From Comamonadaceae bacterium (GTDB taxonomy: Bacteria; Pseudomonadota; Gammaproteobacteria; Burkholderiales; Burkholderiaceae_C), in assembly GCA_947442105.1 (NCBI GenBank), contig CANEVH010000018.1, forward strand, positions 1-64,000: 64,000 nucleotides of DNA, read 5' to 3'. Under the pieces are notes generated by a model. That model was given only the letters and a program-made list of their open reading frames with translations, was not told where the DNA came from and made no database searches. Shown in pieces: positions 1 through 64,000 of this stretch. Numbering within the stretch: position 1 is the stretch's first letter; each line of letters starts with the position of its first letter. The position numbers and the translations under genes are program-made.

Positions 1-51
1 CAGCTTGCGCAGGGTGAACAGACTCTCGGTGAAGGTGTCGGATCCGCGCAT
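1..51 (-). mobile_element. IS transposase, N-terminal fragment cut by window edge
   Basis: Seventeen codons read inward from an ATG at 51 on the minus strand: MRGSDTFTESLFTLRKL. From memory this resembles the first residues of a DDE transposase family of the IS4/IS5 type common in Burkholderiales. The rest lies outside the window, so intactness cannot be judged. The DNA between 52 and 203 should hold the insertion sequence end, but I could not recognise a terminal inverted repeat there. The assignment rests on a very short match. Confidence 0.5.
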
Positions 52-203
52 GGTGGGCTCTGGATGGGTCAGTGATTCGGTATTTACCTAGAACGCTTCA
101 GAGGCTGCCGACGTGGACAGGGCGGAAGGTATTTCAGCAGCCTGTTAAGAGGCCTGGCTAGCCGTAACGCCGACCCGTAGCCGGAAACCGCATACTTGGC
201 CCC

Positions 204-881
204 ATGCTGACCACTGAAGCATCCCCGCTGAATCCCCTGCCCATCCTTTATTCCTTTCGCCGCTGCCCCTACGCCATGCGAGCGCGCTTGGCATTGCGCG
301 TGGCGGGGCAGGCGGTGGAGCACCGCGAAATCGAGCTCAAAAACAAACCCATCGAAATGCTGCAAGCCTCGCCCAAAGGCACGGTGCCCGTGCTCGTACT
401 GGCAGATGCAACGGTGCTGGAGCAAAGTCTGGAGATCATGCGCTGGGCTTTGGGGCGCAATGACCCGGATGGATGGCTGGGGGACGACGAAGCAAGCCGC
501 CAAGACGCTTCGGGCCTGATTGCGCAAAACGATGGCGAATTCAAGTTCCACCTGGACCGCTACAAATACCCCCACCGCTACGGCCTGCCCGACGGTGCGG
601 CACACCGGGAACTGGCGCGGGGATTCTTGCAGCAGCTTGAAGCGCGCCTAGCGCACGGCGGGTTTTTAAGCGGACCACGCTTTGGTCTTGCCGACGCAGC
701 CATTGCACCCTTCGTGCGCCAGTTTGCGCACACCGACAAAACCTGGTTTGCGCAGCAAGACTGGCCTGTCTTGGCGCGCTGGCTGGCGGACTTTGAAATG
801 TCGGCGGCGTTTATTACGGCGATGGAAAAACACCCGGTCTGGCCGGGTGTTGCGCGTGACACAGCGCCAGCGGCGCGCTGA
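204..881 (+). CDS. Glutathione S-transferase family protein
   Basis: 225-residue soluble protein of the size usual for glutathione S-transferases. The N-terminal thioredoxin-fold half carries FRRCPYAMRARLAL, with Cys21 in the position of the catalytic Cys/Ser of omega- and beta-like GSTs. KGTVPVLVL and LEQSLEIMRW fit the glutathione-binding cis-Pro and Glu/Ser segments. The helical C-terminal half (about 90-215) is less distinctive. The substrate cannot be predicted; a cysteine at the active site favours thiol transfer or deglutathionylation over classic conjugation. It is a single gene, convergent with the nitronate monooxygenase gene and only 8 nt from its stop. Confidence 0.85.
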   Translation: MLTTEASPLNPLPILYSFRRCPYAMRARLALRVAGQAVEHREIELKNKPIEMLQASPKGTVPVLVLADATVLEQSLEIMRWALGRNDPDGWLGDDEASRQDASGLIAQNDGEFKFHLDRYKYPHRYGLPDGAAHRELARGFLQQLEARLAHGGFLSGPRFGLADAAIAPFVRQFAHTDKTWFAQQDWPVLARWLADFEMSAAFITAMEKHPVWPGVARDTAPAAR

Positions 882-889
882 AACCAACC

Positions 890-1840
890 CTAGGCGATGC
901 GCGCCTTGGCCGCCGCGTACTCGCGTTTGAGCTGGGCCACAAAGTCACCGGTGGTCTGCACCTGGGTAATGGCACCAATGCCCTGGCCGCAGCCCCAGAT
1001 GTCTTTCCAGGCCTTGGTTTTGTCGCCACCAAAATTCATTTTGCTGGGGTCGCTTTCGGGCAAATTGGCGGGGTCCATGCCGGCGTTGCGGATGCTGGGC
1101 GCCAGGTAGTTGCCGTGCACGCCGGTAAACAGGTTGCTGTAGACGATGTCGTCCGAGTCGCTGTCCACAATGCTTTGCTTGTAGGCCTCGGAGGCGCGCG
1201 CCTCTTGGGTGGCAATAAAGGCCGAGCCGATGTAGGCAAAGTCCGCGCCCATGGCCTGTGCGGCCAGTACCGCGTCGCCGGTGGCAATCGAACCGCTCAG
1301 CGCCACGGGGCCGTCAAACCACTGGCGGATTTCCTGGATCAGGGCAAAGGGGCTTTTCACACCGGCGTGGCCCCCGGCGCCCGCTGCCACAGCGATCAGG
1401 CCGTCGGCGCCTTTTTCAATCGCCTTGTGCGCGTGTTTGTTGTTGATCACGTCGTGCAGCACCACGCCACCGTAGGAGTGGGCGGCGGCGTTGATGTCTT
1501 CGCGCGCGCCCAGGCTGGTGATGATGATGGGCACTTTGTACTTGACGCACATGGCCATGTCGTGCTCCAGCCGGTCGTTGCTCTTGTGCACGATCTGGTT
1601 GATGGCAAAGGGCGCGGCGGGCGCATCGGGGTGCGCCAGGTTGTAGGCGGCCAAGGTTTCGGTGATTTCGATCAACCACTCTTCCAGCTGTTCGGCGGGG
1701 CGGGCGTTGAGCGCGGGCATGGAACCGACCACACCGGCGATGCACTGGGCAATGACGAGCTTTGGTGTGCTGATGATGAACAGCGGCGAGCCGATCACCG
1801 GGAACGGCAGGTGCGCCAAGGCGGCAGGGAGTTTGGACAT
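890..1840 (-). CDS. Nitronate monooxygenase / 2-nitropropane dioxygenase-type FMN flavoprotein
   Basis: 316 residues, a TIM-barrel FMN enzyme of the nitronate monooxygenase (YrpB-like) family, which oxidises alkyl nitronates such as propionate 3-nitronate. The N-terminus FPVIGSPLFIISTPKLVIAQ is the usual first strand, AAGAGGHAG (about 155-163) is the loop with the conserved His, and ALSGSIATGDAV plus GADFAYIGSAF are FMN phosphate-binding strands. The start lies 25 nt after the acyl-CoA dehydrogenase stop, so the two are probably co-transcribed. Exact substrate unknown; many relatives are annotated only as NAD(P)H-dependent flavin oxidoreductases. Confidence 0.85.
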   Translation of the reverse strand: MSKLPAALAHLPFPVIGSPLFIISTPKLVIAQCIAGVVGSMPALNARPAEQLEEWLIEITETLAAYNLAHPDAPAAPFAINQIVHKSNDRLEHDMAMCVKYKVPIIITSLGAREDINAAAHSYGGVVLHDVINNKHAHKAIEKGADGLIAVAAGAGGHAGVKSPFALIQEIRQWFDGPVALSGSIATGDAVLAAQAMGADFAYIGSAFIATQEARASEAYKQSIVDSDSDDIVYSNLFTGVHGNYLAPSIRNAGMDPANLPESDPSKMNFGGDKTKAWKDIWGCGQGIGAITQVQTTGDFVAQLKREYAAAKARIA

Positions 1841-1865
1841 GCGGTGGTACCGAAAAACGAAAAAA

Positions 1866-3686
1866 TTAAAACGCGTCCAAGGCCAGCGCGGTCACGCTGT
1901 CCGCGCCTTCGACAATGCTGTCGCGCAGGCCTTGGGCTTTGGTGAGAATGTGGTCGGCGTAAAAACGCGCCGTCACCACTTTGGCCTGCATAAAGGCCAC
2001 TTCCTTGCCATCGGCCACCGCCTGCTGCGCCACCAACAGGGCGCGCGCCATTTGCCAACCCGCCATCACGTTGCCCGCGAGCATGAGGTAGGGCACGCTG
2101 CCTGAGAACACAGCGTTGGGGCTGGCCTTGGTGCTGCCGGCCACGAACTCGATCACGTCCACCAAGGCGGCGCGCGCCGTGTCCAGGCGCTGGGCCACGG
2201 CCAGCGCGTCGGGCGTGCCGCTGGCGCGCAGATCGGCTACCGTGACCGCAATTTGCGCTGCAATCGCCTTGGCCGCTTGGCCGCCGTCGCGCGAGGTTTT
2301 GCGCCCCACCAGGTCATTGGCCTGGATGGCGGTCGTGCCTTCATAGATGGTCAAAATCTTGGCATCGCGGTAGTACTGCGCCACGCCGGTTTCTTCGATA
2401 AAGCCCATGCCGCCGTGCACTTGCACTGCCATGGAAGTCACTTCCAGGCTCATCTCGGTGCTAAAGCCTTTGATCAGCGGCACCATGAATTCATAAAAAG
2501 TCTGCTGCTCTTTGCGCGCCTGGGAGTCCGGGTGGTGGTGCGCCACGTCAAACGCAGACGCTGCCACGCTGGCCAGCGCACGGCAACCCTGCACATAGGC
2601 GCGCATGGTCATGAGCATGCGGCGCACGTCGGGGTGGTGGATGATGGGCGCGCTGGCGTTGATCGAACCGTCCACCGGGCGGCTTTGCACCCGGTCGCGG
2701 GCAAAGCTGGCGGCTTTTTGGTAGGCCCGCTCGGCAATTGCAATGCCCTGCACGCCCACGCCGTAGCGCGCGGCGTTCATCATGATGAACATGTATTCCA
2801 GGCCCCGGTTTTCCTGGCCCACTAAATAGCCCACAGCACCGGGCCCGGTGCTGTCTGCAATGCTCGCCGCCATGCCGTCGCCGTACTGCAACACCGCCGT
2901 AGCGCTCGCCTTGATGCCCATCTTGTGCTCGATGCTCACGCAATGCACGTCGTTGCGCGCGCCCAAAGTGCCGTCAGCGTTGACCAAAAACTTGGGCACC
3001 ACAAACAGGCTGATGCCCTTGACGCCTTCCGGCGCGCCCTGCACCCGGGCCAGCACCAGATGGACGATGTTGTCGGCCATGTCGTGCTCACCCCAGGTGA
3101 TGTAAATCTTGGTGCCAAACACCTTGTAGGTGCCATCGGGCTGCGGCTCGGCGCGGGTGCGCACCATGGCCAGGTCGCTGCCGGCCTGGGGCTCGGTCAG
3201 GTTCATGGTGCCGGTCCACTCACCGCTGACCAGCTTTTCCAGATAGGTGGCTTTGAGTTCGTCCGAGCCTGCGGTCAGCAGCGCCTCAATCGCGCCGTCG
3301 CTGAGCAAGGGGCACAGCGCAAAACTCATATTGGCGGAGTTTTGCATCTCGCCGCACACCGAGCCAATCGTCTTGGGCAGGCCCTGGCCACCAAACTCGG
3401 TGGGGTGTTGCAGGCCTTGCCAGCCGCCCTCAGCAAACAGTTTGAACGCTTCTTTGAAGCCGGGCGTGGCCGTGACCACGCCGTCTTTCCAACTGGTGGG
3501 GTTTTGGTCACCGGCCCAGTTCAGTGGCGACAACACGCCTTCGTTGAACTTGGCCGACTCTTCTAGCACCGCCTGCGCCGTGTCCAGGTCCGCGTCCTCA
3601 AAACCGGGCAGTTGGGCAATCTGGGCGATGCCAGCCAGGTGTTCGATGTTGAACAGCATGTCTTTGACGGGGGCGATGTAGCTCAT
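1866..3686 (-). CDS. Acyl-CoA dehydrogenase with C-terminal extension (DmdC-like)
   Basis: 606 residues, longer than the ~380 of short-chain acyl-CoA dehydrogenases because of an extra C-terminal domain. This is the architecture of DmdC-type 3-methylmercaptopropionyl-CoA dehydrogenases and their many uncharacterised relatives. LTEPQAGSDLAMVRTRAEP is the flavin-binding signature, and ILTIYEGTTAIQANDLVGRK contains the catalytic Glu. FAD-dependent alpha,beta-dehydrogenation of an acyl-CoA is expected, with electrons passed to the ETF encoded just upstream. It is separated from etfA by a strong terminator, so it probably has its own promoter in the 3687-3744 gap. The acyl substrate is not identifiable. 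Confidence 0.88.
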   Translation of the reverse strand: MSYIAPVKDMLFNIEHLAGIAQIAQLPGFEDADLDTAQAVLEESAKFNEGVLSPLNWAGDQNPTSWKDGVVTATPGFKEAFKLFAEGGWQGLQHPTEFGGQGLPKTIGSVCGEMQNSANMSFALCPLLSDGAIEALLTAGSDELKATYLEKLVSGEWTGTMNLTEPQAGSDLAMVRTRAEPQPDGTYKVFGTKIYITWGEHDMADNIVHLVLARVQGAPEGVKGISLFVVPKFLVNADGTLGARNDVHCVSIEHKMGIKASATAVLQYGDGMAASIADSTGPGAVGYLVGQENRGLEYMFIMMNAARYGVGVQGIAIAERAYQKAASFARDRVQSRPVDGSINASAPIIHHPDVRRMLMTMRAYVQGCRALASVAASAFDVAHHHPDSQARKEQQTFYEFMVPLIKGFSTEMSLEVTSMAVQVHGGMGFIEETGVAQYYRDAKILTIYEGTTAIQANDLVGRKTSRDGGQAAKAIAAQIAVTVADLRASGTPDALAVAQRLDTARAALVDVIEFVAGSTKASPNAVFSGSVPYLMLAGNVMAGWQMARALLVAQQAVADGKEVAFMQAKVVTARFYADHILTKAQGLRDSIVEGADSVTALALDAF

Positions 3687-3744
3687 GGCGGATTTCTAAA
3701 AAAATGGAACAGGAATAGCCAATGTGGCAAACACAGTGGACGAA

Positions 3745-3770
3745 AAAAAGGCACCTCGCGGTGCCTTTTT
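3745..3770 (-). terminator. Rho-independent terminator after etfBA
   Basis: A perfect hairpin AAAAAGGCACC-TCGC-GGTGCCTTTTT with an 11-bp stem, a 4-nt loop and a T-run on both strands. It begins 8 nt beyond the etfA stop codon. Its symmetry makes it potentially bidirectional, but the only transcription expected to reach it is from etfBA. Confidence 0.93.
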
Positions 3771-3777
3771 AGCCCGA

Positions 3778-4710
3778 TTACAAAGCAGCAACGAGCGCTG
3801 GAACTGCCACAAACAAATCGGCCTCCAAGCCGTAGTCGGCCACGCTGAAGATGGGGGCCTCGGCGTCCTTGTTAATGGCCACGATGACCTTGCTGTCCTT
3901 CATGCCAGCCAGGTGCTGAATGGCGCCACTGATGCCGCAGGCCACATACAACTGGGGCGCCACAATCTTGCCGGTTTGGCCGACCTGCCAGTCGTTGGGC
4001 GCGTAGCCCGCGTCCACCGCAGCGCGGCTGGCGCCCATGGCCGCACCCAGCTTGTCAGCCAGCGGCGTCATGATTTCCATGAACTTTTCGCTCGAACCCA
4101 GGGCGCGGCCACCAGAGACGATGACCTTGGCCGCCGTCAACTCAGGGCGGTCGTTTTTGGCGATCTCCGAGCCCAAGAAGCTCACGTCGGCGCTGTCGCT
4201 GGCCGCAGTGGGCGCGTCCACGTTGGCGCTGCCGCCGGTGCTGGCTGCGGCGTCAAAACCGGTGGTGCGCACGGTGATGACCTTGATGGCGTCGCTGCTT
4301 TGCACCGTGGCAATCGCGTTGCCCGCGTAAATGGGGCGCTCAAAGGTGTCGGGGCTGTCGACCTTGGTGATGTCCGAGATTTGGCCCACATCCAGCTTGG
4401 CAGCCACGCGGGGCGCGATGTTCTTGCCATAGGCCGTGGCCGGAAACAGCAAGTGGCTGTAGCCCGAGGCCAGCGCGACCACCTGGGCCGTTACGTTCTC
4501 GGCCAGGCCGTGGGCCAGACCGGCGTTTTCGACATGGATAACTTTGGCCACACCGGTGATTTGAGCGGCGGCAGCGGCAGCCGCGCCTGCGTTATGACCA
4601 GCCACCAGCACGTGGACGTCACCCCCGCACTGGGCGGCGGCGGTGATGGTGTTGAGGGTCGAGGGCTTGATGCTGCTGTTGTCGTGTTCAGCGATGACGA
4701 GAGAGCTCAT
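3778..4710 (-). CDS. etfA: Electron transfer flavoprotein alpha subunit
   Basis: 310 residues, the normal length for EtfA, the FAD-carrying subunit of the heterodimer that takes electrons from acyl-CoA dehydrogenases to ETF:quinone oxidoreductase. The N-terminal alpha/beta domain starts MSSLVIAEHDNSSIKPSTLN. The C-terminal FAD domain contains LYVACGISGAIQHLAGM and VIVAINKDAEAPIFSVADYG, the ETF-alpha signature. It starts 20 nt after the etfB stop; the two form one operon ended by the hairpin at 3745-3770. Confidence 0.96.
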   Translation of the reverse strand: MSSLVIAEHDNSSIKPSTLNTITAAAQCGGDVHVLVAGHNAGAAAAAAAQITGVAKVIHVENAGLAHGLAENVTAQVVALASGYSHLLFPATAYGKNIAPRVAAKLDVGQISDITKVDSPDTFERPIYAGNAIATVQSSDAIKVITVRTTGFDAAASTGGSANVDAPTAASDSADVSFLGSEIAKNDRPELTAAKVIVSGGRALGSSEKFMEIMTPLADKLGAAMGASRAAVDAGYAPNDWQVGQTGKIVAPQLYVACGISGAIQHLAGMKDSKVIVAINKDAEAPIFSVADYGLEADLFVAVPALVAAL

Positions 4711-4730
4711 GGAAATGTCCTTTGTTTGTT

Positions 4731-5480
4731 TCAGATGACCTTGGCGTCGTTTTTCAGCTTGTCCACCAGGGCAGCCACGTCGGCCACCTTGATGCCCGCA
4801 GCGCGGGCGGCAGGCTCCACCACCTTGAGGGTCTTGATGCGTGGGCTCACGTCCACGCCCAGGTCGGCGGGGGTGAAGGTGTCGAGCTGCTTTTTCTTGG
4901 CCTTCATGATGTTGGGCAAGGTGACGTAGCGCGGCTCGTTGAGGCGCAGGTCGGTGGTGATGATGGCGGGCAGGCTCAGGCTCAAGGTCTCGGAGCCGCC
5001 GTCCACTTCGCGGGTGACTTGGGCTTTGCCCTCATTCACTTCCACCTTGCTGGCGAAGGTGGCTTGGGGACGGTCGCTCAGGGCGGCGAGCATCTGGCCA
5101 GTCTGGTTGCAGTCGTCGTCAATCGCTTGCTTGCCCAAAATCACCAGGCCAGGCTGCTCTTTGTCCATCAGCGCCTTGAGCAACTTGGCCACCGCCAGCG
5201 GTTGCAGTTCTTCGCTGGTCTCTACCAAAATGGCGCGGTCGGCGCCAATGGCCATGGCGGTGCGCAGGGTCTCGGTGCATTGGGTCACTCCGCAGGACAC
5301 GGCGATGATTTCGGTGGCCACGCCTTTTTCCTTCAGGCGCACAGCTTCTTCAATGGCGATCTCGTCAAACGGGTTCATGCTCATCTTGACGTTGGCAATG
5401 TCCACGCCGCTGCCGTCGGACTTGACGCGCACCTTGACGTTGTAGTCGACCACACGTTTTACGGGTACCAAAATTTTCAT
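4731..5480 (-). CDS. etfB: Electron transfer flavoprotein beta subunit
   Basis: 249 residues from [20 protein letters not shown], the conserved EtfB N-terminus. An in-frame ATG 33 nt upstream is rejected because the family begins at MKI and a GGAG ribosome site sits about 9 nt before 5480. [19 protein letters not shown] and [12 protein letters not shown] are ETF-beta hallmarks; the subunit binds AMP and shapes the FAD site of EtfA. First gene of the etfBA operon. Confidence 0.96.
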
Positions 5481-5566
5481 AACTGCCACTCCAGAAAAGA
5501 TAGAAAAAGGCACAACAGGGCCGCAGGGACTTTACGTGCACGTCAACCTTAGATTCTATGCGCCCC

Positions 5567-5595
5567 CTGTGGGCCGCCGCCTTGGCAGCCCACAG
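5567..5595. other. GC-rich stem-loop in the etfB upstream region
   Basis: Arms CTGTGGGC.GCC and GGC.GCCCACAG pair over about 12 bp with one mismatch. It lies 87 nt upstream of the etfB start, between the monooxygenase stop and etfB. There is no T-run on either side, so it is not a canonical terminator. It could be a transcript leader structure or chance in GC-rich DNA. Confidence 0.35.
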
Positions 5596-5718
5596 CGCAA
5601 AGAAAAGAACGACCGTGCTTTTTTAATTCTAACCCTGCCCCAGGCATGGCTTGGCTGCTGGGCGACGGGTCTTGTAGCGGGGGCGACAGCCCCGGCCTGG
5701 CGCTGATTAAAGGGCGAG

Positions 5719-5757
5719 AACTTTCATGACTGGGGGTGCTGCGCACCGTCAGAAAAG
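5719..5757. repeat. REP-like hairpin, copy 1 (AACTTTCATG...AAAAGTT)
   Basis: Outer arms AACTTT and AAAGTT enclose an inner GGTGC-TGC-GCACC hairpin. The same plan occurs at 18641-18677 with inner GGCGC/GCGCC. It overlaps the stop codon of the monooxygenase gene. This copy has imperfect outer arms. Confidence 0.45.
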
Positions 5758-7217
5758 TTGGCCGGCTTGGAAAACTGCAGTACGCCGTCTTGCAGGGTGC
5801 CAAAGCGCAGCGCCAGCAGGTCGCGCAGGTAGTTTTGGTTCAGGCGCCACGGCGTGCTGCTGCCCTGCACTGGAAACCGGTCCAGCGAACGCTGGATGTA
5901 GCCCGAGCTGAAGTCCACCCAGGGCTGCGCTTGCACATTGGCCGTGGGCAGCTTTGGGGTGCAAACACCGGCGCCGGTGCGCTGCATGTGGCGCAGCAGG
6001 CGGCACACAAAGCCGCCTGTGAGGTCGCTCTTGAGCGTCCACGATGCGTTGGTATAGCCCACCACATAGGCCAGGTTGGGCACGCCCGCGAGCATCATGC
6101 CCTTGTAACTCATGGTCTTACCGATCTCTACCGGCCGGCCGTCCACGCTGATCGCAATACCGCCAAAGCCCAGCAAGTCCAGCCCGGTAGCGGTGACTAC
6201 CAGGTCCGCTTCGAGCAATGCGCCAGAGCCCAGGCGAATGCCTTGGGGCTCGAAGGCGGCCACGGTATCGGTCACCACAGCGACCTTGCCGCTTTGGATT
6301 GCAGCAAACAAATCACCGTCGGGCACCAAACACACGCGCTGGTCCCAGGGCTTGTAGCGCGGGGTGAAATGGGTTGGCACATCAAACGCCTTGGGCAGTG
6401 CGGCTGCCACGGCGCCCACAATGCGCGCTTTGACGCGCTCGGGCCGGTGCTTGGCCAGCCAAAAAAAGAACATGCCCAGGGCCACGTTTTTCCAGCGCGT
6501 AAGCCCATAGGTCAGCCGCTCTGGCAGCGCCCGGCGCAGCGCATTGGCTAGCGCGTCGCGGCGCGGGCGCGCCACCACATAGGTGGGGGAGCGCTGCAGC
6601 ATGGTCAGCTGCGCGGCCTCAGGGGCCATGGCGGGCACCAGCGTCATGGCAGTCGCGCCGCTGCCGATGACCACCACACGCTGGCCACGGTAATCCATGT
6701 TTGTCGGCCAGTCTTGCGGATGCACCACACGCCCCTTGAACTGCGCCAGACCCGGAAAATCGGGGGTGTAGCCATGGGCATAGTTGTAGTAGCCACTGCA
6801 TACCCACAAGAAACTACAGCTCAATTGCAGCCGCTCTTTGGCCGGTCCGCGCTCTATGGTCAGCAACCAGCGTGCCTGCGGGCTGGACCAGGCCGCTGCC
6901 ACCACGCGGTGGCCCAGGCGGATGTGTGGCAGCAGGCCACGCTCGCGGGCGGTGTCTTGGAGGTATTGCAAGATGGACGGGCCGTCGGCAATCGCTTGGC
7001 CATCGGTCCAGGGCTTAAACGCATAGCCCAGGGTGTGCATGTCCGAGTCCGAACGCACGCCGGGGTAGCGAAACAGGTCCCAGGTGCCGCCCAGGCGCTC
7101 GCGCCCTTCCAAAACGGCAAAGCGCCGACCCGGGCAGCGCTGCTGCAAGTGCACCGCGCTGCCAATGCCCGATAGGCCCGCGCCCACAATCAGGGTGTCA
7201 AAGTGCTCCAGGCTCAT
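5724..7217 (-). CDS. Flavin monooxygenase with Baeyer-Villiger fingerprint
   Basis: 497 residues from MSLEHFDTLIVGAGLSGIGS. This start is favoured over one 36 nt upstream because its ATG overlaps the stop of the preceding gene as ATGA. LIVGAGLSGIG is the FAD Rossmann motif and VVVIGSGATAM the NADPH motif. FKGRVVHPQDWP matches the type I Baeyer-Villiger fingerprint FxGxxxHxxxW[PD] in full. The expected reaction is NADPH- and O2-dependent oxygen insertion into a ketone, giving an ester or lactone. Last gene of a tightly coupled run with the beta-propeller-like protein and arylsulfatase, which points to breakdown of a sulfated ketone or alcohol, possibly alicyclic; the substrate is inference. 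Confidence 0.85.
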   Translation of the reverse strand: MSLEHFDTLIVGAGLSGIGSAVHLQQRCPGRRFAVLEGRERLGGTWDLFRYPGVRSDSDMHTLGYAFKPWTDGQAIADGPSILQYLQDTARERGLLPHIRLGHRVVAAAWSSPQARWLLTIERGPAKERLQLSCSFLWVCSGYYNYAHGYTPDFPGLAQFKGRVVHPQDWPTNMDYRGQRVVVIGSGATAMTLVPAMAPEAAQLTMLQRSPTYVVARPRRDALANALRRALPERLTYGLTRWKNVALGMFFFWLAKHRPERVKARIVGAVAAALPKAFDVPTHFTPRYKPWDQRVCLVPDGDLFAAIQSGKVAVVTDTVAAFEPQGIRLGSGALLEADLVVTATGLDLLGFGGIAISVDGRPVEIGKTMSYKGMMLAGVPNLAYVVGYTNASWTLKSDLTGGFVCRLLRHMQRTGAGVCTPKLPTANVQAQPWVDFSSGYIQRSLDRFPVQGSSTPWRLNQNYLRDLLALRFGTLQDGVLQFSKPANFSDGAQHPQS

Positions 7218-8461
7218 GCCACAAAGATACGTGCCAGCCGACCCATAGAACACCAGTACAGGTCGCGCTCCCAGCCCACGCTGGGAAACACCACGCCTTG
7301 GGTGATGCCACCGCTGCGCACCCGGCCGCGCTCGCTGCCCGTCTCCACCTCAAGCACCACCACTTCTTCGCCCCAGCGGCGGTAGTCGTTGACCACCAGT
7401 TCGCCGGTCTGCGGGTAGAGCAGCAAGTGGCTGGCCACGCCGAAGTCATTTTGGGTCCACAAGGGCGCCAGCGTGTGGCCAGCGCCTATGCGCCAGGCGC
7501 GCAAGACCTTGTTCGCCGAGTCAAAGGCGACCACGATGCGCCGCTGCACATCCACCAGCGGCGGATTGGTGATGCTGCCGCCGGGCAAGCCGCTCACATC
7601 CAGGCTGGCGTGGTCACGCGCGTCGGTAAGCGAGACGCGCAGCAGCCGGTTGGCGCTGGGGCGCACGCCCGCGCCCAGCATATGGATGCGGTAGCGGTGC
7701 AGGCCGTTGTCCATCAACCAGGCGTTTTGGCCATCGATCACGGGGTCCCAGCCATAGCTATGGGCGGTGGCGCCTATGTAGTCCCACTGCCAACCGTGGT
7801 CCAGGCGCAGGGTTTGCGCCGCATCGTCCCAGTGGTAGCGAAAAATGCTGCGCACGCCCACCACGTAGACGGTGTTGCCCACCGCGCTCAGGCGGGCGAT
7901 GGATGGCTCGGGGCAGACCACGGGCGCACAAGCTGGGCGCAGGGTCTCGGGGTGGATGACGCTCAGGCTGGCGGCTTGTGTGTCAGACAAATTTTTGGCA
8001 ACGATCAGCCCCTTGTCCAAAATGACAAAAGAGTTGTAGGCCTGCGCAAGCGGCAGTTCCAGTGATGCCTTCAAGCCGCAAGCGCGGTCCAGGCGGTGCG
8101 CGTAGCGGCCGTACACCACATAAATGTCGCCATTGCGGTGAATCGCCATGCCGCCGGGCCACATGGGGCCGCCGGGCAAGCGCTGCGAGCTTTTGCGTGT
8201 GCGCAGGCTGTGCGGGTCGATCAGCTCCACGCACGCCGTCGTGGCCATGCCCAGCTTGGAGCGCAGCGCTGAATGCGTGAGCAAATACACCTCGCCAGGG
8301 TCACCCAGCACCGTCATGGTGGACATCAGCGTGTTGCGCGTTACGCAGGCCAGTTTTTCGCCGGGCTGTAGGTTCAGGGCGGATGGGGCGCGCGCGGCTT
8401 GCAGACGCTGCGGCCCACCGTCCTCGCCCGGCCAGGGGCTGGGGTAGTAAGCGGCGTTCAC
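7214..8461 (-). CDS. Beta-propeller-like protein of unknown function
   Basis: I choose a GTG start at 8461, whose GTGA overlaps the arylsulfatase stop. The reading frame stays open upstream to 8734, but that part lies inside the sulfatase gene and is unlikely to be coding. The 415-residue product has repeated beta-rich blades (GGMAIHRNGDIYVVYGRYAHRL, SAVGNTVYVVGVRSIFRY, QTGELVVNDYRRWGEEVVVL style), like PQQ/NHL propellers. No signal peptide is seen at this start. It ends ATGA-overlapped with the monooxygenase gene, so three proteins are translationally coupled. Function unknown; a binding or lactonase-like role is possible. Confidence 0.7.
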   Translation of the reverse strand: MNAAYYPSPWPGEDGGPQRLQAARAPSALNLQPGEKLACVTRNTLMSTMTVLGDPGEVYLLTHSALRSKLGMATTACVELIDPHSLRTRKSSQRLPGGPMWPGGMAIHRNGDIYVVYGRYAHRLDRACGLKASLELPLAQAYNSFVILDKGLIVAKNLSDTQAASLSVIHPETLRPACAPVVCPEPSIARLSAVGNTVYVVGVRSIFRYHWDDAAQTLRLDHGWQWDYIGATAHSYGWDPVIDGQNAWLMDNGLHRYRIHMLGAGVRPSANRLLRVSLTDARDHASLDVSGLPGGSITNPPLVDVQRRIVVAFDSANKVLRAWRIGAGHTLAPLWTQNDFGVASHLLLYPQTGELVVNDYRRWGEEVVVLEVETGSERGRVRSGGITQGVVFPSVGWERDLYWCSMGRLARIFVA

Positions 8462-10248
8462 TTGCGGCGCCGGCGCACCAGCCACCAGGTCAGCAGCGCC
8501 AGCAGACCGATCAAAACGGCGGCGGCTTGCTTGCCAAACACCGGCCACCAGTAGCGCGAAAGGGAGTTGATGAACACCTGCTTTTGCGGCGTGTAGCCCT
8601 CTGGCATGGGCAGCACTTGGTTGGTTTTCTCGTAGTGGGCGTAATCCACTTGCATGGCGGCAAACTCTTGGGGCAGCTTGGCGCTCAGGTCTTGGGTTTC
8701 GCCAGGGTCGGTAGACAGGTCGTACAAGTGCCACAGGCCATCGCCCAAAGGCGGCATATTGCGCACCAGCTTGAGGCTGCCTTTAAACAATGCCGCGTTG
8801 CCCGACAGCTCGTAGCCTAGCGGCAGCTCGGGCCCGCGCACAGCGCTTGCGTTGCCTTGCAGCAGACCCAGCAAACTGTGGCCGACCAGCGGCTCCACTG
8901 GCACACCTTGGTAGCTGGCGCCTGGCGCTTCAATGTGCGCCAGCGCCAGCAGCGTGGGCGCAATGTCGGTCACGTGGGTCAAGGCGCCTTGCACCCCGCC
9001 GCCTTGTCCAACACCCGGCCCCGAGATAAACATGGGCGCACGGATGCCGCCCTCGCCCGACCAGAACTTATAGCTGTAGAGGGGAGACGCGGAAGCGCTG
9101 GCCCAGGCTGGGCCGGTGATGCCGTAGGTGCCCTTGGCGCCCAGGGTTTCGGTGTCTTGCTTGTAGTGGAACCACAGCCAGGGCTGGGCCTCGTGGTAGT
9201 CCGAGCCCTCGGGTCCGTTGTCCGATAAAAAGACGAACACCGTGTTGTCGTACTGCCCCGTCTTTTTGAGGTGCTCCACCAAGCGCCCCACATGGTGGTC
9301 CATGGCCTCGGCCATGGCCGCGTACACCTCCATCTGGCGCTCCATGTGCAGGCGTTCTTTTTCGGGCAGGGCGTTCCAGTCGCTGGTGGTGGACATGGTG
9401 GTCATGGCGGTGCCCTTGGGCACGAGCCCTAAGGCGATGGCGCGGGCCAAGCGCTGCTGGCGCAAAGCGGTCCAGCCCTCGCGGTACCGGCCCTTGTATT
9501 TGTCCACATAGGCCTTGGGCGCCTGCACCGGCACATGGTTGGCCTGAAAACCCACATAGGCAAAAAACGGCTGCTGCTTGCGGGTATCGGCGTCGATGTA
9601 GCCGATGGTGCGGTCCACGAAGTACTCCGAGGAATAGAACTCGGCAGGCATGGTGGCGGTTTTGCCGTCTTCAAACCAGTAGACCTGCGGCACGTGGGGC
9701 AGGTACTGCTTGGCCGGCTCCCAGTTGTCCGAGCCGGTATCGCCCTGCACGATGGACTTGTCAAACCCGCGCCGGTTGGGCAGGTTGTAGGGCTCGGAGC
9801 CCACATTCCACTTGCCTGCAACATAGGTGCGGTAGCCAACGTCTTGCAAACGGGTGGCCACCGTCACCACAGTGGGCGCCAAAGAGCCCTGGTAACCCGG
9901 CTTGCCCAGGTGCTCGGTAGGCATGGCCTCGCGCAGGTTGCCCACGCCGTTGCGGTGGTTGTCCACCCCTGTGAGCAGCATGGAACGTGTGGGCGAACAA
10001 GAGGCCGCGACATGAAAGTTAGAAAAGCGCGTGCCGCGCTTGGCCAGCGCGTCCAGGTGGGGGGTGTCGATTTCGCCCCCAAAGGCGCCCAAGTCGGTAA
10101 ATCCCCAATCGTCAGCTACCAGCACCACGATGTTGGGGCGCTGCGGCGCCGTTGCCGCTACCGGGCTTGCCGCCCACACGGCGCATGAAAACCCCAGCGC
10201 CATGACCAGCACGCCGACCGCCAAGGCATGGCTTGTCGCTACTTTCAT
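8458..10248 (-). CDS. Secreted arylsulfatase with C-terminal membrane anchor
   Basis: 596 residues with an N-terminal signal peptide (about 1-27, cleaved near VWAASP). NIVVLVADDWGFTDLG supplies the Asp-Asp metal ligands, and CSPTRSMLLTG (Cys84) is the classical C-x-P-x-R site that a formylglycine-generating enzyme converts to the catalytic formylglycine. The C-terminus AAAVLIGLLALLTWWLVRRRRK is a single membrane span with a basic tail, suggesting an inner-membrane-tethered periplasmic enzyme. The matching FGE gene lies 2 kb away. Divergent from the TetR gene; a palindromic candidate operator lies 50 nt upstream of the start. The sulfate ester substrate is unknown. Confidence 0.9.
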   Translation of the reverse strand: MKVATSHALAVGVLVMALGFSCAVWAASPVAATAPQRPNIVVLVADDWGFTDLGAFGGEIDTPHLDALAKRGTRFSNFHVAASCSPTRSMLLTGVDNHRNGVGNLREAMPTEHLGKPGYQGSLAPTVVTVATRLQDVGYRTYVAGKWNVGSEPYNLPNRRGFDKSIVQGDTGSDNWEPAKQYLPHVPQVYWFEDGKTATMPAEFYSSEYFVDRTIGYIDADTRKQQPFFAYVGFQANHVPVQAPKAYVDKYKGRYREGWTALRQQRLARAIALGLVPKGTAMTTMSTTSDWNALPEKERLHMERQMEVYAAMAEAMDHHVGRLVEHLKKTGQYDNTVFVFLSDNGPEGSDYHEAQPWLWFHYKQDTETLGAKGTYGITGPAWASASASPLYSYKFWSGEGGIRAPMFISGPGVGQGGGVQGALTHVTDIAPTLLALAHIEAPGASYQGVPVEPLVGHSLLGLLQGNASAVRGPELPLGYELSGNAALFKGSLKLVRNMPPLGDGLWHLYDLSTDPGETQDLSAKLPQEFAAMQVDYAHYEKTNQVLPMPEGYTPQKQVFINSLSRYWWPVFGKQAAAVLIGLLALLTWWLVRRRRK

Positions 10249-10297
10249 TCTCTATCTCCTTTGGGACACAGCGCAACAACGCGTTCGCAGCGTCACC

Positions 10298-10312
10298 ATA
10301 CACTGCTGTACT
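10298..10312. promoter_or_regulatory. Candidate TetR operator O1 (ATACACTGCTGTACT)
   Basis: Imperfect palindrome in the 153-bp gap between the divergent arylsulfatase and TetR genes. It is identical at 13 of 15 positions to the palindrome at 16108-16122 in front of the PF10118 gene. The position (50 nt from the sulfatase start, 90 nt from tetR) suits autoregulation plus repression of the sulfatase operon. Confidence 0.55.
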
Positions 10313-10401
10313 TTAGCCAATGTAGCACGCAGACCGGGGCTGGAAAAACACCGCTATCCGTTGGGCGACAATGTGCTGCGAAAAACCCCACACGGAACGC
10401 C

Positions 10402-11025
10402 ATGGCAGACAGCCCGAGCAGCACAGAAGAACCGGCGCCAGCGCGCCAAACGGGCGCGCGCCTCAAGCGCGACGACTGGCTGGACGCCGCCTTCCAGGCT
10501 GCAGTGGAACACGGATTTGACGGCGTGCGGGTACTGGTGTTGGCCGACACGCTTGGCGTGACGCGTGGCAGTTTTTATTGGCACTTTAAAGACCACGCCG
10601 ACCTGATTTCCGCACTGCTGCAACGCTGGCACGCCAGCGAGACGCGTGGCAACCAGCATATGCAACAGCCCTCCAGCCCCGACCCCGTAGAAGACCTGGA
10701 GATATTGCTCGATGCCGCTTTGGCCCACGGTGGAGCGGACCTTGGCAATATGCGCTTTGAGTTGGCCCTGCGCAGCCTGGGTCGCCGCGACGCCGCCGTG
10801 GCAGCCATGCTGCTGGAGGTGGACCAGGCGCGCATGGCGCTGTTTGCGGTCAAATTTGCGCGCATTGCGCCCGACGCCAAGACCGCCACAGACCTGGCCG
10901 CGCTGTTTTACCTGGCCATTGTGGGCAGCTTCCAGGCCCTGAGTCGCCCGAAGGCTGCACACCCCACCAAGCAGTACCTGCAAGACATCATTGGCCGCTA
11001 CTTGATCAAGCAGCAAGCCACGTAG
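10402..11025 (+). CDS. TetR/AcrR family transcriptional regulator
   Basis: 207 residues from MADSPSSTEEP; the reading frame is open further upstream, but the helix-turn-helix begins about residue 25 as usual only with this start. FDGVRVLVLADTLGVTRGSFYWHFKDHADLISALL is split over helices 2-4 of the TetR DNA-binding domain (GSFYWHF is the recognition helix hallmark). The C-terminal domain is ligand-binding and not conserved. It is divergent from arylsulfatase 1, with a 15-bp palindrome between them and a second near-identical one upstream of the PF10118/sulfatase 2/FGE run. A role as local repressor of organosulfate use is inferred. Confidence 0.88.
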   Translation: MADSPSSTEEPAPARQTGARLKRDDWLDAAFQAAVEHGFDGVRVLVLADTLGVTRGSFYWHFKDHADLISALLQRWHASETRGNQHMQQPSSPDPVEDLEILLDAALAHGGADLGNMRFELALRSLGRRDAAVAAMLLEVDQARMALFAVKFARIAPDAKTATDLAALFYLAIVGSFQALSRPKAAHPTKQYLQDIIGRYLIKQQAT

Positions 11026-11138
11026 ACCGGTGCAGCGACTGCGCTTGGCGGCAGCGCCTTTTACCCCCTGTACTGGTTTTTCTTAGACTTTTTCTCAGGT
11101 ACCGTACGTAAAATATTGTTCTATAAAGGGAATTTACT

Positions 11139-12251
11139 ATGGTCAACCTGACGCGTTGGTGCACTGCATGCTTGCTATTGGTCATTGCGCAGGGGGGCCA
11201 GGCACAAATTCTGATCGGCCAAACCGCAGGATTTACAGGCGCCGTAGCGGCGGGCGTGAAAGAAACCCTTGAAGGCGCAAAACTGCACCTGGACGCCGTC
11301 AACGCCAAGGGCGGAGTCAATGGAAAGACCATTGAGCTGATCTCGCTGGACGACCAGTTCGATCCCAAACTGGCCAGCGAAAACGCCCGCATCCTGATTG
11401 AGGACCGGGGCGTACTGGCCCTGTTCTTGACACGTGGCACGCCCCACACCCAGGCCATTCTTCCCCTGCTCGATAAGCATGGTGTTGCCTTGCTTGCCCC
11501 ATCCACCGGTGCCATGGTGTTTCACCAGCCGGTCAATAAATATGTGTTTAACGTACGGGCCACCTACCAACGCGAGGCGGCAAAGGCGGTAAGCCAGCTC
11601 AAAGCCATGGGCATATCGCGCATTGGCCTGGTTTATGCCGACGACAGCTTCGGCGCCGATGGCATGCAAGGCGCGCAAAAAGGCTTGGCAGACGCCAACC
11701 TCCAGCCCGTGTTGACGGAAAAATTCAACCGCGCCACGCCCGACTTTGCGCCCATTGCCAGCAAGGTCAAACAGTCCAACCCGCAGGCCGTGATCATGAT
11801 CGCCTCTGCGCAAGCGGTGGTCGACGGCCTGTCAGCTTTTCGGGCGGCGGGCTCAGGCGCCCAGATCGTGACGCTGTCCAACAACGCATCCCGCGGGTTT
11901 ATCAAAAGCCTGGGCGAGCAGGGGCGCGGCGTCATCGTCACGCAGGTCTTTCCCTACGAGCGCTCCGTCTCCTATGCCCTTGTCGCTGAAGCCCAGAAAC
12001 TGTTAAAGGCCCAAGGCGGTGGTGACCTAAGCCCCGCCATGCTAGAAGGCTTTTGCGCCGCCAAAGTCTTGGTCGAGGGCCTGCGCCGCGCCGGGGCAAA
12101 ACCTACCCGCCAAAAATTCCAGGCCGCCCTAGAAGGCCTGCGCAATTTTGATATCGGCGGGCTGGAGGTGAACTTTTCACCCGAAGACCACACTGGGCTG
12201 GACTTCTCGGACCTGTCCATCATCACGGTGGACGGTAAGTTTCGGCGCTAA
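11139..12251 (+). CDS. Periplasmic branched-chain amino acid-type substrate-binding protein
   Basis: 370 residues with a signal peptide (about 1-22, ending GGQAQ) and a type 1 periplasmic-binding fold. ILIGQTAGFTGAVAAGVKETLEGAKL starts the first lobe, and IGLVYADDSFGADGMQGAQ is typical of LivJ/LivK and urea- or aromatic-binding homologues. No permease or ATPase gene accompanies it, so it must work with a distant HAAT transporter or act as a sensor-domain partner. Single gene in the same direction as tetR, 113 nt downstream; an AAAGGG ribosome site precedes the ATG. Its place between two sulfatase operons suggests it captures a related organic anion, but nothing in the sequence proves that. 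Confidence 0.85.
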   Translation: MVNLTRWCTACLLLVIAQGGQAQILIGQTAGFTGAVAAGVKETLEGAKLHLDAVNAKGGVNGKTIELISLDDQFDPKLASENARILIEDRGVLALFLTRGTPHTQAILPLLDKHGVALLAPSTGAMVFHQPVNKYVFNVRATYQREAAKAVSQLKAMGISRIGLVYADDSFGADGMQGAQKGLADANLQPVLTEKFNRATPDFAPIASKVKQSNPQAVIMIASAQAVVDGLSAFRAAGSGAQIVTLSNNASRGFIKSLGEQGRGVIVTQVFPYERSVSYALVAEAQKLLKAQGGGDLSPAMLEGFCAAKVLVEGLRRAGAKPTRQKFQAALEGLRNFDIGGLEVNFSPEDHTGLDFSDLSIITVDGKFRR

Positions 12252-12288
12252 GCCGAGCGCTTGAGGGCCGCTACCGCACCCGCATCGG

Positions 12289-13341
12289 TCAAGGCCCCGG
12301 TGCCACCAGCGCCGTGCGAAAGCCCAGGTGGCTGACCGCCAAGTCATCGTCCTGCGCCTGGCGCGCGCCCGCGCGGTAGCGCATGCAATAGTTGGGCGCG
12401 CACAAAAAAGAGCCGCCTTTGATCACATGCTGGCCCACTGGGCTGGCGCCTGCGGGGCGTGCGCTGCTGGGGGGTGGGTCGATTTCCGCTTGGCCCACCA
12501 GCACCGCGTGGCTGGGGGTATAAGCGTCGCGGGTAAGTTCCCAAGCGTTACCAATCATGTCAAACAGGCCCAGTGCATTGGGCGCAAAGCAGCCCACGGG
12601 CGCCAGACCCACAAAGCCGTCGTCCGCCGAGTTGGCCACCGGAAACAGGCCTTGCCAGGTGTTGGCTTGCGCAGGCTGCGCGTGGTCGGGCAGCTCCTGG
12701 TTTTTCGCGCCGCGCGCCGCCCATTCCCACTGCGCTTCTGAGGGCAGGGTTCTGCCCTTCCAGCGCGCATAGGCCTGGGCGTCTTCGATGGTGACCTGGA
12801 CCACGGCAAAAGCGCCACGGCCTTCGATAGAGGTGCCCGGACCACCAGGATGGCGCCAATTGGCGCCCGGCACGTAGCGCCACCACTGGGTGGGGCTGCC
12901 CTGGCCAGACAATTGGGTGGGGCTGATAAACACCACCGCGCCGGGCTTGCGCATCTCGGGGGGTAACTCTGGGTGGGCTGCGGCGTCTACCGCCCGCTCG
13001 GCTACCGTGACATAGCCGCTTGCTTTGACAAAGGCGGCAAATTCGTCGTTGGTAACCTCGGTGCGGTCTAGCCAAAAACCGGCCACTTCGACTTGTTGCA
13101 AGGGAAGTTCCTCGGCGTACACCGTGTCCCCCAGGGCCAAAGTGCCCGCTGGCACCCACACCATGCCCGGGTGCGGAGCGTTTGCCGCCGCTGCGGGCAG
13201 CGCGCAGGCCATCGGCTCTTGGCGCAGGTGGCGCTCGCTGCGCTGCGCAGACCACCACAACCAGCCTGCCAGGGCCAGCACACACAGCGCTAACACACCC
13301 AGCCAAGCGCACGCTCGGGTGGTGAAAAAGGGCAATTGCAT
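12289..13341 (-). CDS. Formylglycine-generating enzyme (sulfatase maturase, SUMF1 family)
   Basis: 350 residues. An N-terminal membrane anchor (about 12-31, LGVLALCVLALAGWLWWS) is followed by an FGE-sulfatase domain: MVWVPAGTLALGD, FWLDRTEVTNDEFAAFVKASG, GRTLPSEAQWEWAARG. GGSFLCAPNYCMRYR contains Cys314 and Cys319, spaced exactly as the copper-binding catalytic cysteine pair of true formylglycine-generating enzymes (CxxxxC). It is therefore predicted active, unlike the many FGE-like proteins lacking them. It follows sulfatase 2 by 63 nt on the same strand. Membrane anchoring places it on the export path of the two sulfatases. Confidence 0.88.
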   Translation of the reverse strand: MQLPFFTTRACAWLGVLALCVLALAGWLWWSAQRSERHLRQEPMACALPAAAANAPHPGMVWVPAGTLALGDTVYAEELPLQQVEVAGFWLDRTEVTNDEFAAFVKASGYVTVAERAVDAAAHPELPPEMRKPGAVVFISPTQLSGQGSPTQWWRYVPGANWRHPGGPGTSIEGRGAFAVVQVTIEDAQAYARWKGRTLPSEAQWEWAARGAKNQELPDHAQPAQANTWQGLFPVANSADDGFVGLAPVGCFAPNALGLFDMIGNAWELTRDAYTPSHAVLVGQAEIDPPPSSARPAGASPVGQHVIKGGSFLCAPNYCMRYRAGARQAQDDDLAVSHLGFRTALVAPGP

Positions 13342-13404
13342 GGCGGCGATTGTCGACTCAGGGCGCAGTGGCCTGGGGATAGGTGGCCTGCGGATCAGCG
13401 TCGC

Positions 13405-15069
13405 TTAGTTGTACCAGTAGGTGTATTCGTCGCCGGGCGCGTCGGCTTGGTCCAGCGTCTTGTCGATGTTGACAGGAAGTTTGACAAACGATGGCCAGAG
13501 CGCGGGCGGCATGTCCGCGTGGTGGGCGGCCATTTTTGCCTTCATTTCGGCCAGCTTTTGGGGCTCACGGGTGGCCAGGTCCACCTTTTCTGTCGGGTCA
13601 TTGGCAAGGTTGAACAACCAGTCTTTGGCCGGCAACTGCGCAGAAATCAGCTTCCACTGCCGGTCACGCATGGCGCGGTAAGGGCCGTCACGCCAGAACA
13701 GCGCGCGCTCGGGCTGCGCCTGCGGCTGCTTGCCCAGGAAAGGCAGCAAATTCACACCGTCAATCGGCCGGTTACTGGGCATCTTGCCGCCCGCTGCGGC
13801 CAATACCGTAGGCATGATGTCGATATTGGAAATGGGTGCTTGGTACTGCGTGCCCGCCGCAATATGGCCCGGCCACTTGGCCACATAAGGCACGCGCAGC
13901 CCGCCCTCGAAAAAGGTCAACTTCCAGCCGCGATACGGCTGGTTGACGTCGGGAATGCCGATGTAGTTGGGAGCGCCGTTGTCACTGGCAAAAACCACCA
14001 AGGTATTTTGGTCCAGGCCCTCGTCTTTGAGGGTTTGCAGCACGCGCCCCACGCTGCGGTCCACCGCGCGCACCATGGCGGCGTACACACGGCGGCGGTG
14101 GTCGGGGATGTTCGCCAGCGCGTCGTAGTCTTCCTTGCTGGCTTGCAGCGGCGTGTGCACGCCCCAGTGCGCCAGGTACAGGAAAAACGGCTGGTTTTTG
14201 TTGCGCTGGATGGCGGTGACGGCCTCGTCGGTAAAGTAGTCGGTCAGGTACTTGTTAGGCTCAAACCAGCGGCCAGCGTTGTAGCTCACGCCAAAGCGCA
14301 TATTGGGCCAAAGGAATTTGTCTATCGGGTCAAACTCTTGCTTGGAATTGACCACGCGCGGGTCGTTTTGCGGCAGGTACAAGCCGCTTTCCATGAACAC
14401 GCTCTCATCAAAACCTCGGCTATTGGGCCGCATCTCGGGCGTGCTGCCCAAGTGCCACTTGCCAATGTGCATGGTGTGGTAGCCACGCTCTTTGAGCGCC
14501 TGGGCCATGGTCACCTCCGAGGTGGGCATGCCCAAGTCGTTGAAGTCCTTGGCTGCTTTGGCCGCCGCCTGGTCGATCAGCACCGGGTGTGCGCGTTGCG
14601 TGTCCTTGTACAACTCGCCAGAGACCCGCGCCATGGCACCCGGCGTGGGTGTGAACTCCACGCCAAAACGCCACGGGTAGCGGCCTGTCATCAGCGCGGC
14701 GCGCGACACAGTGCACACGGCGCTGCCGGCATAGCCCTGGTCAAAACGCACACCCTCGCGGGCGATGGCGTCAATATGCGGCGTGGGCACGCCTTCGGCG
14801 GTAAAGCCGGCACCATGCGTGGACACGTCGTTGATGCCCAAATCGTCCGCCAAGATGACAATGATGTTGGGCGGGCGCTGCGCCAGCGGCGTGGCTGCGG
14901 TTTCGGGGCCAGCAAGCCAGGGCACGGCTTGGTAAGCATCGCGCGGATGCGCGAAGTCGGTGTACCAGCCCAGCGAGTACTGCAGTACGTAAATCCGATT
15001 GGCGTAGGCCAGCGCGCCCAAGACAATCAATGCCGCCACCGCGATACCAAACTTTGCTTGCTTTGTCAT
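13405..15069 (-). CDS. Arylsulfatase with atypical CTVSR maturation site
   Basis: 554 residues from MTKQAKFGIAVAALIVLGAL; an upstream in-frame ATG at 15126 is rejected because the membrane anchor or signal (about 7-27) directly follows this start and a GAGG site precedes it. NIIVILADDLGIND gives the Asp-Asp ligands. The maturation motif is CTVSRAALMTGR (Cys119), where the usual Pro/Ala at position 3 is Val. KWHLGSTPEMRPNSRGFDES and FLYLAHWGVHTPL are sulfatase core motifs. It probably forms an operon with the following FGE gene and perhaps the preceding PF10118 gene. Substrate unknown. Confidence 0.9.
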   Translation of the reverse strand: MTKQAKFGIAVAALIVLGALAYANRIYVLQYSLGWYTDFAHPRDAYQAVPWLAGPETAATPLAQRPPNIIVILADDLGINDVSTHGAGFTAEGVPTPHIDAIAREGVRFDQGYAGSAVCTVSRAALMTGRYPWRFGVEFTPTPGAMARVSGELYKDTQRAHPVLIDQAAAKAAKDFNDLGMPTSEVTMAQALKERGYHTMHIGKWHLGSTPEMRPNSRGFDESVFMESGLYLPQNDPRVVNSKQEFDPIDKFLWPNMRFGVSYNAGRWFEPNKYLTDYFTDEAVTAIQRNKNQPFFLYLAHWGVHTPLQASKEDYDALANIPDHRRRVYAAMVRAVDRSVGRVLQTLKDEGLDQNTLVVFASDNGAPNYIGIPDVNQPYRGWKLTFFEGGLRVPYVAKWPGHIAAGTQYQAPISNIDIMPTVLAAAGGKMPSNRPIDGVNLLPFLGKQPQAQPERALFWRDGPYRAMRDRQWKLISAQLPAKDWLFNLANDPTEKVDLATREPQKLAEMKAKMAAHHADMPPALWPSFVKLPVNIDKTLDQADAPGDEYTYWYN

Positions 15070-15215
15070 AGGTGCCTCTACGCGCCACGCGGGGCGCAAG
15101 CTTGGGGTGAAGCGCCAGACGGTCAATCAGCAAAACCGTTGGCTGTGGCGTGGGTGGGTGCCGCCGAGGCCCGGCAGTGCGGGCTTACCCCTCCCAGCGA
15201 AAACGCTGAAGCAGC

Positions 15216-16046
15216 TCAGGCCGCAGCCGTGCTGCCCACCGGCACAAAATGCCGAGTGTTGTCGCGCAGCCAGGCTTGCGAGCGGCTGGCGTCGTGCTGC
15301 TCAGGGTGAAAATCTTCGCGCAAATAGTCGCGCCACATGCCCACATTGCCCCGGATCAGGCCGTCTTTGGCCATTAATAGCTTGGCGCCACTGCGCCAGG
15401 TGCTGGGGCGAAACAAGGCGCCGTCGTGCCAGAGGTTGCGCACCGTTTGGCGAAGCACATCGGTGATGAAAATCACGCTCACGACGCGGAAAACCCGCAA
15501 ACGCCAACCATAGCCACCGCCCATGGCCTGGTAAATGTCAAAGGCCGTGCTGCGGTGCTCGGACTCTTCGGCGCTGTGCCACAGCCACATCGTTTGCAAG
15601 CGTTCTTCGGCGCCTTCAAGGGCTTCGGGGTGGCGCAGCATCCAGTCGGCAAACAGCGCGGTGAAGTGTTCGGTGGCGGCGGTCGCGGCCACGTGGATGC
15701 GCGGGTCCATGCCGGCCTGCTTTTTGATGCGGGCCGAGGACCGCTTTTCAATGGTGTTGGCAAAACCCATGCGCTCTAGGTGGCCGTTGAACAGGGCGTG
15801 CACCCGGCGGTGGGTGGCCTCTTGGCCGACAAAGCCCTGCACCTCTGCCGCAAACTGGGCGCGCTTTTCTTCGGGCAAAGTTTTCAGGCCGGCACGCACC
15901 GAGTCCATAAAGAACTGCTCGCCCACCGGGAAACTCATGGACAAGGCGCTGAAAAAGGCAGAGCGAAACGCATCGCCTCCATTCCAACGCGCCGCAAATG
16001 GGGTGTTCAAGTCCACCAACAGTTTTCTCACTACCAAATCAGTCAT
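15216..16046 (-). CDS. Ferritin-like metal-dependent hydrolase, PF10118 family
   Basis: 276 residues matching the PF10118 family, predicted all-alpha metal proteins of unproven activity. The Glu/His motifs are GQEATHRRVHALFNGH, ATEHFTALFADW and WHSAEESEHRSTAFDIY, together a plausible di-metal site. No signal peptide. First gene of the sulfatase 2/FGE run (146-nt gap to the sulfatase). The start lies 62 nt downstream of palindrome O2, so TetR-type control is likely. Family members often neighbour steroid or hydrocarbon monooxygenase genes, which agrees with the Baeyer-Villiger-type enzyme nearby. Confidence 0.78.
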   Translation of the reverse strand: MTDLVVRKLLVDLNTPFAARWNGGDAFRSAFFSALSMSFPVGEQFFMDSVRAGLKTLPEEKRAQFAAEVQGFVGQEATHRRVHALFNGHLERMGFANTIEKRSSARIKKQAGMDPRIHVAATAATEHFTALFADWMLRHPEALEGAEERLQTMWLWHSAEESEHRSTAFDIYQAMGGGYGWRLRVFRVVSVIFITDVLRQTVRNLWHDGALFRPSTWRSGAKLLMAKDGLIRGNVGMWRDYLREDFHPEQHDASRSQAWLRDNTRHFVPVGSTAAA

Positions 16047-16107
16047 AGCAACTCCATCATGGGGGGGCGCCTTCGCGCCAGTGGTTGTGGTTCAAAAAAC
16101 GGGAACA

Positions 16108-16122
16108 ATACACTAGTGTACT
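16108..16122. promoter_or_regulatory. Candidate TetR operator O2 (ATACACTAGTGTACT)
   Basis: Contains the perfect 12-bp palindrome TACACTAGTGTA. It shares 13 of 15 bases with O1 at 10298-10312. It lies 62 nt upstream of the PF10118 gene and 32 nt beyond the stop of mscS, in an otherwise short intergenic gap. Confidence 0.55.
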
Positions 16123-16153
16123 GTTGATTGCGGACCATGACCAGTCCGTGGTG

Positions 16154-17458
16154 TCAAACGGCGAAGGGGACCGTGGGGCTACCGGGCGCCGGAGCCGCGC
16201 GCGCCGGTGCCATCATCTGGATTCCATGGGCGCGCAAGGTCTGCAATATCGCCAAATTCACGTCCGAGCGCAGATTTCCCTGGCCCTTTTGCAGGTCACT
16301 GATCCAATAAATCAGCGTAAATTCCAGTCCGTCTGGGACAAACTGCGACAGCTGCACCGACGGCCCCGGCTCTTTGAGCACGCGGGGCTGGGCCAAAGCC
16401 GCGTCTTTGAGCAGCGCCATCACCTGCTCGGGGTCGCTGTCCAACCCCACTTGCACCTGCGTGGTTTGCACCACAAAAGGGTCTGCCAGAGACAGGTTTT
16501 CCACCCGGCTGCTGATGAGCATCTCGTTGGGCACAATGGATTCGCGACCGGTCAGCGCGCGCACCACGGTGTAGCGGGCGTTGATTTGGGTGATGGCGCC
16601 CTCGAAGCTTTCCACCTTGATGAAGTCGCCAATGCGCAGATTGCGCTCGGTCAGAATCACAAAGCCGCTGACGTAATTGGCCGCCACCTTTTGCAGGCCA
16701 AAGCCAATGCCCACGCCCAAGGCGCCACCCACCACCGACAAGGCGGTCAGGTCAATACCCACCGCAGACAAGGCGACCATCAAACCCAGGGTCAGCAGCA
16801 AGGCGCGGGTGGCGTTGCTTAAGGCCTTGCGCAGCGAGAGTTCACCGCCCGTAGCCGAACGCAGCAAGCGTGTCTCAATGCCGGCGGACGCCCACAAGGC
16901 CAGGATCAACACCACGCTGGCGGTCAGCAGGCCTTCCAAAATATTGCGTGCCGACAAGCGCGCGGTACCCACCTTCCAGCTCACCTGGTCCAGTGCATTC
17001 AGGACGATAGGCAGCAAGCCACTGACCCACAGCACCAAAGCCAGCCAGACCAGCCAAGAAATGGTGCGCTCCAGCGCGCGCACCCAGTGGGCTTGTGAAA
17101 AAGCAATCTGCAAGACTTTGACGCCGGTACGAATGGCCACCAGCGCCAGCAAGACCGGAATCGCCAGTTGCAGCACCGCCACGTTCACATAGCGGTCCAA
17201 GAGCGCACGGGCGCCAAAGCCCAGGCACAAGAGCAGCAGCGGAAACAGCACGCCGTCAATGTCTTTGCGGCCAAACCAGATAGAGCCCTCATCGCGCCCC
17301 AGCGTTTGGCGCAAAGCCCGCACCAAGCCCCAGGCCAGCAACACGCACAACGCCAGCGAGGCCAGCTCCAGCGCCACCGTGGGCTGGGCAAAGGCTGCGA
17401 GCCAACCTTCAAAGTCATCAATCGGTTGGGGCGCGGCCCGGTGCGCTCCTACAGCCAT
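16154..17458 (-). CDS. MscS-type mechanosensitive channel with extra N-terminal helices
   Basis: 434 residues. About five hydrophobic segments (near 30-50, 70-90, 95-115, 130-155, 170-190) precede the MscS core. The core includes pore helix ALSVVGGALGVGIGFGLQKVAANYVSGF and the beta domain start ILTERNLRIGDFIKVESFEGAITQINARYTVV, typical of the family. The cytoplasmic domain continues to the end. It should open under membrane tension and release solutes on osmotic downshock. Transcribed from 17458, 27 nt from the histone deacetylase-like gene on the same strand, so possibly co-transcribed. Confidence 0.92.
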   Translation of the reverse strand: MAVGAHRAAPQPIDDFEGWLAAFAQPTVALELASLALCVLLAWGLVRALRQTLGRDEGSIWFGRKDIDGVLFPLLLLCLGFGARALLDRYVNVAVLQLAIPVLLALVAIRTGVKVLQIAFSQAHWVRALERTISWLVWLALVLWVSGLLPIVLNALDQVSWKVGTARLSARNILEGLLTASVVLILALWASAGIETRLLRSATGGELSLRKALSNATRALLLTLGLMVALSAVGIDLTALSVVGGALGVGIGFGLQKVAANYVSGFVILTERNLRIGDFIKVESFEGAITQINARYTVVRALTGRESIVPNEMLISSRVENLSLADPFVVQTTQVQVGLDSDPEQVMALLKDAALAQPRVLKEPGPSVQLSQFVPDGLEFTLIYWISDLQKGQGNLRSDVNLAILQTLRAHGIQMMAPARAAPAPGSPTVPFAV

Positions 17459-17485
17459 GTCGTCACACCCTTCGCAGGTACAAGA

Positions 17486-18439
17486 CTACACATCGGCCAA
17501 CACCCGCACATGGGCTTCCACACTGCGCGCCAGGGCGTCGAGCTGGTAGCCGCCTTCTAGGCACGAGACGATGCGGCCCTGGGCGTGGCGCTGCGCCAAC
17601 GCCTTGAGTTGCCGGGTGATCCAGGCGTAGTCCGCCTCCACCAGTCCCATTTGCCCCAGCTCGTCGTCGCGGTGGGCGTCAAAACCGGCGCTGATAAAAA
17701 TCATTTGCGGTGCAAAGGCGTGCAGACGCGGCAACCAGTCACGCTCCACCACTGCACGCACCGCGTCGCCCTTGGAATAGGCCGGGAGCGGCACGTTGAG
17801 CAAGTTGGCCGCGTCGGACTGCGCGCCGCCATAAGGGTAGAAGGGGTGCTGGAAAAAGCTCGCCATCAAAATGCGCGGGTCGCCGGCGACGATGTCTTCG
17901 GTGCCATTGCCGTGGTGCACGTCAAAGTCGACGATGGCCACGCGCTCCAAGCCGTGGCGCTCCAGCGCATAGCGCGCGGCTACCGCCACGTTGTTGAAAA
18001 AGCAAAAACCCATGGCCTTGTCGCGGCAGGCATGGTGGCCGGGCGGGCGCACCGCGCAAAAGGCGTTTTCTAGCTCGCCCGCCATCACCGCGTCGGTGGC
18101 TGCCAGCGCGGCACCGGCGGCAAACAGGGCCGCGTCCCAGGTGTGGATATTGAGGTTGGTGTCGGGGTCAATTTGCGCGTGGGTGGGTCCACCGGCATTT
18201 ATTTCGTCACGCAGCCCGTCGGTGAGGCCCCGCAGCGCAGCAATGTGCATGCGCCCGTGTGCGAGTTCCAGGTCTGCCAAGGGGGCTTGCGGCGCCTCGC
18301 ATTGCTCCAGCGCGTCCAGCACGCCGGTGGCCAAAAGCCAGTCGTTGATGGCGTCCAGCCGCTCAGGACACTCTGGGTGGCCCGCGCCCATTTCATGTTT
18401 GCGGCACGCGGGGTGTGAGAAAAAACCGGTTTTGTGCAT
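17486..18439 (-). CDS. Histone deacetylase/acetylpolyamine amidohydrolase family protein
   Basis: 317 residues of the arginase-deacetylase fold. GAGHPECPERLDAI, RPPGHHACRDKAMGFCFFNNVAVAA (paired active-site His) and VDFDVHHGNGTEDI (Asp and His zinc ligands) are complete. SAGFDAHRDDELGQM supplies the third ligand Asp and SCLEGGYQLDAL the closing motif with Gly-Gly-Tyr. A functional Zn-dependent deacetylase is expected; bacterial members act on acetylated polyamines, acetoin-related or other small amides. No link to neighbours is evident besides shared strand with mscS. Confidence 0.92.
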   Translation of the reverse strand: MHKTGFFSHPACRKHEMGAGHPECPERLDAINDWLLATGVLDALEQCEAPQAPLADLELAHGRMHIAALRGLTDGLRDEINAGGPTHAQIDPDTNLNIHTWDAALFAAGAALAATDAVMAGELENAFCAVRPPGHHACRDKAMGFCFFNNVAVAARYALERHGLERVAIVDFDVHHGNGTEDIVAGDPRILMASFFQHPFYPYGGAQSDAANLLNVPLPAYSKGDAVRAVVERDWLPRLHAFAPQMIFISAGFDAHRDDELGQMGLVEADYAWITRQLKALAQRHAQGRIVSCLEGGYQLDALARSVEAHVRVLADV

Positions 18440-18751
18440 AAGCAGAACGATTGCGCGCGGGGTGCGCTGGCTTTCAGGCCGGGTCGACAGCGGCCCCTGC
18501 CCCCGACCGCCAGCGGCAGGCTTTAGATGCGTTTTAGCTTAACACGCACCATAGAAGCGGCGGCGCCCCGATCAAGGCAATGGTCACTGGGGCTCCCCTT
18601 CAAGCGACGTGGGCCACAGCGACCGTGCTTAACATGGGAGAACTTTCATGGGGGCGCCGCGCGCCATCATGAAAGTTAACGTTGATCAAGGTACGCAACA
18701 CCCCCACTCAGGACGTTTTTGCACTGCGAGGTCGCGCACCTTGTGCCCCGC
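18440..18751. other. Intergenic region between HDAC-like and phoX genes
   Basis: 312 nt without a credible gene. It should hold the HDAC promoter on its left side and the phoX 3' end on its right. The only structure seen is the long hairpin at 18641-18677. Confidence 0.6.
18641..18677. repeat. REP-like hairpin, copy 2 (AACTTTCATG...CATGAAAGTT)
   Basis: Perfect 10-bp outer arms AACTTTCATG/CATGAAAGTT enclose an inner GGCGC-CGC-GCGCC hairpin, giving a near-continuous 37-nt inverted repeat. It lies 75 nt downstream of the phoX stop. A related element with the same design is at 5719-5757. There is no adjacent T-run, so a dispersed palindromic repeat seems likelier than an intrinsic terminator. 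Confidence 0.6.
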
Positions 18752-20683
18752 CTAGGTTCCGATCACGCCACCGTCGATTTTGCGAATCACCACCGTGGCA
18801 GAGCGGGGACGACCGCCTGGCTTTTTGTCAGGCCAGTTAGAAATCGCGCCGGGGGCTTTCGGGTCGCTGCGCTCGGAGGGGCTCTCACCGGGGTGCTGCA
18901 CGTTGATAAACATGGTTTTACCGTCAGGCGTGCTGGTGGCGCCAGTGATTTCGCAGCCCGCAGGTCCGGTCAAAAAGCGGCGAATCTCGCCAGTGCGAGG
19001 GTCAGCCGCCAGCATCATGTTGTTGCCCATGTTTTTCAGGTCGCCCTTGCCCATGGCAGAGGTAGACATGTCGGTCTGAATCCACAGCACGCCGCGCGCA
19101 TCGGTCCACAAACCGTCTGGGCACGAGAACATATCGCCCTTAACATTGCCCTTGGCCTCTGCACGCTCCAAGGAGGGGTCACCGGCCAACACAAACTGGT
19201 TCCAGACGAAGGTGGTGCCGTTGAAATCACCGTCTTCTTTCCAGCGGATGATGTTGCCCATGGTGTTGTTGGCGCGGGCATTGGCGGCGTCCACCACCGG
19301 CTGCTTGTCCATGCCGCGGTTGCTGTTATTGGTCAGTGTGCAGTACACCCAGCCTTGCTTGTCCACGTCAATCCACTCGGGGCGGTCCATTTTGGTGGCA
19401 CCCAGCAGGTCGCTGGCCTGGCGGGCTTTAATCAGCACTTCACCCTGGTCGGCAAAGCCGTTGGCCGCCGTCAAGGGGCCTTGGCCGTGGGTCAAGGCGA
19501 TCCATTGGCCTTTGCCGTCCGCATCGAACTTGGCCACCATCAGCGTGCCGTGGTCCAGCAAGCTGCTGTTGGCGGTAGCGCCACCGGGCTTGACGGTGTC
19601 ACGGCTGACAAACTTGTAGATGTACTCAAAGCGGGCGTCTTCGCCCATGTACACCACGGCGCGGCCGTCTTTGGTCATGGCAACCGTGGCACCTTCGTGC
19701 GAGGCGCGGCCCATGGCGGTGCGCTTTTTGGGCGTAGAGCTGGGGTTGGCGGGGTCAATTTCCACAATCCAGCCAAAGCGGTTGGGTTCGTTGGGATTTT
19801 TAACGGCGTCAAAGCGGGCATCGTGCTCGTGCCAGCGGTAGCCACCGCCACCGCCCTTTTTCATGCCCCAGCGCTTTTCGTGCGCGTTCAAGGCGTCGCC
19901 ACCGCTGAAGTAGTTGATGAAGTTTTCTTCCGCCGTAAGGTAGGTGCCCCATGGCGTAATGCCGCTGGCGCAGTTGTTGAGGGTTCCCAACACCCGGCGA
20001 CCGGCGGCGTCTGCAGCGGTTTTCACCATGGCGTGGCCGGCCACCGGTCCGCTCAGCTCGCATGGGGTGTTGGCCGTAATGCGGCGCGCCCAGGGCGAGG
20101 GCTTGACTACTTGCCACTTGCCACCCTTGTCTTCGATTTCAAGCACCGACACGCCGTGGGCCGCCTGCGCCTTGCGCACTTTCTCGGCGGTCCAGGTGGC
20201 CATGCCGTCGGGGAACAACAGGCCCTCGTCGGTGTATTCATGGTTGATGACCAGCAGGCCGCTTTTGGAGCCGTCTTGTGCAAAGTAGTGCATGCCGTCG
20301 TGGTGCATGCCGATTTGGGTCTCTTGGTGGGCTGCGGTGTTGCTGGCATCGTCCTTAAATGCATGGTCTTCGCCCGATAGACCCACCGGGTCGCCCCAGG
20401 GCGCGATGACCTGAGCGGAGTAGCCCTCAGGCACGACGATGGTGTCGGCCAAAGAGATGGCGACGCTCTTAAATCCGAGCAAAGGTCCGCCGCCTGCACC
20501 ATTCGTGGCGCAAGCCGTCAAAGCGGCTGCACCGCCCACTGCGCTCAGGGGCGCCAGCAGGCCGCTGGCAAGGGCACCGAGGCCACCCCGCAAAATTGTG
20601 CGGCGCGACGGGTCGCAAACGTCATGGATGCTGGCATTGGAGGAACGGTTGCTGTTCTCCATCGTAGAGAAGTCTTTGGCCAT
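18752..20683 (-). CDS. phoX: PhoX-family alkaline phosphatase (DUF839), Tat-exported
   Basis: 643 residues with a twin-arginine signal SRRTILRGGLGALASGLLA (about 26-45) followed by an Ala-rich cleavage zone, so exported folded with its cofactor. Downstream blocks fit PhoX phosphatases, Ca/Fe-dependent periplasmic phosphomonoesterases: LLVINHEYTDEGLLFPDG, TPWGTYLTAEENFINYF, AVVYMGEDARFEYIYKFVS, CSCPDGLW-like FSCPDGLWTDARGVLWIQTD. A role in phosphate scavenging is expected. I looked for a Pho box in the AT-rich leader 20684-20800 and saw no convincing one. Monocistronic by context. Confidence 0.9.
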   Translation of the reverse strand: MAKDFSTMENSNRSSNASIHDVCDPSRRTILRGGLGALASGLLAPLSAVGGAAALTACATNGAGGGPLLGFKSVAISLADTIVVPEGYSAQVIAPWGDPVGLSGEDHAFKDDASNTAAHQETQIGMHHDGMHYFAQDGSKSGLLVINHEYTDEGLLFPDGMATWTAEKVRKAQAAHGVSVLEIEDKGGKWQVVKPSPWARRITANTPCELSGPVAGHAMVKTAADAAGRRVLGTLNNCASGITPWGTYLTAEENFINYFSGGDALNAHEKRWGMKKGGGGGYRWHEHDARFDAVKNPNEPNRFGWIVEIDPANPSSTPKKRTAMGRASHEGATVAMTKDGRAVVYMGEDARFEYIYKFVSRDTVKPGGATANSSLLDHGTLMVAKFDADGKGQWIALTHGQGPLTAANGFADQGEVLIKARQASDLLGATKMDRPEWIDVDKQGWVYCTLTNNSNRGMDKQPVVDAANARANNTMGNIIRWKEDGDFNGTTFVWNQFVLAGDPSLERAEAKGNVKGDMFSCPDGLWTDARGVLWIQTDMSTSAMGKGDLKNMGNNMMLAADPRTGEIRRFLTGPAGCEITGATSTPDGKTMFINVQHPGESPSERSDPKAPGAISNWPDKKPGGRPRSATVVIRKIDGGVIGT

Positions 20684-20989
20684 AGTTTCTTTCTTCGGGT
20701 TGGTTAAGGTAGCGAAGGATTCGCCTGCGCGTTAGGTTTTTACTGCCTGCATATTTCAAAATTACGTCATTAAATTGACAAGCGCGCCGCCTCGGCATGC
20801 GCCCGGCTGCCATTTTGGAGCCGCGACCTCCCGCAGCCTAAGCTGCCTGCAGTAAACCCTAAGAAAGGCGCGATGCCGCACAGGCACAATGCAACGCTTT
20901 GCCCTGATTGCCAGTCAGGAAGACCAGGCACAGGTGCCTACTGACCCGCCCCGCAGGATGCCACACCCATTTTTACCGAGGACCCGACC
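20684..20989. other. Divergent intergenic region phoX / DUF808 gene
   Basis: 306 nt holding both divergent promoters. It is AT-richer near 20740-20780 (phoX side). A GAGG ribosome site precedes the DUF808 ATG. No gene, repeat or clear operator was recognised. Confidence 0.5.
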
Positions 20990-21910
20990 ATGGCCAGCTC
21001 CAGTTTGTTTGCCCTGATAGACGACATTGCCACCCTGCTCGATGACGTGGCGCTGATGACCAAAGTGGCAGCGAAAAAAACCGCCGGCGTACTGGGGGAC
21101 GACCTGGCGCTCAATGCGCAGCAAGTCGCAGGTGTGCGTGCTGATCGCGAACTCCCGGTGGTCTGGGCCGTGGCCAAGGGCTCTTTAGTGAACAAGGCGA
21201 TCTTGGTGCCCGTGGCGCTGCTCATCAGTGCTTTTGTCCCCGTGCTGATTACGCCCTTGCTGATGCTGGGCGGTTTGTTTTTATGCTTTGAAGGTGCCGA
21301 GAAGATCATGCACTTGCTGGCGCACCGCTCCTCCAACGCGCAGCACCACGAGGAACTGCGCCAAGCGGTCGCCGATGAGGCGGTGGACATGCTGGCGTTT
21401 GAGAAGGAAAAAATCAAAGGCGCGGTGCGCACCGACTTTATTCTTTCGGCCGAGATCATTGTCATTACCCTGGGCACCGTGGCCGAGGCCACCATGGGCC
21501 AGCGCATATCGGTTTTGGTGGGTATTTCCATCGCCATGACGGTGGGCGTGTATGGTCTGGTGGCGGCCATCGTCAAGCTTGACGATGCCGGCCTGCACCT
21601 CTGCAACCAAGCCGCCCGCTGGAAGCAGGCCATCGGCACCGCCCTGGTGTGGACGGCGCCCTGGCTGATGAAGGGCTTGTCGGCCGTGGGCACTGCCGCC
21701 ATGTTTTTGGTGGGCGGCGGCATTTTGGTTCATGGCGTACCTTTGGTAGGGCATGGCATTGAGGATTTTGCGGCCACCTTGGGCTGGGTTGGACCGGCGG
21801 TAGCACTCGGGTTAGAAGGCGCTGCTGGACTGCTTTCGGGCGCGGTGGTGGTGGCTTTGCTGTGGGCAGTGCAGCGAATGCGCCAGTCCCTTGGCCGAAC
21901 AGCCGCCTGA
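20990..21910 (+). CDS. DUF808 family inner-membrane protein (YedI-like)
   Basis: 306 residues. The N-terminus [39 protein letters not shown] spans the conserved DUF808 start. Hydrophobic segments follow near 70-95, 155-175, 180-200, 225-250 and 270-295. [20 protein letters not shown] and FEGAEKIMH are family-typical. It is a widespread membrane protein with no established biochemical function. Single gene. Confidence 0.88.
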
Positions 21911-22130
21911 CCCGAGCCGCCCTTGCCGCCACCCGCCACACGTTCGTGATGGTCTGGTCATGGCCCGGCCATAGCCCGGCCGTCACGCGGACATCACACG
22001 GACATCACACGGCCATGGACTCGCCGCTTTCAAACTGGCTGTTTGGCCTGCGCTGGCGCACTGGCAACGCGGCTGGTCCCACGTTCTTGTTGCGGTCCTG
22101 CACCGCTCTCGGTCCTTTGAAAGCTGCGCT

Positions 22131-23210
22131 TTGACACCCCATTTTTTTACCTTTGCCCTGCTTGTGGCGCTGCTGTCGGCCAACCCGGCCACCGCCGCCA
22201 AGCGAGCGCGCACCGAGCCCGCCGCCTACCGCAGCAACCCCGCCGCCATGGCTGCCGCCAACGCCATGGCCGCGCGTTTGCACATGCGTCCGGCCTCGGT
22301 GCGCGGCGTGATCGGCAAGGCCCAGCGCCTGCCCGCCGTGGTGAACGCGGTCACGCCCGGCCAGGCCTCGGCCGCGCGGGACTGGGCGCTCTACCGCAGC
22401 CGCGTGATGGAGCCCCTGCGCATCCAGGCTGGGGTGCAGTTTTGGCAGCGCAACGCCGACACGCTGGCGCGTGCCGAGCGTGAAACCGGCGTGTCGGCGA
22501 ACGTCATCGTCGGCATATTGGGCGTGGAAACCATTTACGGCAAGCACATGGGCGGCTACCGCACGATTGACGCGCTAAGCACGCTGGCCTTTGACTTTCC
22601 TGCCGTACACCCCAAAGCGGCCCAGCGCGCCGCCTATTTTTTGCAAGAGTTGGAGGAGTTTTTGCGCCTGTGCAAAACGCAGGGTCTGGACCCCTTGAAG
22701 GTGCGCGGCAGCTACGCCGGGGCGCTGGGCATGGCGCAGTTCATGCCGTCAAGCTGGCGCCAGTACGCGGTGGACTTTGACGGCGACGGCCGCATTGACC
22801 TGTTTGGCAGCCGCGCGGACGCCATAGGCTCGGTGGCTAACTACTTGGCGGCGTTTCACTGGAAGCCTGGGATGCCTACGCACTACGCGGTGCAACTGGA
22901 CCCACAAACGCTAGATTTACCCGCCCTGCTGCAAAACGACATTGTCCCCAGTATGAGCCCCTTAGCCATGCGGGAACGCGGTGCGGAACTCGACGAAGCC
23001 GGGCAGCGCCACCCCGGCTTGCTGGCTTTGATTGAACTGCCCAACGGCAGCGCGCCCACGCAGTACGTGGCGGGCACCGACAACTTCTATACCGTCACCC
23101 GCTACAACTGGAGCAGCTTTTACGCCATGTCGGTGATTGAACTGGGGCATGAAGTGCAAACCGCGTGGCAGCGCGATAGCGCCGCCGTCCCAGCGCAGGC
23201 CAAGCCCTAG
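22131..23210 (+). CDS. mltB: Membrane-bound lytic murein transglycosylase B-like
   Basis: 359 residues beginning at a TTG; no in-frame ATG or GTG lies closely upstream. A signal peptide (TPHFFTFALLVALLSANPATA) starts right there, so TTG initiation is the best reading, with only a weak GAAAG ribosome site. No lipobox Cys is present, so the product is probably soluble periplasmic rather than lipid-anchored. GILGVETIYGKHMGGYRT carries the catalytic Glu133 of family 3 lytic transglycosylases, and YAGALGMAQFMPSSWRQYAVDFDGDGRIDL is split into the usual substrate and EF-hand-like parts. It cleaves peptidoglycan to 1,6-anhydromuropeptides. Convergent with the alpha-E gene (12 nt). Confidence 0.88.
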   Translation: MTPHFFTFALLVALLSANPATAAKRARTEPAAYRSNPAAMAAANAMAARLHMRPASVRGVIGKAQRLPAVVNAVTPGQASAARDWALYRSRVMEPLRIQAGVQFWQRNADTLARAERETGVSANVIVGILGVETIYGKHMGGYRTIDALSTLAFDFPAVHPKAAQRAAYFLQELEEFLRLCKTQGLDPLKVRGSYAGALGMAQFMPSSWRQYAVDFDGDGRIDLFGSRADAIGSVANYLAAFHWKPGMPTHYAVQLDPQTLDLPALLQNDIVPSMSPLAMRERGAELDEAGQRHPGLLALIELPNGSAPTQYVAGTDNFYTVTRYNWSSFYAMSVIELGHEVQTAWQRDSAAVPAQAKP

Positions 23211-23222
23211 CGGACCTGCGAA

Positions 23223-24179
23223 TCAGGTCACCGGCACCAAAAACTCGCGGCTTACGTGTACGCCCAGGTCGTTGACGCGGTCCAAAAACTGCGTCAAAAA
23301 GGCGTGCAGGCCGGTGGCCAAAATCTCGTCGATGCGACCGTATTGCAACTGCGCACGCAGCTTGCCCGCGCGGCGCAGGGTTTCGCTCTGCGGGTCGCTG
23401 GTCACGCGCTCTAGGTTGTTGAGCACTTCTACCAGCGAGGCGTGCAAAGAGCGCGGCATGTCGGCTTTGAGGATGAGCAACTCGGCCACCCGCTCGGGGC
23501 GGATCACGTCGCGGTACACCTTGCGGTAAATCTCGAACGCCGAGACGCTGCGCAGCACCGCGCTCCAGTGGTAAAAGTCGCCCTCTTGGTCTTTGGCAAT
23601 GCCAGTGTCCAAAAAGTCGGTGGCGCCGCCATGGAACTTGACGTCCACCAACCGCGCGGTGTTGTCCGCCCGCTCCAAAAAGGTGCCCAGGCGCATGAAA
23701 TGCAGCGATTCGTCCATCAGCATGGTGCCCACGGTGACGCCGCGCGAGAGGTGCGAGCGGAACTTCACCCATTCAAAAAACTGCGACGGATCGCGCGCAA
23801 AGCTGTCGCTCGCGGCCATGCGTTTGACCTCTAGCCAGGTCTGGTTTTGCGTCTCCCACACCTCGGTGGTGAGCGTGCCGCGCACCGCGCGGGCATTTTC
23901 GCGTGCCGCGCCCAGGCAGGACAAGATGCTCGACGGGTTGCTCTCGTCGCGCACCATAAAGTCCATCACCTCGCGGGCGCGTACCGCTTTGTGGCGCTGG
24001 GTATAGGCGGGCAGCAGCTCGCTGATGCTAAGCAGCCCGCGCCAGCTGCGCTCCTCGGCGGCTTCGGTCTGGCCCAAGAGGGCGGTCTGGTAGTTCACGT
24101 CCAGCATGCGGGCGGTGTTTTCGGCGCGCTCGGTGTAGCGCGACATCCAGTACAAATGGTCGGCGGTGCGGCTGAGCAT
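23223..24179 (-). CDS. Alpha-E domain protein (DUF403)
   Basis: 318 residues from MLSRTADHLYWMSRYTERAEN, the invariant start of the family; an ATG 21 nt upstream overlaps the preceding gene and is rejected. The protein is almost entirely alpha-helical, with E/R-rich helices (LGTFLERADNTARLVDVKFH). It follows the circularly permuted ATP-grasp gene with a 2-nt gap, a pair that is widely conserved. In comparative genomics these are linked to a predicted ATP-dependent peptide ligation and protease system, but no activity is proven. Confidence 0.9.
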   Translation of the reverse strand: MLSRTADHLYWMSRYTERAENTARMLDVNYQTALLGQTEAAEERSWRGLLSISELLPAYTQRHKAVRAREVMDFMVRDESNPSSILSCLGAARENARAVRGTLTTEVWETQNQTWLEVKRMAASDSFARDPSQFFEWVKFRSHLSRGVTVGTMLMDESLHFMRLGTFLERADNTARLVDVKFHGGATDFLDTGIAKDQEGDFYHWSAVLRSVSAFEIYRKVYRDVIRPERVAELLILKADMPRSLHASLVEVLNNLERVTSDPQSETLRRAGKLRAQLQYGRIDEILATGLHAFLTQFLDRVNDLGVHVSREFLVPVT

Positions 24180-24181
24180 GG

Positions 24182-25639
24182 TTAGTCCTCCAGAATCCAA
24201 GTGTCTTTGGTGCCGCCGCCCTGGGACGAGTTCACCACCAACGAGCCCTCTTGCAAGGCCACGCGCGTCAGGCCGCCAGGCACCATCTGCACGGTTTTGC
24301 CCGACAGCACATAAGGCCGCAGGTCAATATGGCGCGGCGCAATGCCGCTTTCCACATAGGTGGGGCAAGTCGAAAGACTCAGTGTCGGCTGGGCGATGTA
24401 GCCGCTGGGGTTGGCCAGCAAGGCCTGGCGGAAGTTTTCAATCTCGGCGCTGCTGGCCGCTGGCCCTACCAGCATGCCGTAGCCACCGGCGCCATGCACT
24501 TCTTTGACCACCAGGTCTTTGAGGTGCGCCAGCGTGTAGGCCAGGTCCTCGGGCTTGCGGCATTGGAAGGTGGGCACGTTGTTCAAAATAGGCTTTTCGC
24601 CCAGGTAAAACTCGATCATTTGCGGCACATAGGGGTAGATCGATTTGTCGTCGGCAATGCCGGTGCCCACGGCGTTGCAAATCGTCACATTGCCTGCGCG
24701 GTAGGCATTCAGCAAGCCGGGGCAGCCCAGGGTAGAGCCGGGGCGAAACACCGTGGGGTCCAAAAAGTCGTCGTCCACACGGCGGTAAATCACGTCCACC
24801 CGACGCGCTCCGCGCGTGGTGCGCATATAAACAAAATTGTCTTTGACCATCAAATCCTGGCCTTCGACCAGTTCTACGCCCATTTGCTGGGCCAAAAACG
24901 CGTGCTCAAAATAGGCGCTGTTGTACATGCCGGGCGTGAGCACCACCACCGTGGGCTCGGCCGTGCTGGCGGGGCAGCTGGCGCGCAAGGTCTCCAGCAG
25001 CAAGTCGGGGTAGTGCGCAATGGGCGCTACGCGGTGGCTGTTAAAGAGCGAGGGGAACAATCGCATCATCATCTTGCGGTCTTCGAGCATGTAGCTCACG
25101 CCGCTGGGCACGCGCAGGTTGTCCTCTAGCACGTAGTACTCGCCCTGCCCTTGCGCGTTGGGTGCGCGCACGATGTCAATGCCTGAGATGTGCGAATAAA
25201 TCTGGTGCGGCACCGACACGCCCACCATCTCTTTGCGAAACTGGGCATTGTTCTCAATCTGCTCGCGCGGCACGATGCCCGCTTTGATGATGTCTTGCTC
25301 GTGGTAGACGTCGTGGATAAAGCGGTTGAGCGCGGTGACACGCTGCACCAGGCCTTTTTCCATAGAGCGCCACTCGTGCGCCGGTATGACGCGCGGAATC
25401 AAATCAAACGGTATCAGCCGCTCGGTGCCTGCGCCGTCCTCGTCTTTTTCGCCGTAGACGGCAAAGGTGATGCCCACGCGGCGGAAGATCATCTCGGCCT
25501 CTTCACGCCGGTGCGCCATGGTCTCGGAGCTTTGGCGGGCCAGCCATTGGGCATAGGCCTGGTAATGCTCGCGCACATGGGCCGTGTTGGCCAGGTCCGC
25601 ATAGGGCAAATTTGCCACCATTTCGTCAAATTGATGCAT
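24182..25639 (-). CDS. Circularly permuted type 2 ATP-grasp protein (DUF404/DUF407)
   Basis: 485 residues. Core motifs include GVTFAVYGEKDEDGAGTERL, IPFDLIPRVIPAHEW, LEDNLRVPSGVSYMLEDRKMM and VVKEVHGAGGYGMLVGP, with FNVNDEDG-like and Lys-His/Gly segments in permuted order. It probably catalyses ATP-dependent formation of an amide bond. It forms a two-gene operon with the alpha-E protein. The transglutaminase-like and proteasome-like genes that accompany this pair in some genomes are absent here. Confidence 0.9.
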   Translation of the reverse strand: MHQFDEMVANLPYADLANTAHVREHYQAYAQWLARQSSETMAHRREEAEMIFRRVGITFAVYGEKDEDGAGTERLIPFDLIPRVIPAHEWRSMEKGLVQRVTALNRFIHDVYHEQDIIKAGIVPREQIENNAQFRKEMVGVSVPHQIYSHISGIDIVRAPNAQGQGEYYVLEDNLRVPSGVSYMLEDRKMMMRLFPSLFNSHRVAPIAHYPDLLLETLRASCPASTAEPTVVVLTPGMYNSAYFEHAFLAQQMGVELVEGQDLMVKDNFVYMRTTRGARRVDVIYRRVDDDFLDPTVFRPGSTLGCPGLLNAYRAGNVTICNAVGTGIADDKSIYPYVPQMIEFYLGEKPILNNVPTFQCRKPEDLAYTLAHLKDLVVKEVHGAGGYGMLVGPAASSAEIENFRQALLANPSGYIAQPTLSLSTCPTYVESGIAPRHIDLRPYVLSGKTVQMVPGGLTRVALQEGSLVVNSSQGGGTKDTWILED

Positions 25640-25723
25640 AGGTTCTGACCTTCATTTATCGCTCCGTGCAGGGGTTGAAGCAAGACTTGGACCACTGTAA
25701 TCGCTGGCATTGGACCCGAACGC

Positions 25724-28438
25724 TCATGGTACGCGGTGGTGCCAGTAGCGATTTTGCTGTGCGCGGGCACACGCTCCCTTACGCGGCTGGTCCGAACGCC
25801 AGATAAATGCACCGCAATGGGGCGAATCTACGATGCGCGCGGCTTGACCAGCGCCTTCTTGCGCGCCCAGCGCCCGGTAGCGGTCCATCACCTCAGGCGC
25901 CGGGTGGCCGTAGCGGTTGCGATAGCCCGTCTGCACCACCACCACGTGCGGCTGCACTGCTGCCAAAAACTCCGCGCTGCTAGACGTTTTGCTGCCGTGG
26001 TGCGGCGCCAGCAAAAGCGTCGATTGCAGCGTCTGTACGCCGCCTTCGGCCTGCGCCCGCGCCAGTAGCGCCGCCTCTTGCGCGCGCTCAATGTCGGCCA
26101 CCAGCAAGGCACTTTGCGTGGCCGTAGCAATGCGCAGCACGCAAGACAAGGTGTTGGGTTTGGGCGGTGGGGTGATGTCGTAGTCCTGAACGTGGGGGTG
26201 CAAGACTTCAAACTCCACGCCGTCCCACACCCAGCGCTGGCCCGCCTCGCAGCGCGCTGCGGTGCGCCCGGCCAGCAGCGGGTGATCAGCGCCCAGCGAA
26301 CTCAGCACATCAGCCTGGGGCTGCATGGCCAGCACGGCGGCGGCGCCGCCCACATGGTCGGTGTCGCGGTGGCTGAGCACCAGGCGATCCAGGCGGATTT
26401 GGTGGGCACGCAATAGCGGCACCAACACGCGGTGGCCGGCGTCGCTCTCCAGGCTGTAGCGCGGGCCAGCGTCGTAGAGCAGCGCGTGGGTGGCGGTGCG
26501 CACCAGCACCGCGTTGCCTTGGCCCACGTCGGCGGCCAGCAATTCAAATTCGCCCATTACAGGCGCGGGGTTTTGCCACAGGGGCACGGCCAGCAGCAAG
26601 GGCAAACCCAGCAGGCGCAGGCTCCACGGGCCAGGCACCACCAGCAACAAGCCACCCAGCACCGCCAACACCGCCAGCCACAGCGGCGGCACGGCCAACA
26701 CCAGCACGGCACCCGGCCAGGCCGCCATGGCGTGCAGCACCACCATCAGCACGTCTGCCGCCCACGCCGCAGCAGGCAATAGCAAAGGAAGCAGCGCGCC
26801 CAGCATGGCCAGCGGTGTGAGTACCAGCGTGACCCAGGGCACGGCAAACAGATTGGCTACCAAACCGACCACCGACACTTGTCCAAAGAGCAGCAGGGTC
26901 AGCGGCGCCAGGGCGAGCGTGATGGTCCATTGCTCGCCCAGCAACCCCCGCAGGCCAGCGCCCAGGCGCCGCGCGCCTGCGGCCAGGCGTTGCTGCCATT
27001 TCGCCAGAACGCTGGGCTCGGGCGGGGGTGGAAGTTGCACGGTGTCAAGCTGGTCGCGGGGGTCTGAACCGGTGGCAGGCCCACCCTCTGCGCCGCTTGC
27101 CAGACCGAGCTGCACCTGCGCCACACGCTGGCCACCGGGGTCGCTGGCAAACAAAACACCCACCGCCACAAAACTGAGCCAAAACCCCGGTTGCAACAGC
27201 GCCCACGGGTCGCTGGCCACCACCGCGCAAAAAGCCAGCAGCCACACCTGCGGCCAGGGCCAACGCAGGCCGGCCAAGCGCAAGGTGGCCACCGTGGCCA
27301 GCATCACGCAGGTGCGCTGCGCCGGTATGCCCCAGCCGGAAAACAACGCGTAGCCCACGGCCAGCAGCACGCCACCCCACAGCGCCGCCGAACTGGCGGG
27401 CAGCCACAAACACAAGCGCTGCGAACGCCGCCAAGCCCAAGCCGCAAGCGCCATCGCGCCCCAGGCAAACATGGTGATGTGCAGGCCCGAAATGCTGACC
27501 AAGTGCGCCACGCCGGTGGCGCGAAACACGTCCCAGTCGGCGCGCTCAATGGCCGCTTGGTCGCCCACCACCAGCGCCGCAATCAAGCCCGCCGCCTGCG
27601 CGTTAGGCACCTGGGCCAGAATGCGCGCGCGCACCTGCTGGCGCAGCGACGCAACGGGGTAGTTCCAAGTGCTGGCCAGCAAGGCGGGCGGGGCGTCGCG
27701 CGCGCCGGAGCGCACATAGCCGGTGGCTTGCACGCCCTGCTCCCACAGCCACAGCTCGTAGTCAAAGCCCTGCGGGTTGCGGCTGCCGTGCGGCGCCTTG
27801 ACGCGCAGGGTGAGCTGCCAGCGCTCGCCGGGCTGCAGGTTTTGCGGCTGGCGCTGTAGCTCCCAGTCGGGCAGATCGGCGCCCGCGCCCCGAGGCGCTG
27901 GGCCTTTGTACCAAGCCACATCGATGCGCGGGGGCAGCAGCACGGGCTGGCCGTCCAACTTGGCAGACTCCACTTGCAGCCGAAAGCGCAGCCCCATGGC
28001 GTTGCTTTGCGTCAGGTCGCGCACCACGCCCACCACCTGCACGTCGCGCCCCTCTAGCGCGGGGTTCAGGCGCTGGGTGTCAAACAGGCAGGCGCGCAGG
28101 CCCACCAAGGCAAAGGCCGCACCCGCACACGCCAGCAGCAGCGCTGCGCCGCGCACGGCGGCGCCCATACGCTGCACCCGCGCTGCGCCAACAATGCGCC
28201 GCCAACTCACTAATTGCGCGCCCTGCACCCAGCCATTCGAGCCACTGCGGTGCAGCACACGGGCCCGCCATACCAAGCACAGCGCGGCCACCAAACACCC
28301 AAGCAATAGCCCGCCATAGTCCGCCACCGCCCATAACTGGCCTTGCTGCAACTGCGCCGCCACCCCACCAAGCGCCGCCATTGCCTGCCACCCGAGCGCC
28401 AGCGACCGGTCATTCACCCTCGAATTGGCAAGCGTCAT
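25724..28438 (-). CDS. comEC: DNA internalization competence protein ComEC/Rec2
   Basis: 904 residues, in the normal range for full-length proteobacterial ComEC. An N-terminal DUF4131/OB-like part is followed by the competence domain with many membrane spans (roughly 220-600; ATGVAHLVSISGLHITMFAW is the family signature). The C-terminal metallo-beta-lactamase-like domain has LLAADVGQGNAVLV, LVLSHRDTDHVGG (HxDxDHxGG-type metal site, with Arg before Asp) and LLAPHHGSKTSS. It forms the inner-membrane channel that takes up single-stranded DNA in transformation. Monocistronic by context. Confidence 0.93.
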   Translation of the reverse strand: MTLANSRVNDRSLALGWQAMAALGGVAAQLQQGQLWAVADYGGLLLGCLVAALCLVWRARVLHRSGSNGWVQGAQLVSWRRIVGAARVQRMGAAVRGAALLLACAGAAFALVGLRACLFDTQRLNPALEGRDVQVVGVVRDLTQSNAMGLRFRLQVESAKLDGQPVLLPPRIDVAWYKGPAPRGAGADLPDWELQRQPQNLQPGERWQLTLRVKAPHGSRNPQGFDYELWLWEQGVQATGYVRSGARDAPPALLASTWNYPVASLRQQVRARILAQVPNAQAAGLIAALVVGDQAAIERADWDVFRATGVAHLVSISGLHITMFAWGAMALAAWAWRRSQRLCLWLPASSAALWGGVLLAVGYALFSGWGIPAQRTCVMLATVATLRLAGLRWPWPQVWLLAFCAVVASDPWALLQPGFWLSFVAVGVLFASDPGGQRVAQVQLGLASGAEGGPATGSDPRDQLDTVQLPPPPEPSVLAKWQQRLAAGARRLGAGLRGLLGEQWTITLALAPLTLLLFGQVSVVGLVANLFAVPWVTLVLTPLAMLGALLPLLLPAAAWAADVLMVVLHAMAAWPGAVLVLAVPPLWLAVLAVLGGLLLVVPGPWSLRLLGLPLLLAVPLWQNPAPVMGEFELLAADVGQGNAVLVRTATHALLYDAGPRYSLESDAGHRVLVPLLRAHQIRLDRLVLSHRDTDHVGGAAAVLAMQPQADVLSSLGADHPLLAGRTAARCEAGQRWVWDGVEFEVLHPHVQDYDITPPPKPNTLSCVLRIATATQSALLVADIERAQEAALLARAQAEGGVQTLQSTLLLAPHHGSKTSSSAEFLAAVQPHVVVVQTGYRNRYGHPAPEVMDRYRALGAQEGAGQAARIVDSPHCGAFIWRSDQPRKGACARAQQNRYWHHRVP

Positions 28439-28613
28439 GGGCTGATCTTATCGGCCGGGTTTGCGCACGCGCAGCCTGTGCACAGGCCAGCCCTTCACCG
28501 TTGCGCCCTCTGAGCGCCACCTTGCCTAGGTGACAATGCAAGGCGCGCTGCACGCGGTGTGGCGCTGGTTCGCACGAGCCGATTTCCACCCTCTTTCTGT
28601 ATACACCACTGCC

Positions 28614-29072
28614 ATGAATATTTACGACACCCTCGCCGCCCTGAACATCACCCTACCCCCCGTGGCCACGCCAGCAGCGGCCTACGTGCCCTTTGTGCAG
28701 ACCGGCAACCTGGTCTTTTTGAGCGGCCACATTGCCAAGAAAGACGGCAAGGCCTGGGTCGGCCAGCTGGGCGCCACCATGGACACGGCCGAAGGCAAGC
28801 TTGCCGCGCGCGCCATCGCCATAGACCTGCTTGGCACGCTGCACGCCGCCGTGGGCGACCTCAACCGCGTCACCCGCATCGTCAAACTCATGTCCCTGGT
28901 CAATTCCACCGGCAGCTTTACCGAGCAGCACCTGGTGACCAATGGCGCGAGCGAGCTGATAGGCGAAATCTTTGGCGCCAAAGGCGCCCACGCCCGCAGC
29001 GCCTTTGGCGTGGCGCAAATCCCCATGGGCGCGTGTGTGGAGATTGAGATGATTGCCGAGGTGGGTGCCTAA
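28614..29072 (+). CDS. RidA/YjgF family protein
   Basis: 152 residues from MNIYDTLAALNITLPP; the reading frame is open further upstream but the family starts here. FVQTGNLVFLSGHIAKKDGK and SAFGVAQIPMGACVEIEMIAEV are RidA-like; this longer, PF14588-like subgroup often lacks the catalytic Arg of true enamine deaminases. Here VAQIPMGA stands where RidA has R-x-x-V, so hydrolysis of 2-aminoacrylate is uncertain. Transcribed toward hsdM with a 65-nt gap, probably unrelated. Confidence 0.85.
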   Translation: MNIYDTLAALNITLPPVATPAAAYVPFVQTGNLVFLSGHIAKKDGKAWVGQLGATMDTAEGKLAARAIAIDLLGTLHAAVGDLNRVTRIVKLMSLVNSTGSFTEQHLVTNGASELIGEIFGAKGAHARSAFGVAQIPMGACVEIEMIAEVGA

Positions 29073-29137
29073 TTTGAGGAAGGCAGCGAGCACCACGCTC
29101 GCTGCGCCCACCGCGCCACCACCAGACGAGCACCACA

Positions 29138-31270
29138 ATGACCGCCAACGCATTCCACAACATTACCCAGATCGAGTCCAGCCTGTGGGATGCCGCCGAC
29201 CAGCTACGCGCCAACTCCAACCTCACTGCCACCGAGTACGCCATGCCGGTGCTGGGCGTTATCTTTTTGCGTCACGCCACCAACCGTTATCAAACGGCCC
29301 TGCAATCCATCCATGCAGAACAAGCGGCGGGCACCATGCCCAAACGACCTTTAAGCAAGGCCGACTTCATCAAACGCCGCGCCTTGCTGTTGCCCGAGGC
29401 GGCCCGGTACGACACCCTGCTAAGCCTGGCTTCCGGCGCAAGCCTGGGCGCGGCGCTGGTAGCTGCCATGAACGCTATTGAAGCCGACTTTGAGCCTTTG
29501 GCGGGCAGCCTGCCCAAAGACTACGACCGCTTTGACAACCGACTGCTTGAAAACCTGCTGCGCTGCTTTGACTCCCAAGCCCTGCGCACCGCCACAGGCG
29601 ATGTGTTTGGCCGCATTTACGAGTATTTTTTGATGAAGTTCGCCATGCAGGGCGCGCAAGACAACGGCGAATTTTTCACGCCGCCGTCACTGGTTCAGAC
29701 CCTGGTGAACGTGATCGAACCCAGCCATGGCGTGGTGGCGGACCTGGCTTGCGGGTCGGGTGGCATGTTTGTGCAAAGCAGCCACTTCATCGAGCAAACC
29801 GGCCAAGAGACCATGAAGCGCGTCACCTTCTATGGCCAGGAGAAAACACCCACCACCATCCGCCTGGCCAAGATGAACCTGGCTGTGCACGGTCTGGAGG
29901 GCGACATTCAAGAGGCCAACACCTTTTACGAAGACAAGCACCGCCTGCAAGACGGCAAACCACTGTGGGGCCATGTGGACTTCATGATGGCCAACCCACC
30001 GTTCAATGTGGACAAAGTGGACGCCGACTCCATCAAGACCGACCGCCGCCTGCCCTTTGGCCTGCCCGGCGTCAACAAAGACAAACAGGTGTCCAACGGC
30101 AACTACCTGTGGATTTCGTACTTTCACAGCTACCTGTCCCCCACCGGGCGGGCGGGCTTTGTCATGTCGTCCCAGGCCAGCAGCGCCGGCCATGGCGAGA
30201 AAGAAGTGCGGCGCAAGCTGGTAGAGACCGGCGATGTGGACGTGATGATTGCGATCCGCTCCAACTTTTTCTACACCCGCACCGTGCCCTGCGAGCTGTG
30301 GCACTTTGACCGCGCCAAACCACCAGAGCGCAAAGACCAGGTGCTGATGCTGGATGCTCGTAATCTCTACCGCAAAGTCACCCGCAAGATTTACGACTTT
30401 TCGCCCGAACAGCAGGCCAACCTGACCGCCATCGTCTGGCTCTACCGGGGCCAGCAAGCGCGGTTTTTGGGGCTGGTGCAAAGCTACATCACCCGCCTGG
30501 GGGCAGAGGCTGCCACCGTAGATGCCGCCCTAACCGCGTTTGAAGCTACGCTGACCGCCAGCCGCACGCCATTGGCCGCGTTTGTGGACAGCGTGAAAGA
30601 CATCAAAGCCCTGCCGCAAGACAAACGCAAGGGCTTGATAGACGCCATGACCGAATGGGCCAGCGCCGCCACGGCCTATGCCGCCGACCGCGCCGCGCTG
30701 GTCACCGGCCTGGCCGCATTCTGCAAGTCGATGGTCAAACCGGTGCTGACCAACAAAGCCCAGCACACCGCCCGCCAAGCCTTCGAGCCCCTGGCCGAAT
30801 CCTTACGTGGTCTGGTCAAACAGCTTGACCTGCTCTACAAACTGGCAGCCCGCGCCGCGCAACTGGCGCAAGAACTGGCCGCAAGCGACGAGGCTGCCGA
30901 GTTTTACGACCGCCGCGCCATCGGCAAGCTCATCAAGCAGCTGGACGAAGAACGCAAATCCGCCGTCGAACAGCTCAAAGACTGCGCCTACCTGCACCGC
31001 CAAATCGTCTGGCTGCAAGACCGCTTCCCCAAGGCCGAAATGGCCGATGTGGCGGGCCTGTGCAGAGTGGTCACCCGCGCAGATATTGAGGGCGCCGACT
31101 GGAGCCTGACCCCTGGCCGTTTTGTGGGTGTGGCCCCGGCCGAAGTGGATGCGGACTTCGACTTCGAACAAACCCTGCGCGACATTCACCTGGAGCTGGC
31201 CGATTTGAACCGCGAGGCTGTGGACTTGGCCGCCAGGATTCAGACCAACTTTGAGGCGTTGGGGGTATGA
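29138..31270 (+). CDS. hsdM: Type I restriction-modification methyltransferase subunit
   Basis: 710 residues. The N-terminal helical HsdM_N domain (about 1-140) is followed by the N6-adenine methylase core: VVADLACGSGGMF (SAM motif I, about 200) and MMANPPFNVDKVD (NPPF catalytic motif IV, about 285). The C-terminal 250 residues are helical and coiled-coil-like, longer than in classic HsdM. It methylates adenine in a bipartite site chosen by HsdS. First gene of the operon hsdM-hsdS-AAA-PIN-smORF-hsdR, all on the plus strand. Confidence 0.95.
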   Translation: MTANAFHNITQIESSLWDAADQLRANSNLTATEYAMPVLGVIFLRHATNRYQTALQSIHAEQAAGTMPKRPLSKADFIKRRALLLPEAARYDTLLSLASGASLGAALVAAMNAIEADFEPLAGSLPKDYDRFDNRLLENLLRCFDSQALRTATGDVFGRIYEYFLMKFAMQGAQDNGEFFTPPSLVQTLVNVIEPSHGVVADLACGSGGMFVQSSHFIEQTGQETMKRVTFYGQEKTPTTIRLAKMNLAVHGLEGDIQEANTFYEDKHRLQDGKPLWGHVDFMMANPPFNVDKVDADSIKTDRRLPFGLPGVNKDKQVSNGNYLWISYFHSYLSPTGRAGFVMSSQASSAGHGEKEVRRKLVETGDVDVMIAIRSNFFYTRTVPCELWHFDRAKPPERKDQVLMLDARNLYRKVTRKIYDFSPEQQANLTAIVWLYRGQQARFLGLVQSYITRLGAEAATVDAALTAFEATLTASRTPLAAFVDSVKDIKALPQDKRKGLIDAMTEWASAATAYAADRAALVTGLAAFCKSMVKPVLTNKAQHTARQAFEPLAESLRGLVKQLDLLYKLAARAAQLAQELAASDEAAEFYDRRAIGKLIKQLDEERKSAVEQLKDCAYLHRQIVWLQDRFPKAEMADVAGLCRVVTRADIEGADWSLTPGRFVGVAPAEVDADFDFEQTLRDIHLELADLNREAVDLAARIQTNFEALGV

Positions 31271-31282
31271 GGGCCACCAGTC

Positions 31283-31342
31283 GCTATTCCTTTGATAGCT
31301 GCTTGCGCACGTTCTACGAGGGCCACAGGCTGTTTTTCCATG
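31283..31342 (+). repeat. Dispersed-repeat-like sequence in the hsdM-hsdS gap
   Basis: The 100-nt gap holds TTTGATAGCTGCTTGCGCAC followed by GGGCCACAGGCTGTTTTTC. From memory this is the pattern of a short intergenic repeat scattered through Comamonadaceae genomes (TGATAGCTGCTwGCGC...). No second copy is in this window, so the family assignment is recollection, not demonstration. Confidence 0.4.
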
Positions 31343-31370
31343 TAAGGCACTCTGCAGGAGCCGAGCAACC

Positions 31371-32573
31371 ATGAGCTGGCAACAAATCCGCTTTGGTGAT
31401 CTGTACATGATTCCATCGAGAAATGGACTTATGCGGCCTTCGCGAGTGCGGGGTCAAGGCGTGAAGATGGTGAATATGGGCGAGTTGTTTGCCAACCAAC
31501 TAATCGGCGACATCCCCATGGAGCGGGTTCCGATGAACGAGCGTGAACTCGAAAACTCGTCACTTGCCGAAAGCGACCTCCTCTTTGCGCGTCAGTCCTT
31601 GGTCTTGGAAGGGGCGGGGCAATGTAGCTATGTTGCTTCATTACCAGAGCCGACCACGTTCGAGTCACATCTAATCCGTGTCCGCCTCGATCAAGCCAAA
31701 GCGATACCTCTTTTCTATCACTACTACTTTCGGTCGCCTTTCTCCGGTATGTCGACGATCGTTCAGCAATGCGCACAAGCCGGTATTCGAGCAAGTGAAC
31801 TTGCCGAACTAAAAGTTGGATACCCGCCGATTGAGGTCCAGAAAGCGGTTGTTGATTTACTCGCGCCGTACGACACCCTCATCGAAAACAACCGCCGCCG
31901 CATGGCCTTGCTCGAAGAGTCCGCCCGGTTGCTCTACCGCGAATGGTTCGTCCGCCTGCGCTTTCCCGGTTATGAACACACGCCCATCGTGGATGGCGTG
32001 CCGCAGGGGTGGGAGCGTAAGACGCTGGGTGACCTGTGCAGCGAGATTCGAGACATGGTGTTGCCCGAAGCCCTGGAACCCGACACCCCCTATATTGGTC
32101 TCGAACACATCCCCCGGCGCTCCATATCCCTTAATGAATGGGGAACCGCCGAGCAAGTGACCAGCAGCAAGAGCCGCTTCAAAGCCGGTGAAATCATTTT
32201 CGGCAAGATTCGCCCCTACTTCCACAAAGTGGGCGTTGCATTCGTTGACGGTGTCGCTTCCTCCGATTCAATCGTCGTGCGCCCTGCTGCCGACACACTG
32301 CATGGCCTGGTATTGATGACGATGTCCAGCGATGAGTTTGTCGCCGTCACCGCCCAACAGATGAAAGAGGGCTCCAAAATGCCCCGCGCTGATTGGAAAC
32401 AGATGAAGGCGTACTCCGTACCGCTGCCGCCGTCTGGCCTGCTAAGCAATTTTGACGGGGTGATTCAGCCGATAGTTGAGCAGCTGAAATCCATCAGCCT
32501 CGCCAACCAAAAACTCCGCACCGCCCGCGACCTGTTGCTACCCCGCCTGATGAGCGGAGAATTGGCGGCATGA
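31371..32573 (+). CDS. hsdS: Type I restriction specificity subunit
   Basis: 400 residues with two target-recognition domains, each followed by a coiled-coil conserved region. TRD1 spans about 1-160; the central region has LLAPYDTLIENNRRRMALLEESARLLYREWFVRLRFPGYE split around 165-205; TRD2 about 210-365; the distal helix ends LLLPRLMSGELAA. PQGWERKTLGDL is the usual TRD2 entry. Base composition of TRD1 is lower in GC than hsdM, as expected for domains exchanged by recombination. It dictates the DNA site of the methylase and nuclease. An AGGAG site lies 10 nt before the ATG. Confidence 0.94.
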   Translation: MSWQQIRFGDLYMIPSRNGLMRPSRVRGQGVKMVNMGELFANQLIGDIPMERVPMNERELENSSLAESDLLFARQSLVLEGAGQCSYVASLPEPTTFESHLIRVRLDQAKAIPLFYHYYFRSPFSGMSTIVQQCAQAGIRASELAELKVGYPPIEVQKAVVDLLAPYDTLIENNRRRMALLEESARLLYREWFVRLRFPGYEHTPIVDGVPQGWERKTLGDLCSEIRDMVLPEALEPDTPYIGLEHIPRRSISLNEWGTAEQVTSSKSRFKAGEIIFGKIRPYFHKVGVAFVDGVASSDSIVVRPAADTLHGLVLMTMSSDEFVAVTAQQMKEGSKMPRADWKQMKAYSVPLPPSGLLSNFDGVIQPIVEQLKSISLANQKLRTARDLLLPRLMSGELAA

Positions 32574-32613
32574 CCTATCCTATGGATCACATTACATTGT
32601 GGAGTATTTGCCC

Positions 32614-33903
32614 ATGATTACCGAGTTGCAGTTGGAAAATTGGAAAAGCTACGAGAAAGCGTCGTTGCATATCGACCCGCTGTCTGTATTGGTGGGAACC
32701 AATGCCAGCGGCAAATCGAATGCGCTTGATGCCTTTCTGCTGCTAAACCGCCTTGCCTCTGGCGCTATGCTTACGTCAGCCATCAAGGGCGAAGGTGCGC
32801 AGTCACCCGTTCGTGGTGGCATTGAATGGGCTGCGCGTCAACCCGGTTCGCTGTTTGCGTTGGGCGTGGTCTGCCGCGCTGATGAACTCACGGACTATGC
32901 ATACCGTCTGGAATGCCACATCACCGAAAACCGGTGCGACCTTTATTCCGAACAACTTACCCGCATCAAGTACCGCCCCGGAAAGGATGGGTTGAGAAAA
33001 TCACAAGCGGGCCTTATTAAATTGTTGCGCACTGACCCGTGCATCGACAACGCTCCAACAATTGTTGCGCGCCTCTACAACGAGAAACAAGGTACGCCAC
33101 GACAGCTTAGTCGTGCGCATTCCGCGCTATTTCAACTTGTCGGGCAGAAGCTGCGACAGGAAATTAATGACGGCGTGGTGGAAGTCATCACGTCATTACG
33201 TGAGATTTTTATTCTCGATCCGATCCCATCGCACATGCGGCGGTTTTCCCCCCTATCAGACAAGCTCGAATCTGATGCTTGGAATGTTGCCGGTGTATTG
33301 GCTGCATTGCCAAAGGAAAAACAAAAAGAAATTGAAGCAGTACTTACCCAGTACGCAAGCCAATTGCCAGAGCGTGACATTCGCCGAGTCTACGCAGAGA
33401 CAGTGGGGAAATTCAACTCGGATGCCATGTTGTACTGCGAAGAGCATTGGCTTGCCGACGGCCCACCACCCACGGTCGATGCGCGTGGAATGTCGGACGG
33501 CACTTTGCGTTTTCTTGCCATTCTGACGGCGCTGCTAACCCGCCCACGTGCAAGTCTTTTGGTCATTGAAGAGGTTGACAACGGGCTGCATCCATCACGT
33601 GCGAAGTTGCTGTTGGAGATGTTGAAAGCCGTTGGTACCGAGCGGGGTGTCGATGTGCTGGTCACAACTCACAATCCTGCTTTGCTGGATGCGATGGGTA
33701 CAGCGATGGTGCCCTTTATTACCGTTGTAAACCGTGATCCCACAACAGGTCATAGCGTATTAACACTTCTGGAAGACATTGAGCAACTGCCCAAGCTCCT
33801 CGCACAAGGTCCAGTGGGGCGGCTTTCCAGTCAAGGATTAATAGAAAAAACGATTTCAGAAGCCCAAACGGCTACTGCGCAAAAGGAGCTGGGTTTTGAG
33901 TAA
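32614..33903 (+). CDS. AAA15-family (RloA-like) ATPase embedded in type I RM operon
   Basis: 429 residues from MITELQLENWKSYEKASLHI; a GGAG site 10 nt upstream supports this start over one five codons earlier. Walker A GTNASGKSN (about 29-36) follows the first strand as in SMC/RecF-like AAA ATPases. DARGMSDGTLRFLAILTALL (about 290-310) is the signature region and SLLVIEEVDNGLHPSRAKLL carries Walker B. VLVTTHNPALLDAMG is the His-switch segment. This is the COG1106 type found as R-linked genes (rloA) within hsd loci. It overlaps the PIN-like gene by 8 nt, so the two proteins probably form an ATPase-effector pair. GC is visibly lower than hsdM. Confidence 0.85.
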   Translation: MITELQLENWKSYEKASLHIDPLSVLVGTNASGKSNALDAFLLLNRLASGAMLTSAIKGEGAQSPVRGGIEWAARQPGSLFALGVVCRADELTDYAYRLECHITENRCDLYSEQLTRIKYRPGKDGLRKSQAGLIKLLRTDPCIDNAPTIVARLYNEKQGTPRQLSRAHSALFQLVGQKLRQEINDGVVEVITSLREIFILDPIPSHMRRFSPLSDKLESDAWNVAGVLAALPKEKQKEIEAVLTQYASQLPERDIRRVYAETVGKFNSDAMLYCEEHWLADGPPPTVDARGMSDGTLRFLAILTALLTRPRASLLVIEEVDNGLHPSRAKLLLEMLKAVGTERGVDVLVTTHNPALLDAMGTAMVPFITVVNRDPTTGHSVLTLLEDIEQLPKLLAQGPVGRLSSQGLIEKTISEAQTATAQKELGFE

Positions 33904-34405
33904 GCGCATTCTGATTTTGGATACAACGGTGTTGTGCTGCTGGTTGCAAGTACCAGGAAAAGACAAGGCTGGCCCCGTCACCGACCAATGGGACTACGCA
34001 CGTATCAATGCGCTGTTGGAGTCCGAACGGGTAAAGCACAGCACATTTGTTTTACCAATTGCCACCCTTATCGAAACGGGCAACCATATTGCACAAGCAC
34101 CGATACAGCGGTTTGAAAAAGCCAATGGATTGGCGATTTGTTTGAGAGAAGCAGCGAATGCACAGTCGCCTTGGGCCGCATTTACGGACCAGTCACCACT
34201 TTGGCAAAGCGAAAATTTGCGGAACCTAGCTGACACCTGGCCCGCACTGGCCGCTGGTGGCACATCCATTGGCGACCACACGATTAAGGATGTCGCAGAG
34301 TATTACGCTGGCGCCGGTTTTCACGTCGAAATACTCACCGGGGACGCGGGTTTAAAAGCATATGAACCTGCCAAGCCCGTCAGCATCCCTAGGCGGCGGC
34401 GTTGA
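33896..34405 (+). CDS. PIN-like nuclease-fold protein paired with the AAA ATPase
   Basis: 169 residues starting at a TTG inside the end of the ATPase gene; AAGGAG sits 7 nt before it, an ideal ribosome site. ILILDTTVLCCWL (Asp9), TLIETGNHI (Glu60), IGDHTIKDVAEYY (Asp127, Asp132) and VEILTGDAGLKAYEP (Asp150) give the acidic residues and strand order of a PIN-domain metal-dependent RNase. It is longer than VapC toxins and has no antitoxin-like neighbour. An effector nuclease gated by the ATPase is inferred from the overlap and context. Confidence 0.72.
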   Translation: MSKRILILDTTVLCCWLQVPGKDKAGPVTDQWDYARINALLESERVKHSTFVLPIATLIETGNHIAQAPIQRFEKANGLAICLREAANAQSPWAAFTDQSPLWQSENLRNLADTWPALAAGGTSIGDHTIKDVAEYYAGAGFHVEILTGDAGLKAYEPAKPVSIPRRRR

Positions 34406-34488
34406 GTATCGGTTTTTGAAGAATCGCTACTAGCGGTTTTACCGTCTGACGTGTGATCGTTATAAAGGACAAAAGGGAGGGAAGTTTC

Positions 34489-34602
34489 ATGAAAAAGAAT
34501 GGCTTTAAGCCGCGCATGAGTTCTAAATGGTTGATTTGTAATGGTTTTTATAAAGGAAAGGCGTTGACGCCGTCCTTTGCGGCCCGCGGCTCTGTCCCAT
34601 AG
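34489..34602 (+). CDS. 37-residue micro-ORF abutting hsdR
   Basis: ATG at 34489 preceded by GGGAGGGAAG about 8 nt upstream, one of the strongest ribosome sites in the window. The product is small and basic (starts MKKNGFKPRMSSKW, ends FAARGSVP). Its TAG (34600-34602) is 5 nt before the hsdR ATG, which has no ribosome site of its own. It may be a leader peptide that couples translation to hsdR, or a genuine small protein. No homologue is recognised. Confidence 0.4.
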   Translation: MKKNGFKPRMSSKWLICNGFYKGKALTPSFAARGSVP

Positions 34603-34607
34603 CACCC

Positions 34608-37600
34608 ATGGCCTACACCGACATCAACAGCGAAGACCGCCTGGTGCAGGCCAACTTTGCAGAGCATCTGGAACACGCACTAGGCTGGGACAGCGTCTAC
34701 GCCTGGAACCAGGAAACCTTTGGCTCCACCGGCACCTTGGGCCGCATGAGTGAGCGCGACGCGGTGCTGGTGCGCGACTTGCGCGCGGCGCTGGTCCGCC
34801 TCAATCCGCAGTTGCCGTCACCGGCCATTGAAGAAGCGATTGCCAAACTCACACACCACGATTTTTCGCGGTCGCTGTTGCAGCACAACCAAGCTTTTCA
34901 CACGCTGTTGCGCGACGGGGTGCCGGTGAGCTACCACAATGCGCAGGGCCACCTTACCCCCGCACAGGCGACGGTGATTGACTTTCAAAACCCTAACAAC
35001 AACCGGTTTTTGGTGGTGCGGGAGCTGAAACTGACTGGCCTGCGCACACCCAACTACAACCGGCGGGCCGACCTGGTGTGCTTTGTGAACGGTCTGCCGC
35101 TGGTGTTCATCGAGCTGAAGGCGGTGTACAAAAACATCCGCGCCGGGTTTGACGGCAATCTGCGGGACTACATGGACGAGAACGTGGTGGCGCATGCCTT
35201 TCACCACAATGCGTTTTTGATCGTCAGCAACGGGCATAACGCGCGTTTTGGCTCTATCACGAGTACGTGGGAACATTTCGGCGATTGGAAGCGTCTGCAC
35301 GAGACCGACAGCGGCAGCGTGGCCGCCGAGGTGCTCCTCAACGGAATGCTGGCCAAAGACCGCTTGCTTGATCTTTTAGAAAACTTCATCTTGTTCGATG
35401 CCAGCAAGGCCGGTGCCGTGCGCAAGGTGGTGGCACGCAACCACCAGCTACTGGGCGTGAACCAGGCGGTGGACTCGGTGGTGCGGCAAGAGGCGCTCAA
35501 GCGTGAGTTCCCCACTGGCAAGCGCCTGACCCACCGCACGATTGAACTACCGTATGCGGAGACAGACAAAGCAGCAAACGATGCTTTGGCGCCCTATCCC
35601 ATGGCGGCCGAGCCGGTGCCGCAGTACCTGCAAATCATCGAACGTGCCAACCCCGACCTGGGCCGCCTGGGTGTGGTGTGGCACACGCAAGGCAGCGGCA
35701 AGTCGTATTCCATGGCGTTCTTTGCCGAGAAAGTGCGGCGCACGGTGCCGGGCAACTTCACCTTTGTGCTGATGACCGACCGGGACGATCTAGACAGCCA
35801 GATTTACAAGACCTTTGTCGGCTGTGGCGTGGCCGATGCGCAGACTCCGCGCGCCAGCTCAGGGCGAGAACTGCAGCGTCTTCTGTCCCAAAACCACCGC
35901 TATGTTTTTAGCCTGATCCACAAGTTCAACCAGGATGTTTCACTTGAAGCGCCCTACAGCGAGCGCGACGACGTCATTGTGGTGTCCGATGAGGCGCACC
36001 GCACCCAGTCCGGCAAGCTGGCCCGCAACATGCGCATGGCGCTACCCAATGCAGCCTTCATTGGGTTTACCGGCACGCCGCTCTTCAAACACGACCAGCT
36101 CACCAAACGCATCTTTGGTGACTATGTGTCGCGCTACGACTTCAAGCGCAGCGAAGAAGATGGCGCCACCGTCAAGCTGGTGTACGAGAACCGGGGCGAA
36201 AAGCTGGGGCTGGCCAAACTGGACTTGAACGACCGCATATCCGCCGCCGTGGATGCTGCGGACCTGGACCCCGACCAAACCGCTTTGCTGGAAAATCTGC
36301 TGGGCCGCGACTACGAGATCATTACCGCCGACGAGCGGCTGGACCGCATCGCCACCGACTTTGTGGCGCATTGCAGCACCCGCTGGGAAGCGGGCAAGAC
36401 CATGATGGTGTGCATCGACAAGATCACCTGCGCCCGCATGCTCAAGCTGATCGGCCCCAAGTGGACCGCCAAGGCCACCGCCGTGCGCGTGGAGGCACAA
36501 AGCAAGCTGGCAGCCATTGCCGTAGCGACCGATGACGAAACCCGCCAGCTACTGCATGCACAGCGCGACCGCCTGCTGGCCAAAGCCGCATGGATGGACG
36601 AAACCATCATCGAACTGATCATCAGCGAGGCCCAAAACGAGGTGCTTGATTTCAAGAAGTGGGGTTTTGACATCATTCCCCACCGCTCAGTGATGAAGCT
36701 GGGGTTCGAGACGGCAGACGGCCAGCGCGTGGACGTAGAAACCGCGTTCAAGAACCCCAAACATCCATTTCGCATTGCCATGGTGTGCGCCATGTGGCTC
36801 ACCGGGTTTGACGTGGAATGCCTGTCGACGCTGTACATCGACAAGCCCATGCGGGCACACACGCTGATGCAGGCCATTGCGCGGGCCAACCGCGTATACC
36901 CCGGCAAAGACTTTGGCCTGATCGTGGACTACAACGGCATGCTCAAGAGCTTGCGCGAGGCGCTGGCGCAGTACGCCTTGGGTGACGATGGTGGCGAGGC
37001 TGAAATCGTAGCCCCCATCGAAGAGCGGGTGGCCGCGCTGGCCGACGCCATCGCCTTAACCGAAGCGCACTTGCACAGTTTGGGCTTTGACGCGGCCACC
37101 CTGATAGGCACCAAGGGCTTCAAGCGTATTGAGCGGTTGGCCGACGCTGTGGAAGCGGTTTACGCCAGCGATGAAGCCAAGCGCCGCTATGAAATCTTGT
37201 GCCGCGTGGTGTTCAGCCGCTTCAAGGCGCTGCTGGTAGAACCTTCTGCCTTGATTTACACGGAGCGCCATGACAACCTTGAAGCCATCTACAAAAAATT
37301 GAGTGAGCGGCGCGACACGGCTGATGTCAGTGAATTGCTAAAGGTTCTACACCGTATCGTCAACACCGCGATTGCATCCCACGGCGCAGGTGGTGACCAA
37401 GCCAACGGGCTGACGGTGGACCTGTCGCAGATCAACATGGAAAAGCTGCGCGATGAGTTTGCCAAGAAGGTGAAACGCAAGGCCGCGGTGATTGAAGACA
37501 TCCGCCAAATTGTGGAAGAAAAGTTGGCCCAGATGCTGGCCCGCAATCCGCTGCGCATGAACTACGAGAAGAAGTACCAAGAAATCATTGCCGCCTACAA

Positions 37601-38012
37601 CCAGGACAAAGACCGGGCTACGGTTGAAGACACGTTTGCCAGGTTGTTAGACGTGATAGCAGCACTGGATGTGGAGCAGAACCGTGCCGTGGAGGAAGGT
37701 CTGAGCGAGGACCAACTGGCGCTCTTTGATTTGGTGAAACGTGAAGACTTGTCTAAAACCGACCGGGAGCGCATCAAGCAGGCGAGTCGGGAATTGTTGG
37801 ATGGCGTGCTGGCGGTAATCGCGCCGCTGGATCGCTGGACCGAAAAGGCGCAAACCCAGGCTGCAGTAGAAACCTTCATCCTGGACCAGGTTTACCTCTC
37901 ATTGCCCGAGCCGCCATACACGCCCGATGAGAAAGCCCAAGTGGCCCAACTGGTGTATCGCCACATTTGGCAGCAGAGCGTGCAGCAGGGTTACGCCGCG
38001 CCGAACGCTTAA
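34608..38012 (+). CDS. hsdR: Type I restriction endonuclease/translocase subunit
   Basis: 1134 residues. N-terminal PD-(D/E)xK nuclease: RRADLVCFVNGLPLVFIELKA (about 150-170) supplies the Asp and ExK. The SF2 translocase follows: VVWHTQGSGKSYSMAFFAEK (Walker A), VVSDEAHRTQSG (DEAH box), IGFTGTPLF (motif III), and VCAMWLTGFDVECLSTLYIDKPM with AIARANRVYPGKDFGLIVDY in the second RecA lobe. The C-terminal helical region binds the methylase. It pulls unmethylated DNA and cuts remotely. Last gene of the operon, apparently dependent on the upstream micro-ORF for translation. Convergent with the DTW gene (5-nt gap). Confidence 0.95.
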   Translation: MAYTDINSEDRLVQANFAEHLEHALGWDSVYAWNQETFGSTGTLGRMSERDAVLVRDLRAALVRLNPQLPSPAIEEAIAKLTHHDFSRSLLQHNQAFHTLLRDGVPVSYHNAQGHLTPAQATVIDFQNPNNNRFLVVRELKLTGLRTPNYNRRADLVCFVNGLPLVFIELKAVYKNIRAGFDGNLRDYMDENVVAHAFHHNAFLIVSNGHNARFGSITSTWEHFGDWKRLHETDSGSVAAEVLLNGMLAKDRLLDLLENFILFDASKAGAVRKVVARNHQLLGVNQAVDSVVRQEALKREFPTGKRLTHRTIELPYAETDKAANDALAPYPMAAEPVPQYLQIIERANPDLGRLGVVWHTQGSGKSYSMAFFAEKVRRTVPGNFTFVLMTDRDDLDSQIYKTFVGCGVADAQTPRASSGRELQRLLSQNHRYVFSLIHKFNQDVSLEAPYSERDDVIVVSDEAHRTQSGKLARNMRMALPNAAFIGFTGTPLFKHDQLTKRIFGDYVSRYDFKRSEEDGATVKLVYENRGEKLGLAKLDLNDRISAAVDAADLDPDQTALLENLLGRDYEIITADERLDRIATDFVAHCSTRWEAGKTMMVCIDKITCARMLKLIGPKWTAKATAVRVEAQSKLAAIAVATDDETRQLLHAQRDRLLAKAAWMDETIIELIISEAQNEVLDFKKWGFDIIPHRSVMKLGFETADGQRVDVETAFKNPKHPFRIAMVCAMWLTGFDVECLSTLYIDKPMRAHTLMQAIARANRVYPGKDFGLIVDYNGMLKSLREALAQYALGDDGGEAEIVAPIEERVAALADAIALTEAHLHSLGFDAATLIGTKGFKRIERLADAVEAVYASDEAKRRYEILCRVVFSRFKALLVEPSALIYTERHDNLEAIYKKLSERRDTADVSELLKVLHRIVNTAIASHGAGGDQANGLTVDLSQINMEKLRDEFAKKVKRKAAVIEDIRQIVEEKLAQMLARNPLRMNYEKKYQEIIAAYNQDKDRATVEDTFARLLDVIAALDVEQNRAVEEGLSEDQLALFDLVKREDLSKTDRERIKQASRELLDGVLAVIAPLDRWTEKAQTQAAVETFILDQVYLSLPEPPYTPDEKAQVAQLVYRHIWQQSVQQGYAAPNA

Positions 38013-38017
38013 GTACG

Positions 38018-38839
38018 TCACACCATCCCCGCCCGCAGCCGCGCATGCGCCTCCCCCGCGCGGTCTGCCGGCAACTGCTGCTTGGCGCGCAGGTAGTGGT
38101 GGGTGTAGACGTCCAGGTAGGCTTCTAGCGTGTGCGCAGCGGCCACGTCGCCTGCAAGTTCTAGGCACAGGGCAGCGACCTCGCTGGTGCAAAAGTGGTC
38201 GTCGCGGCGCGAGCGGCGCAGCTGGTAGCGCGAAATTTGCGCCGGGTGCAGGCTCAGCACCGGCAGCGCGTCCAGGTAGGGGCCTTTGCGAAACATCTTG
38301 CGCGCCTCGGCCCAGGTGGCGTCTAGCAAGATGAACAGTGGGCGCTTGCTCGGCAGCCCGCCGTCCTGTGCGTGAGACGCCACATCCACCATATCCACCG
38401 TGTGCACCACGCGCTCAGGCCGCACAAATTCGCCCGGAAACACCACATAGGGCTGCCACTGCGGGTCGGCCAGCAGGGCCAGCAGCGCCGGGTCGGTTTC
38501 GGTGCGCGACCAGCCAAAGGCAAAGGTGTCGGCCACCACGTCGGCCACCAGCCAGCCGGTGTTGCTGGGTTTGAGCGGTTCGATGTCCGCCATCAGCAGG
38601 CACACGCCAGCGCGCGTGCTTTGCAGCAAGCCCAGGCCGCACAGGCAGTGGCTAGGCACCAGCCGGCAGCCCGGGCAGCGCACGCCCTTGATGCCGCCGC
38701 GCGCCAAAAATGGCTTGGAACTGCGCGCCAGACGCTCGGCACGCAGGCGGGACACCGCGTGGGGTGGCGGCTGAACTTTGGGAATATGCGGTGCTTGGTG
38801 CGCCTGTGTTGCCAGTGGCGCCTTTATCGCCTCATCCAT
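38018..38839 (-). CDS. DTW-domain tRNA-uridine aminocarboxypropyltransferase
   Basis: 273 residues. CPGCRLVPSHCLCG gives the CxxC...CxC zinc-type motif and ILLDATWAEARKMF the DATW form of the DTW motif. LDVYTHHYLRAKQQL is near the C-terminus. Relatives (TapT/YfiP) transfer the 3-amino-3-carboxypropyl group of SAM to uridine 47 of tRNA, making acp3U. A Lys/His-rich N-terminal extension of about 50 residues precedes the domain. Followed on the same strand by no partner. Confidence 0.85.
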   Translation of the reverse strand: MDEAIKAPLATQAHQAPHIPKVQPPPHAVSRLRAERLARSSKPFLARGGIKGVRCPGCRLVPSHCLCGLGLLQSTRAGVCLLMADIEPLKPSNTGWLVADVVADTFAFGWSRTETDPALLALLADPQWQPYVVFPGEFVRPERVVHTVDMVDVASHAQDGGLPSKRPLFILLDATWAEARKMFRKGPYLDALPVLSLHPAQISRYQLRRSRRDDHFCTSEVAALCLELAGDVAAAHTLEAYLDVYTHHYLRAKQQLPADRAGEAHARLRAGMV

Positions 38840-38865
38840 AGGGTGCGCGCACAGTGTCGGCGCGC

Positions 38866-39618
38866 CTAGCCGCGCCCCACATAGGGCATCTTGGTGGCCA
38901 TCAGGGTCATGAACTGCACGTTGGCAGACAGCGGCAGATTGGCCATGTGCAACACCGCGTCACCCACCTCGCGCACGTCCATCATCGGCTCAATGGCAAC
39001 GCCGCCATGGGCCTGGGGCACGCCGCGCGCCATGGGGGCGGCCAGCTCGGTCATGGCGTTGCCAATGTCAATCTGGCCGCAGGCAATGTTGTACTTGCGC
39101 CCGTCGAGCGAAATCGACTTGGTCAGGCCAGTAATGGCGTGCTTGGTGGATGTGTAAGGCGCCGAGTTGGGCCGGGGCGCGTGCGCCGAAATCGAGCCGT
39201 TGTTGATGATGCGCCCGCCCTGGGGCGTCTGGTCTTTCATCAGCCGGATGGCGCCTTGGGCGCACAAAAACGAGCCGGTCAGGTTGACGCTGAGCGCAGC
39301 TTGCCATTGCGCAAAAGGCAGGTCTTCCATGGGCACCGCCGGGGTAAAGACGCCAGCGTTGTTGAACAGCAGGTCCAAGCGGCCAAAGCGTTCTTTGACC
39401 ATGGCAAACAGCCTGTCTACCGCCTCGGGCTGGCCGACGTCGGCGCTAAAGGGGTGGGCGCGCCCGTTAGCCGCCGCCTGCGCCACCTCTTCGAGCGGCT
39501 CCAGGCGCCGCCCGGCCAGCACTACGGTGTAGCCGTCAGCCAGCAGCGCCAGCGACACGGCGCGGCCTATGCCGGTGCCTGCGCCGGTAACTAGCGCGAT
39601 CTTGGGGATGGGGTGCAT
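38866..39618 (-). CDS. Short-chain dehydrogenase/reductase (SDR)
   Basis: 250 residues from [21 protein letters not shown]; the frame continues 123 nt upstream into the promoter region of the divergent ATPase gene, which is not credible coding. TGAGTGIG (NAD(P)-binding), NNAG, and Ser plus YTSTK (catalytic Ser-Tyr-Lys) are complete. An Arg pair after the second strand (AGRRLEP) suggests NADP preference. Substrate unknown. Confidence 0.9.
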
Positions 39619-39687
39619 ATTGGGTGTTTTGGTGGGATGGGGTTTTGAGGATAGCAGCCCCGCAATATGCGAAAAATCGTCCGTAGA

Positions 39688-39706
39688 ATGGTTGATTTTC
39701 AACCAC
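39688..39706. promoter_or_regulatory. Palindrome ATGGTTGATTTTCAACCA upstream of DUF4143 ATPase
   Basis: GGTTGA-TTT-TCAACC forms a hairpin or operator 13 nt before the ATPase ATG. The same 18 bases recur at 46413-46430, each preceded by AATCRTCCGT. The location suggests a self-regulatory element of DUF4143 ATPase genes. Confidence 0.6.
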
Positions 39707-39719
39707 CAAAATACCCCAA

Positions 39720-40973
39720 ATGCACACCCGCCACATCGCACCCTTGCTTGCCGCCGCGCTTCAGGACACGCCGGTGGTCTTGGTCAACGGCGCGCGCCAA
39801 AGTGGCAAAAGCACGCTGGTGCAAGCCGCAGGCTCCCCCGCAAGCGGTGCAGCAGCGCGGCGTTACGTCACGCTAGACGACAGCGTCATCTTGGCGGCTG
39901 CCAAGAGCGACCCCGCCGGGTTCATCAATGGCTTGCAAGGCCCGGTCACGCTCGACGAGGTGCAACGCGCACCCGAATTGTTCTTACCCATCAAAGCCGC
40001 CGTGGACCGCGCGCGCGAACCCGGTCGCTTTTTGCTCACCGGGTCGGCCGATGTGCTTTTGATGCCCGGTATTGCAGACTCGTTGGCCGGGCGCATGGAG
40101 GTGCTCTCGCTCTGGCCGCTGTCAAGCGCAGAGCGGGCCGACGCACCCAGCATGAACCGCGCGGATGCGTTTTTTGACGGCAGTTGGGCCGCGCTACAGA
40201 TACCGCCGTGCGACCGGGCCGACTTGGCGGCACGGCTGCTTGGCGGTGGATTTCCTGAGGCTGTGGCACGCAGTGCGCCGCAGCGCCGGGAGGCCTGGTT
40301 TGGCAGCTACGTGCAAGCCGTGCTGCAGCGGGACGTGCGCGACCTGGCCCACATCGAACAACTCACCGAAATCCCCAATCTGCTTCAACTGCTGGCCACG
40401 CGCAGCGGCTCTTTGCTCAACCTGGCCGAACTCTCGCGCACCGCCCGACTGCCTCAGACCACGCTAAAGCGCTACTTTGCGCTGCTGGAAATGTTGTTTT
40501 TGGTAGTGCGCCTGCCGTCTTGGGAACGCAATGCAGGCAAGCGGGTGGTGAAGGCGCCCAAGGTGTTTTTGCCCGATACCGGACTTTTAAGCTACCTGCT
40601 CGGGCACACAACGCAGGGCGTGGCCGCACTGCCGGGTTTGCCTGGCGGCTCGGTAGAAACCTGGGTGCTGACCGAGTTGCTCAAGCACGTGGCCTTTTCA
40701 GCCCAGCGGCTCACACTGTGGCACTACCGCACGCATAACCACATCGAGGTAGATTTCATCCTAGAAAACCGCCAAGGCCAGATCACCGGCATCGAAGTCA
40801 AAGCCAGCGCCACCGTGGACAGCAAAGACTTCAAAGGTCTGCGCCATTTGCAGGACACCGAGGGCGCCATTTTTCAAAGCGGCATCGTGCTCTACACGGG
40901 GCGCGAGGTGGTGCCCTTTGGCGATCGCCTGTGGGCGGTGCCTATGTCGGTTTGGTGGGCTGGCGGGGTCTGA
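39720..40973 (+). CDS. AAA ATPase with DUF4143 C-terminal domain
   Basis: 417 residues. Walker [15 protein letters not shown] (about 22-35), Walker [20 protein letters not shown], sensor [21 protein letters not shown], then a winged-helix ([20 protein letters not shown]) and the DUF4143 domain. The latter contains a PD-(D/E)xK-like pattern [23 protein letters not shown]. The family is very common in accessory DNA and has no firm function; toxin- or nuclease-like roles have been suggested. A shrunken copy of the same gene is present at 44937-45020. Confidence 0.88.
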
Positions 40974-41313
40974 ATCACGGATTCGTGGGTTCATCTCCAT
41001 ACAAGGGGGAGGGTGGTAAGCGCTTTACCTCCAGCTTAACCAGCGCTCCAGCGAACGAAAAATTGGACGCCGTATTGGCAATATTTATTGCCATCCAAGG
41101 CTATAGTGCATGCTCAGAACACGCTCGCAAACCTGGCCCGCAGAGGCGTTGAAGCAAGCGCATATTTGTGGACTTTGTCAAGTTTGTAATGCATGTACTT
41201 TCATACAAATCATTGGGCTAAGCTGTTGATGTCAAAAGATTTTTTGAATTTTTTGCGGGCCTGTCGTCTCGTGGTGCGCCGGAGGTATTCGGTGGTTTGC
41301 GGGCTACATCAAA
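40974..41313. other. Gene-free region left of the cassette cluster
   Basis: 340 nt with no convincing ORF. It contains a small hairpin TGGCAAT/ATTGCCA at 41076-41093 and, at 41175-41204, TTGTCA followed 18 nt later by TTTCAT, a weak promoter candidate that would read into the cassettes. An integron integrase gene, expected on this side, is absent. Confidence 0.4.
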
Positions 41314-41320
41314 GTTAGGC
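41314..41320 (+). other. Integron-type core recombination site (AAAGTTAGGC)
   Basis: GTTAGGC fits the integron core GTTRRRY and is preceded by AAA, as in attI sites (AAAGTTAGGC). It lies 6 nt before the ATG of the first cassette gene. Because no integrase is nearby it may be the last half of an upstream attC rather than attI. Confidence 0.5.
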
Positions 41321-41325
41321 CTTCT

Positions 41326-41889
41326 ATGCAAGAACGTTCACTAACAACAAGAGAAGCAGAGGACACATTGGAGACCGTGGACTCCGAAGACGATTTGCGT
41401 GCATATCTAGAGGAAATTGCACCGTTCATTGGATGGATCATTATCTACTTCAACTCCCTGGAAGACACAATCGCCGCCTGCCTACGCGAAGCGCTCCTTC
41501 GCGATCCTATTCAAGATGAGCGGCTCGACGTCTTTTTGTCGGACATGCTTTTTGCCGGGAAGTGCAAGGCACTCATGCATTCCTATGGTCAGATGATCTC
41601 AAGCTGCGACATCAAGTACACCCACGATGATCTGAATGAACTGGAAAAACTACTGCTTGAATGCGCTAAACGAAGAAATGAGTATGCGCACGCGGACTGG
41701 ATCGGCATGAAGCAAGACGTCTATGTTCGCGTAAAGAGTCAGTCAAAAAAGCTGGGCATCTTGCATCGCTATAAGAAGTTTGAACCCGCTCAAATGGAGG
41801 CGGATATTCAATACATCCATGCGGCACGTGATGAACTTGAGATTTTTAATGGAAGAATTCACGATCAACTGTGGGGTCGTGAAAAATGA
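41326..41889 (+). CDS. HEPN-motif protein, gene-cassette resident
   Basis: 187 residues, mostly helical, no signal or membrane span. RNEYAH (Arg117-x4-His122) in CAKRRNEYAHADW is the R-x4-6-H motif of HEPN RNases, and the surrounding helix-rich layout (LEDTIAACLREALLRD, LNELEKLLLECAKR) fits. The ATG is 6 nt after the core site GTTAGGC, without a ribosome site, as is common for first cassette genes. An attC site follows at 41959-42088. GC is clearly lower than flanking chromosome. A toxin or defence RNase role is inference. Confidence 0.6.
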   Translation: MQERSLTTREAEDTLETVDSEDDLRAYLEEIAPFIGWIIIYFNSLEDTIAACLREALLRDPIQDERLDVFLSDMLFAGKCKALMHSYGQMISSCDIKYTHDDLNELEKLLLECAKRRNEYAHADWIGMKQDVYVRVKSQSKKLGILHRYKKFEPAQMEADIQYIHAARDELEIFNGRIHDQLWGREK

Positions 41890-41958
41890 AACTCATTAAG
41901 CGCGCACTCGAAATTCAAGGCTCTTTCAGGCGCTTGCTCGACTTTTGTGAGCACCCGA

Positions 41959-42088
41959 ACCTAACGCATCAGGAGTGAAGTTGCTCAATCGTGCCTTTGC
42001 GCCCCAGCATTACGTTGCAGCTGACGCCAACAGCTTCGCTGTTGGTGCCCTGCGCTTCGCTCCGGCGCCGCTGAACTCGGCGTTAGGC
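41959..42088 (+). other. Integron attC recombination site 1
   Basis: Begins with R'' ACCTAAC (RYYYAAC) and ends with R' GTTAGGC (GTTRRRY), 130 nt apart. The 3' side reads CGCTGAACTCGGCGTTAGGC, very typical of attC. The middle folds into CCAACAG-CTTCG-CTGTTGG and further imperfect stems. It sits between the HEPN gene and the RelA/SpoT-like gene, whose ATG is 21 nt downstream. Confidence 0.75.
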
Positions 42089-42109
42089 GTCCTAAACCGA
42101 GATCCACGC

Positions 42110-43174
42110 ATGCCCTCACTTGATTTCGAAGTTGAAAAGGCCGACTTCCGCACCTTCTACGAGCAGAACCTACCGCTGCTGCAAGACGCTACCGCCTCAT
42201 TTATCGCACTTCTTACCGCGCTGGTTACACACTCAAGAAACATTGAGGTCGCTAAGGTGGATGGTCGCGTGAAGGAGAAGGAGGAGTGCATTCGTAAGTT
42301 CTCGCGCAAGTACAGGCCAGAGCTTGAAGCCTCTAGCACACCCTATGAGATTAAGCCCCACATATCCGACTTAATCGGACTTCGGATCGTCTGCCTATAC
42401 GAGGACGAATTGGAGAAAGTTGCTCTGGTTATCCGAGAGCACTTTGACGTGATTGAGGTGACAGACAAAGTTGCCGCGGTTGAAAGTACCGAAGGCTCCT
42501 TTGGCTACAAAGGACTTCACATGGATCTGGCGCTCAATGCGACACGCCGCGACCTGCCGGAGTACGCTGCGTACGCGCCGTTTCGATTCGAGCTTCAGGT
42601 CCGAACAATCATTCAAGACTCATGGAGCGTCTTGGATCACAAGATCAAGTACAAGAAGTCGATTCCGAATCAACTTAAACGTCGGATTAACGTCCTGTCA
42701 GCACTTTTTGAGCTTGCAGACAGAGAGTTCCTCCAGATTCGCGACTCTACAGAAGCCGAACTGCGGCGCGCACCTGATGAGACGGCGAATGAACAAGCAG
42801 AAGTTGGGCCGCAACAACCAGCCATCGAATCCGGCGCGGGGGCAGACCTCAACGCGTTCACCTTTCTTAAGATCGCCTCGCACTTCTTTCGTAACTTTGA
42901 TTTCGAGCCACACAAGGTTGACGGATTCGTTCATGCCATCAATGAATGGTCGCCGGGCACTACCAGATCTAAGTTCAACTTCTTTATGCGCGAGAACATT
43001 GCGCGCGTAAAGCGCTACAAGCAGTTCTTCGAGAAACGCAGTGCAACTGATAGGTTCAACCCGTACACTGTTATGCGCCACTGCTTGTATCTTGGGGACA
43101 AGGAAGTATTCAGCCGCGCACTTACCAACGTTGCCAGAGAGTCATTTGAAGCTTGGCTGCGCGAGGACGTCTAA
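42110..43174 (+). CDS. RelA/SpoT-type nucleotide pyrophosphokinase (toxSAS-like) in a cassette
   Basis: 354 residues from MPSLDFEVEKADFRTFYEQN. A GTG at 41975 in the same frame would translate the attC site and is rejected. HISDLIGLRI (Asp87, Arg92), SFGYKGLHMDL (Tyr132, His137), FELQVRTIIQDSW (Glu161, Gln163, Arg165) and LDHKIKYK form a full (p)ppGpp-synthetase active site. No HD hydrolase, TGS or ACT domain is seen, so it is a stand-alone synthetase with a 150-residue C-terminal extension. Lone synthetases of this size include growth-inhibiting toxSAS and phage-sensing CapRel enzymes. The stop codon lies inside an attC-type R'' (GTCTAAC). Confidence 0.8.
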   Translation: MPSLDFEVEKADFRTFYEQNLPLLQDATASFIALLTALVTHSRNIEVAKVDGRVKEKEECIRKFSRKYRPELEASSTPYEIKPHISDLIGLRIVCLYEDELEKVALVIREHFDVIEVTDKVAAVESTEGSFGYKGLHMDLALNATRRDLPEYAAYAPFRFELQVRTIIQDSWSVLDHKIKYKKSIPNQLKRRINVLSALFELADREFLQIRDSTEAELRRAPDETANEQAEVGPQQPAIESGAGADLNAFTFLKIASHFFRNFDFEPHKVDGFVHAINEWSPGTTRSKFNFFMRENIARVKRYKQFFEKRSATDRFNPYTVMRHCLYLGDKEVFSRALTNVARESFEAWLREDV

Positions 43175-43175
43175 C
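43169..43175 (+). other. Truncated attC: R'' half-site GTCTAAC
   Basis: Fits RYYYAAC and overlaps the TAA of the RelA/SpoT-like gene, the same arrangement as at brnA. No matching GTTRRRY is found within 150 nt downstream, so the right half of this attC seems lost. Confidence 0.45.
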
Positions 43176-43691
43176 CCCTTACAGGGACTTCCCACGTAGT
43201 CAAGCACCGCAGGCGTCAGTTCTTCATTTGACGGCTTTCTTGCGCTGGCGTGACGGGGATGGTGCGATACAACGGGAACAGACTGCACATCTACAGACGG
43301 CCTTGTTGCGCCTTGGTGGGCGCGGGCCCAGATACGAACCGCTCGGCAGGGCCCCATTCCGTTCCCGTGGTCATTTCCAATCGAATGCCACAAGGGCTTA
43401 GTCGGGCTTGCCCAGCGCCGGTCTGACTCGTTTACTGCATCATCGGAATCACGCTTGGCAAGAAATCACTTTGTTTGTAAGTTTGAGACCAGCAGGGTTT
43501 TATGCTTGCGTGCATGGCATCCCAGGCGTGCCCCTTGGTCATGACCGCCTACAGAATACGTGCATTCTTGTTGACCTGCAAAGTCGCAGGGCTGCGAAAG
43601 CTCTATGCAGTTTTTTGCGAGCAAGGTGACGGCGTAGGCCTGTCGATCAGTTCACCTCGGCGCAAGGGGCTGCCAAAAACCCTAGTTAGCG
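43176..43691. other. Gene-free segment between cassette cluster and Fic gene
   Basis: 516 nt. ORFs up to about 80 codons exist on both strands but none has a ribosome site or a recognisable motif. It probably represents eroded cassette or insertion DNA. Confidence 0.5.
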
Positions 43692-44813
43692 TCAATCGTA
43701 GGGTGTGAACTCATTGCCATCTCGGCCAAGCAATTGCATGAGTTTGGGGTGGATGAACAACTTTTCTTTGCCAGCCTGCACTTCGCGCAGCACGCCGATG
43801 GCGACCAGCTCTTTCAGGTAGCGCGAGGCGGACTGGCGCTGGGCAATGTTTTTTTCGACCAGATTGCCAATGCGGCAATAGGGCTGCTCAAAGATCACAT
43901 CCACCAGTTCGCGGCTGTATATCTTGGGCAGGCGCTCGCGCACATGGGCGGTAGTGTGTTCGGCCAGGGTGCGAATGGAGGCAATCTTGCGCGTGGTCCA
44001 CTGGGCCGTTTCTTCCACGGCCTGCAGCATGAATATGACCCAAGGCTCTAAGTTGCCGGTGCGGGTGGTGTCCAGTAGCAGGCGGTAATAGTCGGCCTTG
44101 TGGGCAATGATGTGACGGCTGAGGTAGAGGATGGGGAGCGTCAGCAGATCGGCCTGAATCAGGTACAGAATGTTGAGCACCCTGCCCGTGCGGCCGTTGC
44201 CCTCGGCAAAGGGGTGAATCGCCTCAAACTGGTAATGGCCTATAGCCATGCGGATTAGCGGGTCCAGCTCCGTCTGAGTGTGCAAAAAGCGCTCCCAGTT
44301 GGCCAGCAGCTCACGCAGGCAGGCCTCACCTTCGGGCGGTGTGTAGATGACCTCACCGGTGCGGTCGTTGATGAGTTGGGTGCCGGGGGTACGGCGAACG
44401 TCTAGGTTAGTCCCCTTGATGGTGCGGCAGACTTCGACGGCGGTGGCCGTGCACAGCGGGCGTGCCGCCAGTGATTGGTATCCCGTATACAACGCTGTGC
44501 GGTAGCGCAATGCCTCCTTGGTGGCGGCGTTGGCCAGCTTATCACCGCCCTGGGCGTACTGAAATAGCTGGTCTGCCGTCGTGACGATGTTCTCAATCTC
44601 CGAGCTGTCTTTTGCTTCCAAAAGTGGGATGGTATTGATCAGCATGGTCTGGTTCGGAATCAACTCTGCGGCCTGCTTGAGTTCTGCCAGAGCGGCACGG
44701 GCGGTGATGCATTGCTTGAGTACAGCCTTGGTTTCCAGGTCTGCCATAGGGGGCAGAGGAGGCAAGTGGTTCCAGGGTTTGTCAGCGCGCCAAACGGCGA
44801 TTGGATCAATCAT
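43692..44813 (-). CDS. fic: Fic family AMPylase with N-terminal self-inhibitory motif
   Basis: 373 residues from MIDPIAVWRADKPWNHLPPLPP, where family members begin; a longer start at 44870 (19 residues more) would run through the TGTCGA operator-like repeats and is judged less likely. SSEIENIV matches the inhibitory helix motif [ST]xxxE[NG], placed N-terminally (class II). HPFAEGNGRTGR (about 199-210) is the intact catalytic loop with His, Asn and Arg. A C-terminal winged helix (CRIGNLVEKNIAQRQSASRYLKEL) follows. It should transfer AMP to protein hydroxyls, or remove it. It lies opposite to the surrounding cassettes. Confidence 0.88.
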   Translation of the reverse strand: MIDPIAVWRADKPWNHLPPLPPMADLETKAVLKQCITARAALAELKQAAELIPNQTMLINTIPLLEAKDSSEIENIVTTADQLFQYAQGGDKLANAATKEALRYRTALYTGYQSLAARPLCTATAVEVCRTIKGTNLDVRRTPGTQLINDRTGEVIYTPPEGEACLRELLANWERFLHTQTELDPLIRMAIGHYQFEAIHPFAEGNGRTGRVLNILYLIQADLLTLPILYLSRHIIAHKADYYRLLLDTTRTGNLEPWVIFMLQAVEETAQWTTRKIASIRTLAEHTTAHVRERLPKIYSRELVDVIFEQPYCRIGNLVEKNIAQRQSASRYLKELVAIGVLREVQAGKEKLFIHPKLMQLLGRDGNEFTPYD

Positions 44814-44909
44814 GTCGATATTTGTTGATTTGTTCACCGCAAAATGGGCATGTGTCGATGCCATCGACATGTTAAGACAACGCGTCTACGTTCTCAGTTT
44901 TTGTCGACA
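44812..44909 (-). promoter_or_regulatory. TGTCGA repeat cluster upstream of the Fic gene
   Basis: TGTCGA occurs at 44813-44818, as an inverted pair TGTCGAT-gcc-ATCGACA at 44853-44869, and as the palindrome TGTCGACA at 44902-44909. Four half-sites in 98 bp directly in front of the start suggest an operator. The C-terminal winged helix of the Fic protein itself is one candidate binder. Confidence 0.5.
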
Positions 44910-44936
44910 CATGAAATCGCAGGTCTGCGAATAATG

Positions 44937-45020
44937 CGCAAGGGCTTGCGCCAAAGTGGCAAAAGCACCGCTGCATTGCCAAATCAATGGCCGGGCGCGA
45001 GGGAGGGCCATCGCTCCAGT
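44937..45020 (+). pseudogene. Remnant of a DUF4143 ATPase gene
   Basis: Shares 21 consecutive bases with the Walker A region of the intact ATPase gene (39796-39816 versus about 44948-44968). It then jumps to a second similar block, ATTGC..A.TC..TGGCCGGGCGC, corresponding to IADSLAGR of the intact protein. The intervening ~250 nt are missing. Only a heavily deleted scrap remains. Confidence 0.65.
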
Positions 45021-45062
45021 CGCTGACCCACTTGACTTCAGTCGCCTAATGCAAACATTCAA

Positions 45063-45129
45063 GGACCCATCGCCGCCGAAGGCGGACTATCAATCAGCGC
45101 TTTAAGAATATGCAAGCCGCCCCAACTGC
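45063..45129 (-). pseudogene. 3'-terminal remnant of a MocR-type gene
   Basis: 67 nt closely match the last 69 nt of the intact MocR gene at 46467-46535, with a few substitutions and a 2-nt gap (for example CCATCGCCGCCGAAGGCGGA in both). The remnant would end ...AAMGP-stop versus ...AAMDP-stop. It marks one edge of the BrnTA cassette block. Confidence 0.75.
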
Positions 45130-45145
45130 GCCCCTCACGGCCAAC

Positions 45146-45152
45146 GTTGACC
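45146..45152 (+). other. attC-like right end (CCAACGTTGACC) before brnT
   Basis: GCCAACGTTGA matches the right end of the attC at 45713-45799 exactly for ten bases, although GTTGACC departs from GTTRRRY at one position. It lies just after the MocR remnant and 52 nt before brnT, so it is the probable left boundary of the brnTA cassette. Confidence 0.4.
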
Positions 45153-45183
45153 CGCAAAAGCGATATTCGTTGCTGCCAGTACG

Positions 45184-45198
45184 TTTTGTACATACACT
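45184..45198. promoter_or_regulatory. Candidate brnTA operator (TTTTGTACATACACT)
   Basis: TGTACA palindrome followed by TACA, ending 7 nt before the brnT ATG. BrnA antitoxins autoregulate their operons by binding near this position. Not demonstrated here. Confidence 0.35.
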
Positions 45199-45204
45199 GC
45201 GCCC

Positions 45205-45480
45205 ATGGAGTTCACTTGGTCTGAGACGAAGCGCGCGGCGAATATCAAAGCCCATGGCCTTGATTTCCTGGATGCCACGAGCGTTTTTGAAGGCGTAACA
45301 TTTACTTTCGAAGATGACCGTTTCTCCTACGGCGAGCAACGCTTTGTTACGCTGGGCTTGCTCGCTGGCATCCCTGTTTCAGTCGTACATACGGAGAGTC
45401 AACATGAAATCCGCATCATCTCTTTCCGAAGAGCAAGCAAGCGCGAGTCGCAAATCTACTTCGATGAAATCCAAAACTGA
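45205..45480 (+). CDS. brnT: BrnT family toxin (RNase-like)
   Basis: 91 residues, the standard BrnT size. MEFTWSETKRAANIKAHGLDF, FEDDRFSYGEQRFVTLG and HEIRIISFRRASKRESQIY are BrnT hallmarks with the conserved Glu, Lys, Arg residues. It belongs to the RelE-like type II toxin fold and cleaves RNA to halt translation. The antitoxin gene overlaps its 3' end. Located inside an integron-type cassette, a usual home for stabilising toxin-antitoxin modules. Confidence 0.92.
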   Translation: MEFTWSETKRAANIKAHGLDFLDATSVFEGVTFTFEDDRFSYGEQRFVTLGLLAGIPVSVVHTESQHEIRIISFRRASKRESQIYFDEIQN

Positions 45481-45718
45481 TTGGGCACGCCTGAAGTCCG
45501 GCGCAGGTGAAGCGAAACCGACAACCGAACACCCTGAGGCAGCCGTAAAGCACATTGTTCGCGGCCTGGTGCGCAAGGGTTTAAAGCCGCTACCCGCCAA
45601 AGCATCTATTTCACTTCGCGTGGATCAAGATGTGCTCGAATGGTTCAAAGCACAGGGGGCTGGCTATCAGACACGCATCAACACAGTTCTGAGGGCCTTC
45701 CGTGACGCTTCGGTTTAA
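45404..45718 (+). CDS. brnA: BrnA family antitoxin
   Basis: 104 residues from an ATG preceded by GGAG (GGAGAGTCAAC); this overlaps brnT by 77 nt. An ATG at 45464 (84 residues, MKSKTDWARLKSG) overlaps by only 17 nt and is a fair alternative, but lacks a ribosome site. ASISLRVDQDVLEWFKAQGAGYQTRINTVLRAF is the ribbon-helix-helix-type DNA-binding C-terminus of BrnA_antitoxin, spread over two halves. It neutralises BrnT and represses the operon. Its TAA is embedded in the R'' site of the following attC. Confidence 0.9.
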   Translation: MKSASSLSEEQASASRKSTSMKSKTDWARLKSGAGEAKPTTEHPEAAVKHIVRGLVRKGLKPLPAKASISLRVDQDVLEWFKAQGAGYQTRINTVLRAFRDASV

Positions 45719-45799
45719 CAGGTTGCGCGTCGCGGACACCCAGCAACAGCTTGCCGCTTCGCGCCGCTTTCTGCGTGCCGGACGGCGCCAACGTTGAGC
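45713..45799 (+). other. Integron attC recombination site 2
   Basis: R'' GTTTAAC and R' GTTGAGC both fit the consensus and are 87 nt apart. GTTGCGCGTC near the left pairs with GACGGCGCCAAC near the right (inner L sites), and the centre CTTGCCGCTTCGCGCC gives a loop. It overlaps the brnA stop on the left; the next ATG is 3 nt from its right end. Confidence 0.75.
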
Positions 45800-45802
45800 G
45801 TC

Positions 45803-46216
45803 ATGAGCCGAATTCCGTCTGAGCGCGAAGTCCTGCGTTGCATCTACGAGATGTACGAGTCATCCTATCCCGGTCATCCTTCTGGTGGGGGTCGCGGAGA
45901 AAACGATCCATACATTTCCGTTGACATGTCTGCCGTGGCATCGAAGCTCAAATGCAAACCCGAACTCCTGTTTGGCTACTTGTATTTCCACCTTGATGCG
46001 AAGCACCGGTACAAGCAAGCGGAGGACGTTGCGGTTCACCTGTTTGCTATGAAGGTAGGCGACAAGCGCCACGGGGTCAACTTCCCGTATCTTGCAGCTC
46101 TTCTTGCAAACCACGATCTCGAGCACCGTCGACAGCTCTGGTCGCTAGGCATTTCAATATTGGCGCTTGTTATGTCTGGGGTGGCTGTCATCGCTCAATT
46201 TGCCACCTCCAAGTAA
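45803..46216 (+). CDS. Small C-tail-anchored protein of unknown function, cassette gene
   Basis: 137 residues from MSRIPSEREVLRCIYEMYES; the ATG is 3 nt after the attC core. A TTG three codons earlier lies inside the recombination site and is rejected. Soluble N-terminal part (about 1-105, winged-helix-like feel with MSAVASKLKCKPELLFGYLYFHLD) and one C-terminal membrane helix LWSLGISILALVMSGVAVIAQF. I recognise no family. Similar tail-anchored proteins occur among integron cassettes and defence genes. The attC expected after its stop is not recognisable. Confidence 0.6.
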   Translation: MSRIPSEREVLRCIYEMYESSYPGHPSGGGRGENDPYISVDMSAVASKLKCKPELLFGYLYFHLDAKHRYKQAEDVAVHLFAMKVGDKRHGVNFPYLAALLANHDLEHRRQLWSLGISILALVMSGVAVIAQFATSK

Positions 46217-46397
46217 CGGTGCGCGTGGCGCCTCTTTGGGTTTTGCTGTCGCGCCAGCGACATCACAGACGTGGCACAGGCAAACGGCGCCTGTGTCAAA
46301 AATGCGATGCCGTTTTTGACCGCCTGCACGGGTGCAGCGCTGGCTGAGATGTCGAGGGCGATGAACGCACATCGCAAATAGCCTAAGTAACTCAAGT

Positions 46398-46431
46398 GAA
46401 ATCATCCGTCCCATGGTTGATTTTCAACCAT
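46398..46431. promoter_or_regulatory. Orphan copy of the DUF4143 upstream element
   Basis: AATCATCCGT followed by the palindrome ATGGTTGATTTTCAACCAT (46413-46431). It matches the element in front of the ATPase gene at 39688, including the AATCRTCCGT lead. Here no ATPase follows; the next feature is the MocR 3' end. It is best read as the leftover promoter of a lost copy. Confidence 0.6.
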
Positions 46432-46462
46432 CAACACGCCTGACAAGCAAACCCGGCCGCCT

Positions 46463-47851
46463 TTACGGATCCATCGCCGCCGAAGGCGGACTGTCAATCA
46501 GCGCTTTCAAAATCTGCAAGCCACCCTCCAACTGCTCCACCGACGCCGGAGCGTTCAGGCTGATGCGAATGGCGTGCGGCGCGGGGGAGCGGCCTACGGC
46601 AAAGTGGTCGGCGGTGCGCACCAGCACGCCGGCCTGGCGCAGGGCGGCGGCAAACTGGCCGGCGCGCCAGGGCTCGGGCAGGGGCAGCCAGATCAGCGGG
46701 AACTCGGGGTCGGTCTTGAAGTCCAGGCCCTGCAACACGGCGCGGGCGCGCTCCAGGCGCTGGGCGGTCATTTGGCGCTGCTGGGCAATCAGGCCCTCCA
46801 TGGTGCCGCTTTCCAGCCAGCGGGTGGCAATCTCGGGCAGCAGGGGTGCGACCATCCAGCTGTCGGCGCGCATGCTGGCGGCAAATTTGCTCAGCCAGGC
46901 CGGGGCGGCTTCCACATAGCCCACGCGCAAGCCCGGCGCCAGCACTTTGGAAAAGCTGCTGAGCAAAAACGACTGCTCGGGCAGCCAGGTGGACAGTGCA
47001 GGCAAGGGGTTTGCCTGCATGGCGGCGTGCACGCAGTCTTCAATAATGAACAGGCCATGCGTGCGCATCACAGCGGCCACCGCCTCGCGCCGCGCCATGG
47101 GCATGGTGGCAGCCGTAGGGTTGTGCAGCGTGGGCGCGCAGTAGACAAATTTGGTGTCAAAGGTCTTGGCCGCGCGCTCCAACGCCTGGGGCACCATGCC
47201 GTGTTCGTCCGTCTCAATGCCAATGAGCTGCAGGCGCATGGAGCGGGCCAGCGCCTGCAAGCCGGGGTAGCTCAGCGACTCGGTCAGCACCGCGTCGCCC
47301 GGGCGTGCCACGGTGCGCAGCACACAGGCCAGGCCGTGCTGGGCGCCGTGGGTGACCATCACCCGGCTCCACTGGCCGCTGGTGCCAAAGCGGCGCAGCC
47401 ACTGGGCGCCCGCCTCGCGGTGGCGGCGCATGCCGGTCTCGCTTTGGTAGCTCAGCACCTGGCGCATGAGTTCGGGGTCGGTGGTCAGGGTTTGGAAGGC
47501 TGTTTGCAGCGCGGCGGACTCATCCCCCACCATGGCCACGTTGTGCGCCAGGTCGATGGGTTGCTGGTCGGGCGACTCACTGGAGCGCACGTGCTCGGCC
47601 GAGCGCACATAGGTGCCGTCGCCCACGCGGGCGGTGGCCAGGCCCTGGCGCTCTAGGATGGCGTAGGCGCGGCTGATGGTGCCGGTGGTCACGCCCAGGC
47701 GGTGCGCCAGGTTGCGCTGGGGCGGCAGCTTTTCGCCCATGGGTACCTGGCCGTTCAAAATGGCCTGCGCCAGGTCTTCGGCAATGGACTGGTACTTGGG
47801 CTTGCTGCCATCGCCCAGGCTGGCGGTGGAGATGAGTTGTTCAAAGGACAT
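46463..47851 (-). CDS. MocR/PdxR-type regulator: GntR winged helix fused to PLP aminotransferase
   Basis: 462 residues. N-terminal GntR winged helix (about 15-80: YQSIAEDLAQAILNGQVPMGEKLPPQR, GVTTGTISRAYAILERQGL). C-terminal fold-type I aminotransferase-like domain with FLLSSFSKVLAPGLRVGYVEA, where the Lys after SSFS binds PLP, and YCAPTLHNPTAATM. MocR proteins sense PLP or amino compounds and usually control a neighbouring gene. The divergent GMC oxidoreductase gene is the obvious target. A 67-nt copy of its 3' end lies 1.4 kb downstream. Confidence 0.92.
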   Translation of the reverse strand: MSFEQLISTASLGDGSKPKYQSIAEDLAQAILNGQVPMGEKLPPQRNLAHRLGVTTGTISRAYAILERQGLATARVGDGTYVRSAEHVRSSESPDQQPIDLAHNVAMVGDESAALQTAFQTLTTDPELMRQVLSYQSETGMRRHREAGAQWLRRFGTSGQWSRVMVTHGAQHGLACVLRTVARPGDAVLTESLSYPGLQALARSMRLQLIGIETDEHGMVPQALERAAKTFDTKFVYCAPTLHNPTAATMPMARREAVAAVMRTHGLFIIEDCVHAAMQANPLPALSTWLPEQSFLLSSFSKVLAPGLRVGYVEAAPAWLSKFAASMRADSWMVAPLLPEIATRWLESGTMEGLIAQQRQMTAQRLERARAVLQGLDFKTDPEFPLIWLPLPEPWRAGQFAAALRQAGVLVRTADHFAVGRSPAPHAIRISLNAPASVEQLEGGLQILKALIDSPPSAAMDP

Positions 47852-47889
47852 GGGGCGTCATTTTCTGGGCAATTACTTGATTTGAACGC

Positions 47890-47920
47890 ATTGTTGGCAT
47901 CCAATCCTCTTGCATAGTAT
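47890..47920 (+). promoter_or_regulatory. Candidate MocR operator and GMC promoter
   Basis: ATTG-TTGG-CAT-CCAA-T (47890-47905) is a symmetric site in the 138-bp divergent gap. TTGGCA within it and TAGTAT at 47915-47920 (spacing 15) resemble -35 and -10 boxes for the oxidoreductase gene. MocR regulators bind sites overlapping such promoters. Tentative. Confidence 0.3.
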
Positions 47921-47989
47921 GTGCTTCGCTTTCGCCAGTGCGCTATTCCTCACCCATTTACCGCCCCCGCTTCTGCTACCTTTGTGCCC

Positions 47990-49615
47990 ATGAACGAATA
48001 CGACTACATCATCGTGGGTGCCGGATCGGCCGGCTGCGTGCTGGCCAACCGCCTGAGCGCCAGCGGCACAGACCGGGTGCTGCTGTTAGAGGCCGGTGGC
48101 TCGGACCGCAGCCCGCTGATTCAGGTGCCGCTGGGCTATGGCCTGACGTTTTCTGACCCCAAATACAACTGGATGTACACCACGCAGCCCGATGCGGCCT
48201 TGGGCGGGCGCACCTCGTTTTGGCCGCGCGGCAAGGTGTTGGGCGGCAGCAGCTCGCTCAATGCCATGGTCTACATGCGCGGCCAGCACGCCGACTACGA
48301 CGAATGGCGCGACGCGGGCAACCCCGGCTGGGGCTGGAGCGATGTGCTGCCCTACTTCAAAAAGTCCGAATACCACGTCTGGGGCGCCTCCGAACACCAT
48401 GGCGCAGGCGGCGAACTCACGGTCAGCGACTTTGCCGACCAGGTGCATCCTCTGTGCGAGCGTTTCTTGCAGGCCGGTGAGGCGCTGGGCTATGGCCGCA
48501 CGCAAGACTTCAATGGCGCGCGCAAAGAAGGCTTTGGCCTGTGGCAAATGACGATACGCAAGGGCGTGCGCGCCTCGGCATCCAACGCCTTTTTGCGCCC
48601 GGCCATGGGGCGCAGCAATTTAACGGTATTGACCGACGCGCTAGTGCACCGCGTGCTGCTGCAAGGGCGCGAAGCGGTGGGTGTGGAATGCGTGGTGGGC
48701 GGCGCCACGCAGCGCTTCAAAAGCCGCAAAGAAGTCATTTTGTGCGGCGGCGCCATCAACTCCCCTCAGCTTTTGCAGCTCTCGGGCGTGGGCGACGCGG
48801 CCTTGCTAACTGCGAAAGGGGTGCCCGTGGTGCACCACCTGCCCGGCGTAGGCCAGGGCCTGCAAGACCATTTGTGCGTGTCTTATTTCTTTAAGTCCAA
48901 GGTGCCCACGCTCAACAACACGCTGGGCCCCTGGTACGGCAAGGTCTGGGCCGGTATGCGCTATCTGCTGGACCGCAAAGGCCCGCTGGGCATGAGCGTG
49001 AACCAGGCCGGCGCCTTTGTGCGCAGCCGCCCTGGCCTGGCGCAGCCCAATTTGCACCTGTATTTCAACCCCATCAGCTACACCGCCAACACCGCGCCCG
49101 TGGGCAAGCGCTTTCAGTTGCAAAACCCGGATCCGTTTGCCGCGTTTTTGATCTCGTTCAACACCTGCCGCCCCACCAGCCGGGGCAGCGTGCAAATTCA
49201 ATCGGCCAATCCGCAAGACAAGCCGCTGATTACCACCAACTTCCTGAGCACCGAGCACGACCGCCAGGACATTGTCGAAGGCGCGCGCATGGTGCGCAGC
49301 ATTGCGGCCACCGCGCCGCTGGCCGACGTTGTGGAAAGCGAGCACTTGCCCGGCGCCAGCGTACAGAGCGAGGAAGCGATCTTTGCGGACTTTGCCAAGC
49401 GCGGCGGCTCGGTCTACCACGCGTCTTGCACCTGCGCCATGGGGCCGGACTCGGCCACTGCCGTGGTGGACGCGCGCCTGCGCGTGCACGGCATGCGCCG
49501 CCTGCGGGTAATAGATGCCTCGGTGTTCCCAGCCGTGACCTCCGGCAACACCAACGCGCCCGTCATCATGGTGGCGGAAAAAGGCGCGGACATGGTGCTG
49601 GCAGACAACGCCTGA
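47990..49615 (+). CDS. GMC oxidoreductase (choline/alcohol dehydrogenase type)
   Basis: 541 residues from [22 protein letters not shown], the FAD-binding start; the upstream in-frame extension is rejected. [25 protein letters not shown] and [19 protein letters not shown] are the two GMC signatures. [40 protein letters not shown] contains, in parts, the catalytic His and the FAD-contacting C-terminus. No signal peptide, so cytoplasmic or membrane-associated. It oxidises an alcohol to an aldehyde, which the two aldehyde dehydrogenases downstream could take further. First gene of a six-gene co-directional run. Confidence 0.93.
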
Positions 49616-49666
49616 GCGCGGCCTTGTCGTTTAATTGAACCCTCTTTCATTCCTCAAGCCCCCACC

Positions 49667-50656
49667 ATGACCACCACCTTCCAAGCCCTTGTTGTTGACC
49701 AAGTCGATGGCAAACCCGTTCCTTCGCTCAAACAAATCACCCAGGCCGACCTGCCTGCTCTCGATGTACTGGTGGCCATTGACTACTCCAGCATCAATTA
49801 CAAAGACGCGATGGCGCTCACCGGCACGGGCAAGATCATCCGCAGCTTCCCCATGGTGCCCGGCATTGACTTTGCGGGCACGGTGGTCGAGTCCAGCAGC
49901 GCCGACTACAAGGCAGGCGACAAAGTGGTGCTGACCGGCTGGAGCGTGGGTGAGCGGTTTTGGGGTGGCTACAGCCAAATGCAGCGCGTCAAGGCCGAGT
50001 GGCTGGTGCCCCTACCCGCTGCCTTAAGCAGCCAAAGCGCCATGGCCATTGGCACTGCGGGCCTCACCGCCATGCTGTGCGTCATGGCGCTGGAGGATGC
50101 GGGCGTCAAGAGCGGCAAGATTTTGGTCAGCGGCGCCAATGGCGGCGTGGGCAGCGTGGCCATCAGCCTGCTAGCGCGCTTGGGTTACGAAGTCACCGCC
50201 CTGAGCCAGCGGCCTGACGAGAACCGCGACTATTTGCTGGGCCTGGGTGCCAAAGACGTGATCGGCGGCCCCGAATGGAAAGAAAAGCCCGCCCCGCTGG
50301 GCAGCCAGCGCTGGCAAGGCGCGGTGGACGTGGTGGGCGGCACGGTGCTGGCGCGCATGCTGAGCGAAATCGACTATGGCGGCGCGGTGGCCGCCTGCGG
50401 CCTGGCCGGTGGTTTTGGCCTGGACACCACGGTCATGCCCTTTATTTTGCGCGGCGTGCGCCTCTTGGGCGTGGACTCGGTGATGTGCCCCACAGCGCGG
50501 CGCATGGCCGCTTGGCAGCGCTTGGCCACCGAATTTGCCGCCCCAGCGCAAGCGCAAATGCAGCGCGTGGTGGGCCTGGGCGAGGTGGTAGCCCTGGCCA
50601 AAGACTTTATGGCCGGCACCTCGCGCGGGCGCGTGGTGGTGGACGTCAACCGGTAA
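49667..50656 (+). CDS. acuI: AcuI/YhdH-type acrylyl-CoA reductase (MDR family)
   Basis: 329 residues of the zinc-independent medium-chain reductase family. FQALVVDQVDGKPVPSLKQI, YSSINYKDAMALTGTGKII and PMVPGIDFAGTVVESS match AcuI/YhdH closely. VSGANGGVGSVAISLLARLGY is the NADPH site. Characterised AcuI reduces acrylyl-CoA to propionyl-CoA and protects against acrylate. Combined with the 3-hydroxyisobutyrate dehydrogenase-like and aldehyde dehydrogenase genes, C3/C4 intermediates are plausible. Confidence 0.88.
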   Translation: MTTTFQALVVDQVDGKPVPSLKQITQADLPALDVLVAIDYSSINYKDAMALTGTGKIIRSFPMVPGIDFAGTVVESSSADYKAGDKVVLTGWSVGERFWGGYSQMQRVKAEWLVPLPAALSSQSAMAIGTAGLTAMLCVMALEDAGVKSGKILVSGANGGVGSVAISLLARLGYEVTALSQRPDENRDYLLGLGAKDVIGGPEWKEKPAPLGSQRWQGAVDVVGGTVLARMLSEIDYGGAVAACGLAGGFGLDTTVMPFILRGVRLLGVDSVMCPTARRMAAWQRLATEFAAPAQAQMQRVVGLGEVVALAKDFMAGTSRGRVVVDVNR

Positions 50657-50700
50657 ACCGGCTTTTCTATTTTTTAATTTTCAAAACATAAGGACTCAGC

Positions 50701-51630
50701 ATGAGCGGACAAAAACTTCGTATCGGTTTTATCGGCCTGGGCGCGTTGGGCGAAGGCCTGTGCGCCAACCTGGTCAAGGCCGGCTTTCCGGTCACCGTCA
50801 ATGACCTGAACAAAGACCTAGCCAAGGGCCTGCTGGCTGCGGGCGCGCAGTGGGCGGACGATGTGGCTGGCACCTGCAGGGATGCGGACGTGGTCATCAC
50901 CGTGCTGCCCTCGCCCGCCGTGTCGCGCAAAGTGGTCGAAGGCCCGGGCGGCGTGTTCGAGAACCTTAAAAGTGGCGGCACCTGGATCGAGATGAGCACC
51001 ACCGACATGGAAGACCTGCTGCGTCTGGCCGATGTGGCAGCTACCAAGGGCATTACCGTGCTGGAATGCCCGGTGACGGGCGGCGTGCACCTGGCCAATT
51101 CGGGCGAGATCACGGTGCTGGTGGGTGGCGAGCAAAGCACGTTTGAGCGCGTACAAACCATTTTGGAGGCCATGGGCGGCGAGATCATTTACATGGGCAA
51201 GATGGGCAACGCCTCGGTCGTCAAGGTGGTGACCAATATGCTGGCCTTCATCCACCTCATTGCAGCGGGCGAAGCCATGATGCTGCCGGCCAAATACGGC
51301 GTGGACCCGGACGCCACCTACCGCGCCATTCGCGCCAGCTCAGGCAATAGCTTTGTGCACGAGACCGAATCCAAGCTGGTGCTCTCGGGCAGCTACAACG
51401 TCAAGTTCAATATGGACTTGGCCTGCAAAGACCTGGGGCTGGTCAACAACATCGCCGAAAAAATTGGCGTGCCGCTAGAGCTGGGCAGCATGGCGCAGCA
51501 AATCTTCCGCCGCGCGCGCGGTCTGTACGGCAGCCAGGCCCAGTCGCCCGAAGTGGTGCGCATGATAGAAGCCGCTTGCGGGCTGGAGCTGCGCGCGCCC
51601 GGCTACCCCACCGAGCTGGTGGCGGAATAA
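50701..51630 (+). CDS. 3-hydroxyisobutyrate/beta-hydroxyacid dehydrogenase family protein
   Basis: 309 residues. GFIGLGALGEGLCANLVKAGF is the NAD(P) Rossmann motif. MSTTDMEDLLRLADVAATKGITVLECPVTGG is spread over the substrate-binding loop, and GKMGNASVVKVVTNML contains the catalytic Lys. It oxidises a beta-hydroxyacid (3-hydroxyisobutyrate, tartronate, 2-hydroxymethylglutarate and similar) to the semialdehyde, the natural substrate of the next genes. The 44-nt gap to acuI suggests co-transcription. Confidence 0.9.
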   Translation: MSGQKLRIGFIGLGALGEGLCANLVKAGFPVTVNDLNKDLAKGLLAAGAQWADDVAGTCRDADVVITVLPSPAVSRKVVEGPGGVFENLKSGGTWIEMSTTDMEDLLRLADVAATKGITVLECPVTGGVHLANSGEITVLVGGEQSTFERVQTILEAMGGEIIYMGKMGNASVVKVVTNMLAFIHLIAAGEAMMLPAKYGVDPDATYRAIRASSGNSFVHETESKLVLSGSYNVKFNMDLACKDLGLVNNIAEKIGVPLELGSMAQQIFRRARGLYGSQAQSPEVVRMIEAACGLELRAPGYPTELVAE

Positions 51631-51661
51631 GCCCCACACTTTTTTCTAGCAAGGCCCCACC

Positions 51662-53164
51662 ATGTCCACCGCCCTCACCCACCAAGACTGGCTAGACCGC
51701 GCCGCGCGCATCGACATTGCCACCGGCCTGTTCATCGACGGCCAGTACGTGGCAGCGCTGGGCGGCGACACCTTTGATTGCATCAACCCCGCCACGGGCG
51801 CGCTGCTGGCGCACATGGCACGCGGCCAGGCGGCGGACATTGACCGCGCCGTGGCCTCCGGCCTTGCAGCCTGGCGCGATGGCCGCTGGGCCAAGCAGGC
51901 ACCGCGTGCACGCGCCGATGTGCTCTTGAAATGGGCCGATCTGGTGGAAGCGCACAGCGAAGAGCTGGCGCTCTTAGAAACCCTGGACATGGGCAAACCG
52001 ATTTCGGACATGTTCAACATTGACCTGCCCGAGGTGCTGAAAACCATTCGCTACTTTGCCGAGTGCATCGACAAAACCGAGGGCGCCGTCACCCACACCG
52101 ACCCCAGCGCCTTGCACACCATTACCCACGAGCCGCTGGGTGTGGTGGGGGCGATTACGCCCTGGAACTACCCCATGCTGATGGCGGTCTGGAAGCTCGC
52201 ACCCATCTTGGCCGCAGGCAACTGCGTGGTGCTCAAACCCGCCGAGCAGGCGCCTTTGACCCGCACCCGCCTGGCGCAATTGTTTGTGGACGCGGGTGGC
52301 CCGCCCGGCGTGTTCAACGTGGTCAACGGCATGGGTGCCGAGGCGGGCAAAGCGCTGGCGCTGCACTTGGACGTGGAGAAGATCACCTTCACCGGCTCGA
52401 CTGCCGTGGGCAAGCTGCTGCTGGGCTATGCGGGCCAGAGCAATATGAAGCGCGTGGCGCTGGAGACCGGGGGCAAAAGCCCGCAAATCTTCATGCCCGA
52501 CCTGTATGACTTTGACGCGGCGGTGGACCGCGCCGTGGGCGGCATTTTTGACAACGCGGGCCAGGTCTGCAACGCGGGCTCGCGCCTGCTGGTGCACCGC
52601 TCCATCCACGACCGCTTTGTGGCGCGCTTTGTAGAGCGCGCCGCCGCCCTCTACCAACCCGGCGACCCGCTGGACCCCGCCACCACCATGGGCCCCTTGG
52701 TGAGCCAGGCGCAGCGCGCCAATGTGCAAGCCCGCATCACCCGCGCGCTAGAGCAAGGCGCGACCCAGGTGCTGCCGCCCTTGGCCGCAGGCCTGAACGC
52801 TGCTGGGGCCTACGTGGCGCCCACCCTGTTCACCCACGTTCGCCAAGACATGGCCATAGTCCAAGAAGAAACCTTTGGCCCGGTGGCGTCCGTCCAGGCC
52901 TTTGACACCGAAGCCGAGGCCATCGCCCTGGCCAACGACTCGGTCTATGGCTTGGCCGCCAGCGTCTGGACCGCCGACCTGAAAACCGCGCACCGCATGA
53001 GCGCCGCGCTGCAGGCCGGTGTGGTCTGGGTCAACTGCTTTGGCGACGGCGATATGACGCAGCCCTTTGGCGGCTACAAGCAAAGCGGCAACTCGCGCGA
53101 CAAACACAAGGACAGCCTGCTGTCTTACCTGCAAACCAAGTCCACCTGGATCAGCCTGGCCTAA
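51662..53164 (+). CDS. Aldehyde dehydrogenase (gamma-aminobutyraldehyde/betaine-aldehyde type)
   Basis: 500 residues. GAITPWNYPMLMAVWKLAPIL, FTGSTAVGKLLLGYAG, VALETGGKSPQIF (general-base Glu) and FDNAGQVCNAGSRLLV (catalytic Cys) are all intact. VWVNCFGDGDMTQPFGGYKQSG is close to PuuC/betaine aldehyde dehydrogenase-like enzymes. NAD(P)-dependent oxidation of an aldehyde from the GMC or hydroxyacid step is likely. 31 nt after the preceding gene. Confidence 0.92.
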   Translation: MSTALTHQDWLDRAARIDIATGLFIDGQYVAALGGDTFDCINPATGALLAHMARGQAADIDRAVASGLAAWRDGRWAKQAPRARADVLLKWADLVEAHSEELALLETLDMGKPISDMFNIDLPEVLKTIRYFAECIDKTEGAVTHTDPSALHTITHEPLGVVGAITPWNYPMLMAVWKLAPILAAGNCVVLKPAEQAPLTRTRLAQLFVDAGGPPGVFNVVNGMGAEAGKALALHLDVEKITFTGSTAVGKLLLGYAGQSNMKRVALETGGKSPQIFMPDLYDFDAAVDRAVGGIFDNAGQVCNAGSRLLVHRSIHDRFVARFVERAAALYQPGDPLDPATTMGPLVSQAQRANVQARITRALEQGATQVLPPLAAGLNAAGAYVAPTLFTHVRQDMAIVQEETFGPVASVQAFDTEAEAIALANDSVYGLAASVWTADLKTAHRMSAALQAGVVWVNCFGDGDMTQPFGGYKQSGNSRDKHKDSLLSYLQTKSTWISLA

Positions 53165-53199
53165 GTGCGGCAAACATCTTTTTTGGGAGCAAAAACACC

Positions 53200-54627
53200 A
53201 TGACACATTGCAACTTCTACATTGACGGCGCCTGGGTGGAGCCTGTGGGCGCGCACACGGTGCACCCGGTGGTCAGCCCCGGCGACGAATCGGTGGTGGG
53301 CGAGGTGATGATGGGCAGCGCCGACGACGTGAACCGCGCGGTGGCCGCCGCCCGCCGCGCCTTCGAGGGCTTTAGCCAAACCACGCTGGCGCACCGCACC
53401 GAACTGCTGCAAAAACTGCAAGCTGCATTTGAGCGCCGCTACACCGAAATGGCGCAAGCCCTGAGCACCGAAATGGGCGCGCCCTGGGACTGGGCCTATG
53501 ACGCGCAGGCCGAATGCGGCCCCGGCCACATCAAGGCCACGCTGGACGCCGCCAAAGACTACCCCTGGGAGACCCGCAGCGGCCCCAACGGCGACCTGGT
53601 GTGCGAGCCCATTGGCGTGTGTGTGCTCATTACGCCGTGGAACTGGCCGCTCAACCAAATCGTCTCCAAACTCGCGCCCGCACTCTTGGCCGGTTGCACC
53701 GTGGTGCTCAAGCCCAGCGAATACGCGCCCCTGTCCGCCAAGCTGGTGGCCGAATTTGTGCACGAGGCGGGTTACCCCCCCGGCGTTTTCAACCTGCTTT
53801 ACGGCGACGGCCCGCTGATCGGCCCGGTGCTCAGCAGCCACCCGGATGTGGACCTGGTGTCGTTTACCGGGTCTACGGCCGCAGGCATTTCGGTGGCTAA
53901 GCACGCGGCAGACACGGTCAAGCGCGTGGTGCAAGAGCTGGGCGGCAAGTCGCCCAACATCATCTTTGCCGACTCCAAGGTGGACAAGGCAGTGCGCTGG
54001 AGCGTGAACAAATGCATGAGCAACACCGGCCAAAGCTGCAACGCGCCCACCCGCCTGCTGGTCGAGCGCTCGGTGTATGCCCAGGCGGTGGAATTTGCTG
54101 CGCAAGCCGGGGCGGCTGTTCAGGTGATTCACCCGTCAGACAAGGGTGATGGCATTGGCCCACTCGCGTCCAAGCGCCAATTTGACACCGTGCAGCGCTA
54201 CATCCAGATTGGCATCGACGAGGGCGCGCTCCTGCTGTGCGGCGGCCTGGGGCGGCCTGAGGGGTTTGAGAAGGGCTTTTACGCCCGCCCCACGGTGTTT
54301 GCCGACGTGAACAACCAGATGCGCATCGCGCGCGAAGAGATTTTCGGCCCCGTGCTGGTGATGATTCCCTTTGACACCGAAGAAGACGCCATCGCCATTG
54401 CCAACGACACGCCTTACGGCCTGGCCGCCTACATCCAGTGCGCCGACGTGGCGCGCGCCAAGCGCGTGGCGCGCCGCCTGCGCGCAGGCACCGTATCCAT
54501 TAACGGCACGGGCCAAGACTACAGCTCGCCTTTTGGTGGCTTCAAGCAAAGCGGCAACGGGCGCGAATGGGGCCGCTTTGGACTGCAGGACTACCTGGAA
54601 TACAAAGTCATCAACAGCGCCGCCTGA
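53200..54627 (+). CDS. Aldehyde dehydrogenase, second copy
   Basis: 475 residues, clearly divergent from the upstream one. LITPWNWPLNQIVSKLAPALLAG, FTGSTAAGISVAKHAADTVK, VVQELGGKSPNIIF and SNTGQSCNAPTRLLVER carry the Glu and Cys of an active enzyme. SINGTGQDYSSPFGGFKQSGNGRE ends the domain. The start has an ATG with GGGAG about 12 nt upstream. Its specificity differs from the first ALDH; semialdehyde oxidation is possible. Confidence 0.92.
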   Translation: MTHCNFYIDGAWVEPVGAHTVHPVVSPGDESVVGEVMMGSADDVNRAVAAARRAFEGFSQTTLAHRTELLQKLQAAFERRYTEMAQALSTEMGAPWDWAYDAQAECGPGHIKATLDAAKDYPWETRSGPNGDLVCEPIGVCVLITPWNWPLNQIVSKLAPALLAGCTVVLKPSEYAPLSAKLVAEFVHEAGYPPGVFNLLYGDGPLIGPVLSSHPDVDLVSFTGSTAAGISVAKHAADTVKRVVQELGGKSPNIIFADSKVDKAVRWSVNKCMSNTGQSCNAPTRLLVERSVYAQAVEFAAQAGAAVQVIHPSDKGDGIGPLASKRQFDTVQRYIQIGIDEGALLLCGGLGRPEGFEKGFYARPTVFADVNNQMRIAREEIFGPVLVMIPFDTEEDAIAIANDTPYGLAAYIQCADVARAKRVARRLRAGTVSINGTGQDYSSPFGGFKQSGNGREWGRFGLQDYLEYKVINSAA

Positions 54628-54669
54628 ACGGCGCCCACTTGCCAGCGCCTATAAAAACGAGGAGACACC

Positions 54670-55860
54670 ATGAAAATCACCGACGTAAAAACCTTTGTCG
54701 TAGGCAACCCGCCGCCCGGCTTTGGCGGGCGCTACTTTGTGTTTTTGAAGCTCATTACCGACGAGGGCATTGAAGGCCTGGGCGAGGTCTACAGCCTGCC
54801 CTACCATCCCGCCATCGTGGAACAGATGGTCAAGGACGTAGTGGAGCGCTGCGTGCTTGGCAAAGACCCGTATGACACCGAGCGCATCTGGCGCAGCGTG
54901 TACGGCAGTGGTTTTATCCAGCGGCCTGACATCTCCACCATGGGCATTCTGAGCGGCATTGAGATGGCCTGCTGGGACATTGTGGGCAAAGACGTGAACA
55001 AACCCGTCTACAAGCTGCTGGGCGGCCAGGTGCACGAAAAGCTGCGCAGCTACACCTACATCTACCCCAAAGACGGCGACCAAACCAACGTCTACGCCGA
55101 CCCGGTGCTGGCTGCCGAGCGCGCCGCCGAGTACCTGAAGATGGGCTTTACCGCCCTGAAGTTTGACCCTGCTGGTCCTTATTCGATTTACGACGGACGC
55201 CAACTGTCACTCACCGAGCTAGACCGCTCCGAGACCTTTTGCCGCCTGCTGCGCGAGGCCGTAGGCAGCCAGGCCGACTTGCTGTTTGGCACCCACGGGC
55301 AAATGAGCGCGGCGGGCGCCATCCGCCTGGCGCGGCGCCTGGAAAAGTACGACCCGCTGTGGTTTGAGGAGCCCATTCCACCCGACAACCAGCGCGAAAT
55401 GGCCAAGGTGGCGCGCGGCACCACTATTCCGGTGGCCTGCGGCGAACGCCTGACCACCAAGTGGGAGTTTGTGCGCGTGCTGGAAGAAGGCGCGGCCGCC
55501 ATTTTGCAAATGAACCTGGGCCGCGTGGGCGGCATTTTGGAGGGCAAAAAAATCGCCTCCATGGCCGAGGCCTACCACGTGCAAATTGCGCCGCACCTGT
55601 ACTGCGGCCCGGTGGTGGGTGCGGCCAACATCCAATTAGCGACTTGCAGCCCCAATTTTTTGATCCAGGAAAGCATTCTGGACTGGACAGGTTTTCACAG
55701 CCAAATTTTGAAAAAACCCATCCAGTGGCAAGACGGTTACATCATCCCCCCCACCGCGCCCGGTCTGGGGGTGGAGCTGGACGAAGACGTGGCCCGCGCC
55801 CACCCGTATACGGGAACGATGCTGCACTTGGACATGACACACACGCCCGTTTTGCCCTGA
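54670..55860 (+). CDS. Mandelate racemase/muconate lactonizing enzyme family protein (sugar-acid dehydratase-like)
   Basis: 396 residues of the enolase superfamily. N-terminal capping domain MKITDVKTFVVGNPPPGFGG to about 125, then the barrel: ALKFDPAGPYS, LWFEEPIPPDNQ, VACGERLTTKWEF and IAPHLYCGPVVGAANIQLA. The two metal-binding Glu and the His/Glu of the later strands are visible. The first metal ligand position reads LLFGTHGQM, with Gly where galactonate dehydratase-like members have Asp (DxHGR). The reaction is probably dehydration or epimerisation of a sugar acid. An AGGAGA ribosome site precedes the ATG. Last gene of the run. Confidence 0.88.
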   Translation: MKITDVKTFVVGNPPPGFGGRYFVFLKLITDEGIEGLGEVYSLPYHPAIVEQMVKDVVERCVLGKDPYDTERIWRSVYGSGFIQRPDISTMGILSGIEMACWDIVGKDVNKPVYKLLGGQVHEKLRSYTYIYPKDGDQTNVYADPVLAAERAAEYLKMGFTALKFDPAGPYSIYDGRQLSLTELDRSETFCRLLREAVGSQADLLFGTHGQMSAAGAIRLARRLEKYDPLWFEEPIPPDNQREMAKVARGTTIPVACGERLTTKWEFVRVLEEGAAAILQMNLGRVGGILEGKKIASMAEAYHVQIAPHLYCGPVVGAANIQLATCSPNFLIQESILDWTGFHSQILKKPIQWQDGYIIPPTAPGLGVELDEDVARAHPYTGTMLHLDMTHTPVLP

Positions 55861-56016
55861 GGCAGAGGCAGCACAAAGGCCGCGCTGGCAAGCAAGCTAT
55901 AACCCGCAAGCACGCGGCCCGGTGGGCTGGGGGCGACGCAAATACCTTTCGAAAACTCACTCGCGTGGCAAAAGCGAATGTGCAAGCTCTGGGAAAGACT
56001 TCTGCGTGCGGGGCTT

Positions 56017-56775
56017 TCAGTGCAAGGCGCCCTGGGCTTCGGCGACGTTTCGAAGCACGCCACTGTCAAGCACCCGAATATGCCGGTTATCGACCTGCAA
56101 AATCCGTTTTTCTGAAAAGAGGCGCAGCAGCCGGCTCACAGTTTCTTGGCGAATGCCGAGGAAGGAGCCAATCTCGTCACGCGACATGCGCAGCAGCACT
56201 TCGGACTGCGACAGCCCCCGGCTTTTGAGTTTTTCCAACAAGTTAATCAAAAACACCGCCACACGCTCTTCAGAGCGCAAGCTGCCCAGCAGCAAAGCCA
56301 GGTTTTGCAGGCGCACCACCTCGTTGCTCAGCGTTTTCAGAAAGTAAAAGCGCAGCGAGGCACATTCGTTGGAGTACTGCTCAATCAGGTCAAAAGACAT
56401 GCTCCAGACCTCAGAGTCCTCCAGCGCCACCGCATCGGTGGTGAGTTGGCCGCTGGAGATGCCGTCCACGCCCAAGATGTCGCCCAGCATGTGGAATCCT
56501 GTCACCTGCTCGCGCCCGTCTTTGGCGCTCACACAGGTTTTAAAAAAACCGGTTCGCACATAAAACAGTGCGCTGAATTTGTCGCCACCGTTGTACAGCA
56601 TGGCACCGCGCTTGACGCGGCGCCGGGTGGTGACCACCTGCTCCAAGTACCCGCACTGCGCTGAGCCATCGCTCTCCATGGCGGTGCGCGCCTTTAGCTG
56701 ACAACTGGCACAGGTCGGTGATGCAACACCGGAATCGAGCTTAGGGAAACGAAGCCCCAGGTTGTTGTTGATCAT
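56017..56775 (-). CDS. FNR/CRP-family regulator lacking canonical Fe-S cysteines
   Basis: 252 residues from MINNNLGLRFP, with AAGGAG 6 nt upstream. Overall it matches betaproteobacterial Fnr: VKRGAMLYNGGDKFSALFYVRTGFFKT, DGREQVTGFHMLGDILGVDGI, then helix-turn-helix MSRDEIGSFLGIRQETVSRLLRLF. Of the cluster ligands, CASC (Cys22, Cys25) remains. The next Cys is at 41 instead of six residues on, and the Cys of ALEDSEVC-MPF is Trp here (ALEDSEVWSMSF). It should bind FNR-like sites (TTGAT-N4-ATCAA) but probably does not sense oxygen in the usual way. Convergent with the oxidoreductase run. Confidence 0.88.
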   Translation of the reverse strand: MINNNLGLRFPKLDSGVASPTCASCQLKARTAMESDGSAQCGYLEQVVTTRRRVKRGAMLYNGGDKFSALFYVRTGFFKTCVSAKDGREQVTGFHMLGDILGVDGISSGQLTTDAVALEDSEVWSMSFDLIEQYSNECASLRFYFLKTLSNEVVRLQNLALLLGSLRSEERVAVFLINLLEKLKSRGLSQSEVLLRMSRDEIGSFLGIRQETVSRLLRLFSEKRILQVDNRHIRVLDSGVLRNVAEAQGALH

Positions 56776-57308
56776 GAATTACTCCTTTGAGGCCATGTTA
56801 TGGACCCAATGCGAGCGATGGCATGACTTTTATCAAGTTTTGACCCAATAGCAATAAAAAATATAAATATCTTAAAAATTAGAATTTAAATCATAAAAAC
56901 ATACATACGTGTACTTGTTTCTTATTTAACATTAAAATTATTTAAAATATATTTTTACTTTATTTAACATATAAATCTATTTAATCCTGCCCAAGAAGTC
57001 TCACAAATACGCCATGGAAAATCCGGCGTGGTTTTCACTTCAAGGGTTTTCCAAGCAAAAGGGAACAAATTTCCCTCTGCACTCCTGCGACCCCCGGCCC
57101 TGAATCACTCCAGCAACCCTGCTTGACACCCTGATTTGCCCGCTTGCGCAAGCGGATGCGGTCCATCGCTCCGGTAGGGGAAATGAGGCACACGGACTGA
57201 AAGCTAAACTGCGACGCGCACCGTAGCCACGTCGCTTTCTTGTTGATTTGCCTTCGTGACCGGTGTCGACAAAAAATTCATTGGCCCATCACACCTGAGC
57301 CTGCAAAC
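56776..57308. other. Long intergenic region with AT-rich island
   Basis: 533 nt without a gene. From about 56840 to 56990 it is almost pure A+T in an otherwise GC-rich chromosome. It includes two direct copies of TTATTTAACAT (56922-56932 and 56960-56970). The remaining 57000-57308 is of normal composition and has no recognisable feature. It must contain the fnr-like promoter and that of the downstream trio. Confidence 0.7.
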
Positions 57309-57764
57309 ATGCCCCCACCCAACGCGCTCTCCCCCAAAGAACTGGTTGAACAATTCCTGCACACCATCATGGTTCCCGACCCCGTGGGCGCGCGCGCTTT
57401 TGTGGCGCCAAACCTGCGCATTCGCTTCACCGGCGGGCGCGAAATGCGCGACCCCACCGAGTGCAGCGCCTTTAACAAAAGCCGCTACGCCTGGGTGAAA
57501 AAACGCTTTGAGCAAACCGATGTGGCGCCCGGCGTGCACGAGGGCGAGGCCGTGGTCTACAACACCGGCACGCTGTACGGCGCCTGGCCCGACGGCGCCT
57601 GGCCCGACGGCACCTTGTTTGAGGGCAACCGCTACGTAGACCGCTACCTGGTGCGCTACGGCCTGATCGTGCAAATGGACGTGTGGAACGACAGCGCCGA
57701 ATGGATGCTGGTGCGCGCCGGACTGGCCCCCTCTTGGCCTGTGCTAGGACGGGACGCGGTATGA
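57309..57764 (+). CDS. NTF2-like/SnoaL-fold protein of unknown function
   Basis: 151 residues from MPPPNALSPKELVEQFLHTI; a TTG at 57240 in frame is less likely. Size and pattern (N-terminal helices, FVAPNLRIRFTGGREM, DRYLVRYGLIVQMDVWNDSAEWML) fit the cone-shaped NTF2-like fold often found as small hydrolases or isomerases. A 15-nt in-frame tandem duplication gives GAWPDGAWPDG. The stop overlaps the next ATG (ATGA), so translation is coupled to the deacetylase. Confidence 0.65.
   Translation: MPPPNALSPKELVEQFLHTIMVPDPVGARAFVAPNLRIRFTGGREMRDPTECSAFNKSRYAWVKKRFEQTDVAPGVHEGEAVVYNTGTLYGAWPDGAWPDGTLFEGNRYVDRYLVRYGLIVQMDVWNDSAEWMLVRAGLAPSWPVLGRDAV
57579..57608 (+). repeat. 15-bp exact tandem duplication inside the NTF2-like gene
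   Basis: Two perfect copies of GGCGCCTGGCCCGAC, encoding Gly-Ala-Trp-Pro-Asp twice. The unit preserves the frame, and absence of drift suggests a recent slippage event. Confidence 0.9.
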
Positions 57765-58684
57765 GCGCCAGCGCACCCGCAGCGCCCAGCAGCGCATTCC
57801 CCACCATTGCCGACAACGGCCGCTTTGCCTACCAGCCCATCACCACCCGCCCTGACTACTGCTGGCCCAATGGCGCGCGCCTGGCGGTTTACCTGGGCTT
57901 TAACGTGGAGCATTTCGCCTTTGGCAGCGGCATGGGCGCGTCGCTGGGGCCGCCCTCGCCCCAGCCCGATGTGCTGAACTATGCGTGGAGCGAATACGGC
58001 AACCGCGTGGGCGCCTGGCGCTGCCTGGAGCTGTTTGACCAGCTCGCACTGCCTACCGGCGCACTCATCAACACCGCGCTCTACGACCATTGCCCCGCGC
58101 TGGTGCAGGCCCTGGTGCAGCGCGGCGACGAGCTGATTGGCCACGGCCACAGCAACGCCATGCGCCAGTCCGACCTGAACGAGGCCGACGAACGCGCCCT
58201 GCTGGAAGGCTGCCGCGCACGCATGCTGCAGCAAAGTGGCGTGGCGCCCGCCGGGTGGTTGTCGCCCTGGATTTCCGAGAGCCTGCACACCCCCGACCTG
58301 CTGGCAGAGACGGGCTATCGCTACACCCTGAACTGGTGCCACGACGACCAGCCCACGCGCATGCACACCCGCTCGGGCCAAGCGCTGTGGTCCATTCCCT
58401 ACCCGCAAGAAGTCAACGACATTCCCATGGTCATGGGGCGGCTGATGGAGGGTCGCGCCTTTGCCGAACTCATCACCGACCACTTTGACGAGATGCTGCG
58501 CCAGTCCGCGCGCCAGCCTTTGGTCATGGGCATTGCGCTGCACCCCTACATCGTGGGCCAGCCGCACCGCCTGCTGCATTTGCGCACCGCGCTCGCCCAC
58601 CTGGCGCGCGCACGCGACGCGGGCAGCATCTGGTTTGCCACGCCGGGCCAGATTTGCCAGCACGCGCAGGCCGTGCTGGCATGA
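57761..58684 (+). CDS. Polysaccharide deacetylase family protein (PuuE-like)
   Basis: 307 residues from MSASAPAAPSSAFP; the ATG overlaps the previous stop. WPNGARLAVYLGFNVEHFAFG, RVGAWRCLELFDQLALPTGALIN and ELIGHGHSNAMRQ belong to the NodB-like barrel used by PuuE allantoinase-type enzymes acting on small amides. The usual first Asp pair of NodB is replaced by Asn-Val-Glu, as in that subgroup. No signal peptide: cytoplasmic. GWLSPWISES and IALHPYIVGQPHRL are further motifs. It is coupled by ATGA to the gamma-glutamyltransferase-like gene. Confidence 0.82.
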   Translation: MSASAPAAPSSAFPTIADNGRFAYQPITTRPDYCWPNGARLAVYLGFNVEHFAFGSGMGASLGPPSPQPDVLNYAWSEYGNRVGAWRCLELFDQLALPTGALINTALYDHCPALVQALVQRGDELIGHGHSNAMRQSDLNEADERALLEGCRARMLQQSGVAPAGWLSPWISESLHTPDLLAETGYRYTLNWCHDDQPTRMHTRSGQALWSIPYPQEVNDIPMVMGRLMEGRAFAELITDHFDEMLRQSARQPLVMGIALHPYIVGQPHRLLHLRTALAHLARARDAGSIWFATPGQICQHAQAVLA

Positions 58685-60354
58685 GCGCGCGCACGCCAGC
58701 TGAGACTGGCCCTCCGGGTCCTCCTGCCCCTACCAGCGCCAGCGCCCAGTCCCGCACCGGCATGGTGACCAGCCCGCACGCGCTGGCCACGCAGGCCGGT
58801 GTGGACGTGCTCAGCGGCGGCGGCAACGCCATTGAAGCCGCCATTGCCACCGTGGCCTGCCTGGGCGTCACCTACCCGCACTTTTGCGGCTGGGGCGGCG
58901 ACGTGCTCATGCTGGTGGCCGACGCGCAGGGCCAGGTGCAAAGCATCTCGGGCATTGGCCAGGCCGCGCAAAACGTGCATGGCTATAGCGGCACCATCCC
59001 CACGCGCGGACCACGCTCGGCGCTCACCACGGCGGGCGCCGCCGACGCACTGGGCCAGGCCTTGGACATCAGCCGCAAGGCGTGGGGCGGCACACGCACT
59101 TGGGCCGACTTGCTCGCGCCCTCCATCGCGCTGGCGCGTGAAGGCTTTGAAGTGACCGCGTCCGAGCGCTTTTGGCTGGACTTTCGCCGCCCCGAAGCTG
59201 CCGCGCTGGCCGGCGTGTTTGGCGCCTTTTCTGAGCACGGGCAGGCCCCTCCGCCGGGCGCGGTGCGCAAACAGCCGCTTTTGGCGCGCACGCTGGAGAA
59301 GCTGGCCGCGCACGGCCCGCGCGCGATGTACGAGGGCCGGTTGGCAGAGCACATTGCCCAAGGCCTGGCCGATGCAGGCTCGCCCCTGACCCTGGCCGAT
59401 TTGGCCCGCACCCGCGCCCGCGTAGAAGCGCCGCTGGCGGTGGACTACCGGGGCGGCACACTGCTGGCGCACCCACCCCCCACCCAGGGCCTGACCACGC
59501 TGCAAATCATGGGCGTGCTGGAGCGTTTTGACCTGTCAAAAATCGCCCAAGGCAGCGCCGACCACTACCACCTGCTGGTAGAGGCCACCAAGCAAGCCTT
59601 TATGGACCGCAATCGCTACCTGGCAGACCCCGAGTTTGTGGACGTGCCCAGCGCACGTTTGCTCTCACGCCAGCACCTGGACGCCCTGGCCGCGCGCATC
59701 CGCATGGCGCAGGCCCTGCCCTGGCCGCAACCGTTTCAGACCGGCGACACGGTTTACGTGGGCGCCATGGACGCGCATGGCAACGCGGTGTCGCTGCTGG
59801 CCACGGTGTATTACGACTGGGGCAGCGGCGTGGTGGTGGGCGACACCGGCTTGCTGTGGCACAACCGGGGCGCATCCTTCTCGTTGGACCCGCAGCACCC
59901 CAACCGCCTGGCGCCGGGCAAGCGCCCTTTTCATACCCTGAACCCCGGCATCTACCGCAAAGACGGGCGCACCCGCATGGTCTACGGCACCCAAGGCGCC
60001 GACGGCCAGCCGCAAACGCTGGCGGCAGTGCTAACCCGACTGATTGACTACGGCATGGACCCGCTCGCTGCCCTGGCGCAGCCGCGCTTTTTGCTGGGCA
60101 AAACCTTCTCGGACGCGCGCGACTCGCTCAAGCTAGAAGACGACGTGCCCCTGGCGGTGCGCGAGGACCTGGCCACGCGCGGACACGCCATCAGCACGGT
60201 CGCAGCGCTTAGCCCATTGATGGGCCACCCTGGCGCCATCGTGCGGGACGCCACGAGCGACATATTGCGGGGCGCGCATGACCCGCGCAGTGATGGATGC
60301 GCCTTGGGGCTTGGTGGGGCTGGTATGTTTTCTAAGCTGCCTACGCGGCAGTGA
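58681..60354 (+). CDS. Gamma-glutamyltransferase-like Ntn hydrolase, 3' end fused to CRISPR repeat
   Basis: 557 residues from an ATG overlapping the previous stop. MVTSPHALATQAGVDVLSGGGNAIEAAIATVA is the conserved start of the large subunit; no signal peptide, so cytoplasmic, unlike periplasmic GGT. The autoprocessing Thr lies in GDTVYVGAMDAHGNAVSLL, the start of the small subunit. ATGCGADGQP-like TQGADGQPQTLA and HDPRSDGCALGL close the domain. After this natural end the frame runs on through GGAGM into FSKLPTRQ, encoded by the first CRISPR repeat, where it stops. It may hydrolyse a gamma-glutamyl or oxamate-like amide together with the deacetylase. Confidence 0.85.
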   Translation: MSARTPAETGPPGPPAPTSASAQSRTGMVTSPHALATQAGVDVLSGGGNAIEAAIATVACLGVTYPHFCGWGGDVLMLVADAQGQVQSISGIGQAAQNVHGYSGTIPTRGPRSALTTAGAADALGQALDISRKAWGGTRTWADLLAPSIALAREGFEVTASERFWLDFRRPEAAALAGVFGAFSEHGQAPPPGAVRKQPLLARTLEKLAAHGPRAMYEGRLAEHIAQGLADAGSPLTLADLARTRARVEAPLAVDYRGGTLLAHPPPTQGLTTLQIMGVLERFDLSKIAQGSADHYHLLVEATKQAFMDRNRYLADPEFVDVPSARLLSRQHLDALAARIRMAQALPWPQPFQTGDTVYVGAMDAHGNAVSLLATVYYDWGSGVVVGDTGLLWHNRGASFSLDPQHPNRLAPGKRPFHTLNPGIYRKDGRTRMVYGTQGADGQPQTLAAVLTRLIDYGMDPLAALAQPRFLLGKTFSDARDSLKLEDDVPLAVREDLATRGHAISTVAALSPLMGHPGAIVRDATSDILRGAHDPRSDGCALGLGGAGMFSKLPTRQ

Positions 60355-62216
60355 ACCATGGGTGTTTATCCCTCTTTAATGCGGGTGCTTTCTAAGCTGC
60401 CTACGCGGCAGTGAACCCAGTCCGCACCCACATAGCAGTTTCTGGATTTTTCTAAGCTGCCTACGCGGCAGTGAACTCGGTCGCCCTGGTGGAGGCAAGC
60501 TGCCTAATTTTCTAAGCTGCCTACGCGGCAGTGAACGGCGCTATTTCTGCGAACGTGCCTTTGAGTTTTTTCTAAGCTGCCTACGCGGCAGTGAACCTCG
60601 CCCTTCTCCCCCTCCGTAGTCTCGCGGTTTTCTAAGCTGCCTACGCGGCAGTGAACAGCCCGTCGATCCGGATCAGCGGTGTGTTTAATTTCTAAGCTGC
60701 CTACGCGGCAGTGAACGCTAAATTTCACGCGCGGAAAGCGCTTTTTAATTTCTAAGCTGCCTACGCGGCAGTGAACGCTGAGCCGCCACGCATGCAGGGC
60801 GAGATCAATTTCTAAGCTGCCTACGCGGCAGTGAACGCGGCCATGGTGGCGGCATGCGCTGCCACCATTTTCTAAGCTGCCTACGCGGCAGTGAACATTG
60901 CGCCTGCTTTGTCAGCATCGCGCGCCATTTTCTAAGCTGCCTACGCGGCAGTGAACAGCGCAGCACCTGGTCCTTGGTCTTGCCGTGCTTTCTAAGCTGC
61001 CTACGCGGCAGTGAACGATAAGCACGCTGGGCTTCATTTGCCGATAGCTTTCTAAGCTGCCTACGCGGCAGTGAACTTTGCCACGGCTTTTGGCGTGCGC
61101 CGCAAGATTTTCTAAGCTGCCTACGCGGCAGTGAACCCGGGCAGCCAGGCGATGATGGGCTCGGTGATTTTCTAAGCTGCCTACGCGGCAGTGAACAAGG
61201 GCAGCATGACTGCGGCGCCCGCACCAAATTTCTAAGCTGCCTACGCGGCAGTGAACGATCGGGTCGCTGGCCTGGCGCAAAGCTTTCCTTTCTAAGCTGC
61301 CTACGCGGCAGTGAACTTTTCCAAGCGCAAAAAAACAATATTTTTATATTTCTAAGCTGCCTACGCGGCAGTGAACCAGCCTGTGAACCGACTCCTTCAT
61401 CGACTTTTTTTCTAAGCTGCCTACGCGGCAGTGAACTGTGAGCGACGTATTTGAGGTAGACCCGGCGCTTTCTAAGCTGCCTACGCGGCAGTGAACGCTC
61501 ACCCGCCAGCCCCGCGCCCTTGCGCCCATTTCTAAGCTGCCTACGCGGCAGTGAACACAAGCGAGGACATTGTGAGCCTGTCCCCGTTTTTCTAAGCTGC
61601 CTACGCGGCAGTGAACAACCCTCATTATGGAAATGATTTTTCGTTTATTTTCTAAGCTGCCTACGCGGCAGTGAACTCGAGTCATGTTCATGGCCGGGGC
61701 CTTTGGGTTTTCTAAGCTGCCTACGCGGCAGTGAACCCAGTGGCGCCTGCTGGGTGGCCCGTGCTTTGTTTCTAAGCTGCCTACGCGGCAGTGAACCTTC
61801 TTTTTATGTCGGCTTTAACCCTCATTATTTTCTAAGCTGCCTACGCGGCAGTGAACTCTTGGGCTGTTGCCCGTGCGCTGATTTTGAATTTCTAAGCTGC
61901 CTACGCGGCAGTGAACGCCCGAGCCGGTCTGCGCTACTTTCTCAAGTTTTTCTAAGCTGCCTACGCGGCAGTGAACCAGCAGCATCATCTTCTGCACGTC
62001 GCCGCTGTTTTCTAAGCTGCCTACGCGGCAGTGAACACAGTCCCCAAAATTTGCAGCACGATGCGTATTTTCTAAGCTGCCTACGCGGCAGTGAACGTTG
62101 GCTACAGCGGAGCCCGGTACCTCACGCATTTCTAAGCTGCCTACGCGGCAGTGAACTGCCGCCCCCGTCATTGTCTGAGCGCCTTCACTTTCTAAGCTGC
62201 CTACGCGGCAGTGAAC
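60329..62216 (-). CRISPR. Type I-F CRISPR array, 32 repeats and 31 spacers
   Basis: Thirty-two 28-bp repeats at exact 60-bp spacing, all identical as far as I can read, separated by 31 spacers of exactly 32 bp. On the plus strand the repeat starts TTTCTAAGCTGCC and ends GGCAGTGAAC; read on the minus strand it is the I-F type GTTCACTGCCG...GGCAG with CTTAGAAA as the 8-nt crRNA 5' handle. CTGCC/GGCAG is the Cas6f hairpin. Transcription is toward low coordinates, from the leader next to cas6f, so the newest spacer is at 62157-62188 and the oldest at 60357-60388. No terminal repeat is degenerate. Confidence 0.99.
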
Positions 62217-62344
62217 TAGCCGTCTTGTCCGCTAAGTCCTTGTTCCAGAAACATTTTTCCGGCTTTTCCCCTGCACCCCATCTGAAATTACAGGCGCGCA
62301 AGTCCTTATCAATCAAGCACTTACGCGGCCCCGCAAAAAAAGGG
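62217..62344 (-). promoter_or_regulatory. CRISPR leader
   Basis: 128 nt between the cas6f stop and the first (leader-proximal) repeat, in the position where I-F arrays have their promoter and integration-host-factor-dependent leader. T-rich stretches such as ACATTTTTCCGGCTTTTCCC are present. I could not assign -35/-10 boxes or an IHF site with confidence. Confidence 0.65.
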
Positions 62345-62905
62345 TCAAAACCACGGCACCGTGGCGGTCGCGCTCAGGCCATAGGTGTTGAACGTGCCAC
62401 TGGCTGGGGCGCTGGCGGTCTGGCAACGAAGGAACAAGCGAAACGTCTGGGTGGTGCTGGCGCTGCGCAGCACCACAAAGGGCAGTGCCAGCAGCTCGGC
62501 GCAACTGTCTGGCACGCGGGCGCGTGCCTCGTCTTCGGTCAGACCGTGACGCTTCATTTGTCGTCGGCGCAGGCGTTCGGGGTTGCTTTTGGCCTGCACG
62601 CGGCTCAAGCGCCGGTAGCCCACTTGTGGCGGCACGGCGGCCACGGCCGATGTGTGAAGGTGGTCTTGCAGGCCACCCAGCCATGGCAAGGCCAGAAGCC
62701 GAAGCAAGTCAGCCTCCGGCCCCACCACGCGCAAGCTATTGCCCAGGCTGGCAGGTTTTTCTGTATAGCCCGGAAAGCTCACGCCCAGAGTGCTGCTATC
62801 TAGCTGCACCAGCGCCAGATGCAGCTTGGCGTACAGTGCGGCCATCAATTGGTGCGGCGCAGTTTCGGGGTCATGCCGCAAAAGAATGTCCAAGTAATGC
62901 GACAT
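62345..62905 (-). CDS. cas6f: CRISPR RNA endoribonuclease Cas6/Csy4, type I-F
   Basis: 186 residues, the standard Csy4 length. MSHYLDILLRHDPETAPHQL, GVSFPGYTEK, the Arg-rich helix YRRLSRVQAKSNPERLRRRQ and C-terminal TYGLSATATVPWF match Pseudomonas Csy4 position by position. His29 (AKLHLAL) is the catalytic His. The conserved Ser lies in VLRSASTTQTF. It cuts each repeat at the base of the hairpin and stays bound to the crRNA. An AAGGAG site embedded in the end of csy3 precedes the ATG; the genes are 6 nt apart. Confidence 0.97.
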   Translation of the reverse strand: MSHYLDILLRHDPETAPHQLMAALYAKLHLALVQLDSSTLGVSFPGYTEKPASLGNSLRVVGPEADLLRLLALPWLGGLQDHLHTSAVAAVPPQVGYRRLSRVQAKSNPERLRRRQMKRHGLTEDEARARVPDSCAELLALPFVVLRSASTTQTFRLFLRCQTASAPASGTFNTYGLSATATVPWF

Positions 62906-62911
62906 AGGTCT

Positions 62912-63949
62912 TTACTCCTTACCAGCGTCGCCAAACACCCCGCCACGGATGAGGGTCGCCATCACAAAGTGCTGCTGCTCGGCGGCGGGCACTTTGTCTT
63001 TAAGTATCCAGCCGTCCAACAGGTTGTAGAAGTCCAGCTTGTCCGTGGGGCGGCGGCAGGCCTTGCCTAAAGTGGTCACCGAACCGTAGGGCTCCACCGC
63101 AATGGGGCCAAGCTCTTCCACGTCGGGGTGCCAGGTGTCTATGGTGCGAATGGCGTTGCCCAGCTTTTGCGAGTGGATGCCAGCTACGCCGTTGACCACG
63201 TACAGCGTTTTGCTTTTGCCGCTGCTGCCCTTGTCCAAAATCAGCTCCTGTGATGGGTAGACCTCTTGCCCTGCACCCATGCGCGCAAACGCCGTCACTT
63301 GCAGCAGCACATGGCTGGCGCCGGCCAAACCCTGGGCGATTAGCCCACCCAGTTCGTTAAGTGCATCTGCTGCGCCATCGGTGCCAAAGTTCCGCAGCGA
63401 CAGGCTGAGCGCGTCAAACGTCCACGTTTTTTGCGCAAGGCCTTGGACAAGATGCTGCACTTGCACCTCCACTTGCTCCGCACCCACGCGGTTGCGCCAC
63501 AGGAAGCGGCCATTGGCCAAGTTGTGCGCGTAACGTGATGCCAACTCACCAAAGCCAACGCCTTGCACATAGGCCTGCACCGTGCTGAGCAGCTTGGTTT
63601 GGTACGCAGCGCTGTTGCAGGCATTGGGCGTGCCTGCGCCGCCCAACACACGCAGGGTGAAGGTAGCTTTCAAAGTGTCTGCTTCGGCGGGCAAGGTAGC
63701 CACGTCAACAGTTTGGAGGTTGGGGTTTTCAATTGCCGCGTCCAGCTTGGCGGGGTCTTGGTCCTTGGTTTTGAGGCGGTTGGATATGGTGCCGCGCACC
63801 GACTTCTCACGCACGGTTACTGGCGTCCAGCCGCTTGCGTTAGCGCGCGCGCTCCAGCTGCCAGAAAAGAACACAGCGTCCGAAGGGTCAAGCTTGCGCT
63901 CAAAAGCCAAAACGGTTGCGGTCTTGAGGGTGTTGGTTGTAGTAGCCAT
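62912..63949 (-). CDS. csy3: Type I-F Cascade backbone subunit Csy3 (Cas7f)
   Basis: 345 residues, typical of Csy3. TATVLAFERKLDPSDAVFFSG, VTVREKSVRGTISNRLK, ANGRFLWRNRVGAEQVEVQV and LYVVNGVAGIHSQKLGNAIR are recognisable Csy3 blocks. Six copies coat the crRNA spacer in the surveillance complex. AAAGGAG lies about 8 nt before the ATG. Located between csy2 (cut by the edge) and cas6f, the canonical csy1-csy2-csy3-cas6f order. Confidence 0.96.
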   Translation of the reverse strand: MATTTNTLKTATVLAFERKLDPSDAVFFSGSWSARANASGWTPVTVREKSVRGTISNRLKTKDQDPAKLDAAIENPNLQTVDVATLPAEADTLKATFTLRVLGGAGTPNACNSAAYQTKLLSTVQAYVQGVGFGELASRYAHNLANGRFLWRNRVGAEQVEVQVQHLVQGLAQKTWTFDALSLSLRNFGTDGAADALNELGGLIAQGLAGASHVLLQVTAFARMGAGQEVYPSQELILDKGSSGKSKTLYVVNGVAGIHSQKLGNAIRTIDTWHPDVEELGPIAVEPYGSVTTLGKACRRPTDKLDFYNLLDGWILKDKVPAAEQQHFVMATLIRGGVFGDAGKE

Positions 63950-63978
63950 TTTGAAAACTCCTTTGAATGAGATGAATG

Positions 63979-64000
63979 TCAGGGGGTGGTGGCCAAGTCG
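63979..64000 (-). CDS. csy2: C-terminal end of Csy2 (Cas5f), cut by window edge
   Basis: Only the last six codons plus TGA stop are visible (DLATTP-stop), 29 nt before csy3. Identity is inferred purely from the fixed csy1-csy2-csy3-cas6f gene order, not from the residues. Confidence 0.5.

What the first reader, a model, noticed from the sequence alone, without database searches (positions are those of the whole stretch)
61617..61828. Two CRISPR spacers overlap by 12 nt and reveal a CC PAM inside the array
The spacer at 61797-61828 ends with AACCCTCATTAT and the spacer at 61617-61648 begins with the same 12 bases, so both were taken from one strand of the same target, 20 nt apart. In crRNA sense the older spacer contains ATTTCC-ATAATGAGGGTT: the two bases just before the newer protospacer are CC, the known type I-F PAM. 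The newer one is nearer the leader, the order expected for primed adaptation against an invader already matched. The joined 52-nt sequence is a stronger probe for the target than either spacer.
Basis: partly seen in the sequence, partly recalled or inferred. Interest (0 to 1): 0.75.

Follow-up and report, generated by a model that had tools for sequence, protein, structure and literature searches.

The report
Overlapping CRISPR spacers expose their PAM
Two entries in this bacterium's CRISPR memory were cut from the same stretch of an unknown invader, 20 letters apart, and a survey of other bacteria with the same kind of system shows that such re-sampling recurs, carries the expected recognition signal and has a preferred order.

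Summary
Spacers S10 (61617-61648) and S7 (61797-61828) of a 31-spacer type I-F array share 12 nt end to start. CC, the I-F PAM, abuts S7 inside S10. None of 1500 shuffles reached a 12-nt overlap. The searches run found no target.

I surveyed 111 I-F loci (5428 spacers; window included). Exact same-strand overlaps of at least 11 nt occur in 22 pairs at 19 loci, and CC precedes the downstream member in 21 of 22. The older spacer is the upstream one in 17 of 22. In 6-8 nt overlaps with CC it is 22 of 30, against 71 of 140 without CC. Inexact overlaps reverse the order, 4 to 12 (Fisher p = 0.0026). This fits re-acquisition from returning targets altered over the older spacer's PAM and seed, and the window pair fits that class. 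Priming of this particular pair is inferred, not shown.

Cas2-3 appears split by an inserted element, so the array may now be frozen.

The parts
60329..62216 (-). Type I-F CRISPR array, 32 repeats of GTTCACTGCCGCGTAGGCAGCTTAGAAA (crRNA sense), 31 spacers of 32 nt
   Evidence: all 32 matches of this repeat in the genome (up to 3 mismatches) lie here
61617..61648 (-). Spacer S10 (older): ATAAACGAAAAATCATTTCCATAATGAGGGTT
61617..61628 (-). 12-nt overlap, 3' (PAM-distal) end of S10
   Evidence: exact 12-mer occurs in the 3.6-Mb assembly only here and in S7
61629..61630 (-). CC (I-F PAM) immediately 5' of the S7 protospacer, inside S10 (positions 19-20)
61797..61828 (-). Spacer S7 (newer): ATAATGAGGGTTAAAGCCGACATAAAAAGAAG
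61817..61828 (-). 12-nt overlap, 5' (seed) end of S7
61677..61768 (-). Spacers S9 and S8 with the repeat between them, lying between S10 and S7; no target found
   Evidence: phage searches gave only matches at E 0.9
62217..62344 (-). Leader between cas6f and the first repeat
   Evidence: polarity backed by 108 surveyed arrays of at least 10 spacers: repeat farthest from cas6f degenerate in 29, nearest in 0
62345..62905 (-). cas6f (csy4)
   Evidence: TIGR02563 162 bits, cut-off 36
62912..63949 (-). csy3 (cas7f); csy2, csy1 and the 3' part of cas2-3 follow on the same contig, partly or wholly beyond the window
   Evidence: TIGR02566 436 bits, cut-off 158; operon read in L034

Best explanation
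S10 was taken first from a mobile element, AT-rich at least here. When that element or a close variant came back, recognition by the S10 crRNA, imperfect (priming) or perfect (interference-driven), led Cas1:Cas2-3 to take a second protospacer, S7, from the same strand 20 nt further from the S10 PAM, using a CC that lies inside the S10 protospacer. The new spacer's seed is thus built on the PAM-distal end of the old protospacer, away from the old PAM and seed where escape changes are expected. Shown: the shared 12 nt, the CC, the order in the array, and in the survey the CC rule, the order bias and its reversal in inexact overlaps. Inferred: that recognition by S10 caused the second capture, and that the target had changed at the S10 PAM or seed.
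For: 12-nt end overlap with exact CC junction, 0 of 1500 shuffles reaching it. Survey of 111 I-F loci: CC in 21 of 22 exact overlaps, against a 5-6% base rate and 90-93% canonical PAM in laboratory I-F adaptation (PMC5059440). Older spacer upstream in 17 of 22 (set 1 8 of 11, window included; set 2 9 of 11), binomial p = 0.017; without the window pair 16 of 21, p = 0.027. Overlaps of 6-8 nt, a separate group of pairs: 22 of 30 with CC, 71 of 140 without (their direction counts had partly shown). Pooled CC pairs 39 of 51, p = 0.0002. Exact versus inexact by order 17:5 versus 4:12, Fisher p = 0.0026; 0.032 without L113 and L101. Eight of 22 pairs are array neighbours, 0.72 expected.
Against: The target was not found, so neither S10's own PAM nor an escape change can be seen. 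First captures in laboratory I-F priming prefer the other strand. Two unrelated-looking spacers separate S10 and S7. In set 2 alone the 6-8 nt order bias is not significant (7 of 10, p = 0.34). Five exact pairs run the other way. Inexact pairs are mostly further apart in the array, so elapsed time is a confounder, and 6 of the 12 newer-upstream inexact events come from two loci. Mismatch thresholds were chosen by me.
Confidence: 0.66

Rival explanations
1. Independent sampling: S10 and S7 were captured from the same or a related element on two unrelated occasions, because the AT-rich stretch is a capture hot spot, with no role for the S10 crRNA.
For: Naive I-F capture from a plasmid was biased towards transcribed and AT-rich regions (PMC5059440); both spacers are AT-rich and start with A; S8 and S9 lie between them. 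Exact plus inexact overlaps pooled are nearly balanced, 21 older-upstream to 17 newer-upstream, so placement itself need not be directional.
Against: Predicts no link between array order and exactness, but 17:5 against 4:12 is seen; array neighbours are over-represented, 8 against 0.72 expected.
Confidence: 0.27
2. Cas2-3 geometry (a variant of the best explanation, not exclusive of it): after recognition by the older crRNA the PAM side of the protospacer is destroyed first, so an overlapping same-strand prespacer survives mainly on the PAM-distal side; no escape change is needed.
For: Array neighbours among exact pairs run 7 older-upstream to 1 newer-upstream (gap lists; p = 0.07); acquisition driven by interference is strong in I-F (PMC5059440).
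Against: Does not predict that inexact overlaps reverse the order, 4:12.
Confidence: 0.3
3. Chance: two unrelated spacers happen to share 12 end bases.
For: Both are AT-rich, which raises chance matches: about 0.0008 expected over ordered pairs at this pair's composition.
Against: 0 of 1500 shuffles; CC at the junction exactly; in the survey three control runs gave 0 exact overlaps. Between different loci 12-nt overlaps do occur, at a rate that predicts about 0.3 within loci in set 1, both strands, against 5 counted.
Confidence: 0.01

Closest known systems
Primed and interference-driven adaptation in type I-F (Pectobacterium atrosepticum; PMC4117759, PMC5059440)
   Same: Same subtype, mostly 32-nt spacers, GG/CC PAM in about nine of ten, new protospacers cluster near the recognised one; same-orientation ones fall on both sides.
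   Different: Those are laboratory captures from known plasmids, with most first captures on the displaced strand. Here a same-strand overlapping pair is read from a natural array with no known target.
Overlapping spacers in an archaeon with hyperactive uptake (PMC3468723, passages)
   Same: Spacers overlapping on one target, PAM-side ends fixed by a CCN motif.
   Different: Archaeal system under active uptake; the paper says overlapping spacers rarely occur in natural Sulfolobus arrays, while 19 of 111 I-F loci here hold at least one exact same-strand pair of 11 nt or more.
Competition between overlapping prespacers in E. coli primed adaptation (PMC6282206, passages)
   Same: Overlapping prespacers with an internal PAM interact in a direction-dependent way.
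   Different: AAG PAM in E. coli; about which prespacer is used in one response, not the order of two spacers kept in one array.

Membership tests
Type I-F (I-F1) CRISPR-Cas | csy1, csy2, csy3, cas6f effector genes | tested here: met
   TIGR02564, 02565, 02566, 02563 all above cut-off; PADLOC Cas8f, Cas5f, Cas7f, Cas6f
Type I-F (I-F1) CRISPR-Cas | cas1 and a fused cas2-3 | tested here: met
   cas1 on contig C50 (TIGR03637 497 bits). cas2-3 present but in two pieces on two contigs: profile 1-231 on C50 and 251-1110 on C18; an unbroken fused gene is not seen
Type I-F (I-F1) CRISPR-Cas | 28-nt I-F repeat and 32-nt spacers | tested here: met
   repeats of this type downstream of cas6f in 110 of 134 other loci fetched
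Type I-F (I-F1) CRISPR-Cas | 5'-CC PAM (crRNA sense) | tested here: met
   CC at the S10/S7 junction; 21 of 22 in the survey. S10's own PAM unseen
Primed (or interference-driven) adaptation event | Newer spacer from the same element as an older one | tested here: met
   12-nt exact overlap plus CC; element itself not found
Primed (or interference-driven) adaptation event | Capture depends on recognition by the older crRNA | not testable with these tools
   Needs an experiment; the survey's order bias is indirect support
Primed (or interference-driven) adaptation event | Target escaped or mismatched at the older protospacer (priming in the strict sense) | not testable with these tools
   No target found
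Primed (or interference-driven) adaptation event | Strand pattern of laboratory priming | tested here: inconclusive
   S7 and S10 have the same orientation. First captures are mostly on the displaced strand, later ones in a series mostly on the primed strand (PMC5059440); S7's place in such a series is unknown

The most novel reading that the evidence does not exclude
Natural CRISPR arrays contain a target-free record of arms-race rounds. Where two spacers of one array overlap on one strand, the PAM of the downstream one is read from inside the upstream one. Exact overlaps sit with the newer spacer on the PAM-distal side, while a newer spacer that covers the older one's PAM and seed tends to come from an altered target. 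Arrays alone would then reveal PAMs and CRISPR-driven target change without any known virus.
Probability: 0.5. Interest if true: 0.68.

Novelty: new member of a known kind. Interest (0 to 1): 0.45.

Why it matters
Many spacers have no known target (here, none was found for the five searched), which limits PAM inference and any test of priming in nature. Overlapping spacers give the PAM and the order of capture from the array alone: 21 of 22 overlaps carry CC, close to the laboratory PAM fidelity. The order asymmetry and its reversal for inexact overlaps, if it holds in a larger set, is evidence from wild genomes that I-F arrays re-sample returning targets changed at the old PAM or seed.

Tried and rejected
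Target search: 52-nt composite by blastn in 50,697 phage and 72,556 plasmid records, only matches of E 3-4 over at most half the query. 18-mer across the junction in viral contigs, 0; 15-mer, 12 stretches, none convincing, best 17 of 37 outer bases. Three open frames back-translated: one hit, L003, whose peptide match does not go past the searched core, and two with 0. 18-mer in genome contigs: two Anaerolineales places, 25 and 26 of 52 bases identical, rejected. 20-mer in 200 family genomes with up to 2 mismatches: only the window's own array. S8, S9, S15 and S7 alone in phages and S10 alone in plasmids: matches at E 0.3-0.9 or none. The other 26 spacers were not searched. A scan of viral contigs with csy3 did not bear on the target.

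A special 20-nt shift was considered: 11 of 22 exact overlaps have shifts of 20-21 and one CC pair 22-23, but CC-filtered excess returns at 24-27. I treat it as unexplained, not as a rule.

Change of the older spacer's PAM in newer targets looked like a trend but was not formally tested and is not claimed. Pfam gave no family for the two short end peptides of the element in cas2-3 (one sub-threshold match at E 0.19); the kind of element is not established.

Survey limits: 54 loci fetched for set 1 of the places (weak, fragmentary or edge places left out), arrays in 49, plus the window; 80 fetched for set 2 of the places, arrays in 61. Only arrays within about 15 kb downstream of cas6f, many stretches cut by contig ends, only repeats within 8 substitutions of the window's, only spacers of 30-36 nt or exactly 32 nt. 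Two attempts at a further hold-out found 14 and 4 genomes and were not used.

Full report
What is there. The window's right end holds a type I-F array on the minus strand, 60329-62216, with 32 identical repeats and 31 spacers of 32 nt. cas6f and csy3 lie beside it, then csy2, csy1 and part of cas2-3. The leader side is next to cas6f. Among 108 surveyed arrays of at least 10 spacers, the repeat farthest from cas6f is degenerate in 29 and the nearest in 0, so the cas6f side is the young end.

The pair. In crRNA sense S10 is ATAAACGAAAAATCATTTCC-ATAATGAGGGTT and S7 is ATAATGAGGGTT-AAAGCCGACATAAAAAGAAG. The next longest same-strand or tail-to-tail end overlap in the array is 5 nt. In 1500 shuffles of the spacers the longest was 10 nt. 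The composite has two CC dinucleotides, and one of them abuts S7 exactly. First bases of the 31 spacers are 16 A, 8 T, 6 G, 1 C, the 5' A/T bias and C avoidance described for I-F (PMC5059440), which agrees with the orientation used.

Target. None found in the searches listed under Tried and rejected. The exact overlap 12-mer occurs in the host assembly only in the two spacers.

Survey. Cas6f genes were located in 26 of 399 genomes of the order, 37 of 369 of the class and 91 of 234 of a second order; these samples overlap in a few genomes. DNA downstream was taken for 54 loci (set 1) and 80 loci (set 2). Arrays were found in 49 of 54 and 61 of 80; with the window this gives 111 loci and 5428 spacers. 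Exact same-strand end overlaps of at least 11 nt with a shift of at least 3 number 22, at 19 of 111 loci. CC precedes the downstream spacer in 21 and TC in one. Overlaps were found without regard to those two bases. A further exact pair shifted by 1 nt was left out. CC makes up 5-6% of dinucleotides in spacers. With the downstream spacer reversed (one run) or shuffled (two runs), there were 0 exact overlaps in each, and 0, 1 and 0 inexact ones. Opposite-strand exact overlaps of at least 11 nt number 12, 7 tail-to-tail and 5 head-to-head, fewer than the same-strand ones.

Order. The older spacer is upstream (5', PAM side) in 17 of 22: 8 of 11 in set 1, window included, and 9 of 11 in set 2. The tendency (5 of 7 pairs with shifts 19-21) was written down from set 1 before set 2 was fetched. 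A separate group, overlaps of 6-8 nt, gives 22 of 30 with CC and 71 of 140 without (Fisher p = 0.027); with CC by set, 15 of 20 and 7 of 10. About 8 of those 30 are expected by chance. Their direction counts had partly been displayed before the test. Inexact overlaps (1-3 mismatches, longer overlap required) form 17 events after merging duplicates: 12 with the newer spacer upstream, 4 with the older upstream, 1 ambiguous. Exactness and order are associated (Fisher p = 0.0026; 0.032 without L113 and L101). Exact and inexact together are nearly balanced, 21 to 17. So placement may be symmetric, while a newer spacer covering the older one's PAM and seed tends to come from an altered target. That is what escape followed by priming would leave. 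Time between captures is a confounder: inexact pairs are mostly further apart in the array.

What this says about the window pair. S10 older and upstream, S7 newer and downstream, exact overlap and CC: it is a typical member of the majority class. Laboratory work leaves room for it: first I-F captures are mostly on the other strand (PMC5059440; PMC7056967), but later captures in a series are mostly on the primed strand, and same-orientation captures (42% of 105 in PMC4117759) occur on both sides. Re-acquisition driven by the older spacer is the best reading, but for one pair it stays an inference.

State of the system. cas2-3 is found in two pieces: profile 1-231 on contig C50, next to an open cas1 frame of 333 aa, and 251-1110 on C18. 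The C18 end is a repeated sequence with 19 matches in the assembly, itself included. The C50 end carries the same 15-nt terminal sequence in inverted orientation, as the other end of one element would; copies of the C50 end were not searched for. The simplest reading is an insertion in cas2-3, which would stop interference and capture and freeze the array. The assembly does not span it, so reads are needed.

Literature seen. PMC5059440: outline, Results, passages. PMC4117759: outline and three Results sections. PMC7056967, PMC6282206, PMC3468723, PMC4390879: passages only. A 2019 paper on bioinformatic evidence of widespread priming is recalled, not read; the listings showed only other papers that hold the phrase. 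In the listings of these searches I saw no report of the overlap-order pattern; most papers of subscription journals are not held.

Noticed in passing
contig C18 69045-69174 (beyond the window, L034) and contig C50 end (L047): cas2-3 is split between two contigs. The C18 end is a sequence with 19 matches in the genome and the C50 end shares its 15-nt terminus in inverted orientation. Probable insertion in cas2-3; cas1 frame is open.
   Followed up: partly
surveyed I-F arrays (L092-L225): Shifts of 20-21 nt make up 11 of 22 exact overlaps, with one CC pair at 22-23 and an excess again at 24-27; CC position frequency in spacers shows no peak there.
   Followed up: partly
surveyed arrays L100, L149: Two of five head-to-head overlapping opposite-strand pairs read CT and AA where the older spacer's PAM should be, in the newer spacer's sequence: possible PAM escape seen inside an array.
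   Followed up: no
window 61317-61348: Spacer S15 is the most AT-rich (22% GC) in an array averaging 57%; it may come from the same AT-rich element as S7 and S10, but a phage search gave only a match at E 0.3.
   Followed up: partly
L049, L050 857-1861: Two viral-collection contigs of 11,369 bases encode a protein 71% identical to the window's csy3, so an I-F effector gene lies on contigs classed as viral.
   Followed up: no
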